IMG/VR virus record: IMGVR_UViG_3300013099_000044
Location: 1-37,669 of that record
Source: a virus
Direction: 5' to 3' (one strand)
Length of the DNA: 37,669 nucleotides
Under the pieces are notes generated by a model, which saw only the letters and a program-made list of their open reading frames with translations, was not told where the DNA came from and did not search any database. A program made the position numbers and the translations under genes. This document shows positions 1-37,669 of the stretch, one piece after another; position 1 is the first letter of the stretch; each line of letters begins with the position of its first letter.

Positions 1-95
1 ATATAGCTGCTACCAAGCAAACACTTTACAGTTTAAAAGATGTGCTGTTTAGATTTACTGAACTACATATACCACTAACTAACAAGGAGAAAATA

Positions 96-344
96 ATGGA
101 AGAGAAATTTAACGGACTTGAAGAATTACTAGGTGAAACTGTAACACTATTTTGTGTAACTTATTTCTATCATGGAAAATTGGTAGCTGTAGGTGAGGAT
201 GAGGTGAAGTTAGAGAATCCTAGCATCATTTATGAAACAGGGGATTGGAAGGATAAAAAGTGGTCTGACATTCAAGATATGCATCTACCAGATGGTCTTA
301 TTGTTAGAAAATCAGCAATCGAATCTTACGGCAAGACTAAGTGA
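96..344 (+). CDS. Hypothetical 82-aa acidic protein
   Basis: No family recognised. The ATG at 96 is chosen because AAGGAG lies six bases upstream. The frame is also open to the left edge of the window (a GTG at 42 is possible), so a longer protein entering from outside cannot be fully excluded. The protein is compact and acidic, with a hydrophobic stretch around residues 14-30 (VTLFCVTYFYHGKLVAV) that looks like beta strands of a small soluble domain rather than a membrane segment. Its stop overlaps the next start as GTGA at 341-344, which suggests translational coupling in a rightward operon. Confidence 0.7.
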   Translation: MEEKFNGLEELLGETVTLFCVTYFYHGKLVAVGEDEVKLENPSIIYETGDWKDKKWSDIQDMHLPDGLIVRKSAIESYGKTK

Positions 345-571
345 TCATAGGTAGAAAACAAAGATGGTCTAAGTCTAAGTTTAAGTCTAAGTCTAGGTCT
401 AGGTCTAGGTCTTGGAATAGGTCTAGGTCTGGGTATTGGAATAGGTCTAGGTCTAAGTCTATGTCTCGGTCTTGGTCTTGGTCAATGTCTTGGTCAATGT
501 CTTGGTATCGGTCTTGGTCTGGGGCTTGGTCTTGGTCTGGGGCTTGGTCTAGGAGTGGGAGTGGAAGATGA
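341..571 (+). CDS. Low-complexity Ser-x repeat protein from a hexanucleotide tract
   Basis: The GTG start overlaps the previous stop (GTGA), and the TGA stop overlaps the next ATG (ATGA at 568-571). This double coupling is the main reason to believe this reading frame. After about ten residues the 76-aa product is almost purely Ser alternating with Arg, Lys, Trp, Met or Gly (for example SRSRSRSWNRSRSG). The coding DNA is a degenerate repeat of GGTCTA/GGTCTT-type hexamers. A Gly-Leu frame on the same strand and an Asp-x frame on the opposite strand are also open, as expected for such a repeat, but neither has a good start. Function unknown. It could also be a non-coding minisatellite. Confidence 0.4.
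   Translation: MIIGRKQRWSKSKFKSKSRSRSRSWNRSRSGYWNRSRSKSMSRSWSWSMSWSMSWYRSWSGAWSWSGAWSRSGSGR
363..560 (+). repeat. Degenerate hexanucleotide tandem repeat (GGTCTA/GGTCTT)
   Basis: About 200 bp in which 'gtct' recurs every six bases, with variants gtctaa, gtctag, gtcttg, gtctgg and gtcaat. The repeat preserves an open frame. It is strikingly different in composition from its neighbours. Slipped-strand expansion and contraction would be expected here. Confidence 0.85.
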
Positions 572-621
572 CTGATGACTATTTACCAGGGTTCTCCATA
601 GAGAAGTGTAAAGATGATTAA
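568..621 (+). CDS. Putative 17-aa mini-ORF (MTDDYLPGFSIEKCKDD)
   Basis: A very short ORF whose ATG overlaps the stop of the repeat ORF as ATGA. It is preceded by GGGAG at six-base spacing. The position in a coupled operon with its own Shine-Dalgarno sequence is the only support. It may be a real peptide or just a ribosome-relay element. No function can be assigned. Confidence 0.35.
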   Translation: MTDDYLPGFSIEKCKDD

Positions 622-636
622 AGACGGAGAGACATA

Positions 637-699
637 GTGAGTATACAGGCGAATCGAAATAATAACGATATACAGGTGAATAAGGAGGTTGTTATATGA
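637..699 (+). CDS. Putative 20-aa mini-ORF coupled to the next gene
   Basis: GTG start at 637, preceded by GGAG at seven bases. The stop TGA at 697-699 overlaps the ATG of the following gene (ATGA), and the Shine-Dalgarno sequence of that gene (AAGGAGG) lies inside the ORF. This looks like a leader ORF feeding ribosomes into the zinc-knuckle gene. It is too short for any homology statement. Confidence 0.35.
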   Translation: MSIQANRNNNDIQVNKEVVI

Positions 700-908
700 G
701 AGTTATTTTAAGTACAAAAAAAAAGTGTAAAGTGTGTAAAGAAGTATTGTGCTTCTCTAAATTTACTAAATGTGGAAAGAAGTTTAAAGCAAAGACAAGC
801 CTCTATGTTCAGCAGTATCGTGCTGAGTGCTTAGATTGCTGGGCAAAGAAAGAGCGTACCAGATGGAAGGCCAAGAAGGAGGCAAAAGATGTTAAGCTCA
901 AAGCATAA
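696..908 (+). CDS. Small zinc-knuckle protein upstream of HNH gene
   Basis: A 70-residue Lys/Cys-rich protein with two CxxC pairs (C11/C14 and C45/C48) that should bind one zinc ion, and a basic C-terminus. Its start has a strong AAGGAGG. Small proteins of the form CKVCKE...YR.ECLDCWAKK often sit beside, or are fused to the front of, phage HNH endonucleases. That makes a DNA-binding partner of the next gene plausible. The two genes overlap by 20 bases, and the Shine-Dalgarno sequence of the HNH gene (AAGGAGG) is inside this gene. Confidence 0.7.
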   Translation: MRVILSTKKKCKVCKEVLCFSKFTKCGKKFKAKTSLYVQQYRAECLDCWAKKERTRWKAKKEAKDVKLKA

Positions 909-1365
909 ATTATATCCAAGATACAGGCAAATGATTTCACGATGTACCAACAAAGATAATAAAGATTATAAAGGCTATGGGGGGAGGGGTATTATCGTAT
1001 GCCACCGCTGGCTAGGCTCCTTTAGAAATTTTCTTATAGATATGGGGCCACATGAAGGAGAGCTCACTCTAGAAAGGATTGACAACAATGGAAACTACAC
1101 ACCTGAAAATTGCAAATGGGCTACTCGTAGAGAACAGAACCTTAACCAGCGGGCCAGAACGCGAGGTGAAAGATTTGGCATTTGCAAGAAAGCAAACTCT
1201 TGGCAGTTATATATCCATGGAATTTACATAGGAACCTGTAAGGACGAGAAGTTTATCGTTGGTTTATCAAAAAAAGCCATCGAGGAATGGACTCAGACTG
1301 GGAAATGTATTAAGTCGATAGCAGTTTTTAAAAATAGAAAAAAGGATATTGGATGGGGGCGATAG
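889..1365 (+). CDS. HNH-family homing endonuclease
   Basis: 158 residues. Residues 8-50 match the N-terminal part of a common phage endonuclease family (YPRYRQMISRC, YKGYGGRGI, CHRW). Residues 61-82 hold the core LxRIDNNGxYxPENCKWATR motif typical of free-standing phage HNH enzymes. Residues 95-140 (FGICKKANSW, YIGTCKDE, LSKKAIEEW) resemble an AP2-like DNA-binding tail often attached to these nucleases. The expected activity is site-specific DNA cleavage that promotes the gene's own spread. It is coupled to the upstream zinc-knuckle gene. The catalytic assignment is by family pattern only. Confidence 0.82.
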   Translation: MLSSKHKLYPRYRQMISRCTNKDNKDYKGYGGRGIIVCHRWLGSFRNFLIDMGPHEGELTLERIDNNGNYTPENCKWATRREQNLNQRARTRGERFGICKKANSWQLYIHGIYIGTCKDEKFIVGLSKKAIEEWTQTGKCIKSIAVFKNRKKDIGWGR

Positions 1366-1568
1366 AGAAAAATAGAGAAAGGGAAGTTTGGTATAACAAT
1401 GAGTCGAACGAGTTTGTGATACTAGAGCTACTCGACTCTCAAAGCTTGCTTGCGATATTTTGGGTCGAAACACTCTTGCCTTTTAAGAAATCAATCGGCG
1501 AGATTCACCCGTTATCAATTCCAGTTAATTTATTCTTAAAACAGTTTGAGTATATAGCGAAACTTTAG
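1353..1568 (+). CDS. Hypothetical 71-aa protein
   Basis: It starts inside the end of the HNH gene (13-base overlap) with a weak AAGGAT upstream. The product has a charged N-terminus and a hydrophobic centre (VILELLDSQSLLAIFWVETLL). No family recognised. It is the last plus-strand gene before the convergent virion operon, whose first stop is only 12 bases away, so the two transcripts run into each other. Confidence 0.5.
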   Translation: MGAIEKNREREVWYNNESNEFVILELLDSQSLLAIFWVETLLPFKKSIGEIHPLSIPVNLFLKQFEYIAKL

Positions 1569-1579
1569 ATATTAAAGGC

Positions 1580-3208
1580 CTACGATGCCGCCGTTACTGT
1601 CATAGAAAGAGAAGCATCGTTGTCGCCAGTTATCCAGCTATTTGATGGATTTTGCATGGCAAGAACCCTTATACGCTGTCCTGCTGTTAATATTCCAGAC
1701 CAACTAGAATGAATCGTAAGGGCTTCAGTGGTTCCATAATTTGAACCCCTTGCTGGTTGTATTGATAGGCCATTTACTTCAAAGTAAAAGAGTCCAATCG
1801 CACCAGCAATTGCCGTAACTGGCGCAGTTATATGAATATCAACCTTAACCTTTTGGTTAGCATTAAAGGTAAATTTATTTGTCGCATCATAGACAGTGGC
1901 CGTTCCGAGGGTGCTAATACTGTTTATCCTAATGTCCATGAAATCAAAGTAGTCAAAGGCATCAGGAGAGAAAGGGAATGCCAAGGCCTGTAATTCCTCT
2001 ACAACAGGTGGAGAGCTCGCACCGCCAGTTGGCGTGTCTATCCAAGATAAATATCCAGAAGCATCTGATTCTAAAATCTGATTTACAGTAGGGCCAATCT
2101 GAGGCCAGGTTAACATATAAGAACTGATTGTAACAGACGCATCAAAGGTTACACTGGCGCTATTAACCGAATTATAAAATCTAACAAATCCTGCTGCACC
2201 ATCCAGTACACCTACTTCTATTCCACGCTCAGTAATGATTACACCAGAGTTTAATCTATTTAAAGAATCAGACTTCAATAGCTTACCTGTAGTGCCGTCA
2301 AATATGGCGATTGCCCCATCTGCAGGAGCAATTGCGGGCCCTACAACATCACCTGTGCCAACCGAAGCATCTTCCCACGTTGCCTGGTTAACTCCATCAG
2401 TAGTTAAGACTTGTCCTGGCGTGCCTACGTCCCATTCTTGACTATATTTAGCAATACTCATTGCCCCCGTATTTGATAAAAATAACGGAGAAGTAGAAAT
2501 TCCTACGGCAGGAAGCGCTGTAGGAAGAATCATTGTATAAGAAACGGCGAATGGTGCACTTGGTGCTTCAAGCACAAAAGTCTTATCCCCCTCGGCATTT
2601 TTAACCGCTAGTCGTCCTACTCTGCCAGCATCCCAACCACCAGTAGTGATAATTCCAACACCATCATTATTTACCTCAACTCCAGTATTCTCCTGTATTA
2701 ATTTTCCTGTGGTATCTTTATAGCTGACCACCATATTTGCTTTAGTTCCGCCAGCAGGCCCTGCTACATCACCTCCACCTTTGGCAGTATTCGCGGCAAC
2801 ACTTGAATTGGCCGTTACCCTAGCATCTGTATAGTAAAGATTTACACCTTCTGATAATTCCGTAGTAGAAGTAGGGTTTACTTCCGATAAAGCTTCTATT
2901 CCTTCTAACTTTGAACGCTCAGTTGCCGTTATAATGGCCCCTGATCCAGCATCGGTCACATCACTATGGGTAGCCACAGGGCCATCTGCTGACACCTTCG
3001 CGGTATTAGCAGTAACTACTGGGCAGTTAATAATATTGTTTGTCTGCATATCGAGATCGGCCTGAACTTTAGGCTCTAGCTCATTCATACCCGAATCATT
3101 CATCTCTTTTAACAAAGGGTTATGTGTAGTAGGAGAAATATCGCCTGACGTGTTTTCATATATAACAGAGTCTATGTCAGCATCAATCCCTGTCTTATTT
3201 TTACTCAT
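1580..3208 (-). CDS. Tail fibre protein with GDVVGPA modules and jelly-roll-like C-terminus
   Basis: 542 residues. Two copies of the fibre spacer module G-D-V-x-G-P-A...DGTTGKLL are visible, near residues 140-175 (GGDVAGPAGG, DTTGKLIQ) and 285-315 (GDVVGPAIAP, FDGTTGKLLK). Such modules are common in trimeric phage tail fibre and collar proteins. The last 140 residues after a Gly/Ser/Pro linker (GGASSPPVVEE) look like a beta-rich knob, possibly a TNF/C1q-type jelly roll, and are the likely receptor-contacting end. There is no signal peptide. It shares its modules with the 1102-residue fibre at 4257-7565 and is the last gene of the leftward late operon. Confidence 0.8.
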   Translation of the reverse strand: MSKNKTGIDADIDSVIYENTSGDISPTTHNPLLKEMNDSGMNELEPKVQADLDMQTNNIINCPVVTANTAKVSADGPVATHSDVTDAGSGAIITATERSKLEGIEALSEVNPTSTTELSEGVNLYYTDARVTANSSVAANTAKGGGDVAGPAGGTKANMVVSYKDTTGKLIQENTGVEVNNDGVGIITTGGWDAGRVGRLAVKNAEGDKTFVLEAPSAPFAVSYTMILPTALPAVGISTSPLFLSNTGAMSIAKYSQEWDVGTPGQVLTTDGVNQATWEDASVGTGDVVGPAIAPADGAIAIFDGTTGKLLKSDSLNRLNSGVIITERGIEVGVLDGAAGFVRFYNSVNSASVTFDASVTISSYMLTWPQIGPTVNQILESDASGYLSWIDTPTGGASSPPVVEELQALAFPFSPDAFDYFDFMDIRINSISTLGTATVYDATNKFTFNANQKVKVDIHITAPVTAIAGAIGLFYFEVNGLSIQPARGSNYGTTEALTIHSSWSGILTAGQRIRVLAMQNPSNSWITGDNDASLSMTVTAAS

Positions 3209-3470
3209 AACTTACTCCATAGGCACGAGAATAATTAATCACATAAGGGATAGGGTCAACCTCGACCACTGAATACCTATCTATTTTTTCTGCTATAATA
3301 CCATAGATACTTATCTGATTGGCTAAGACTTCATACCTGGAGAGCTCAGCTGAAGTGATTATATATTTTATAGCGCCACTTACCTCTATTTCATAAGGTT
3401 GGACATTACTTGTCCAAGTGTCGTACCTCTTTGCAGAGGAGACAGATATATTATATCTATCTTGTGACAT
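3201..3470 (-). CDS. Small fibre-cassette protein of eight 10-residue Tyr repeats
   Basis: 89 residues. Tyrosine occurs at positions 6, 16, 26, 36, 46, 56, 66 and 76, exactly every ten residues, usually after Arg, Pro or Lys and followed by alternating hydrophobic residues (RYNISVSSAK, PYEIEVSGAI, RYEVLANQIS). Almost the whole protein is therefore a decapeptide solenoid, one predicted strand and turn per repeat. It overlaps both neighbouring genes by a few bases in the fibre cassette, so a structural spacer or fibre-connector role is likely. This is inference. I do not recognise the family. Confidence 0.7.
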   Translation of the reverse strand: MSQDRYNISVSSAKRYDTWTSNVQPYEIEVSGAIKYIITSAELSRYEVLANQISIYGIIAEKIDRYSVVEVDPIPYVINYSRAYGVSYE

Positions 3471-3822
3471 CGCCTTCTATCTTCAACTTACCCTCTAGTA
3501 TAGTTCTTAGTTCGCCAGATATTATTCCTTGGACATCATAAAAATATGTCCCCGGTCTTTGTGTTGAGTCAACTCTTGATATAACAATAGTTAAGACTTC
3601 ACTATTAGTTCCCCCAATACTCAGACCCAGGTTACCAGTGTTCAACTCAAATAAATGCACATCACCTTCTGGCGCTATTTTTACCTGCATTTTTAAATCA
3701 GTAAACTGGGATAAATCTAGCGGGATACCGCTATTATTTGGATCAGTAAAACTAACTCCAATTGCCGAATCATCGCCTTTTTTAATCGTATAACTAAGCT
3801 TTGCTGCGAACAGTGTGCTCAT
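3457..3822 (-). CDS. BppU N-terminal-like baseplate/fibre adaptor domain protein
   Basis: 121 residues with the pattern of the BppU N-terminal domain family: KKGDDSAIGVSF, GIPLDLSQFTDLKMQVK, a short acidic strand, a V...ISRVDSTQ segment, then PGTYFYDVQGI and a closing LEGKLKIEGDVTR. These immunoglobulin-like domains attach receptor-binding proteins to the phage tail. Here it is a stand-alone gene that starts with an ATGA overlap on its upstream neighbour. It probably bridges the fibre to the tail tip. Confidence 0.75.
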   Translation of the reverse strand: MSTLFAAKLSYTIKKGDDSAIGVSFTDPNNSGIPLDLSQFTDLKMQVKIAPEGDVHLFELNTGNLGLSIGGTNSEVLTIVISRVDSTQRPGTYFYDVQGIISGELRTILEGKLKIEGDVTR

Positions 3823-4223
3823 ATATTTTTCCTAGTAAGATACATGTCGATTGTAGCATTATCAGCGTCAACTTCCACTACAATCTGGCGGTAGTAGGCA
3901 TTAGCAATGTTAATAATATAGCTACCAGAATCGTCGATAGCAGTCCTAACGGATACTATTTCCGCAACCAGATCATCTATTCCTGCATATACGCGTATTT
4001 CACCAGTGCACCCAGTACAAGTGACCTTTAAGATAACAGCGTATCCCTGTGACCATTTAAGGTCTGTGGTTGGGGATTTATATGTCCCTGCCACCACCTG
4101 TCCCTCAACAATAGCCAATCTCTGACTGTTAATTGATGTTAAAGGATCGTTTTGAAGAGGTTTTGACCCTTCTACCGCAAATAATAGTGGCGAGATTAAT
4201 AGTAAAAATAAAATCGTTTTCAT
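3819..4223 (-). CDS. Fibre-cassette protein with N-terminal signal peptide
   Basis: 134 residues. The N-terminus (MKTILFLLLISPLLFA) has one Lys followed by an unbroken hydrophobic core, with possible cleavage after LFA at residue 16. GGGAGG precedes the ATG, so the start is secure. The mature part is beta-rich, with a CTGC pair (KVTCTGCTGEIRV), and no family is recognised. A secreted protein inside a tail-fibre cassette is unexpected, because tail proteins normally fold in the cytoplasm. It could be exported to the periplasm or act from the membrane. It is coupled downstream (ATGA) to the BppU-like gene. Confidence 0.65.
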   Translation of the reverse strand: MKTILFLLLISPLLFAVEGSKPLQNDPLTSINSQRLAIVEGQVVAGTYKSPTTDLKWSQGYAVILKVTCTGCTGEIRVYAGIDDLVAEIVSVRTAIDDSGSYIINIANAYYRQIVVEVDADNATIDMYLTRKNI

Positions 4224-4256
4224 AAAATACCTCCCTTGATATTACTGATAACCTAT

Positions 4257-7200
4257 CTATATCCCCCAACAGAGAATGTGATAATCCATATCCCTCTGTG
4301 CTGTACCAGTAGCATCTTCCCAACACTTAACTTGTACTTGGGTTGTTGATGGGTTTGAGTAAAAATCACAGCTTCTATCAATCGTTGTGCTACTACCAGT
4401 GACTACACAAACTGGGTTTGTGGTGAAGCCAGAGTAATATGCGGTGTATCTACCAACTCCAGTCCGGGTAAGGTTTCCCCAGCCGCTACACCCATCACCG
4501 CCGCCAGTGTCTTTCCCACCTGCTGCATAACCCTTGCATCCTATAAGTCTGTATTGTGTATTCCTAACCGTGTTACCGACAACGACATTTCTAGAATCTA
4601 TATTAGTCACACCCCATATTTTAACCTTTCGTCCATTGCCGCCTATGGTTTGAGATCCGACAATATTAAGTCCTTCGGCATGAATTCCACTACCTATCTT
4701 TCCATCATCATTATTAGATTCGTTGGGATGAGGGAATCTAATAAAATCACTATTTCCCAGAATTATATCCTCATTATCGTCTATGATAACTCTCGAGCTT
4801 TGTATTAATTTTCCGGTTGTTCCATCAAATTTCGCTATAGAGTTGTTGGTAGCACTGGTAGGGCCTACAACATCACCAACTCCAGTCGGTGTATCAATCC
4901 AAGATAATGTTCCACTTGCATCGGATTCTAATACTTGATTTGCCACTAAAGGCCCTGCCGGAGGTAGAGTTAGAAAATATTGCCCTGTCATAGGGTTTGG
5001 AGGTTGAATAATAATCTGGCCACCCAGACCGTTAAGAATTATCTTAGGTTGTGGGATAGCTTCACCGTCGCCAAGGACAACCCCGGCCCAATTGTTCTGT
5101 GCTATTAAACTCACTACGGGAGTGCTTGTATCGCTATAAAGTCTTATCTCTGTCTTCTGGTCGCCATCCTTCTCCGTAGTAATTCTCACACCGGCCCAAT
5201 CTCCGCCAACACCAGTTACATCCGCTAGAAAGTTATACTGAGCGACATCCCCTGGAATGTAAGTTGCCCTACCGCCATTATCTGAAATCAGTTTCCCTGT
5301 AGTATCATCAAAAAATGCAAATGAGTTAACCACAGCACTCGCAGGGCCTACTACATCACCATCACCATCACTTTTGGTTATCCATTGTTGTGTACCATCT
5401 CCTTGAGCGATTAAACTTTGCCCAAGAGCTCCTGTCCCATTAGTAGCTATGTCAAGTTTTGTCGAAATAGCACTAATAGCTACACCGCTATCTTTACCTA
5501 GTTTTCCAGTTATATTATCGAAGGTTATTATATTATCTGTTACCGCCCCATCAGGCCCATAGAAATCACCGCCACCACCGCCTGAACTTCCACCGCCTGA
5601 AGTTGAGAGCGTAGAATAGGCAACAACGTCCCAGTCTGGGCTGATAGTTGCTCTTTGAAATTCCACATCTAGGCCAAACCCAGTTGAGTTTACTATCTGA
5701 GGAACATCATCTATTTCTAAAAAACCATCTATAACTGCATAGATAGGATTATTTGTAGGCCACTGGTTATTAAGATAAACATAGTTTGTATTCTGTGGGA
5801 CAGGGACTTCAATATCTACGGTAGTTATTTCAGAATCATCAACACCACTGTTTTGTTCACTAATTTGGTGAATTATATACTCGTAATACAGACCTTGGTC
5901 TACACCAGAAACGTCAACCCCAAATACATTATTCTTTGAAGTGTTGTTTGTTTGAACCATATTTGCAGTAGAGCCATCAATAATCCCTGCAAGTTCAGAA
6001 CTTCTATCGGTTGTATCTAAATCTTCTTTGCAAATTCTAAGGACTGAATCCTGACCGTTTATATTCCAGTTCCCAGGGCAGGTAAGTGTATTTTGGTCCG
6101 TTCCTGTATAGAGCCATCCACCTGAAATATTCGTTGTTGAACCGTAGTTTTGAGATACTAAAGCAATCTCAATAACTGCATCCTTGGGGAGTATGGCCGT
6201 TTCTAAAAATACCGTTGACCACTCTCCTGCTGTAACTATGTTTTCTAGGTTATCAATAAATTGGGTCGTGGCAGCGGTTATGTTTCTCCAATAGAGGGTG
6301 TAATGCGTATCTGCTGTTATCTCTGGAACCCACACCCTAATAGATTTAAGCCAACCACCCTCGTTCATAGTCATAGTCATGCCAGACTCTATTTTGCCTA
6401 CCGTTCCTTGGGTGAACCACGCAGGGGTATCGGGGTATAAGAAAGCAGGCTCGCCATTTTCCTGTGGAGCAGGAGGGTCAGTAGTGGTCTTGTTGGCAAT
6501 CATTGTCCACTCACCATCTTTAGTCATTTGGTTTTTGTGGAATTCATTAGGTAGCCAATTACCCATCCACTCAACTCTATCTGCTATCTCTGAAATATTT
6601 GTTGTGATAGACGCTTCGTTTGCAGAGATTCTTAATTCATAATCAGTGCTAGATGCTTGGAGTGCAGCGATATCGTTGATAGAGATACCTGAATCTGTTA
6701 TCAGTCTGCCAGTTAACTCACTAAAGGATGCGAAGTTTCCGGGGGTAACAATTCCGTCGTTATTAAAAATATTACCAAATAATGTATAAGGCCTTACCTG
6801 CATTGAACCAGTGACAGGATGATTGCTATTTACAATTCCTGTAACAACAATTCTATTTGGTGGAATAGGTTGAATATTAGTGTACTCACCGGGTGTAGTC
6901 GTTAGATATAAGAAATCGCCTTCAAGAAAGGATGATAAATCAACGTTGTTTACCACTCCTTCAGTGGTTACATATCCGTTTGTATTATTTAGTATGTCGT
7001 GAGTTGCCACTCCGTACACGCTAGAATCTCCTGCTAAATCTGACAATGCTACTGAGATTACTTGACCTACGGAACCAACAATTTTTACTGGGCTACCATT
7101 TAAAATAGTCGCACCTGTAGCGTTTCTAACTTCTGAAATTAATTCTTCCCCGACATTTAAAGTCATATCGGCCACATCATTATAGAATGATAATGAACTG

Positions 7201-7565
7201 GATTTTTTATCGTAAAATAATCTTCCTTCATTATAAGAAGGCGCAGGAGTTTGTGGAATAAAATCAATCCAATCTATTTCACCTAGCTGTGGTGTTTGGA
7301 TACCCGTCCATTCAACTACACCTAATCCGTTAGTTACAAGGACTTCATTTAAAGCACCATCAACTATAGGGAAGGAATAAGGTGGAGATATTAATGTTTT
7401 ACCTGTCGTGTCCGTATAAAGAGCAGGAGAATACTGGGTTGAAGTTGCAGGCCCTACAACATCTCCGACTCCACCTACTGCCCCATGGACAAATTCAACA
7501 TAAACGTCTATAGCACTAGCAGTCCATCCTAGACTCAGTGCCATCCACAATAGTAATATTTTCAT
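4257..7565 (-). CDS. Large modular tail fibre-like protein with a signal peptide
   Basis: 1102 residues. Residues 1-18 (MKILLLWMALSLGWTASA) form a textbook signal peptide with an ASA cleavage site. GAGGAG precedes the ATG, which is coupled to the upstream stop (TAATG). Four copies of the fibre module follow (GDVVGPATST near residue 34, GDFYGPDGAV near 668, GDVVGPASAV near 738, GDVVGPTSAT near 900), each with DxTGKL about 20 residues on. A Ser/Gly linker lies near residue 655. The C-terminal 110 residues are Cys-rich (CKGYAAGGKD, CVVTGSSTT, CSFYS-like pattern ending HILCWGI) and may be a disulphide-stabilised tip. The fibre identity is well supported. The exported state is the anomaly. Confidence 0.8.
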   Translation of the reverse strand: MKILLLWMALSLGWTASAIDVYVEFVHGAVGGVGDVVGPATSTQYSPALYTDTTGKTLISPPYSFPIVDGALNEVLVTNGLGVVEWTGIQTPQLGEIDWIDFIPQTPAPSYNEGRLFYDKKSSSLSFYNDVADMTLNVGEELISEVRNATGATILNGSPVKIVGSVGQVISVALSDLAGDSSVYGVATHDILNNTNGYVTTEGVVNNVDLSSFLEGDFLYLTTTPGEYTNIQPIPPNRIVVTGIVNSNHPVTGSMQVRPYTLFGNIFNNDGIVTPGNFASFSELTGRLITDSGISINDIAALQASSTDYELRISANEASITTNISEIADRVEWMGNWLPNEFHKNQMTKDGEWTMIANKTTTDPPAPQENGEPAFLYPDTPAWFTQGTVGKIESGMTMTMNEGGWLKSIRVWVPEITADTHYTLYWRNITAATTQFIDNLENIVTAGEWSTVFLETAILPKDAVIEIALVSQNYGSTTNISGGWLYTGTDQNTLTCPGNWNINGQDSVLRICKEDLDTTDRSSELAGIIDGSTANMVQTNNTSKNNVFGVDVSGVDQGLYYEYIIHQISEQNSGVDDSEITTVDIEVPVPQNTNYVYLNNQWPTNNPIYAVIDGFLEIDDVPQIVNSTGFGLDVEFQRATISPDWDVVAYSTLSTSGGGSSGGGGGDFYGPDGAVTDNIITFDNITGKLGKDSGVAISAISTKLDIATNGTGALGQSLIAQGDGTQQWITKSDGDGDVVGPASAVVNSFAFFDDTTGKLISDNGGRATYIPGDVAQYNFLADVTGVGGDWAGVRITTEKDGDQKTEIRLYSDTSTPVVSLIAQNNWAGVVLGDGEAIPQPKIILNGLGGQIIIQPPNPMTGQYFLTLPPAGPLVANQVLESDASGTLSWIDTPTGVGDVVGPTSATNNSIAKFDGTTGKLIQSSRVIIDDNEDIILGNSDFIRFPHPNESNNDDGKIGSGIHAEGLNIVGSQTIGGNGRKVKIWGVTNIDSRNVVVGNTVRNTQYRLIGCKGYAAGGKDTGGGDGCSGWGNLTRTGVGRYTAYYSGFTTNPVCVVTGSSTTIDRSCDFYSNPSTTQVQVKCWEDATGTAQRDMDYHILCWGI

Positions 7566-7867
7566 TAACTCCTCGAAGTTCCTCTTAAATAGACTCTATA
7601 ATTTGTGAAGGAAGAATCCATAGTAACTTGCGCCCATTTATAGCATAATCCTGAAATTATCTCTGGTATTACAAGTGTTCCTAGGCTTACTCCTGCAGCA
7701 GGAACCCAGTTTATCCCATCATTGGAAAACCTTACTGTCGCTCCATTTGAAGGGGTTGATGTCCCATCAGCAGAATACACGATTGCAATCTTATCTATGT
7801 ACTCAATATCAATCGGGTCTGATTCCTGTTGCTTAACCTCTGCTTCTAATATTATTGCTCTACTCAT
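7565..7867 (-). CDS. Small virion-associated protein, hypothetical
   Basis: 100 residues, between the third ejection protein and the large fibre. The sequence looks like one beta-sandwich domain (IAIVYSADGTSTPSNGATVRFSNDGINWVPA...YRVYLRGTS), similar in style to short adaptor domains that present a Trp-containing 'NDGINW' loop. No named family recognised. It is coupled downstream by TAATG and follows the 889-residue gene after two bases. A fibre-attachment or tail-tip role is suggested only by context. Confidence 0.65.
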   Translation of the reverse strand: MSRAIILEAEVKQQESDPIDIEYIDKIAIVYSADGTSTPSNGATVRFSNDGINWVPAAGVSLGTLVIPEIISGLCYKWAQVTMDSSFTNYRVYLRGTSRS

Positions 7868-7869
7868 AA

Positions 7870-10539
7870 TCAGTCTCCTACTTTGCCTGATGCTATTTTA
7901 TCTGTTTGGCTCATGCCCTTTCCTCGTCTATTCATTCCTTTAACTCCGCCAGTTCTATTGGTTCCAGGTCTACTATTTGGTTTCTGTGAATCCAATACTT
8001 GTTGGGCTATCTCAGAGGCCGAACCTCTTTGTAGTAATTGAACATTTGTTTTTACTAAAGTCTTCTCTAGTGGAACATCAAATATCCTACTTAATAGTAA
8101 CTTCTTAGCGTATGGCATGTCCTCATTAGCTATATAAGCATCCATTGACTTCTCTTTTAAGTCATTAAAAAGGTCTGGATAAATCTCTTCCATTGCTGTT
8201 TTTTCCTCTAGTGAGATATACCCGTTAGAGAAATTCTCATAAACTGTTGATACGTCAAGTGCTGCAAGCCTAAATCTCTGGTATCTTGAAATCTCTGATG
8301 GAGCATTTGTTTTTGGTAATCTAGTTCCTAAAAAACTTGCAGCATTAAAGTATATAGCTAGAAAATCATCAAATACTTCTGGTTGTAAGTCCGCTAATGG
8401 AGTCTGGGTATTATACATAGTCTCAACAAAATCTTCCTGAGTTGCTCCAAGCTCCACGAGCTCTTGTTCAAATTCTTCTTTTGTGCTCAATAACTTTCCG
8501 AACTCTGACATCCCAATTGGTCGCGCCGTATTTATTGGGGACTTGATAAACCCCATTACTGAGTTGTCTAAAACCTGCATATAATTTATATGAGATTGTT
8601 GGAACCCTTTAAAGAAATCTCTTGCCATTAGTGGCCCGTACTTTCTTATTGCTCTCGCACCCATTGAACCGGCCATCCCACCAACAACAAGTCCTGGGAT
8701 TCCATAACCCCACAGCCCTAATCCTGCAGTGATAGCACTGGCAATGAAGCCGTTGTAGCCTTTGTCTTTTAATAGTTTGCCGACACCTATATTGGCCTGC
8801 TTTATTATTTTATATTTCATCTTTCCTGTTAAGTAATCATCTGTTCTTAACCTTATCGCATCTTTTATTCCATCATCTATTGGTAAGTCTAGCGTTTTTC
8901 TTACTCTCCCACCTATAGAAACCTTGTTCATTAATTCAATTATCTCTTTAGAGTTTTTTTCAGGTGATAAATCACCCTCAATCGCCCGCCTTAAATCAGT
9001 AAAATATCTTCTGCTTGTTTTGTCGCCACTGGCAAGTGCCATTTCAACTCTATTGTCCGCATCCTGTCTAAACCTCCATTTATCATGAAGTCTATTGCTT
9101 TCCTCATCAAAAAAGAAAGCAGCACTCGAATCTTTCTCACCAACGGAGGCTATAAGAGCGTCTATTTCTTTTTTCTTATCTCGCAATAGTGCTTTATCTC
9201 GCACACTAGTTTCTCCAGACTTTAGAGTAATTTCTCTTTTGAAGTGTTTATCGCTAAGTTTTTTCATTAGCTTTTGAATATCTTTGGTGTTAGCTGTAGC
9301 AGGAGATAGATAAGAAAACTCTGATGCTAAAATCTCGTCGATGGCCTCTAGTGAGAATGCTATATCTTCACCGACTTTCTTTTGAATATTGGACAAGGCA
9401 TCTGGCATCTTCTGAAAATCTTTCTCTGCCATCTCGATAACATTATCCATCACATCTTTTGCTACTTGAGCTGGTCGTACCTTATTTGCTACTCCATAAC
9501 CTTTCCATGATCTACTATTTCTCGTTACTATATCTCTCAGCTCAGTTCTAAGCGCAGGCTTGTCTATATTTAAAACTGTGCTATCCCAGTTGGTTATATT
9601 AACGTCCATCTCTGCTATGTCTAAGAGTCCGTTTCTTTTTGCTAGTCTTTTTCCTATAGCTGACTTTGCTCTCCCATATCCTGCTGATAAAACAGGGCCA
9701 GGCAATCCTATAATTCCCCCAAGACCGCCCATAAGGCCTACGTCTCTTGCTAATATCTCCGCAGAAAATCTCTCTGGGTAGATAAGCCCATTGCTTATTC
9801 CATGAACACCAGTTATTAGTGCGGCCTCGCCGCCATATCTAATATAGTTCTTCGCCATCTTTCCTATCATCGAGGCCGGAACCTTTGTCCCAAGTAATGT
9901 AGTCATTGCTTTTTCTGGAATTGTAAATGGCGCTGTTAGAGCTTTAGTTATAGGCCCTTTATGTGCCGCCCTCGTTGCCATCTTTCCTACGTTTTGACCA
10001 AAGAGTTTCCCTATAGCAACCCTCCCTGACGATCTCGTAAGCCCCTTCAATGACCAAAGAGTTTTACCACCTAATTGTGCGAGGCCTATCGCAGGGTTTA
10101 TAATAGATGCTGCTAGTGGTGCTACATACCCTAATGTTTGCCCAAGTTCTAATGAATCAGGATTGGCCTCATATAATTTTTCAACATAATCTCTTCCAAG
10201 TGCCGCAGAGGCAACTGCCTTACCAATCCCAAAGCTAAAAGTATCTGCCGCCCCTATAACTCCAGTGGCAAATTCTTGAGCAGGAGTTCCATATATAGCT
10301 TGTAAAGCCTCTTCGTTTTGGAATCTTTCTGAATCATTTGGGCTCTCCCACGAGTAACCCATATTGAATCTAACTCTTGCCTCTTCTGACGGAAAATTCT
10401 CTCTCCTCCCAGTGGGCGAGATACCTTTAATTGTTGTGCCTCCTTCAAATGATAGCGCGCCAGATGTAACAGAAGCTTCTACCTGGTTATCAGGTATTTC
10501 AAACTGCGTTGTCTCTCCGGGCCTATAAAGGATGGTCAC
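7870..10539 (-). CDS. Internal virion / DNA ejection protein (T7 gp16 position)
   Basis: 889 residues, the largest and third of a gp14-gp15-gp16-like series. It contains several Gly/Ala-rich hydrophobic stretches that could cross a membrane, near residues 95-115 (FATGVIGAADTFSFGIGKAVA), 135-155, 265-290 (GLMGGLGGIIGLPGPVLSAGYG) and 595-625 (GLGLWGYGIPGLVVGGMAG), separated by long charged helical regions. Such proteins leave the capsid with the DNA and form a conduit across the host envelope. I see no lytic transglycosylase motif, unlike T7 gp16. It starts at a GTG overlapping the previous stop (GTGA). Confidence 0.75.
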   Translation of the reverse strand: MTILYRPGETTQFEIPDNQVEASVTSGALSFEGGTTIKGISPTGRRENFPSEEARVRFNMGYSWESPNDSERFQNEEALQAIYGTPAQEFATGVIGAADTFSFGIGKAVASAALGRDYVEKLYEANPDSLELGQTLGYVAPLAASIINPAIGLAQLGGKTLWSLKGLTRSSGRVAIGKLFGQNVGKMATRAAHKGPITKALTAPFTIPEKAMTTLLGTKVPASMIGKMAKNYIRYGGEAALITGVHGISNGLIYPERFSAEILARDVGLMGGLGGIIGLPGPVLSAGYGRAKSAIGKRLAKRNGLLDIAEMDVNITNWDSTVLNIDKPALRTELRDIVTRNSRSWKGYGVANKVRPAQVAKDVMDNVIEMAEKDFQKMPDALSNIQKKVGEDIAFSLEAIDEILASEFSYLSPATANTKDIQKLMKKLSDKHFKREITLKSGETSVRDKALLRDKKKEIDALIASVGEKDSSAAFFFDEESNRLHDKWRFRQDADNRVEMALASGDKTSRRYFTDLRRAIEGDLSPEKNSKEIIELMNKVSIGGRVRKTLDLPIDDGIKDAIRLRTDDYLTGKMKYKIIKQANIGVGKLLKDKGYNGFIASAITAGLGLWGYGIPGLVVGGMAGSMGARAIRKYGPLMARDFFKGFQQSHINYMQVLDNSVMGFIKSPINTARPIGMSEFGKLLSTKEEFEQELVELGATQEDFVETMYNTQTPLADLQPEVFDDFLAIYFNAASFLGTRLPKTNAPSEISRYQRFRLAALDVSTVYENFSNGYISLEEKTAMEEIYPDLFNDLKEKSMDAYIANEDMPYAKKLLLSRIFDVPLEKTLVKTNVQLLQRGSASEIAQQVLDSQKPNSRPGTNRTGGVKGMNRRGKGMSQTDKIASGKVGD

Positions 10540-12296
10540 TTAGTCTTCCCTTTTCCCCAGCCGTTTTCGCTAAGGTCTGTTTTGAATGTGCCGATATTAT
10601 ATGTCAGTGGGTCTACTTTTATATAGAGTGACAGGTCTGTCCACATATTACTAAGCTCTCGCTCGTATAACTGTTGAAACATTTTCCACTTGTCATCCCC
10701 AAAATACCACTGACCAACCCCTTCTGTTATTTTTCCATTCTCAACACTTATTCCAAAGAAATCACCCAGGAGCTTGATCTCAACATCTGTAAAGTTTGCC
10801 CCCATGCCTTCTTTTGTCTTTGCCTTCATAATAAGATTTGCCATTATAGATTTGGCTTTCTTTCTTGAAGCTGATGGCCAGTTTGGAAAGAATATCTTAC
10901 CTGTTCCGGCGAATCCTTTATTTTCTTTAGCAAAATTGATAACGTCGTTAAATGCTTTTAAATAGGGTCTGTATTTGGTAAGTGTTTTATTGGCTTCCTT
11001 GTGAGCGTCTTTTCCTTTTGAAAAAAATCCAAACGTCGGTGTGTATTCTACAACTCTTTCTCTTCGCTCATCCTCTCTAACTAACTGTGGATTTACTCTA
11101 CCTTGTGGGTATTTAAAATTTGCTAATCCTAGTTTTTGTCTAGCTATTTTTGCTTCATCTAAGGCAACCTTTAATGACTCTATATTTTGTCGCCTTATAT
11201 CCGTCGATGCTGTTCTAGATAATACCTCTAGTCTCATCTTTGCCATATCTAGATATGCAGCTGATATTGCCGACTCAGAATCTACGTTCTTCCCGTAAGC
11301 ATTATCTATATGGCCTAGCATATTTGTTGCCACTTGATATTTCTTAAAGTTGATATTTCTATTTGCTTTTTGAGCTGATATATCCCTATCAATAGCTCCG
11401 TTTATATTTCTCATGGCCGCATTTAGATAACCAGGGCCGCCCATTCCTGCTAAAAATAAAGATACAAATGCGAATATCTTTCTTCCCGTAATTCCTTCAC
11501 CCATAAATCGCTCAGGATTAATCTTAGCCTCAGGAGAATTTAAAAGCTTCATTGCATATTTACTAGCTAGCTCTTGGTATTTATTTCGCTCTTTGTACGC
11601 ATCGTCTTTTGTCTTTTGTAGCACTGACATTCGAGTATTGTGATGGGCCACAAGCTCTTTCGATAAAGCCGCCTGTTTTTTATCTAAGTCAGCTTTGATT
11701 TTCTCACTTTCTATTAAGCTCTTTACCTTGGCCTCTTCTACTTTAAGGGTGGCATCGGCTATGTCACTCATCCCTTTCGTGTAAGCTGTTTCCTTGCCAT
11801 GGTCTTTTGCTATCGCTCCCCCTCCACTTCCTCCGCTATCCTTTGGTGGCGGAGAACTCTCTGGCTCCTTTTTTGGTGGCGGAGAACTCTCTGGCTCAGT
11901 TTTTTTACCTAAGTCACCTTTACCTCCTAATGCTTTATCTCTCTCGTTTAACTCTTCATCCGACATTAAAGAAGGGAGCTTGCCGGACGGGTCTAATTTC
12001 CCTTTTCTTGGCGTGTAGCCTGTAGAGCCTGACTCATTATCCTGCATGGCTGCTGATGGCTCTCTGTCGATCTTGGCCTCTCTAGTGCCTTGTAATGGAT
12101 CATTATTTATAATGGTGTCTGCTTCTTCTCCATATCCCATAGATGTTTGAGCAGGAGTCGCAACACCATATCCTTTAGGATTGTCATCTACATTTACAGA
12201 CTCGCCGAGATAATCATTTTCTTCTGGAACTTCAGAATAGTCCTCATTATCATGGTCACGAACTCTTTCTTTTGTTACGCCATATATTTTTGCCAT
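10536..12296 (-). CDS. Internal virion / ejection protein (T7 gp15 position)
   Basis: 586 residues. The first 190 are disordered and acidic/proline-rich, with a duplicated EPESSPPPKK element and a GGSGGG linker. Residues about 190-260 are a long coiled coil (KVEEAKVKSLIESEKIKADLD, DKKQAALSKELVAHHN). A short hydrophobic segment follows (FAFVSLFLAGMGGPGYL), then a helical C-terminal domain. Position between the small gp14-like and large gp16-like genes, plus this architecture, indicate a capsid-internal ejection protein. GAGGT precedes the ATG. Confidence 0.7.
   Translation of the reverse strand: MAKIYGVTKERVRDHDNEDYSEVPEENDYLGESVNVDDNPKGYGVATPAQTSMGYGEEADTIINNDPLQGTREAKIDREPSAAMQDNESGSTGYTPRKGKLDPSGKLPSLMSDEELNERDKALGGKGDLGKKTEPESSPPPKKEPESSPPPKDSGGSGGGAIAKDHGKETAYTKGMSDIADATLKVEEAKVKSLIESEKIKADLDKKQAALSKELVAHHNTRMSVLQKTKDDAYKERNKYQELASKYAMKLLNSPEAKINPERFMGEGITGRKIFAFVSLFLAGMGGPGYLNAAMRNINGAIDRDISAQKANRNINFKKYQVATNMLGHIDNAYGKNVDSESAISAAYLDMAKMRLEVLSRTASTDIRRQNIESLKVALDEAKIARQKLGLANFKYPQGRVNPQLVREDERRERVVEYTPTFGFFSKGKDAHKEANKTLTKYRPYLKAFNDVINFAKENKGFAGTGKIFFPNWPSASRKKAKSIMANLIMKAKTKEGMGANFTDVEIKLLGDFFGISVENGKITEGVGQWYFGDDKWKMFQQLYERELSNMWTDLSLYIKVDPLTYNIGTFKTDLSENGWGKGKTK
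11842..11897 (-). repeat. Two tandem 30-bp units inside the ejection protein gene
   Basis: The same 26 bases occur at 11842-11867 and 11872-11897 (period 30). On the minus strand they encode the repeated Glu/Pro/Ser-rich decapeptide EPESSPPPKK in the disordered N-terminal region. The near-identity at DNA level points to a recent in-frame duplication. Confidence 0.9.
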
Positions 12297-12304
12297 CTAT
12301 ACCT

Positions 12305-12733
12305 CTATATCATTCCACTTGCTGCACTACCTACCGCGCCTATTGCTGCTGTAGCAATGTCTCCGTTATGAGCCCCTGATTGGTATCCTGTGGCGTTTGA
12401 TATTTGACCAAACTGATGCCCCATTGCCATGCTCATGCCGCTTATCTGTTCTTGGGCCCTTGCTGTTGCCATTGACCCTAGAGACTGAGCTTGAATATTA
12501 CGGGCAGACTGCATTCCCTGCCTGCTCATTAAGGCCCTTTGAAATGGGTTCCTAGAGGACTTATAAGCAGACCGCATCTGAACACCTGCCAGGGACGCGT
12601 TCTTTTTTGCTTGCAATGCCGCAACTGACGGCATTTTACCGCTTTTCCACTCTTCGTATCTTTTGTTGGCCAAAGCAGATGCCCTTCTTGATTCTCGCGC
12701 CGCTGATTTCGCTGCCTTTTTCTTACCACCCAT
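12305..12733 (-). CDS. Small internal virion protein (T7 gp14 position)
   Basis: About 142 residues. The N-terminus is a basic Ala-rich helix (GGKKKAAKSAARESRRAS). The C-terminus is Gly/Ala/Met-rich and amphipathic (GQISNATGY, IATAAIGAVGSAASGMI), as in pore-forming internal core proteins of podoviruses. AGGAG stands six bases before the ATG at 12733; an ATG at 12736 is nearly as good. It is followed by two larger proteins of the ejection series, which is the main reason for the assignment. Confidence 0.7.
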   Translation of the reverse strand: MGGKKKAAKSAARESRRASALANKRYEEWKSGKMPSVAALQAKKNASLAGVQMRSAYKSSRNPFQRALMSRQGMQSARNIQAQSLGSMATARAQEQISGMSMAMGHQFGQISNATGYQSGAHNGDIATAAIGAVGSAASGMI

Positions 12734-13085
12734 CATGTTCTCCTGATTCAAATCTTCTTATTTTTTTATTTTGAACCACAACCTCATTGTTTGTTGCCGA
12801 TATAGGCTCAAATCCCACTCTATTAAAGACTAACAGTTTTTGTGCTCCATTTGGTAAATATAGCTCTACAATTGCCTCTACTACCTTAACTTCCATTTTT
12901 ATACATACATCGACTAAAAGATTCCATAACTCGTATGCCTTTTTCTGCCCCCTGTATTTCCGATATGTATAGAAGTGTTGGACAAATACTGCATTATTTT
13001 CAGGCTCGTGCTTGAATGAGATAAAACCATGGTCTGTGACTATAGTTTCACACCCGTACAAGTCTTTCATAAAATCTTCAATCAT
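12723..13085 (-). CDS. GNAT-like acetyltransferase-fold protein in virion operon
   Basis: 120 residues with the outline of a minimal GNAT fold: strand pairs FISFKHEP and NAVFVQHFYTYR, an acetyl-CoA-loop-like KYRGQKKAYELWNLL, then VKVVEAIVELYLPNGAQKLLVFNRVGFEP, which matches the late beta4-alpha4 'xxxGF' part. The canonical Q/RxxGxG/A loop is degenerate, so it may bind a ligand or partner rather than catalyse. Small GNAT-like genes between the nozzle and ejection genes occur in other podoviruses. AAGGGAAG precedes the ATG. Confidence 0.65.
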   Translation of the reverse strand: MIEDFMKDLYGCETIVTDHGFISFKHEPENNAVFVQHFYTYRKYRGQKKAYELWNLLVDVCIKMEVKVVEAIVELYLPNGAQKLLVFNRVGFEPISATNNEVVVQNKKIRRFESGEHDGW

Positions 13086-13095
13086 ATAACTTCCC

Positions 13096-16000
13096 TTATA
13101 CTTTTATTCCTTTTATTTTGTTTTCTTTAGCAAAAGGTTTTGAGTGTTTTTTCTTCCCGATCTCTATATACACATCACTTATATTAAGAGACTCTCCCCA
13201 ACCTTGCCTGGAATCACCATCATCTACTGTGATAAAAGTAAACCTCTCTCCAATTTGTGTGCTGTATTTTGATCTTGGAACTACTCCTATAAATATCGGT
13301 GAAAAAGAAATCTCATTTTGTATCACTGTTCCAGTGAACAACCCTGATGCTATAATTGCTGAGTTTGTTTTTTGCGCTACAACATCTTGATCGTCAATTA
13401 TAAGGACATCTGTAATAGGGAATGTTTGCGTAGGCGCTTCTAAAACTAAGTCATCGGGAACTGATGTTCCACCGATATTATACCAAAACCCAGCAGTATC
13501 ACTGTTATTATATCCAATAATAAACCATCCGCCTGATATGGCCGGTGCAGTATTCTTGCCTGCTGTAATAACCTCATAATCTAAATTGTTATATGGCTCA
13601 GAGCTTAGAAATGTCGGAACTGAACCAGCATGGACATTAGTAGCGGTTAGTCCTGCTGCTGATATGCTAGATACTGTAAACCAATCAGGATTACTGGTCA
13701 GGTGCGATCCTATCGTTTGCCATAATAAAGCGTCCGTTAGATTAAATAAATCTACAGAATATTCAATATCTGCTGTAAAGTTATCTTCATAACCAATATA
13801 AGATGAGTCGTAAAACCCAAAGCCTATTGTTGTTGGGATATCTTCAGTAGAATTAGCTATGCCGAACACTCCCCAAGACTGTATCCAATCAAAGTCTGGT
13901 GATACTCCTAGCGCGGGGCCTGATAACTTAAAAACTTCCTGCACAGCTGCCTCTGACCAAGCACTCGATGTTACTATTTTCGACGATGATATGACAGTAT
14001 TAATTGATGATGTTGGTACTTCTGTGAATGCTATTTTAAGAGACTGGCATTTTTGCCTAATAAGATGGAAGTCAAACTGTAGCGGATCAACAGAGGATAC
14101 ATTGGCAATCTCATATACACCTTCAACAATTTCTTTATAATCATAGGATATCTCTAATTTTAATGAGTGGTCTGATTTCCATCCCCCATATAACAGTATT
14201 CTCCATACGCGCATAAATCCTTGTAATATATCCTTACGGCTAAGCCAAGCTGTGCTAATTTTAATCTGTATAGGAGCGTCTATATGATACCCAGTGTCGT
14301 CAGAAAAATCTTCTGACTCTATAAAAATACCATTGTCTTTTAGAAACAAATGCTTCCCATCGATTGTTTCAGAGTCAATAGTGCTGCCATTCGTGAATAT
14401 AGTCCAGTTCATTGAGACGGTGTTAAGAACAAGTATTTTATCGTCGAGACACCACCTTATCTCTGATTTTTTAGGAATGCTTACGGTGCTGCTAATTTTA
14501 AGCAAGTCTTCTTTATATATCCCTGCCCCTACAAACTTTAAGCTTAACCCTCTGTCTAATAAATACATTCCGTCATTAGAGGCAAAGAATAACCCTATAT
14601 TCGACGATATAGTTGCTCTATGGTTTATACAACCTATAGTTGTTGATATTGATTGCGGTGATGAAAAGTCATTACTAGAGCCAGTATCCGAAGGCCCGTC
14701 GCCTTGTATATAAAATATCGACTGTGTGCCTAGTATTATTAGCCTTTCATCTAGTTCATAAATTGACTTTATTCCACCTGCAAAGTTATTTTCTCCGCCT
14801 ATTGTATATGTAAATTCTCCAGAAAATTCCGGGGCAAATCCAGGGTTTATTGCCCTTGAAAACCATAGCCTTCCTGGGTTTGTAGAATCAACCAGCCAGA
14901 TTCTGTTTTTATATAATGTGCTTATTAATGAAGGTGGCGGTGGGTCTACTTCAAGAACTCCGCCAGATGTATATAACCTCTCTGATGCAAGCAATTGTTC
15001 ATCACCTAAATAGTTAGTGTCAGCGCCAAACACTACATGACCGAGAAGATTATCGGGATATTTATTACTAATAAATGTATATCGGTCTAGGTAATACACT
15101 CCGCTTAATACATCTTGCCTAAATAATTTTACTTTTAATGAGTGGTCTGATTTTTCCATCACACCTATGGACGGTTTTAGAACATATATAGCGGGCCTAA
15201 CTGGCTCTAAAGCGTAGTCCCATGTAACTGGTTGTGATACACCAGATAGCCATGTCTGTCCTGAGCTGTCCTCGTACTCATAAACAGCAACCCATCTGTC
15301 AGTGCGACCTAAAGCCGCACTATGCGTCGTCTCAACTGCTACGCATCTTGGATTGCAACTAAACCCAGCATTTAGATATTGTCTTGTATCAAAAAATCCT
15401 CCTGTCCCTCCTGTCAAAAATGCCCCAGCAGACCACGACTTATGCGTTTGCTGCTTTTTGAAGGCTATACTTACAAGTCTTGCTGGTATAAGTGGTGGGG
15501 GATTAATGATTACCTTTCCAGTTGAATTTTCCTTAGTCGTAGAAATCCACTTTCCATTATTCTTCCACCACCTTGTTAATGTTTTAATCGCGGGGTATGT
15601 AGAAAGAAAATCCTCCCCTGTATATCTTAAAAACAGCCACCTTGCTTTTACTATTTGGTTCCCATTAAGGACATCTGGGCTTCTTTCTGGAACCTCTCTT
15701 CTCTTTGTATCATCACCAATTAATTGATATTGTCCCCTAGATGGCAAAACTCCTTCGTCGGGGTCAGTTATTTGTCCTGGGGGGGTTCCAAATGGCTCTC
15801 TTGTGGCAGTCGAAGGAGAGACGCTAAACAACACAACGCCATCATCAACAAAAGATTTACTACATATCACCCAATTTTTAAGCCAGTGTTCTGTAGTCAC
15901 TGAATTTAGAGTATCTAAGTCTAAATAGGTCTTTGTTATAGAATCCTCTGCATAGAGCATGGTATCTGGACTAACTCCTTTTATTCCTTGATAAATACCA

Positions 16001-17031
16001 AAATATGCGTAGACGCTTTCCGACCCACCCTCTTTTGACACCACTGAGCAATTTGCTCCAACTATCCCTTGTGGGCTATGTCCAGCTATCTCTAACCTAG
16101 TATCAGAGATAGTTGTGATTATATTTCCAGTCGAGCTTGTTACAAGCCATATTGTTAAGCCGTATAATCTGTCACCACTTGTATATTCAAACACGCACTC
16201 AACAAAGAGCAAGTCGTTGTTGACTGGACTTTTAACAGACACTATATCAAGGCTTTTGTTTCCGCTAAACGCTGATAGTCTTTCTCTATAATTAATAAAA
16301 TTGAACGGTGGTAACGCTTCGTATGTAGCGAAGCCATTCAAATAAGCAATACCTATATAATCCCCGTCTGGTGATAGGCAGGCCGATAGCCCTGTACTGT
16401 GTGATAATTGCGTTCCGACTCCGACAGACCCAGCGACAAAACCTGGGAGTTTAGATAAGACAAAAGCTCCATTTTCTAAATCCCAACTCCACAGTTCAAT
16501 CTTAAAGGAGTATAACAAAACGATATAAGGTGTCTCTCCTATTAAAATGCTATCTAATCCCCATATTGGGCCGACTATTTCACTCTCACCCAAATACACG
16601 CCATCAGAGTCTACCGCTTCAATAAAGCATTCAGGGGTAGTAAAACCTGCTCCGCCCGCTATTAATGTAAATTTATTATTTCCTATAGACGTGGATAGCG
16701 ACGTTCCCCCTATTCCTTTTTTAAATCTCTTTTTCCCTATTGCAACCTCTGTATTGGCCACAACATTGCTTCCTATAAAGGATTCTTGATCTTCAGAGTA
16801 TGTTTTAAGTTGGGAGTCATCTATAACAGAAAACCTATTATCCTCAGTTACGATCAGTGCCTCCCCATTTGAGAGGCCAACCACATAATCAATGCCGTTT
16901 CTTTTGTTTAGCTGACCATCTGTGTTTCTATGAACATTCTCTAGTTTTGAAAAAGAGCCAACAGAATTCTTTGCCTTATCAGTCCTATTATCAAGGCTTC
17001 CAAAATGTATAGAGATACTCTCTTTTTCCAT
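13096..17031 (-). CDS. Tail nozzle / tubular protein (T7 gp12 / P22 gp10-type position)
   Basis: About 1311 residues. The N-terminus (IHFGSLDNRTDKAK, then NGIDYVVGLSNGEAL) has the 'GLDtkTD...NRxGY' style of podovirus tail nozzle and stabilisation proteins, which assemble as a beta-propeller tube under the adaptor ring. The rest is overwhelmingly beta-strand. It is much longer than T7 gp12 (about 790 residues), with a C-terminal 350-residue extension that may carry extra sandwich domains. The ATG at 17031 overlaps the upstream stop (TAATG) and is preferred over a TTG nine codons earlier. Position after the adaptor and before the ejection proteins supports the call. Confidence 0.75.
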   Translation of the reverse strand: MEKESISIHFGSLDNRTDKAKNSVGSFSKLENVHRNTDGQLNKRNGIDYVVGLSNGEALIVTEDNRFSVIDDSQLKTYSEDQESFIGSNVVANTEVAIGKKRFKKGIGGTSLSTSIGNNKFTLIAGGAGFTTPECFIEAVDSDGVYLGESEIVGPIWGLDSILIGETPYIVLLYSFKIELWSWDLENGAFVLSKLPGFVAGSVGVGTQLSHSTGLSACLSPDGDYIGIAYLNGFATYEALPPFNFINYRERLSAFSGNKSLDIVSVKSPVNNDLLFVECVFEYTSGDRLYGLTIWLVTSSTGNIITTISDTRLEIAGHSPQGIVGANCSVVSKEGGSESVYAYFGIYQGIKGVSPDTMLYAEDSITKTYLDLDTLNSVTTEHWLKNWVICSKSFVDDGVVLFSVSPSTATREPFGTPPGQITDPDEGVLPSRGQYQLIGDDTKRREVPERSPDVLNGNQIVKARWLFLRYTGEDFLSTYPAIKTLTRWWKNNGKWISTTKENSTGKVIINPPPLIPARLVSIAFKKQQTHKSWSAGAFLTGGTGGFFDTRQYLNAGFSCNPRCVAVETTHSAALGRTDRWVAVYEYEDSSGQTWLSGVSQPVTWDYALEPVRPAIYVLKPSIGVMEKSDHSLKVKLFRQDVLSGVYYLDRYTFISNKYPDNLLGHVVFGADTNYLGDEQLLASERLYTSGGVLEVDPPPPSLISTLYKNRIWLVDSTNPGRLWFSRAINPGFAPEFSGEFTYTIGGENNFAGGIKSIYELDERLIILGTQSIFYIQGDGPSDTGSSNDFSSPQSISTTIGCINHRATISSNIGLFFASNDGMYLLDRGLSLKFVGAGIYKEDLLKISSTVSIPKKSEIRWCLDDKILVLNTVSMNWTIFTNGSTIDSETIDGKHLFLKDNGIFIESEDFSDDTGYHIDAPIQIKISTAWLSRKDILQGFMRVWRILLYGGWKSDHSLKLEISYDYKEIVEGVYEIANVSSVDPLQFDFHLIRQKCQSLKIAFTEVPTSSINTVISSSKIVTSSAWSEAAVQEVFKLSGPALGVSPDFDWIQSWGVFGIANSTEDIPTTIGFGFYDSSYIGYEDNFTADIEYSVDLFNLTDALLWQTIGSHLTSNPDWFTVSSISAAGLTATNVHAGSVPTFLSSEPYNNLDYEVITAGKNTAPAISGGWFIIGYNNSDTAGFWYNIGGTSVPDDLVLEAPTQTFPITDVLIIDDQDVVAQKTNSAIIASGLFTGTVIQNEISFSPIFIGVVPRSKYSTQIGERFTFITVDDGDSRQGWGESLNISDVYIEIGKKKHSKPFAKENKIKGIKV

Positions 17032-17405
17032 TAAAAAATCCAGAGTTGAATTATACAATCAACGTCGCATCTAAGGTCCATAGTCGTTTTGTCTAACTCA
17101 TCCTTTTGGCTAACCCTCCATATATTTGTGCTAGAATTAATATCAGTTACTATCCAGCCATTTAAACTAGAGCCGGTTTTAATTATATTTGGAGAATCTT
17201 TTTTCATCACTATATTCCTAGTATATTTCTGTACTGAATTTTCTTTTTTTTCTGACTCAGTTTTTTGCACTAACATTCTACCGCGCACTATCAAACTTTT
17301 TGATAGTTTATTTATCGCACTATTTGTTTGGTACTGGACTCTATCTTGTAGGGTTCCGCCTCCTCTTAGAGGCGCAAGCTTTCCTAAACTTCTAATATTG
17401 GTCAT
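17031..17405 (-). CDS. Hypothetical small protein between adaptor and nozzle
   Basis: 124 residues with a basic N-terminus and central region, and a more acidic C-terminal part containing a Cys-x-x-x-Cys (CDVDC). A run of G's gives a strong ribosome site before the ATG. No family recognised. The gene lies between the adaptor and nozzle genes and is coupled to the nozzle by TAATG, so a minor tail or head-completion role is the natural guess. Confidence 0.6.
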   Translation of the reverse strand: MTNIRSLGKLAPLRGGGTLQDRVQYQTNSAINKLSKSLIVRGRMLVQKTESEKKENSVQKYTRNIVMKKDSPNIIKTGSSLNGWIVTDINSSTNIWRVSQKDELDKTTMDLRCDVDCIIQLWIF

Positions 17406-17423
17406 ATGCCCCCCCCTATCTAA

Positions 17424-18098
17424 TTAAGCACCTGCATAATCTAAATCTGATGAATAAAAAACTAAATCTGAACCTAATAAATCGTACTTAGTATCTGAAT
17501 ACACTTGGCTATTCATCGACCGAGGTCTATCAATATCAATAACTTTCTCAGACCTATACGCATCTCTTATTGAAGAGTTTGCTGTTATTCTATTCTCCAT
17601 ATCAAGCCTTTCTGCTAACACTCCTGCTGGGTCTGATTCTTCTTTATTTAGGTACTGAACTGCCGCATCTAAGTGGATATATCTTTCCCACCCTTGGATC
17701 ATTGAAAATTCATCGGCATCATCTTCTAGTTTTGGAATTGTTGGATAGTACCAAAGTCTCGCTAAGAAACTTCTAACTGGCATTGTTTGATAGGCGCTCC
17801 TATCTGCGAATTGGAATCTTCTCATCGGGTACATTTGGTTTATTGAAATTAACTCATCAACGGCCTTTATTTTATAAAAGTCTGTTGGTAATGAGTACAT
17901 TGTTTGATTTGCTGTAACTGGTATGTCTATACTTTTTACTGACCAGTTCTCAGAACCAGTTATCAATAAGTCGTATAGCTTCCGAATTGATTCATTGATA
18001 ATCCTATCTTCTTCAATATCGGATATAAAGCTTGAGTTGACCATATCGGCCCGCTCTCTAGCTGCGAGTTTTGTTTCTCCAAACGTAAATGTAGACAC
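17424..18098 (-). CDS. Head-tail adaptor (T7 gp11-like tail tubular protein A)
   Basis: 224 residues. The N-terminal helix pair ARERADMVNSSFISDIEEDR/INESIRKLYDLL, followed by a strand and YSLPTDFYKIKAVD, is highly characteristic of podovirus adaptor proteins that ring the portal. The middle (YPMRRFQF, LWYYPTIP) and the later 'WERYIHLDAAVQYLNKEES' helices also fit. It starts with GTG after AGGAG. Its place between the capsid genes and the nozzle gene is the standard order. Confidence 0.85.
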   Translation of the reverse strand: MSTFTFGETKLAARERADMVNSSFISDIEEDRIINESIRKLYDLLITGSENWSVKSIDIPVTANQTMYSLPTDFYKIKAVDELISINQMYPMRRFQFADRSAYQTMPVRSFLARLWYYPTIPKLEDDADEFSMIQGWERYIHLDAAVQYLNKEESDPAGVLAERLDMENRITANSSIRDAYRSEKVIDIDRPRSMNSQVYSDTKYDLLGSDLVFYSSDLDYAGA

Positions 18099-18113
18099 TC
18101 TTTCTCCTAATCT

Positions 18114-18356
18114 TTACATATTTTGATGACATAATTTATGTAGCGATTTAAAAGCTTCTGCTAACTGCTCTGGGTTGTCACTCTTTACTGCATTAATCAA
18201 CGCCATTGCCGCCATATTAAAGGCCATATTGCCTCCATTTCCTGTGCCTGTTTCACCGTTACTATATTCATCAGGCCTTCGATGCGGAACACCCCCATAA
18301 GTAGGGGCGCTCAACATTGAAGTTAATCTTTTTCTGTTTCCCATCATGCCTAGCAT
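18114..18356 (-). CDS. Small hypothetical virion-region protein
   Basis: 80 residues. The first half is polar and Gly/Asn-rich (NGETGTGNGGN). The second half is an amphipathic helix (ALINAVKSDNPEQLAEAFKSL). AAGG stands six bases before the ATG. Short acidic-helix proteins of this type are often found between capsid and adaptor genes in phages, but no function can be assigned. Confidence 0.6.
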   Translation of the reverse strand: MLGMMGNRKRLTSMLSAPTYGGVPHRRPDEYSNGETGTGNGGNMAFNMAAMALINAVKSDNPEQLAEAFKSLHKLCHQNM

Positions 18357-18358
18357 GA

Positions 18359-18703
18359 TTACCTTACACTCGAATTTTTAAATGTAAGCTCTAACCAAAT
18401 AGTAGCAGCGCTTAAATCTAGCGCTAATCCATCAGCGTCAACTGTATTAATCACGATTACCTTAGTTCCAGCAACATCCTCTGATGCAAGCTCATACAAT
18501 GCGGCCGTATCAGCAATTACATTAAGAGATAAGAGCATGCTCCACTTATCATCAAGGGTTATCGTTATGTCTGTGGCCGAAACAACAACCGAGGCCATCC
18601 CCGAATTGTTTAAGGTTTGTAAGACATTAGCGACAACCTTTCCGTAAAGCTTCTTGGTTTGCCTATCGAGAGACTGCGTATCAAAGCCATATCGGTTTGC
18701 CAT
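18359..18703 (-). CDS. Hypothetical structural protein after the capsid gene
   Basis: 114 residues, predicted mostly beta (MASVVVSATDITITLDDKW, VAGTKVIVINTVDADG, ATIWLELTFKN). The strong ribosome site AGGGGG precedes the ATG. It follows the major capsid gene by ten bases, where decoration or head-completion proteins are often encoded. No sequence family recognised. Confidence 0.65.
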   Translation of the reverse strand: MANRYGFDTQSLDRQTKKLYGKVVANVLQTLNNSGMASVVVSATDITITLDDKWSMLLSLNVIADTAALYELASEDVAGTKVIVINTVDADGLALDLSAATIWLELTFKNSSVR

Positions 18704-18712
18704 TACAACCCC

Positions 18713-19948
18713 CTATGAACTTAATTGAAGGTTAAAGTTAAAGCCTGGGGCCCGACAACCAAGTTGCGCGTAACCACCAACTCTTAATTCAACAGAATCA
18801 GAATCAGCTTCCCTTAGGATTCTATTACCATCAGACATTAGCATTTTTACTGCCGGCCCTAATGAATAACATTTCCAAGTATCAAGCTGTAATCCAAAGG
18901 CCCTATTTGAAGGAGCATTTTGATCTGGAATAACTCTAACTGGCCCTTTAGGCCCATTAAGCATAATCCCTCTGAATCCAATATTAGCTGTTGCACCAAC
19001 ATCAACATAAGTTACCTTAGAACCTAATGCCTTCTCTAAATCACCCCATTTTGAAAATGATAAGAAGATATGAGAGACGTTTCCACCCTCTCTGGAGGCC
19101 CTAGTAATACCATCAATAAGTGCTTCTTCAATTGGTAGCATTGAACCATTAATAGATTGTCCTGCAAGTCTTGTAACATCGGCAGTTCTATTAACACCAA
19201 AAAATGGATCACTTGAAACAGTTCCACTTGGAAGCCAAGCCTCAAGCCCAGATAATCTTAGATCATAATCACCTTCTACGAAGATATAATCTCCGTCGGC
19301 AATAGCTGCAATCCCTTTTAATGGATCAGCGTTGTCTACGGTTTCACCCATAGTTATTACGCCTGTGTTCCTATTAACTCCGACAATTTTCATAACACCA
19401 GCTTTGACACTTGTAGCGGTACCGCCATTTGTAGCAGATACGGCCAAAGTCATACCAACTTCAAAGTTAGTGATATTTTCTGTATCATCTAAAGTAAGAG
19501 TAGTGCCACCGACACTAAAGCCGCTAACTTTAATCTTCCCGATAGAACCAGACCCAGACCCGTACATAGCAATTGCTAATGATCTAGTTGCTGATTGGAT
19601 CGAACCATCAACTTCAGTTGCCAACGCTTCCATAAAAGCATTTGGGTTTCCCCTCGAAGCTTCTAAAGTCTCATTATCAACTGATGCAAGGGCATAATCC
19701 TTCATTCTTTTAAGCGTAAACTGTGTGATTTTAGAAGGTGTCTTGTTCTTCTTTGCAGTTGAAAAAGTCGCCGATCTACCTTGTGGATTTCCAAATATAA
19801 TTGGTACTGGTAAATTCCTACCACCAAACTGCTCATACTTAGGCATGAGAGCTAATAGTGGGTTATTCGCATAAACCATATTATATATTCGCTCATCCGT
19901 ATAGTGCTCCTTAAGAGCAGCATCGAACTCGCCCATATTCATTTCCAT
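18713..19948 (-). CDS. Major capsid protein (HK97 fold)
   Basis: 411 residues. N-terminal LKEHYTDERIYNMVYANNPLLALMPK, then VPIIFGNPQGRSATFSTAKKN and KDYALASVDNETLEASRGNP, give the N-arm and E-loop/spine pattern of podovirus HK97-fold major capsid proteins. Residues about 140-225 look like an inserted beta-domain (GGTTLTLDDTENI, VGVNRNTGVITMGE). The C-terminal part (LEKALGSKVTYVDV, RVIPDQNAP, LRVGGYAQLGC) completes the A-domain. It follows the scaffold gene directly and has AGGGG before the ATG. Confidence 0.88.
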   Translation of the reverse strand: MEMNMGEFDAALKEHYTDERIYNMVYANNPLLALMPKYEQFGGRNLPVPIIFGNPQGRSATFSTAKKNKTPSKITQFTLKRMKDYALASVDNETLEASRGNPNAFMEALATEVDGSIQSATRSLAIAMYGSGSGSIGKIKVSGFSVGGTTLTLDDTENITNFEVGMTLAVSATNGGTATSVKAGVMKIVGVNRNTGVITMGETVDNADPLKGIAAIADGDYIFVEGDYDLRLSGLEAWLPSGTVSSDPFFGVNRTADVTRLAGQSINGSMLPIEEALIDGITRASREGGNVSHIFLSFSKWGDLEKALGSKVTYVDVGATANIGFRGIMLNGPKGPVRVIPDQNAPSNRAFGLQLDTWKCYSLGPAVKMLMSDGNRILREADSDSVELRVGGYAQLGCRAPGFNFNLQLSS

Positions 19949-19969
19949 AATCTATCCCCTAGAGACTTT

Positions 19970-20785
19970 TCATAGTCTCTTAATGTGTCTGGACGCCCTA
20001 GCTAAACTCTCCTCTCTGGACATCATCCTTTGAGGCGCTACTGGGCTGCCTTGGTTAAAAGTTTCGTTATTCATACTCCTGGGTGCTGTTACCTGACCCT
20101 GTCTTGACACATTATGGGGAAGTATATCGTTCCGACGGTATCCATGTTCTTCTAATTTCGCCGCCATGCTAGGTAAATTTAAATACATATCTACCTGAGA
20201 GTCAAGGTAATCTTCAACTAATGATGCAGCTTCTTCCAAAGGAAGTATCTGACCATGTTCTTGGTAGTATTCTTCGCATACATTATACACCTCTTCTCTG
20301 TTTTCTGGAAATGCATGGATAAAAGGGAAGGCTTCACTGTATTCCTCTGTAAAACTCTCTATTTCACCTCTAAATGACGTCTCTGCCTCTGTATCTAACC
20401 TCTCTTCATTTGTGTTGTATTCTTTTTCTTCCTCTCTTTGCTCCATTTTCTGCATTATGCGGTCTTCAAATTCCTCTGCCGAGACAAACCCGTCGTCATC
20501 TTCCTCTTCATAGCCCTCTTCTTCATCTTCGTAGTAACCGTCCTCGCCTTCTTCTTCCTCATAGCCTTCTTCTTCCTCATATTGGAGCTGGGAAAGACGA
20601 TTATCGAGCGCTTGTTCTCTGTGAACTAAATCTCTCTCTCTTGCTGATAATTCGTCAAAGTTTTGACTGCTAGGCCCTGGCTCTGGGGCCGGGGAAGTAT
20701 CTATAAAGTCTTCGTTGATAACCGTCGCCTTTTCCTGGGGTAATCCTGATGTTTGAAATGAGTTGTCTACAATTGCATCTGCCAT
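19970..20785 (-). CDS. Capsid scaffolding protein
   Basis: 271 residues, very acidic and mostly helical. A coiled coil (ELSARERDLVHREQALDNRL) leads into a Glu/Tyr/Asp-rich tract near residues 70-100, followed by more helix. The short basic C-terminus (ARASRHIKRL) could be the capsid-binding helix-turn-helix of scaffolding proteins. Its position between portal and major capsid genes is the classical one. I see no protease motif. Confidence 0.82.
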   Translation of the reverse strand: MADAIVDNSFQTSGLPQEKATVINEDFIDTSPAPEPGPSSQNFDELSARERDLVHREQALDNRLSQLQYEEEEGYEEEEGEDGYYEDEEEGYEEEDDDGFVSAEEFEDRIMQKMEQREEEKEYNTNEERLDTEAETSFRGEIESFTEEYSEAFPFIHAFPENREEVYNVCEEYYQEHGQILPLEEAASLVEDYLDSQVDMYLNLPSMAAKLEEHGYRRNDILPHNVSRQGQVTAPRSMNNETFNQGSPVAPQRMMSREESLARASRHIKRL

Positions 20786-20800
20786 AATTTTCTCCTTACA

Positions 20801-22720
20801 CTATTGTTGTTCTGTTAAATCTATATCTATTTCTGCGTCGTCTACTGCTTGTGCTAACTGCATCTTCTTAGTGCCCTGTTCTTGGCCCTCTGTAAATGCC
20901 ATGGATTTAGTCTGCTCCATATTATCTTCTTCTAATTGCGTTGGCTCTGGATTCATCAAATCTAATGCCTCTGTTATCCACGTTCTTAATAGCTCAAGGT
21001 TCCTTTCAGGGACATTCTTTCTTTTATATTTTAGATAGGATGCCTGGAACATCTCAACTCCAAGCTGTAGGTCTTGGAAAGGCTCTGGCGGATTGTAATC
21101 ACCGTCATATACTATTGAATCAATGGTCGCCATGATGTCGTCTATTTTAGCAGTCTTGCTTGATACAAACTTTGCTAAATCAGGGAAGTCTAATAAGTGC
21201 ATACCCTGTTCTTGTGAAATCATCCCTACTTCTACGAGTTCTAAAACCTCTTGGAGCTTTGATGCTGGAGTAATTGAGAATAGGTCTGTTGGATGGACTT
21301 GCATGATATATGAGTCCTTATCCATGTCTACTTCCGACCACTTTATTTTTTCTACTGTTTTATCTACTTTCGCTACCATCTCTAATGGGCCCAGTCCGGC
21401 AGCAACCATTCGATCATTTTTCTTTTTACACATCTTTAATATCAAGCTGGTTTGTCTCATGAAAAAGTTTTCCCACTCTCTTCCAACCGCCAAAAATCTT
21501 TCCGATTCAATATCGTTAAATGTTCTAAGCGCCTTCCCTGAATTAAGTCCTGCTGGCTTAGATGCCTGTGCCGATAGCTCAGATATCCCACACTCTTGAA
21601 ATGACTTCTGGTATAAGTAATCTACCCAACTATATAACTCAGGGGGGACTGTAAATAATGGGCCTCCCTGTGGCAACTGACCAGTGTACTTTATAATCCC
21701 ACCAACTTCATTGTTTAAATGTGCCGATACAACCTTAGAGCCTGCCTCAACAAACACTTTTGGAACTACACCTAGATTTATTGATATATTTATTCTTCTT
21801 AGTATTTTATTTAATTCAACCTGCAATGTTTCTAACTGCTCAGCTATCCCAGTTCCCCAAAATCCAAGTAGCTTTTTTTGATAACAAAACCACTCAAAAG
21901 GGAACCAGTTATCTTCATACTTTTCAACAAATAAATCTGCTCCGTCTACTGTTAAGCAATGAATCCCATCTTTTGCTTTTCCCCCACTTGGTAAGTGCCA
22001 TGATTCTCTAACTTCAACCATGTCATTAAGCTCATCATCAACTAAGTATAAATGCTTAGGTTTGGGGGCCTGTTTAATCTTCTCTGCTTTTTCTGGATAT
22101 AGGCTGGCCATAACTTCTTTGGCAACATATTTAAGCCGATGTAATTGTCTAGGCTCTCCGTAGATACCCTCGTTTTCATCTATTCTAAGCTCTTCTGGGA
22201 ACACTCTTTCTGATCTTAGCGCTGGGCCTGATTCTGTTTCTTCCCAATAATAGTGAATTATCCCTTTTCCAAAAACTGCCGCGTCTTTATATACGTCTGG
22301 CGCGATACTATATGTACCTGCCTGATAAAATGATCCGTTTATGAACTTTTCTAGCTTTTTTGCTTTTTGTTGCTGTTTCCACTCGCCGTTATCGGTTAAA
22401 AATGATGGTTTAGGTCTGTTTTTTGCCATTTTAGACGTTGATGTATCCACACATGATCTAACTACATTTAACATGACATGGTTGTGTCTAGGCCTTGGAG
22501 GTGAGTTACTGCCATTCATATAGTCCGTCTGGCCGTATAATCTCATATTTCTTAAATTTTTAGTCGATACACAGTTGTTGTATTTCCTGTTATTTCTAAG
22601 AAAGGCAGTTATGCCGCCGTTATATCTTGGCTCTGGCTCTCCGGCCGCCTTCTTCCACCAAAAATCTCCTTGTCCAGACTTCTCTGAATAAAAAGGGTCT
22701 TCTCGTATAATTTGAACCAT
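20801..22720 (-). CDS. Portal protein
   Basis: 639 residues, the usual size for a podovirus portal. Visible portal-like segments are NVVRSCVDTSTSKMAKNRPKP near the N-terminus, the wing strands around YYWEETESGP and RVFPEELRIDE, the stem/clip-like LGFWGTGIAEQLETLQVELN, and the helical LNSGKALRTFNDIESERFLA. The gene follows the terminase by two small genes and precedes the scaffold, the standard order. It would form the dodecameric DNA channel at the capsid vertex. Confidence 0.85.
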   Translation of the reverse strand: MVQIIREDPFYSEKSGQGDFWWKKAAGEPEPRYNGGITAFLRNNRKYNNCVSTKNLRNMRLYGQTDYMNGSNSPPRPRHNHVMLNVVRSCVDTSTSKMAKNRPKPSFLTDNGEWKQQQKAKKLEKFINGSFYQAGTYSIAPDVYKDAAVFGKGIIHYYWEETESGPALRSERVFPEELRIDENEGIYGEPRQLHRLKYVAKEVMASLYPEKAEKIKQAPKPKHLYLVDDELNDMVEVRESWHLPSGGKAKDGIHCLTVDGADLFVEKYEDNWFPFEWFCYQKKLLGFWGTGIAEQLETLQVELNKILRRINISINLGVVPKVFVEAGSKVVSAHLNNEVGGIIKYTGQLPQGGPLFTVPPELYSWVDYLYQKSFQECGISELSAQASKPAGLNSGKALRTFNDIESERFLAVGREWENFFMRQTSLILKMCKKKNDRMVAAGLGPLEMVAKVDKTVEKIKWSEVDMDKDSYIMQVHPTDLFSITPASKLQEVLELVEVGMISQEQGMHLLDFPDLAKFVSSKTAKIDDIMATIDSIVYDGDYNPPEPFQDLQLGVEMFQASYLKYKRKNVPERNLELLRTWITEALDLMNPEPTQLEEDNMEQTKSMAFTEGQEQGTKKMQLAQAVDDAEIDIDLTEQQ

Positions 22721-22721
22721 C

Positions 22722-22919
22722 TCAATCCTTATTAGTTATGTTTATAACATTCTTATATTTAATCTCTATATCGCTCACAAGCTCATCTAAGTGCTCAGAT
22801 AGTCTTATGGCATCACATAAGCTTATCTTGAAAAAATAGTTATTACCAAACTCTAATATAACATCTCTATTATACTCACTGGCATTAATATCCATCCAGC
22901 AATATGATTTAAACTCCAC
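22722..22919 (-). CDS. Hypothetical 65-aa protein before portal
   Basis: GTG start with a weak ribosome site. It lies one base upstream of the portal gene and three bases downstream of the next small gene. The product has an alternating hydrophobic first half (RDVILEFGNNYFFKISL) and a helical second half (AIRLSEHLDELVSDIE). No family recognised. The tight packing in the packaging operon supports coding. Confidence 0.6.
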   Translation of the reverse strand: MEFKSYCWMDINASEYNRDVILEFGNNYFFKISLCDAIRLSEHLDELVSDIEIKYKNVINITNKD

Positions 22920-22922
22920 TAA

Positions 22923-23120
22923 TTATGCTTCTGAGCTATAGTATAGGTCTTCATCTCTGTCTGACGAGTCATATCCGTCTGGTTTTAAATCACCTACTTC
23001 TGCTATATCCACCTGGAATGCTGTAGGCCCAAAAGTTCCTTCAAATCCGTTTACATTCCATGCGATAATTTTTTGCTCTTTAAAAAACAAAACAACCTCT
23101 TTTATATCATCAATAGTCAT
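22923..23120 (-). CDS. Hypothetical 65-aa acidic protein after terminase
   Basis: The ATG at 23120 is preferred over one four codons upstream because GGGGGTGG, which is also the end of the terminase coding sequence, sits just before it. The first half has alternating hydrophobic residues (DDIKEVVLFFKEQKIIAW) and the C-terminus is Asp/Ser-rich. It overlaps the terminase end by 11 bases. Function unknown. Confidence 0.6.
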   Translation of the reverse strand: MTIDDIKEVVLFFKEQKIIAWNVNGFEGTFGPTAFQVDIAEVGDLKPDGYDSSDRDEDLYYSSEA

Positions 23121-24618
23121 ATCCACCCCCATCTATATCAGTTATTGTCATAGCGTCCATATCGTCATTACTAAACCACTTTCCTTCTTTAACTCTATCC
23201 ATCTCTTCGGCCTCTTTCTCTTCAATTTTATTCATAAATTCATCAGTATCTTTACCAACTCTGGCCTCTGGCGCTGTATAGGCCCAATGGAAACATTCGA
23301 GTGCCCCATATAGAGTCGCATCTGATGCGTGGTTCGCGCACCTAATGTCTTCTTTTATTTTCATTTTATCGGCCCACTGTAAACTCCCCCACTCGGCTAA
23401 TAAGTCATCAGCTGCCCCTCGTAAAATACGAAAGTTGCCACAGATAATATCATCACGAAGAAGCCTAAGAGCAGTAGACTTAAAATTCCCATGCCCCACA
23501 GATTTAATAGCAGAATGAAGAGGTAGTCCATGCCGTCGTCTAAGCTCCTCGACACCTTGTTTATTAGCTCCGTCAATCGTAATTTTTGCAAGATCGTATT
23601 TCCTCATTAATAGTTTTGTTCGCTCAGCTACATCCGTAAAATCCATCTCTTTAGACTTAAAAACATCAACGCAATACACGTTCGGGGAGTTCTCACTATA
23701 AGCAAGAACTGAAAATGCTGTATCATCATTATATCCTAAATCAATTCCAAGAACATGGTTCCAGTCACCTTCTGGCAACTCATCAACAATTTTTATCTGA
23801 GTTACAGGTATTATTAAAAGATTATCATCAGTACACCACTCATTCAAATAATGCGTCTTAAACCATGAAGCATTAACAACATTCGGGTTATTGGTCGTTA
23901 ATTCTGATATCTCATCTATCCATTGCTTTCTAAGGAAAGGATTCTCCATTGTTGACCATCTATATATCTTCCACTTTACCTCTAAATCCAGACCAGAAGT
24001 TACACGCTCAAAATACGTGTTTGGAATGTTTTCGCAAGTCCCAAGTAACGTGAGCCAGCTATATGGTGCTAAATCAATTAACGTAGGTCGTATAACCTTC
24101 TTAACCATATTTTCCAGGTCAACATTAAAACTACCTGCCTCATCAACTGATACCTTTCTAACCTTTTGCCCTAAAACCTTACGCATTTCATAGTGAGATA
24201 CATCTGCACCAAAAAGACGAACTTTAGAATTGTTTGGGAACGTGGCCACATAGTCAGCGTTATTAAACTTCATTCCGATTCCACATTCTTCATCAAGTCT
24301 TTTAAATACGTCCCAACAAATTTCTGCAACAGACTCCCTTGTAATCCCCATGTATATCTGCTTTGACCAAGGATACTTCATGGCAACTTCTATATGTGAA
24401 CGAACTTCCGTCTCAGACTTAGCGGCCCGTCTAGTGGCGTTTAGGGCCTTAAATCTGGCAGGATCATCTAGTATCTGATTTTGTATAGTAAACTCAGGCG
24501 CTCTTAGGCTTTTTCCTAATGGCTTTTTTACGAGGTTTCTTTTTGCTATCTCCTCGATTAAGCTTCTTTGTTGCCATTCTATATCGCTTTTCTGCCGCCC
24601 GTCGCTCTTTGTCTTCAA
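23110..24618 (-). CDS. terL: Terminase large subunit (packaging ATPase/nuclease)
   Basis: 502 residues. ATPase: a Walker A-like ATRRAAKS at residues 61-68, with Ala where Gly usually precedes the Lys; Walker B SVDEA at 157-161, with Glu160 as catalytic carboxylate; coupling motif LLGT at 191-194. Nuclease (RNase H fold): GIDLGY at 291-296 (Asp293), TIDG at 347-350 (Asp349) and HASDA at 430-434 (Asp433). It drives DNA into the procapsid through the portal and cuts concatemers. It starts at TTG after AGGA; no better start exists, as an in-frame stop is two codons upstream. Its first 40 codons overlap another convincing frame (see 24494-24672). Confidence 0.93.
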   Translation of the reverse strand: MKTKSDGRQKSDIEWQQRSLIEEIAKRNLVKKPLGKSLRAPEFTIQNQILDDPARFKALNATRRAAKSETEVRSHIEVAMKYPWSKQIYMGITRESVAEICWDVFKRLDEECGIGMKFNNADYVATFPNNSKVRLFGADVSHYEMRKVLGQKVRKVSVDEAGSFNVDLENMVKKVIRPTLIDLAPYSWLTLLGTCENIPNTYFERVTSGLDLEVKWKIYRWSTMENPFLRKQWIDEISELTTNNPNVVNASWFKTHYLNEWCTDDNLLIIPVTQIKIVDELPEGDWNHVLGIDLGYNDDTAFSVLAYSENSPNVYCVDVFKSKEMDFTDVAERTKLLMRKYDLAKITIDGANKQGVEELRRRHGLPLHSAIKSVGHGNFKSTALRLLRDDIICGNFRILRGAADDLLAEWGSLQWADKMKIKEDIRCANHASDATLYGALECFHWAYTAPEARVGKDTDEFMNKIEEKEAEEMDRVKEGKWFSNDDMDAMTITDIDGGGYDY

Positions 24619-24672
24619 TTCCTATCCTCTCTAAGTCGTCTTTCAACTCTTCGATTCTTTTGAATGTTACTT
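24494..24672 (-). other. Open -1-frame extension of the 74-aa gene, overlapping the terL start
   Basis: Beyond the stop of the 74-residue gene (24667), the -1 frame stays open for 58 codons and reads like a protein: a charged helix (FKRIEELKDDLERIGIEDKE, RRAAEKRYRMATKKLN) and then a basic tail (KKKPRKKAIRKKPKSA). It has no ATG or GTG start of its own. The junction is an A-rich stretch where the zero frame reads aag aaa aag, containing the shift-prone A AAG. Either a -1 frameshift fuses it to the 74-residue protein, or an A-run indel is present, or it is a chance open frame over terL. Confidence 0.45.
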
Positions 24673-24891
24673 CTTTTTCTTTTGGTTTGATTTTATATCC
24701 AAGATATCCATATAGGCACAGTTGTTCCCTGTTATTATAATTACTTCATTTCTTGCTGAAGCATATAATAGTCCATCATTCCAATTGAGCTCCAAGTCCT
24801 TCGGGGCCGACGGGTCGTCTACACTCAGATTCGTCCACATCTTTCCGTCTAATCTCACCGCTTGTGCAACTTTTACTGATCGTATTCTCAT
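24667..24891 (-). CDS. Small hypothetical protein upstream of terL
   Basis: 74 residues. AAAGGAG is well placed before the ATG at 24891. The sequence SVKVAQAVRLDGKMWTNLSV, DDPSAPKDLELNW and NEVIIITGNNCAYMDI looks like one small beta domain. It ends in a Lys run (KSNQKKKK) at an A-rich stretch. Small proteins of this style occur just upstream of terminases in other phages, but no function is known to me. Its frame may continue by -1 frameshift into the segment at 24494-24672, giving a protein of about 130 residues. Confidence 0.65.
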   Translation of the reverse strand: MRIRSVKVAQAVRLDGKMWTNLSVDDPSAPKDLELNWNDGLLYASARNEVIIITGNNCAYMDILDIKSNQKKKK

Positions 24892-25309
24892 CTATAATCT
24901 CCTTTGATAAAAAAGTGTACGGGTTATATTCAAACTTATATCCATCAGGATACTTTTTGTATTTTGGTAGGTGTGACATGATTAAGTTTTTAGTTTTAAG
25001 AATCTCTATGGCCTTCTCAAACAGGGCCTTACCAACACCATGGCTTCTAAAATGATTTTTAGTAAAAATATAGTGTATTATATTTGGTCGCTCTATCGTT
25101 ATAAAACCCCAGACAACATAGTCATCTTTTGGGTCATACACAACCAAATTAATGCAATCACTTAGTCTTCTATTTAACACCTCGTTATGGCATCTAAAGT
25201 AGATATCTTTACTCATGTTTCTTGCAAATATCGAACCTCTGTATTGTTTCAACCAGTTGCTCGTTATGAAATTTAAGTCTTGATGTTTAGCGTTTCTGAT
25301 CTTGATAAT
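24776..25309 (-). CDS. Phage GNAT acetyltransferase with irregular start and end
   Basis: Residues IRNAKHQDLNFITSNWLKQY, then SIFARNMSKDIYF, VVWGFITIE, IIHYIFTKNHF and the acetyl-CoA loop RSHGVGKALFE, then YNPYTF, fit a family of phage GNAT proteins end to end. To include the first segment, translation must begin at ATT (25307-25309), four bases after a perfect AAGGAG. The first ordinary start is TTG at 25252, and the first ATG is at 25216. After YNPYTFL the zero frame runs 39 atypical residues into the next gene. A -1 shift at T TTT TTA (24908-24914) would instead end the protein after IKGDYR, overlapping the next ATG as ATGA. The substrate is unknown. Confidence 0.65.
   Translation of the reverse strand: MIKIRNAKHQDLNFITSNWLKQYRGSIFARNMSKDIYFRCHNEVLNRRLSDCINLVVYDPKDDYVVWGFITIERPNIIHYIFTKNHFRSHGVGKALFEKAIEILKTKNLIMSHLPKYKKYPDGYKFEYNPYTFLSKEIIDENTISKSCTSGEIRRKDVDESECRRPVGPEGLGAQLE
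24908..24914 (-). promoter_or_regulatory. Candidate -1 ribosomal frameshift site (U UUU UUA)
   Basis: On the minus strand the acetyltransferase frame reads act ttt tta, so the heptamer is T TTT TTA in register, the canonical X XXY YYZ pattern. A -1 shift reaches a stop after six codons, exactly at the ATGA overlap with the next gene. I see no strong downstream hairpin. A sequencing or assembly miscount of this six-T run would look the same. Confidence 0.4.
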
Positions 25310-25481
25310 GAAACTCCTTGTCAGTTTTATACTTATGACAATATGAAACAGGTACTCCCATCTTATTTGTTACAAGTCTCTCGATACAATATTTCGCATC
25401 ATAGGAACTACATGATAGAGTTGTTATTATGGTAAAACTAAATAATATGGCCCTTATACTAATTGGAGCTATTGTCTTCAT
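25287..25481 (-). CDS. Putative exported/lipoprotein-like small protein
   Basis: 64 residues from the ATG at 25481, chosen for AAGGA at eight-base spacing and the MK start. The N-terminus is a signal peptide (MKTIAPISIRAILFSFTIIT) ending in TLSC, an imperfect lipobox. If lipidated at that Cys, the mature part is about 40 polar residues with two more cysteines. A small phage lipoprotein could be an outer-membrane spanin subunit or an exclusion factor. No membrane-anchored partner is next to it and it is not Pro-rich, so the spanin idea is weak. Confidence 0.55.
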   Translation of the reverse strand: MKTIAPISIRAILFSFTIITTLSCSSYDAKYCIERLVTNKMGVPVSYCHKYKTDKEFHYQDQKR

Positions 25482-25707
25482 TCCGGCCATCCTTCATATC
25501 TCTATCTGGTTTTACATTGTTATTAGGAAGTATAGGCCTTGAGCTGACTTCCTCGATAGCTTCGATCTCTTCTTGTAGATATCTTTCAATTTCTCTAACC
25601 ACTTCTAATCTCCCACTTAAAATATAACCGCGTTTATTATGCCTGTTATCCCCCATCTCCATGTATATCAATTTCTTTTTTTGGTTCAATAATTTCTGCA
25701 ATGTCAT
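25459..25707 (-). CDS. Hypothetical helical protein after terS
   Basis: Up to 82 residues. The ATG at 25707 has GAGGAA seven bases upstream but overlaps the small terminase gene by 62 bases; ATGs at 25662 or 25656 would reduce the overlap but lack a good ribosome site. The core is a charged helix (LEVVREIERYLQEEIEAIEE) followed by a disordered Asp/Asn/Pro tail. No family recognised. Confidence 0.55.
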   Translation of the reverse strand: MTLQKLLNQKKKLIYMEMGDNRHNKRGYILSGRLEVVREIERYLQEEIEAIEEVSSRPILPNNNVKPDRDMKDGRNEDNSSN

Positions 25708-26218
25708 TTGATATTTCCTCTGTTGTTACTTTTTCATACGTAGCTAATGTAGGGACTAATCCGAGCTCTTTTGATTCACCAACGGCTATACCCATTTCTT
25801 TGGCCACTTCTAATAACTCAGAATCACCAAGCTTCTCTAATGTCTTTTTAAATTCGTAATGTCTGACATCTCTCCACTCTTGCGGCTTTCTGTTTTTTAA
25901 CCAAAACTGTTGCGCCTGAACATTTGGTGGGTAGTATTTCTCATAAGTGTTTACAACACCCTCTCTATCAACAAACGACTCCTCTTTGGTATAACCAGTA
26001 GCACTTTTAAATGCTGCAAATTCAACCTCTGCATCGGCCATTTCTCTAAACAGCGCAACCTTCTTCTTTGACTTTGAAATCATCCTCTTAACAGACGATA
26101 TGTTCATATCTAGGATTGCTGCTATCTCTCTAACACTATATCCTAAAGTGAAGAAAAACAGCATTGCTCGCTTATTCTTCTCGCGCTCATCTTTAATTGA
26201 TAGCTTTTTATCCGTCAC
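25646..26218 (-). CDS. terS: Terminase small subunit
   Basis: 190 residues. An N-terminal helix-turn-helix (YSVREIAAILDMNISSVKRM, residues 27-46) should bind the packaging initiation site. The middle (MADAEVEFAAFKSATGYTKE, then YYPPNVQAQQFWLKNRKP and QEWRD, residues 60-117) is the signature of a widespread phage small-terminase family. The C-terminal tail is acidic and may contact the large subunit. GTG start overlapping the upstream stop (GTGA). The large subunit gene lies four small genes downstream. Confidence 0.85.
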   Translation of the reverse strand: MTDKKLSIKDEREKNKRAMLFFFTLGYSVREIAAILDMNISSVKRMISKSKKKVALFREMADAEVEFAAFKSATGYTKEESFVDREGVVNTYEKYYPPNVQAQQFWLKNRKPQEWRDVRHYEFKKTLEKLGDSELLEVAKEMGIAVGESKELGLVPTLATYEKVTTEEISNDIAEIIEPKKEIDIHGDGG

Positions 26219-26409
26219 ATTAGCGCCTGTCTGCTTCTTATTTTTTTACATTTTTTACAGATTCTATTTTGATAGGATTTAGAGTGGAAATTCCTCCCAC
26301 AAGATAAGCACTCTCTATTATCTCTGACCATTTGCTGAAGACTATTCTGTTTTCTCGCATATGATATGCGCGCGATTTCTTGCTTCGTCTCTGGTTGTCC
26401 CTTCCTCAC
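26215..26409 (-). CDS. Small zinc-ribbon protein, first gene of packaging operon
   Basis: 64 residues from GTG 26409 (GGAG six bases upstream). A TTG four codons earlier is the other option. Residues 34-54 hold a four-cysteine zinc ribbon (CLSCGRNFHS...ICKKCKK), with a basic N-terminal tail. Such mini zinc fingers are frequent just before phage terminase genes and presumably bind DNA or RNA. It is coupled to terS by GTGA. The 70-bp gap upstream separates it from a divergent plus-strand gene and should contain a promoter. Confidence 0.75.
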   Translation of the reverse strand: MRKGQPETKQEIARISYARKQNSLQQMVRDNRECLSCGRNFHSKSYQNRICKKCKKIRSRQALM

Positions 26410-26479
26410 ACATTTCTCCAATCACAAACTATACAACACCTTATCAGGTAGATATTATATATGCAACTAGGAGAATTTT

Positions 26480-26707
26480 GTGAAGGATAAAGAAGACATC
26501 ACCAATGATTTAATGCTACTCGAAACCAAGTTATTAAACCCTCTGCACTCGTTATGGGCCGATTTAACATTCTTTAAAGATATGGTTAAAGACGTGACTA
26601 TATCTACCGCACTAGATGGCTATGTGAAACAACTTGCTAGAGATTATAAAACCTACAATGCAATCAAGAATAAAATTCTCAATGATCTACCTATAGATAA
26701 AAGCTAA
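26480..26707 (+). CDS. Lone plus-strand helical protein
   Basis: 75 residues starting at GTG, with AGGAG five to six bases upstream. Entirely helical by appearance (ITNDLMLLETKLLNPLHSLW, VKQLARDYKTYNAIKNKIL). It is the only plus-strand gene in the minus-strand region 1580-34421. It diverges from the zinc-ribbon gene and ends with a four-base overlap on the end of the convergent basic-protein block. Function unknown. The position would allow it, or its transcript, to influence the late operon. Confidence 0.65.
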   Translation: MKDKEDITNDLMLLETKLLNPLHSLWADLTFFKDMVKDVTISTALDGYVKQLARDYKTYNAIKNKILNDLPIDKS

Positions 26708-27018
26708 TGATCCACCACTCTACTGCGTTCTGATCGTGGGTTATTCCTATCATAAGGCTTCTTAGGATGAGGAAATCTCGGTTTATCATAAAGGTCTTTC
26801 TTCGGCTTTAACCTATTCCCATCTTCGTATCCAGTTAATTTCTTACGCTTTCTAAGCAGCCTCTTCCATTTTATAGTAGAGCCTCTCGCGTTATCGTTTA
26901 TCCTTTTTAAAACCCTTTTCTTTTTATTTTTAGACGAGTAATAGTCCTCAGTAGGTGTGTTCCTTGGATCATACCTTTGGCTTGGTTGTTCTCCTAAATC
27001 TCTTTCTCTGCTTCGCAT
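26704..27018 (-). CDS. Very basic protein of the Lys/Arg-rich block
   Basis: 104 residues from the ATG at 27018 (AGGGAG seven bases upstream). Strongly basic and probably disordered, with Arg/Lys clusters (SSKNKKKRVLKRINDNARG, WKRLLRKRKKL) and a Pro/Arg-rich tail (RFPHPKKPYDRNNPRSERSR). No family recognised. Last gene of the block; its stop overlaps the convergent plus-strand gene. Nucleic-acid binding is likely from composition alone. Confidence 0.6.
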   Translation of the reverse strand: MRSRERDLGEQPSQRYDPRNTPTEDYYSSKNKKKRVLKRINDNARGSTIKWKRLLRKRKKLTGYEDGNRLKPKKDLYDKPRFPHPKKPYDRNNPRSERSRVVDH

Positions 27019-27152
27019 ATGCTTACTCCCTCTGGCATAGTGCCATTTTCTTGTAGTGAATGTACCTCTTCGTCCGTTAATGGCCTGGTAAGGCCGCATC
27101 TTACTAAAAACTGGTCTATTTCATAGAAATTATCTTTCGTGCTAGTATCCAT
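26994..27152 (-). CDS. Small acidic protein within the basic block
   Basis: 52 residues from the ATG at 27152. Unlike its neighbours it is acidic (MDTSTKDNFYEIDQF, PLTDEEVHSLQENGTMPEGV). It overlaps both neighbours by 11 and 25 bases. It might neutralise or chaperone the basic proteins, but that is only a suggestion from charge and gene order. The ribosome site is weak (GGAG ten bases upstream). Confidence 0.5.
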   Translation of the reverse strand: MDTSTKDNFYEIDQFLVRCGLTRPLTDEEVHSLQENGTMPEGVSICEAEKEI

Positions 27153-27390
27153 ACTTTTTAATCTCCGCGTATGTCGTGCTAACTGGGTCTTGCCCACCAC
27201 CAGATTGTGCTATTTTATTAAACCCGTCTTGTAATCCTGCTATAGCATCTTTTTTCTGTTTAGCTTTTTTTTCATCATCAGTCATGTCTGTATCTTTATA
27301 CCTAACATCTCTCAATGCCTTTAAGAATCCTCCAGACTTTTTTCCTCCACCGCCAGTTTTTCCGGCAGTCATTTTATTTCCAATTCCCAT
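27142..27390 (-). CDS. Basic-block protein with FLKALRD motif
   Basis: 82 residues. The ATG at 27390 has GGAGG five bases upstream. The N-terminus is Gly/Lys-rich (KTGGGGKKSGG), directly followed by the block's shared motif FLKALRD (residues 22-28). A mixed-charge helix follows (DEKKAKQKKDAIAGLQDGF) and the protein ends in YAEIKKYGY. No family recognised. Confidence 0.6.
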   Translation of the reverse strand: MGIGNKMTAGKTGGGGKKSGGFLKALRDVRYKDTDMTDDEKKAKQKKDAIAGLQDGFNKIAQSGGGQDPVSTTYAEIKKYGY

Positions 27391-27391
27391 A

Positions 27392-27949
27392 CTATCCTCC
27401 AAAGACACCAATGTTTTTAGTTCTCTTTTTCTTTCTAGCATCCTCTTTCTTCTTAGCAAGGGCCTGTCTAGCAGCGCTTTCTTTGGCCCATTTGTCTAGC
27501 GCCTTTTTCCCATGGGGATTATTTTTTGTCACATCTTTTCCGCCCACAAATACTTTAGTAGAGTCTTTTGGAACGGCCTTTAACCTGGCCATTAGTTCAG
27601 CTCTCTCATCCATGAGTTTAACTCTCTTGTTTAATTTAGTCGCCTCAAATTTTGCTTTAGCACTAGTTGGCTTTGTCTTCCTAGCAACAGCAAGCTTTGC
27701 TTTAGATTTTGATGCCGGAGCACGTTTTACAGCGTCTAATTGTAATTTTTTCAACCTAGCATGCCCTTTTTTTATCTTATAACTATCATATTCCCTTTTT
27801 ACTGTTCTATCACTAGCAAGGCCGACTCTTTTTGAATACTCTTTAAATGTCTCACCTTTTGCGTAACTAGGTCTTGGCTTTTTTTTCTTGTTATATATAT
27901 CGCCAATCTTGTCCGCTATCCTCGTACTAACTCCTAAATCACCAGCCAT
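27392..27949 (-). CDS. Lys-rich basic-block protein
   Basis: 185 residues, rich in Lys and Ala (RAPASKSKAKLAVARKTKP, SAARQALAKKKEDARKKKR), superficially like histone H1 or other DNA-condensing tails. Residues 25-60 (PRPSYAKGETFKEYSKRVGL) could form a small helical domain. It starts 11 bases inside the preceding small gene. Composition suggests DNA or RNA binding. No homologue recognised. Confidence 0.6.
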   Translation of the reverse strand: MAGDLGVSTRIADKIGDIYNKKKKPRPSYAKGETFKEYSKRVGLASDRTVKREYDSYKIKKGHARLKKLQLDAVKRAPASKSKAKLAVARKTKPTSAKAKFEATKLNKRVKLMDERAELMARLKAVPKDSTKVFVGGKDVTKNNPHGKKALDKWAKESAARQALAKKKEDARKKKRTKNIGVFGG

Positions 27950-28118
27950 TTTTCTTCCCCCTTAGTGCTTCTTTAAAGTTTCTCGCACCTCTTTCTTTTC
28001 TAGTTAAACCTTTTTTCTTTTTCTTTCCCTTTGGTTGGGTAAGCCATTGCCCTGTTACCGTATCAAAAATTGCTTTTGCTTTCTCTGCATATGTTCTCTC
28101 TTTCCATTCAAGTGACAT
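27939..28118 (-). CDS. 59-aa basic protein with FKEALRG motif
   Basis: A short gene with a strong AGGAGG and a start coupled to the upstream stop (TAATG at 28118). It encodes 59 residues with 18 Lys/Arg against 6 Asp/Glu, including a five-Lys run (KGKKKKKGL) and the shared motif FKEALRG at residues 48-54. It overlaps the next gene by 11 bases. It is just under common length cut-offs and would easily be missed by automatic annotation. Confidence 0.65.
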   Translation of the reverse strand: MSLEWKERTYAEKAKAIFDTVTGQWLTQPKGKKKKKGLTRKERGARNFKEALRGKKNGW

Positions 28119-29263
28119 TAAAATCCTCCTTTTCCGAATCTTGTTAATCCAGAACTTTTTATTTTTAATGGGCCGCCAGTTATCTTGATAGTTTTTATTT
28201 TTTTAAGCCTTGATCCACTCTCTGTCCTTGGGTGGCCTTTCAGTATCTTTACTAACTTGATCCTCTTCCTACGGGCAGTCTTTGTTATATTTACTTTTTC
28301 TCGATCACGGACTCGCCCCTTATTAGCTTTCTTAACGTGTTCTTTTAACCGTTCAGGATTTTCCTCTTGCCATTTTTTAGTTTGTTTTTTTCTAATTTTA
28401 GCTTGCTCTTTTAGAGAGTTAGTCCCAACTCCTTCTTTTTTTATCTTCTTTCTTCTCCCTTCATTCGCCCTTACTTTTTCTCTTTTAGATATAGTCCCTG
28501 AGGCCTCGTTCTCTCTCAACGGAGTAAAGGTATCCGACCTATTTGCCCCACCCTTTCTATTTATCTCTGCGACTGGTAAGATTATACCACCACGTCCCTT
28601 TTTTAGAGTAGAGTATTTTCTTCCGAATTCTTTATATTCTCCGCCCTTTACTTTTGTATTACGTATTTCTTTCGCTACTTTTTTAGCACTTAATAATTTA
28701 CTCACATACCCTTTTTTCACAACATTTCTAATATCTGGGTTTGCTAGTTTTTTTGGTGTTACTTCTGGGTACTTATTTAATGGATCACCTATAAGAATCT
28801 TAGGCTTCATTTTACTGACCCTTTTTTTGAAATTCTTTTTATTTTTATGCTTTCCTCCGAACCTTTTTAATACAGGGCCACTTCTAGTCTTCCCAGTTCT
28901 AAATGCTTCGTTACCAGTTTTCCCAGTGTTTTTCATAGCTGTTTGGTAGTCTTTATTGGCCAATTGTTTCACTGTACGGCCAGTGCCTTTTGCAAACTCT
29001 CTCATGTATCTAGTAGATGCAACCTTTCTACTCATACCGCCAGTTGGTTGACGGTACGCCATCTTAGCTTTTCTAACTCTATCCTTTCTTCTTACTGTCT
29101 TCATTTCCTCAATAGATAGCTTCTCGCCTTTAGTTTGATACTTACGCTTCATTGAATGAAATCTTTTTCCCATGCGCTTAACATGCTCGTCTGTGCTCAC
29201 AACCTTAGTTCTTTTTCTAAGTGCTTCTGCTAGACGTTTCTTAACATATTGTTTTTCACTCAT
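28118..29263 (-). CDS. Large highly basic protein (381 aa)
   Basis: Lys/Arg-rich throughout (MSEKQYVKKRLAEALRKR, HVKRMGKRFHSMKRKY, ARRKRIKLVKILKG) with few acidic residues, and no hydrophobic core typical of enzymes. Some segments with regular hydrophobics (RGGIILPVAEINRKG) could fold. ATGA coupling upstream and TAATG downstream place it firmly in the operon. Probably a nucleic-acid-binding or virion-internal protein, inferred only from charge and context. Confidence 0.6.
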   Translation of the reverse strand: MSEKQYVKKRLAEALRKRTKVVSTDEHVKRMGKRFHSMKRKYQTKGEKLSIEEMKTVRRKDRVRKAKMAYRQPTGGMSRKVASTRYMREFAKGTGRTVKQLANKDYQTAMKNTGKTGNEAFRTGKTRSGPVLKRFGGKHKNKKNFKKRVSKMKPKILIGDPLNKYPEVTPKKLANPDIRNVVKKGYVSKLLSAKKVAKEIRNTKVKGGEYKEFGRKYSTLKKGRGGIILPVAEINRKGGANRSDTFTPLRENEASGTISKREKVRANEGRRKKIKKEGVGTNSLKEQAKIRKKQTKKWQEENPERLKEHVKKANKGRVRDREKVNITKTARRKRIKLVKILKGHPRTESGSRLKKIKTIKITGGPLKIKSSGLTRFGKGGF

Positions 29264-29718
29264 TCTGTTAATGCTCCAAGAACTACCTTTAGCCTTTGCT
29301 TCTTCATGGCAGGCCTTTGCTTAAATGACTTTCCTTGTATCTTACGATATCTAGATTCCATTTTTGTTCTATTTGCCCTAACCTTTTTAAGATCACTTGT
29401 AGAATACTGGGCCACTGTGTCCTGTTTTCTACTCCTGTCTCTAATAAGCGCATTAGAAATTGCAGACCTCTGACTTCGACTTGCTGCTGGCATTGAATAC
29501 TTCATTCCTTCATTAAACCCAGACCGAAGCCTGCTCTCGCCTGACCTGCCAAATATTCCTCTATCCTGGTAGGAGTCGTATGGGTATCTGCCAAAAGCAT
29601 CGCTTTTATGACCAGAATTTTTTCTTGCTTCTGCCCACTTTACTCCGCCAACCTTATCGCTTATTTTCTTTGCTAAATTAGAAGTCTTTACTCCTCTCAA
29701 TGCTTTTTTGAAACTCAT
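29260..29718 (-). CDS. Basic-block protein with N-terminal FKKALRG motif
   Basis: 152 residues. The shared motif FKKALRG is at residues 3-9, followed by TSNLAKKISDKVGGVKW and a Ser/Arg-rich middle (YDSYQDRGIFGRSGESRLRS) and a basic tail (RSFKQRPAMKKQRLKVVL-type). The start is coupled to the preceding stop. No family recognised. Confidence 0.6.
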   Translation of the reverse strand: MSFKKALRGVKTSNLAKKISDKVGGVKWAEARKNSGHKSDAFGRYPYDSYQDRGIFGRSGESRLRSGFNEGMKYSMPAASRSQRSAISNALIRDRSRKQDTVAQYSTSDLKKVRANRTKMESRYRKIQGKSFKQRPAMKKQRLKVVLGALTE

Positions 29719-30077
29719 TATTGTTCTTCCAATGTTGTTCTACCACTATACACCATTCTTAAATCAGGCAATTCGTGTCCCTCACTATTTCTCCACATAT
29801 GTAGAGCAAACGGATGGAGATTTACATAGGCCTCTTTATTAGGATGGTATTGAACAACTGTCACACACTCCCCCCATATAAGATTCTTAACTTTACACAT
29901 CTCATCCCAAGTAGGGCATCTAGTAGTTGTGCTAACTGTACAATGTTCCCAATCAGGATCAGCACTAAATATAGTTATATCTAATCCTTCAAATCTAAAC
30001 ATTCCAGACTGCTGACCGCTACCAGATATAAAAGGTGCATCTTTGATACGATACTGTTCCATTTCCTCTGTTATCAT
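29718..30077 (-). CDS. DUF7694-type phage protein
   Basis: 119 residues with the pattern WEHCTVSTTTRCPTWDEMC, then VKNLIWGECVTVVQYHP and YVNLHPFALHMWR, which I recognise as a family of small phage proteins of unknown function (DUF7694, named from memory). It is not basic, so it stands out within this block. The conserved Trp, Cys and His residues (CPTWDEMC, QYHP, HPFALHMW) could bind a metal or substrate. The ATG at 30077 is used; a second ATG five codons on lacks spacing for a ribosome site. Confidence 0.7.
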   Translation of the reverse strand: MITEEMEQYRIKDAPFISGSGQQSGMFRFEGLDITIFSADPDWEHCTVSTTTRCPTWDEMCKVKNLIWGECVTVVQYHPNKEAYVNLHPFALHMWRNSEGHELPDLRMVYSGRTTLEEQ

Positions 30078-30081
30078 ATCT

Positions 30082-30288
30082 CTATATGCTCCCGCTTAAG
30101 GCCTTAGTTATTCCTCCTGCCTGAGCTCCGCTACCACCGCCGCCTCTTGGTACTATTTTATATTTATCGTTTATTTCGCTCTCATCAGTTAACCCATCTC
30201 CATCTCTATTTGAAGCCGAAGTAATCGGTGTTGCTGTTTCTGATGGGCCTCGTATTGCCCGTTTAATTTTTCTTGCTGCTCCACCCAT
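30082..30288 (-). CDS. 68-aa basic-block protein with IKRAIRG motif
   Basis: The N-terminus carries a variant of the shared motif (IKRAIRG, residues 8-14), then an EF-hand-like acidic segment (DGDGLTDESEIND) and a Gly-rich C-terminus (PRGGGGSGAQAGG, KALSGSI). The ribosome site and ATG come from a 29-bp element that is repeated at 30731-30759. The start is coupled to a 14-codon ORF by TAATG. DGDGLTDESE resembles calcium-binding thrombospondin type-3 or dockerin-like loops, but it is a single copy. Confidence 0.6.
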   Translation of the reverse strand: MGGAARKIKRAIRGPSETATPITSASNRDGDGLTDESEINDKYKIVPRGGGGSGAQAGGITKALSGSI

Positions 30289-30332
30289 TAGTATAACCTT
30301 CCTCTTTCAGTTCTTTTCTTTATTTCACTCAT
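30288..30332 (-). CDS. 14-aa coupled mini-ORF (MSEIKKRTERGRLY)
   Basis: The ATG overlaps the upstream stop (ATGA at 30329-30332) and the TAA overlaps the next ATG (TAATG at 30288). The last nine residues, KRTERGRLY, are identical to the last nine of the 472-residue protein because the DNA is a 29-bp duplicate. It may be translated only to deliver ribosomes to the next gene; the duplicated stretch contains that gene's Shine-Dalgarno sequence (GAGGAAGG). Confidence 0.4.
   Translation of the reverse strand: MSEIKKRTERGRLY
30289..30317 (-). repeat. 29-bp direct repeat, copy B (ribosome-site module)
   Basis: Identical over 29 bases to 30731-30759. On the minus strand it encodes KRTERGRLY-stop and contains GAGGAAGG eight bases before the start of the 68-residue gene. 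Confidence 0.9.
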
Positions 30333-30730
30333 TTTAATAAATCTTCTGGGTCACGAACCCACTGGTCGCCAACTCCAGGGCCTCCACCACCTCTGAGCGC
30401 GCCTTTAAATGATTTCTTCCCACCTTTTACGGCCCTGCTTAGGGATTGTGCGTTTGCTTTTTTTAGACTCGCGCCTGAATCAGCTTTAGTAACCTTAGCT
30501 TTTAGAATTCTTACTCTAAGATTTAAATTTTTTGATCTAGCTATTCTCGCAGCATCGTCTGGTGCTTTTTTAAATGTACTGCCTTTTTTATAACCTTTGA
30601 ATGACGGGTCTTTCTTCCACTTTTTATAGTGGGCCATCAAAGTATTATCATAAGCAGATTTTGCAGTAGCTTCTCTTCTGGCGATTCTATCTCCAAAGTT
30701 CTTTCTAACCCACCCTATATAACCTTCCAC
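30329..30730 (-). CDS. Basic-block protein with FKGALRG motif
   Basis: 133 residues. Mostly basic helix (WVRKNFGDRIARREATAKSA, LMAHYKKWKKDPSFKGYKK). Near the C-terminus the shared motif FKGALRG (108-114) runs into a Gly-rich linker and a short acidic end (GVGDQWVRDPEDLLK). GTG start overlapping the previous TAG by one base, with its ribosome site supplied by copy A of the 29-bp repeat. No family recognised. Confidence 0.6.
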   Translation of the reverse strand: MEGYIGWVRKNFGDRIARREATAKSAYDNTLMAHYKKWKKDPSFKGYKKGSTFKKAPDDAARIARSKNLNLRVRILKAKVTKADSGASLKKANAQSLSRAVKGGKKSFKGALRGGGGPGVGDQWVRDPEDLLK

Positions 30731-32148
30731 TAGTATAACCTTCCTCTTTCAGTTCTTTTACCACCTGATTTAATCCAACCTTGTTTCTTCCAACTTCTAT
30801 ACTGTGGACTCTTTACTATTTGACTTCTGCTATACTCTCTAGGGATTCCTCCACCACCATCTTGGATTCCTTTCCACTTAGGCATTTTCCATGCAGGCTT
30901 CTGACCACCTTTTTTACTGCTACCTTTATATTTAGTCTTCTTTGGAAGAATTAATTTAGTAACAACTTTTCGTTTAATCTTCTTTTCTAATGGTTTTTGT
31001 GGAGCATTCTTTATACCCTGTTTATGAAGTGTTGGTGCAGGCCCTAACTTAATCTTCTTATTCGCATAACCAAAAGTAAAACTATCTTTTTGCTTAGGAG
31101 TAAAGACTGTTCTTCCTGGTTTCGGGTCTGCCTTTGTTAATACCTTATCAACGTTACCACCAACCTTGCTGCTCATGTTTTTTAAGCGCTTAGTTTTGAC
31201 ACCCATCAGAGACTTATAAGGGTCTTTAGTTGAGGTATAGTTTCCACTGTGCTTGTCGATACTTTTATATATCTTATTCATGTCCTTTCCACGCCGTATC
31301 TTCTTTTGGTATGGAGAGTCCTTTTTCATTCGTTCAAACATATTATAGGCGGCGTACCCTGCCCCAACTCCTTGAACAACTTTACCGAGAGCTCCCCATG
31401 GAACCTTTCTGGCGATCTTGTTAATCTTGCTTCCTAGTCCTGGTGTTTTAGGTTTAAGGACTCTTGATTTTGCATTTATTGATCCAGTTATTTTTGGTTG
31501 CTTCTTATGCCCTATAGTGGTTCTTGGCAGGACTCTTCCAACAATTCTAGTGTTACCTATCTTCTTTGGAGTATTGAAGTCTTTATAGGCGTGTGTTTTT
31601 CTGGGAGCTTTCACAACTCCTCTTCCAGTGGCCTCTTGCCTAATAGGTGTAGTCCAATTTGGACGTTTACTAGACTTTCTTCCGAGCTGTCTCGATCTTC
31701 TTACTTTCGGAGGCGCTAATGCCTTCATAGGTTTGATACCGTTTTTTAGAACCAGTGTTGGTTTGTATGGAGCTTTAACTGCATTCTTTCTAGCATCACT
31801 GAAGACACCTTTGGTTATGCGCTCTCTCTTCTTAGGGACTAGCTTTAAACTTCCTTGCTTTGCCTGGTGCCTGGATAATCTCTTTGAGTAGTCAATCTTC
31901 TTTAGATTCTTCTTACCTAACTGACCTTTGAGCTTCTTTGGAGTACGTTTTCTAAACTTCTTCTCAGTCTTATTGATAAATGGCTCTTGCACTGACATAC
32001 CTGGGCGAGTGAAGGTTTCCATAGTTTTAGGTGCATCTGCTCCCAGCTTTTTGAGCTCTCTCAAGTAGTCCTTATTATCAGTTGATTTGTATTGTTCGAG
32101 TAGCCATTTCTTGTGGTTATAGACTGGTGGGCTCTTCTTCTTTGCCAT
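30730..32148 (-). CDS. Large highly basic protein (472 aa), first gene of the late block
   Basis: AGGAG stands six bases before the ATG. The protein is Lys/Arg/Pro-rich along its length (TEKKFRKRTPKKLKGQLGKK, PPKVRRSRQLGRKSSKRP), with one hydrophobic Gly/Ala segment near residues 245-270 (VPWGALGKVVQGVGAGYAAY) that could be a membrane-active helix, and a GGGG linker near residue 435. It is the first gene after the 32-kb control region. Composition resembles a nucleic-acid-condensing or DNA-entry protein. No homologue recognised. Confidence 0.6.
   Translation of the reverse strand: MAKKKSPPVYNHKKWLLEQYKSTDNKDYLRELKKLGADAPKTMETFTRPGMSVQEPFINKTEKKFRKRTPKKLKGQLGKKNLKKIDYSKRLSRHQAKQGSLKLVPKKRERITKGVFSDARKNAVKAPYKPTLVLKNGIKPMKALAPPKVRRSRQLGRKSSKRPNWTTPIRQEATGRGVVKAPRKTHAYKDFNTPKKIGNTRIVGRVLPRTTIGHKKQPKITGSINAKSRVLKPKTPGLGSKINKIARKVPWGALGKVVQGVGAGYAAYNMFERMKKDSPYQKKIRRGKDMNKIYKSIDKHSGNYTSTKDPYKSLMGVKTKRLKNMSSKVGGNVDKVLTKADPKPGRTVFTPKQKDSFTFGYANKKIKLGPAPTLHKQGIKNAPQKPLEKKIKRKVVTKLILPKKTKYKGSSKKGGQKPAWKMPKWKGIQDGGGGIPREYSRSQIVKSPQYRSWKKQGWIKSGGKRTERGRLY
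30731..30759 (-). repeat. 29-bp direct repeat, copy A
   Basis: The end of the 472-residue gene. It encodes its C-terminal KRTERGRLY and stop, and provides GAGGAAGG for the following GTG start. The same 29 bases recur at 30289-30317. Confidence 0.9.
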
Positions 32149-32500
32149 GATGTCTCCTGTAGGGTTTCCTTACAAGAATAATATAAGATAGCGCCTTAGA
32201 CAAGGATTCGCTGCGCTTAATCAAGTCACGACAAGTAACTTTTAATATAAAAAGAAGCGAGTCAACGACGAGCCGAAATGACCTGTCAAGGATTGATTCC
32301 GATCTGACAGAGTAGAGAGTGGCGACAAAAGAAGAAAAAATGAAGTGAGGGCCTAGAGAGGGTATATACTCCCCACCACTACGCACCCCTTGAAGTAAAA
32401 GAGGATTATCTGCTATACCTCACATGCTTTTTCTATCTGATTTGATGAGATTGACAGCTTATTGAGGATGATTTGGAGGATGGAGAGAGGCCGAGGGTAT

Positions 32501-32528
32501 GATATTGGGTGATATTGGGTGATATTGG
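32501..32528. repeat. Tandem 10-mer array GATATTGGGT (2.8 copies)
   Basis: Two perfect copies and a third that diverges after eight bases, directly adjacent. First of three short arrays in the control region. Confidence 0.9.
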
Positions 32529-32545
32529 CATAATAATGAGTGATT

Positions 32546-32575
32546 TAAGCCATTCTAAGCCGTTCTAAGCCGTCC
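32546..32575. repeat. Tandem 10-mer array TAAGCCNTTC (3 copies)
   Basis: Copies start at 32546, 32556 and 32566 (TAAGCCATTC, TAAGCCGTTC, TAAGCCGTCC). Spacing equals about one helical turn, so bound proteins would sit on one DNA face. Confidence 0.9.
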
Positions 32576-32615
32576 ATCCAGTTGCTTGCCTGAGCGTAGC
32601 GAGGGCATTCTCAAC

Positions 32616-32661
32616 GCTATAAACTGCTATAAATAATGCTATAAATAATGCTATAAATAAA
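32616..32661. repeat. Tandem AT-rich array GCTATAAA (4 copies)
   Basis: GCTATAAA starts at 32616, 32626, 32638 and 32650. The last three are 12-mers (GCTATAAATAAT). A very AT-rich repeated stretch like this would serve as a DNA-unwinding element or a protein-binding array. Confidence 0.9.
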
Positions 32662-32735
32662 CCCTATCCAGGTTCTCTTTAGTTCAATGCTTGCTTATCG
32701 GGTTTGCATGGTTCCCAGTCTCAAGCTTGGATGTT

Positions 32736-32756
32736 AAAAAGCCCCGTTTCCGAGGC
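32736..32756 (-). terminator. Intrinsic terminator of the second leftward operon
   Basis: Minus strand: stem GCCTCG / CGGGGC with a GAAA tetraloop (six pairs, one G-U), followed at once by five T. It ends the operon coming from 34421 and insulates it from the late operon that starts beyond the control region. Confidence 0.8.
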
Positions 32757-32796
32757 CCTTCAGTTATCAATGTTACTTACACCTTCTCTAGTGCTG

Positions 32797-32919
32797 TTAT
32801 TTATACTTAATTGTCACATTCCTACCTTGGCTTAATAGATGGTGAAAGAATGCTTCAGCATCCTCCCAATATCTAAACTCCCCTAGGTATGTCTTTCCTT
32901 CGATTATTTCGTAAAGCAT
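32797..32919 (-). CDS. 40-aa hypothetical protein
   Basis: Strong AGGAGG before the ATG. Sequence MLYEIIEGKTYLGEFRYWED followed by AEAFFHHLLSQGRNVTIKYK reads as a small alpha/beta unit. It begins one base after the previous stop and precedes the terminator. No family recognised, but coding is well supported for so short a gene. Confidence 0.6.
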   Translation of the reverse strand: MLYEIIEGKTYLGEFRYWEDAEAFFHHLLSQGRNVTIKYK

Positions 32920-32920
32920 G

Positions 32921-33061
32921 CTAATCCTCCTTTTTATAAAATGCTTCTGCTATTGCTAGCAAATACAGACCATCTAATTTTGCTGGTCCCTTGGGCATCC
33001 TGTTGATTATTTCATCTATCAGTTTTTTCATTTCCTCTTTGGTTTCTGGTATGTAAAACAT
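32921..33061 (-). CDS. 46-aa hypothetical helical protein
   Basis: The ATG is coupled to the preceding stop (TAATG). Sequence MFYIPETKEEMKKLIDEIIN, then RMPKGPAKLDGLYLLAIAEA, is a helical hairpin by appearance. It carries the ribosome site of the next gene at its end. No function known. Confidence 0.55.
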   Translation of the reverse strand: MFYIPETKEEMKKLIDEIINRMPKGPAKLDGLYLLAIAEAFYKKED

Positions 33062-33135
33062 TATTCAATTCCCCAATCTTCTAAGTTAGTGCCCATGTCT
33101 CCGGCAAGTATCTCTAGAGCGTCTTTGATGTCCAT
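33061..33135 (-). CDS. 24-aa mini-ORF
   Basis: Encodes MDIKDALEILAGDMGTNLED plus WGIE. It starts just after the stop of the 150-residue gene and ends with TAATG onto the next gene. The amphipathic acidic helix and tight coupling favour real translation. The function is unknown. Confidence 0.45.
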   Translation of the reverse strand: MDIKDALEILAGDMGTNLEDWGIE

Positions 33136-33137
33136 GA

Positions 33138-33590
33138 TTAAACCCTATCCGCTTTGATAGTTGGCACTTGCAAGGAAGTCTTTGGACTTGCTCTATAACT
33201 ATTCTCCTCTTTTAAGTCTTTTAGATAGTAATCTATCAACAGCCTTCTATTGCCATTATCCAAGTAACTAAACCACCTAGTTACATCGCCCTTAAAGACA
33301 CCAAAGCATTTGTCATACTGGTAACTGAATTCACCTCTTTCAATCCCAAATATGTCATTAAACACGTTCAAGCTGTTATAAGAGCATTTTATCCTTAAAG
33401 TCAGCTCTATGAATTGCCCAAAGGTCAGCTTTCCAGCTTCCTTCGCTTCTAGTTTTTCCAGTGTCTTGATAGCTGATTCATACTTATCGCAAGCACTTTC
33501 AAGCTTATCCCTAGCACTATCAGCATAACTGAGGCCGTTCTCAAGTTGCTTTCTTAAAGTGTAAAACCTTCTCTTTGTCGCTTCATTCAT
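33138..33590 (-). CDS. Hypothetical 150-aa protein
   Basis: The N-terminal 55 residues form a coiled coil (FYTLRKQLENGLSYADSARD, YESAIKTLEKLEAKEAGKL). The rest is a mixed domain (FIELTLRIKCSYNSLNVF, VTRWFSYLDNGNRRLLIDYY). No family recognised. A 154-bp gap upstream with a palindrome at 33706-33723 may carry its own promoter and operator. The ribosome site is weak. Confidence 0.6.
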   Translation of the reverse strand: MNEATKRRFYTLRKQLENGLSYADSARDKLESACDKYESAIKTLEKLEAKEAGKLTFGQFIELTLRIKCSYNSLNVFNDIFGIERGEFSYQYDKCFGVFKGDVTRWFSYLDNGNRRLLIDYYLKDLKEENSYRASPKTSLQVPTIKADRV

Positions 33591-33705
33591 CTATCTAAAC
33601 CTTGTAAATGGTGAGCTTAATTGCTCCCAGTGAATATACTTTTATGTCAGATGGTATTGGATTGCAAGCTTAAAGGGGTGTCAGCTTTAATTATTTGGAT
33701 ATAGT

Positions 33706-33723
33706 TGTTTGATATGCCAAACA
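33706..33723. promoter_or_regulatory. Operator-like palindrome TGTTTG-N6-CAAACA
   Basis: Perfect 6-bp arms with a 6-bp spacer in the gap upstream of the leftward 150-residue gene. Size and symmetry suit a dimeric repressor, though the gap contains no obvious promoter hexamers. Confidence 0.4.
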
Positions 33724-33744
33724 GTTGTTAGGTTATTGATATCA

Positions 33745-34233
33745 TTAGAATGGTATGTCTTCGGCGGTATAATTTACTTGTTCATTGGAGGCCGTAATAT
33801 TTGGGACATTATCGGGCACTTTATCGTTGTTTTTTGTTATTTTTTCCATCTTTTCACGCTGTTTCTTCTCATTTTTAGCGGTAAATATGAGCAAAGAGAG
33901 CCTTGTCTCTGGTAATGAAAAGAGCATTGAGTCTGATTCAACCTTTATTGAAGATGGTAGGTAAGTGAGCAACCTCTTCCAATCCCATTCTACATTTGAG
34001 GCTATAAATTCTTTTTCCTTAGTTGAGAGATATTCTTCCGGTTTACTTGTTAAGTCTAATGCCCAGGCCTTAACTTTTACCCTATCTGAAAAGTTGGCAA
34101 CTATTTCAGCGAAGATATTTATCCTAGAGCTTTCCTTCTTAACTACAACTGCGCCTGGTGGTAAATCTTCCCTTCTTATTTTGACTAATAACAAATCGCC
34201 ACTAGTTTCTTCAAATATTAGGTTTTTTAACAT
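33745..34233 (-). CDS. SSB-like protein with EDIPF C-terminal tip
   Basis: 162 residues, close to the length of bacterial single-stranded DNA-binding proteins. It ends in a disordered Asn/Pro tail and the exact tip AEDIPF, as in E. coli SSB (DDDIPF), the peptide that docks SSB partners. The N-terminal 115 residues are beta-rich (GDLLLVKIRREDLPPGAVVV, RVKVKAWALDLTS) and could be a divergent OB fold, but they do not show the canonical SSB sequence. Either a phage SSB or a mimic of its tip. It is coupled to the gene upstream by TAATG. Confidence 0.6.
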   Translation of the reverse strand: MLKNLIFEETSGDLLLVKIRREDLPPGAVVVKKESSRINIFAEIVANFSDRVKVKAWALDLTSKPEEYLSTKEKEFIASNVEWDWKRLLTYLPSSIKVESDSMLFSLPETRLSLLIFTAKNEKKQREKMEKITKNNDKVPDNVPNITASNEQVNYTAEDIPF

Positions 34234-34421
34234 TACAAATTTCTCCTTGCCATTTTTCTGGCCTTATAAAGAGCATCAAGCCTTTCCTGTCTTTCAGCTC
34301 TCTCCTGGTTGTCTTTCTTAATCTCTTCTCTTATTAGAATCTCATTAACATTAGGTAAAGAAACTCTGTAAGTGATATGACCTTTTATGCCTGATCGTAT
34401 TATTCCTTTAGTCCTTCCCAT
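34233..34421 (-). CDS. Small basic protein upstream of SSB-like gene
   Basis: 62 residues. The ATG at 34421 is chosen because AAGGA lies four bases upstream; an ATG four codons earlier has no ribosome site. A short strand region (GIIRSGIKGHITYRVSLPNV) is followed by a long basic helix (RAERQERLDALYKARKMARR). First gene of this leftward operon. Possibly DNA- or RNA-binding; no family recognised. Confidence 0.6.
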   Translation of the reverse strand: MGRTKGIIRSGIKGHITYRVSLPNVNEILIREEIKKDNQERAERQERLDALYKARKMARRNL

Positions 34422-34757
34422 TTTATCCTTCATTGATTGTCAGCTAAAAAATTAGCATGGTATACCTAGCGAGTAAATAAAAAGATTGCCTTACTGCTCA
34501 CCCATGAGAGGGATTCGCAGAAAGATTAAGATTTAAGAGGGCTTTTGGGCCTGCATTTAGGATTACGGCCAAAACCTAAAAAGAAAGAAGAAAAAGAAAG
34601 AAGTATCTTATAGCCTGGCATAAAGTATAGCCTAGCATGGATTTTACGATATTACAATAATAGTTTCTACACTAAACTAAATAGCAAAGCACTCAAATTA
34701 ATTAACACTTGATTAAATGGTTAACCAGTGTATTGTCAGACAAAAGGAGAGTCAAAC
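34422..34757. promoter_or_regulatory. Divergent control region between early operons
   Basis: 336 bp without genes, between leftward and rightward operons. It holds a small hairpin GCTAA-AAAA-TTAGC (34443-34456), an 8-bp palindrome GGTATACC (34459-34466), a purine-rich run, and two 13-bp direct repeats TATAGCCTGGCAT / TATAGCCTAGCAT (34609-34621, 34626-34638). Close to the rightward genes is a possible promoter, TTGATT (34709-34714), 16 bp, TATTGT (34731-34736). An imperfect inverted repeat ACACTtG/CcAGTGT spans it, suggesting repression. Confidence 0.45.
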
Positions 34758-34973
34758 ATGAGTAACAAACCTATTTTTAGAACTGCTGGAGATAATAGTT
34801 TTAGAATACCAGAAGGAAATCAAGACCTAGAGGAGATTAACGGGGATACGGGCCGGCCATTCTACGTTAAGGCGAAAACAAGTAAGAGATATGTGGAGCC
34901 TGTCAAGGAACATAATAGACCTGAAAAAATAAAAGAAGAACATCAAGGCTCATGGAGAGATAATGTCTATTAA
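34758..34973 (+). CDS. Hypothetical 71-aa early protein
   Basis: The ATG at 34758 follows AAAGGAG and is preferred over an ATG 30 bases upstream. The product is polar and probably largely disordered (MSNKPIFRTAGDNSFRIPEG, KTSKRYVEPVKEHNRPEK). First gene of the rightward operon, directly after a possible operator-covered promoter. First-position early genes of phages are often host-takeover factors, but nothing in the sequence shows that here. Confidence 0.65.
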   Translation: MSNKPIFRTAGDNSFRIPEGNQDLEEINGDTGRPFYVKAKTSKRYVEPVKEHNRPEKIKEEHQGSWRDNVY

Positions 34974-35051
34974 TACTTGTCAGACCTAGAAGATTGTCAT
35001 AGATTATAAACATGGGAGCAACGATGCTCACCACTTACCAAGGAATTTGTA

Positions 35052-35306
35052 ATGTTAGAGAACTTAGGAAATTACGCTTCAGTAAAAGCAAACAATGTCC
35101 ACTTAGAAATGGATAAAATCACTTACTATTTTAGTTATAAGACCCTAGTTGCAGTAAGGGGCGGTGGCAATTTGGTTATTAGGGCCAATGTCTGGGGGCC
35201 CACAACTGGAAAGCATCTCAACGCCATTGATTCAGATCACACAAAGAGAGTAGACGAGGAGACATTTCTAAATCAGGTAGAAAATCTAGTTAAAGGGAAC
35301 AAATAA
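35052..35306 (+). CDS. Small phage protein of the TTGKHLN type (DUF8033-like)
   Basis: 84 residues. FSYKTLVAVRGGGNLVIRAN followed by VWGPTTGKHLNAID is a pattern I recognise from a family of small phage proteins of unknown function (DUF8033, recalled by motif). AAGGAA precedes the ATG. Coupled to the next gene by TAATG. No catalytic residues can be assigned. Confidence 0.65.
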   Translation: MLENLGNYASVKANNVHLEMDKITYYFSYKTLVAVRGGGNLVIRANVWGPTTGKHLNAIDSDHTKRVDEETFLNQVENLVKGNK

Positions 35307-35587
35307 TGGAAACAGAACAAACCATCAAGGAAGTTAAAAACGCAATCAACAAAGGGTGGGAAGTCGACACGCCCACTCATAAAGCTACAAGCATATGGAT
35401 AAACAAGCCTCAAGAAAAAGGAATCGTTAGAAAGTTTATTGGCGTTAATAACAATTACTGCGTTTTCTTCCTTTGGTCGGATGAAACGCTGAAGTTTAGT
35501 AAATTAAAAATAGAAGGCGATTTTACAAAACTCTATGCTGAAATAGAGAGAGGAACCAACATCACCATTAAGGGGTTTTCATCATGA
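35306..35587 (+). CDS. Hypothetical 93-aa early protein
   Basis: The ATG is coupled to the previous stop, with AAAGGGA upstream. An N-terminal helix (TIKEVKNAINKGWEV) is followed by a beta-rich part (IVRKFIGVNNNYCVFFLW). The downstream stop overlaps the next ATG (ATGA). No family recognised. Confidence 0.6.
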   Translation: METEQTIKEVKNAINKGWEVDTPTHKATSIWINKPQEKGIVRKFIGVNNNYCVFFLWSDETLKFSKLKIEGDFTKLYAEIERGTNITIKGFSS

Positions 35588-35922
35588 GCAAAGTTTACGA
35601 ACATCACATATCAGAGCTTGAATATATGCAAGAACAAGAAGAGAAAATGGTTTTATCAATGACTGAATCTGAGTATCTAAGCAAAGAGCAAAGAGAGGAA
35701 GATTTAATGTATTCAGATTTGAGTTTGGACGATATGGCATCAAGACAGCCGTTTGGTGGGAACACTAGAAAGAAAACTAAAGAGGAGATGGATGAGTTAG
35801 ACAAAGAGCATAGAGCATTTGTAAAAAGAGACGCCGCTAGGAGGGAGGCAAAAGGTTGCCCGATACTAAAAGGGGCAACCCTTAGAGAGAGATTGATTAG
35901 TATAAGTAAAGGGGGTGAGTAA
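35584..35922 (+). CDS. Hypothetical 112-aa acidic helical protein
   Basis: Charged and helical throughout (YEHHISELEYMQEQEEKMVL, KKTKEEMDELDKEHRAFVKR), with a late KGCPILKGATLRERLISISK segment. ATGA coupling upstream, one-base overlap downstream. No family recognised. Confidence 0.6.
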   Translation: MSKVYEHHISELEYMQEQEEKMVLSMTESEYLSKEQREEDLMYSDLSLDDMASRQPFGGNTRKKTKEEMDELDKEHRAFVKRDAARREAKGCPILKGATLRERLISISKGGE

Positions 35923-36227
35923 TGGGGGCTTATTACTGCCATATTTGTGGCACTTATGGGGATTCGGATGATGGCTGCGAAGAATATGAAGGTAATACTT
36001 GTCACGAGGATTGCTTAGAAGAGCAAGAAGAAATAGATAAAGAAGAGGAAGAACTACTGGAGGTAGATCATGGTGAGAATAAGAAAGAATGCCCAGAACA
36101 AGACTTTATCTACCCTAAACGAAGTAGCAAGAAGGCTAAAGATGAGAACGTGGGACAGGAAAAAGACTGGGATAACATACGAGAAGATGAACCCAACAGG
36201 GATACCAAAGAAGGAGACAAAGAATGA
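35922..36227 (+). CDS. Small zinc-finger protein with long acidic tail
   Basis: 101 residues. The first 32 are a compact Cys/His zinc site (YYCHICGTYGDSDDGCEEYE, then NTCHEDCLEE), of a type seen in small phage proteins. The rest is strongly acidic and disordered. The last 158 bases also encode a separate ORF in another frame (36070-36255). The stop overlaps the next ATG (ATGA), so this frame is in step with the operon on both sides. Confidence 0.65.
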   Translation: MGAYYCHICGTYGDSDDGCEEYEGNTCHEDCLEEQEEIDKEEEELLEVDHGENKKECPEQDFIYPKRSSKKAKDENVGQEKDWDNIREDEPNRDTKEGDKE

Positions 36228-36255
36228 ATTACTTAGACGCGGTAGAGCACTGTAA
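36070..36255 (+). CDS. Nested basic ORF with its own ribosome site
   Basis: 61 residues in the +1 frame inside the zinc-finger gene, extending 32 bases into the next gene. GGAGG lies exactly six bases before the ATG, better than many genes here. The product is basic (LNEVARRLKMRTWDRKKTGI, KKETKNELLRRGRAL) with a possible small helical DNA-binding fold. It may be a true overlapping gene. Codon usage does not clearly decide. Confidence 0.45.
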   Translation: MVRIRKNAQNKTLSTLNEVARRLKMRTWDRKKTGITYEKMNPTGIPKKETKNELLRRGRAL

Positions 36256-36805
36256 AAACTTGGTCAGGGTAAGGAATACGGCAAAACATGAGATAGCAAA
36301 GATTTCCTTTAAGTTCTGTTACTCCCAACACGGTGGAAAACAGCCGAAAATAAGATACTCCTTGCCTAGATTCGCAAAGGACATTGGTATATGTACTAAG
36401 ACTTTGTATCGGTGGCGGAGAGAGTTTGAGCTCGTCATCAATAAGTTGAAGCTACCTAAGGGTGAAAAAGTTGCCAATAGAGCAATGGAGATTTTGTTAA
36501 AAGAAACTAATAAGGACACGCCAGCGAAGGAAGTTAAGGAAATTTACAAGGGCATTAAGGTAAAGACGGATAGCCCAGACGATAGTTATCTACTAGAAAT
36601 GTGTAAAAGAATTGGTAATTATAGCTTTGCTATAAACCACCGATTTGTTTTAAAAGAGATGGACAGAGCAGACCTTGAGACAATGAGAGACTATGGCCAG
36701 GAGATAGCCGATGGAATAAATGATTTCTTAAAGGGCAAGGAAAAGAGTTCTAGTAAAATCCGTTCATCTGCGCTAAGTGAACACGCTAAACTTAACTACT
36801 TATAA
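36224..36805 (+). CDS. Helix-turn-helix DNA-binding protein
   Basis: 193 residues. Residues 48-72 (PRFAKDIGICTKTLYRWRRE) form a clear helix-turn-helix, with basic residues on the recognition helix. The remainder is helical. The strong AAGGAG and ATGA coupling confirm the start. Its place just before the recombination gene suggests a regulator or a replication-initiation-associated DNA-binding protein; the sequence does not distinguish these. Confidence 0.7.
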   Translation: MNYLDAVEHCKNLVRVRNTAKHEIAKISFKFCYSQHGGKQPKIRYSLPRFAKDIGICTKTLYRWRREFELVINKLKLPKGEKVANRAMEILLKETNKDTPAKEVKEIYKGIKVKTDSPDDSYLLEMCKRIGNYSFAINHRFVLKEMDRADLETMRDYGQEIADGINDFLKGKEKSSSKIRSSALSEHAKLNYL

Positions 36806-36816
36806 GGAGAAAAATG

Positions 36817-37380
36817 ATGAAATCAATTAAGATTAAAGGTAAAGATTATATTGAAGTTAACGAGCGAGTTAAAGAGTTTAGAACTAACCCTAAATATGAG
36901 GGCTTCACAATAGGGACTGAGATTCTAGAAAATTCAGGGGGTGAAGTAATTATGAGATGTACTATTACAAGCGGTGCTGGGTTTATTCTATCCCAAGGCA
37001 TCGCTCATGAAGTGCAAGGCTCTAGCATGATTAATAAAACTTCCCACATAGAGAATTGTGAAACTTCTGCTGTTGGGAGAGCTTTAGGATTCCTTGGGAT
37101 AGGTATTGACACCAGTATAGCTAGTCATGATGAAGTTGATATGGCCATTAAAAGACAAGGCAACGGCCAAAACCTACCGCCTATTCATTTTGATGCTGAG
37201 TCGGAGCCTGCAGGCTATGTTTTTACATGGGGAAAACACAAAGGAAAAAACCTTAGTGAAGTTGGGAAAGGAGACGTTAAAAGTTATTATACCTGGATTA
37301 AATCTCAAGATAAATTTGATAGAGGTGGTAGGAATAAAAACGCATACGACTGCATTGAGAGCTTTATAGGAATTTCCTAG
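36817..37380 (+). CDS. Rad52-like annealing protein fused to a GKHKGK domain
   Basis: 187 residues. Residues 5-107 match phage single-strand-annealing proteins of the Rad52-like type (KGKDYIEVNERVKEFR, QGIAHEVQGSSMINK, IENCETSAVGRALGFLGIG). Residues 134-187 (YVFTWGKHKGKNLSEV, YYTWIKSQ) resemble the small C-terminal domain found in exonuclease X and DUF3820 proteins. Expected role: annealing of ssDNA in phage recombination and repair. AAGGAG is seven bases before the ATG at 36817; an ATG three bases earlier is also possible. Confidence 0.75.
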   Translation: MKSIKIKGKDYIEVNERVKEFRTNPKYEGFTIGTEILENSGGEVIMRCTITSGAGFILSQGIAHEVQGSSMINKTSHIENCETSAVGRALGFLGIGIDTSIASHDEVDMAIKRQGNGQNLPPIHFDAESEPAGYVFTWGKHKGKNLSEVGKGDVKSYYTWIKSQDKFDRGGRNKNAYDCIESFIGIS

Positions 37381-37438
37381 TAAGGAGTTGTAATATCAGT
37401 AATCTACAAGGACTTAACTGATAAAAAAGGGAATTAAA

Positions 37439-37669
37439 ATGAAATGCTTTGATAAAGGCGGTGAACACCAAGTTAAATATCGTCCACAAGATATAGACAG
37501 AGTAGAGGGTTGTTGGATTTCAGTTAAGGATAGGGTGCCGGATGAAGGACTTCACGCAATAAAAACTGCCAGGGGTTTTCATGCTATGACATATCCTCCT
37601 GTAAATGACTTTGAAAGATTTTGTTGGTCAGAGGCGATTTATTATATGCCCTTGCCCAGTCCACCCGAG
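37439..37669 (+). CDS. DUF551-domain protein (partial, runs off the window)
   Basis: ATG with AGGGA upstream; 77 codons are present before the window ends, with no stop. WISVKDRVPDEGLHAI near the start, and IYYMPLPSPPE at the cut end, are the hallmarks of DUF551, a common small phage domain of unknown function. The frame shows no interruption. Confidence 0.75.
   Translation, partial: MKCFDKGGEHQVKYRPQDIDRVEGCWISVKDRVPDEGLHAIKTARGFHAMTYPPVNDFERFCWSEAIYYMPLPSPPE

Follow-up and report, generated by a model that had tools for sequence, protein, structure and literature searches.

The DNA packaged by small tailed phages is thought to be neutralised mainly by cations and polyamines. Adenovirus core proteins V, VII and mu, several small Arg/Lys-rich proteins of a eukaryotic virus, could condense virion DNA and resemble the locus described here in general character. 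In phage T4, basic internal proteins are present at ~300 copies each, have only a short targeting sequence in common, touch the DNA phosphate through lysines, and vary among relatives, being poorly conserved (PMC9026906, PMC3012670). The Dar proteins of phage P1 also invite comparison as accessory, head-borne and DNA-defending proteins, in their case with no common targeting consensus (PMC9024508); the likeness is one of description, and the best-studied Dar protein, DarB, is a 250-kDa protein unlike those reported below. The head of SU10 (Kuravirus), a phage of related portal and capsid type, holds several internal proteins (gp20-24).

The window analysed here, 37,669 bases constituting a single virus record, belongs to a putative podovirus, judging from its SU10-type portal and capsid, which combines a real, unique and coupled cassette of basic proteins with an unusually acidic putative scaffold (Table 1). 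We tentatively favour the view that this accessory, lineage-specific block encodes DNA-binding cargo that enters the prohead and stays with the packaged genome in the manner of T4 internal proteins. If so, charge-based cargo loading, mainly known from T4, can be bolted as a module onto a 38-kb phage, and an acidic tract plus a short motif would provide a simple, portable rule for spotting packaged proteins in sequence.

A coupled cassette of basic proteins

The block comprises 11 minus-strand genes over 5.4 kb (26704-32148), and every ORF was confirmed at its stated size, including the embedded acidic 52-aa gene and DUF7694-type 119-aa gene. The claimed coupling was likewise confirmed, with neighbours overlapping or lying 1-4 nt apart at ATGA, TAATG and TAGTG junctions; the 133/68 junction is coupled only when an intervening 14-codon ORF is counted, the two genes being otherwise 40 nt apart. 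Using a synonymous-codon score trained on nine structural genes, the annotated frame scored best in 10 of the 11 block genes, and a plausible Shine-Dalgarno sequence precedes most of them. A chimeric contig or non-coding A-rich DNA might be suspected from a single metagenomic record whose second copy was not found, but the agreement of the block with its flanks in codon usage, coupling and GC makes such an artefact highly improbable.

Table 1 Features of the window discussed in the text
Feature	Position	Strand	Remarks
Candidate ejection proteins (148, 586, 889 aa)	7870-12751		Tail region
Putative scaffold, 271 aa	19970..20785	-	Poly-acidic tract aa ~69-108
Major head protein		-	phrog_14242, E 1e-9
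SU10-type portal		-	PF23899, E 2e-12
Large terminase		-	phrog_2, E 3e-21
Terminase small-subunit-like protein	25646-26218	-	phrog_309, E 5e-20
75-aa ORF	26480-26707	+	Between block and terminase genes; AGGAG ribosome site
104-aa Arg/Lys-rich protein	26704..27018	-	Net +19
52-aa acidic protein	26994..27152	-	Net -8
82-aa mildly basic protein	27142..27390	-	Net +6; motif variant GFLKALRD
185-aa basic protein	27392..27949	-	Net +36
59-aa basic protein	27939..28118	-	Net +12; C-terminal NFKEALRG motif
381-aa basic protein	28118..29263	-	Net +86; charge beyond composition
152-aa basic protein	29260..29718	-	Net +26; N-terminal MSFKKALRG motif
119-aa DUF7694 protein	29718..30077	-	Net -8; E 9e-24; sole block gene with known relatives
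68-aa protein	30082..30288	-	Net +3; N-terminal KIKRAIRG motif
33-bp direct repeat, copy 2	30285..30317	-	97% identical; ahead of 68-aa gene, within 14-codon ORF
14-codon ORF MSEIKKRTERGRLY	30288-30332	-	Between 133- and 68-aa genes, via ATGA and TAATG overlaps; repeats 472-aa C-terminus
133-aa basic protein	30329..30730	-	Net +21; GTG start; C-terminal SFKGALRG; 33-bp direct repeats on both sides
33-bp direct repeat, copy 1	30727..30759	-	Encodes 472-aa C-terminus KRTERGRLY, ribosome site and start codon of 133-aa gene
472-aa basic protein	30730..32148	-	Net +105; YKSLMGVKTKRLKNMSSKVGG inside, resembles 152-aa N-terminus
Terminator hairpin	32735-32762	-	12 bp stem, GAAA loop, U-run; shuffle z -3.2; 0/200 shuffles as stable

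The net charge of the block sums to +298. In 1.74 Mb of sequence from 148 other phage loci, the highest 5.4-kb interval reached +238, a value due to spurious antisense ORFs on a GC-rich contig. Measured against the net charge expected from the position-specific base composition of each gene, the 472-aa protein stood at +4.6 sd, the 185-aa at +4.2, the 381-aa at +3.8, the 133-aa at +3.2 and the 152-aa protein at +1.9, while the small proteins were unexceptional (+0.8 to +1.2 sd for 59, 82 and 104 aa; -0.3 for 68 aa). Basicity as an artefact of A-richness or base composition was rejected for the large proteins (472, 381, 185 and 133 aa), which lie 3.2 to 4.6 sd above expectation. These four are the most extreme members; the description "extremely basic" does not suit the 68- and 82-aa proteins, whose charges (net +3 and +6) are mild. 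Structure prediction, proposed in the initial annotation, covered the 472- and 381-aa proteins and was made without homologues, with mean pLDDT of 48 and 58; the former is predicted to be mostly disordered around a central amphipathic, Gly-containing helix near aa 239-277, and the latter to form mainly isolated helices. In the 68-aa protein, NRDGDGLTDESE weakly resembles a calcium-binding stretch of TSP3 type (PF18884 E 0.03; phrog_28896 E 0.012).

Distribution across databases and relatives

No homologue was detected for the 472-, 381-, 152- and 133-aa proteins among IMG/VR viral contigs, for the 472-aa protein among GTDB genomes, for the 472-, 381-, 152-, 185- and 68-aa proteins among phages, or for the 472- and 381-aa proteins among plasmids and PDB sequences. 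Homology to ribosomal or host proteins, raised beforehand as a counter-case, did not emerge: none of the basic proteins matched a Pfam or NCBIfam family, nor did PHROG provide a match. The only assignment was that of the 119-aa gene to DUF7694 (PF24746; 83.5 bits vs a curated cut-off of 27), a family on which our literature search found no paper. When DUF7694 was used as an anchor for the proposed gene-neighbourhood search, none of 80 loci had a comparable block; one apparent basic neighbour, at locus L115, was rejected as antisense ORFs in GC-rich DNA. In Pseudomonas phage LKO4 (L170 3875-4240), the DUF7694 gene is the last before the terminase genes, as if the family were sometimes placed at the early/late border.

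Relatives retrieved by terminase and capsid searches share the terminase (32-48% identity in close members) as well as the portal, scaffold and capsid proteins (37-56%). The basic block is absent from the eight compared here (G001, G003-G005, G007-G010), whose 32-37 kb records include portal, scaffold and capsid genes: residues in basic ORFs numbered 0-346 and were mostly scattered, vs 1,951 in the window. DUF7694 is absent from 13 relatives, but also from the control genomes, which makes this weak evidence. G001, the nearest relative, has opposite-strand genes beside its terminase small-subunit gene and nothing block-like. Since these relatives do without the block, sequence comparison indicates that it is an accessory insertion, accounting for ~14% of the record. 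The statement that no podovirus module of this kind is known agrees with our results: the families are unrecognised, the block is accessory and without precedent in our searches, and among the genomes searched it occurs in the window phage only. A search of the capsid protein against GTDB genomes, aimed at the host, returned no match.

The 33-bp repeat bounding the 133-aa gene suggests that block genes may have been added one by one. Such piecemeal insertion would also fit the view that the locus gathers orphan genes, evolving fast or of recent origin, which share no common function and might each, for instance, counter a host defence. So would the total lack of homologues in our searches and the fact that T4 internal proteins are varied anti-restriction proteins (PMC3012670). 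However, charge, coupling and motif are common to most members, making this a distinctly unlikely account. PADLOC likewise returned no match, although its library of bacterial defence proteins makes it a poor test for anti-defence genes.

The acidic scaffold, the shared motif and proposed prohead loading

Prohead loading is pointed to by two features, the uniquely acidic scaffold and a common FKxALRG motif. The 271-aa protein is named a putative scaffold from its position between the portal and capsid genes and its conservation in relatives, rather than from a database assignment. It carries a net charge of -48 and reaches 25 net acidic residues per 40 aa; for 16 homologues the two values run from -11 to -34 and from 7 to 15. 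These homologues are unevenly related, include many close marine kin and so do not amount to 16 independent comparisons. The acidic tract of the putative scaffold occupies the place of an NPRELLSRLD-type segment found in most homologues. By the same measure, T4 gp67 (net -25) has 24 acidic residues per 40 aa, close to the value of the putative scaffold, and gp22 (net -28) has 12, while the T4 internal proteins are mildly basic (+2 to +9).

FKxALRG or near variants occur in five block proteins (152, 133, 59, 68 and 82 aa), at N-terminal, C-terminal or internal positions, and are absent from the rest of the window proteome. The copies are encoded by mostly different synonymous codons, and therefore do not stem from recent duplication of the DNA. 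The 472- and 152-aa proteins are joined by a looser copy, 62% over 21 positions. A scan of 2,908 ORFs belonging to other loci for the strict motif returned no hit, the pattern having been written after the fact from the block proteins, and shuffles equalled the motif-discovery score in 24/600 (two partners), 6/600 (three) and 4/600 (four) cases; the recurrence of the motif may thus be taken as moderate to modest evidence.

Taken together, these features resemble T4 IPI, IPII and IPIII with gp22/gp67, in that a variable basic set with a short common sequence accompanies an unusually acidic prohead core protein. The parallel would be functional, not homologous. The block proteins have no sequence relation to T4 internal proteins and no PHROG or Pfam match to internal-protein families, and the strongly basic members (+12 to +105) far exceed the T4 range. 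They also lack an MKTYQEFIAEA-type N-terminal targeting sequence with a protease site, FKxALRG being mostly non-N-terminal, and they form a single cassette, proposed to be co-transcribed, whose packaging is putative and for which no maturation protease was recognised.

Under the cargo model, one translationally coupled mRNA would yield the proteins, the coupling being visible in the genes and the expression putative. The acidic tract of the scaffold, together with the shared FKxALRG helix, would then pull them into the prohead, as charge complementarity and motif recurrence suggest; this proposed recruitment draws on a correlation within one genome. As the scaffold exits and DNA enters, Lys/Arg side chains would bind the DNA, and the proteins might finally be ejected alongside it, either protecting it or acting on the host, a role after ejection that is speculative. 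Several observations count against this model: the block is not adjacent to the head genes, the proteins scanned included no recognisable prohead protease, motif placement varies where the T4 sequence is strictly N-terminal, and the charge of the proteins suits RNA or host DNA equally well.

The initial interpretation is partly supported: the block is accessory, unprecedented and, DUF7694 apart, free of known families. The DNA-condensing or DNA-entry function originally proposed is possible, and the acidic scaffold and shared motif make it more specific by pointing to the prohead. A condensing variant, in which highly basic disordered proteins co-packaged through the acidic tract and an FKxALRG docking motif would compact head DNA like an adenovirus core, seems unlikely. 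An entry variant would make the block proteins additional ejection proteins that enlarge the podovirus ejection apparatus, in keeping with the Gly-rich amphipathic helix of the 472-aa protein and with SU10, alike in portal and capsid, which has five ejection proteins in its head (PMC9509320). Yet the block lies away from the tail and ejection genes, its proteins are neither similar nor homologous to the candidates already present in the tail region, and relatives do without it, all of which renders this variant quite improbable.

Transcriptional setting and the intracellular alternative

The main rival to prohead cargo, and a possible one, is that the block proteins never enter the virion and bind nucleic acids inside the cell, in takeover of the host nucleoid, protection of replicating phage DNA, or as RNA chaperones or antiterminators. 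Such intracellular binding is nearly as likely as recruitment by the scaffold. High positive charge and low predicted order would suit it, as would a transcription unit of the block's own, after a terminator and separate from the terminase genes. It leaves the uniquely acidic scaffold and the common short motif unexplained, however, and no nucleic-acid-binding domain, including bacterial nucleoid-associated domains (HU, H-NS and others), was recognisable in the block proteins.

As to that transcription unit, a strong hairpin ends the upstream minus-strand unit, with the minus-strand genes at 32797-34433 beyond it, so the start of the block is probably the start of its own transcript. A sigma-70 scan gave no excess of promoter-like sites over shuffles, and there were no Rfam matches. 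The block was initially placed as the first late genes ahead of terminase. It does lie upstream of terminase, but across a 283-bp gap containing an opposite-strand ORF, and with further minus-strand genes upstream; this gap and these genes tell against a firm placement, and its status as the first late genes is at most plausible. The opposite-strand 75-aa ORF had no codon-usage support, and a search for its conservation found none.

The terminase small-subunit-like protein itself has a sigma-70 region 4-like helix-turn-helix at its N-terminus (PF08281 E 1e-8). Near one end of the window, a GGTCTA-like hexamer repeat array (341-571, + strand) reads as an Arg-Ser repeat ORF, and in relative G001 a different low-complexity array, with Thr-Leu-Met ORFs, lies at both contig ends (L071 1-205, L072 15788-16008); such arrays perhaps mark a repeat-rich terminus where assemblies break.
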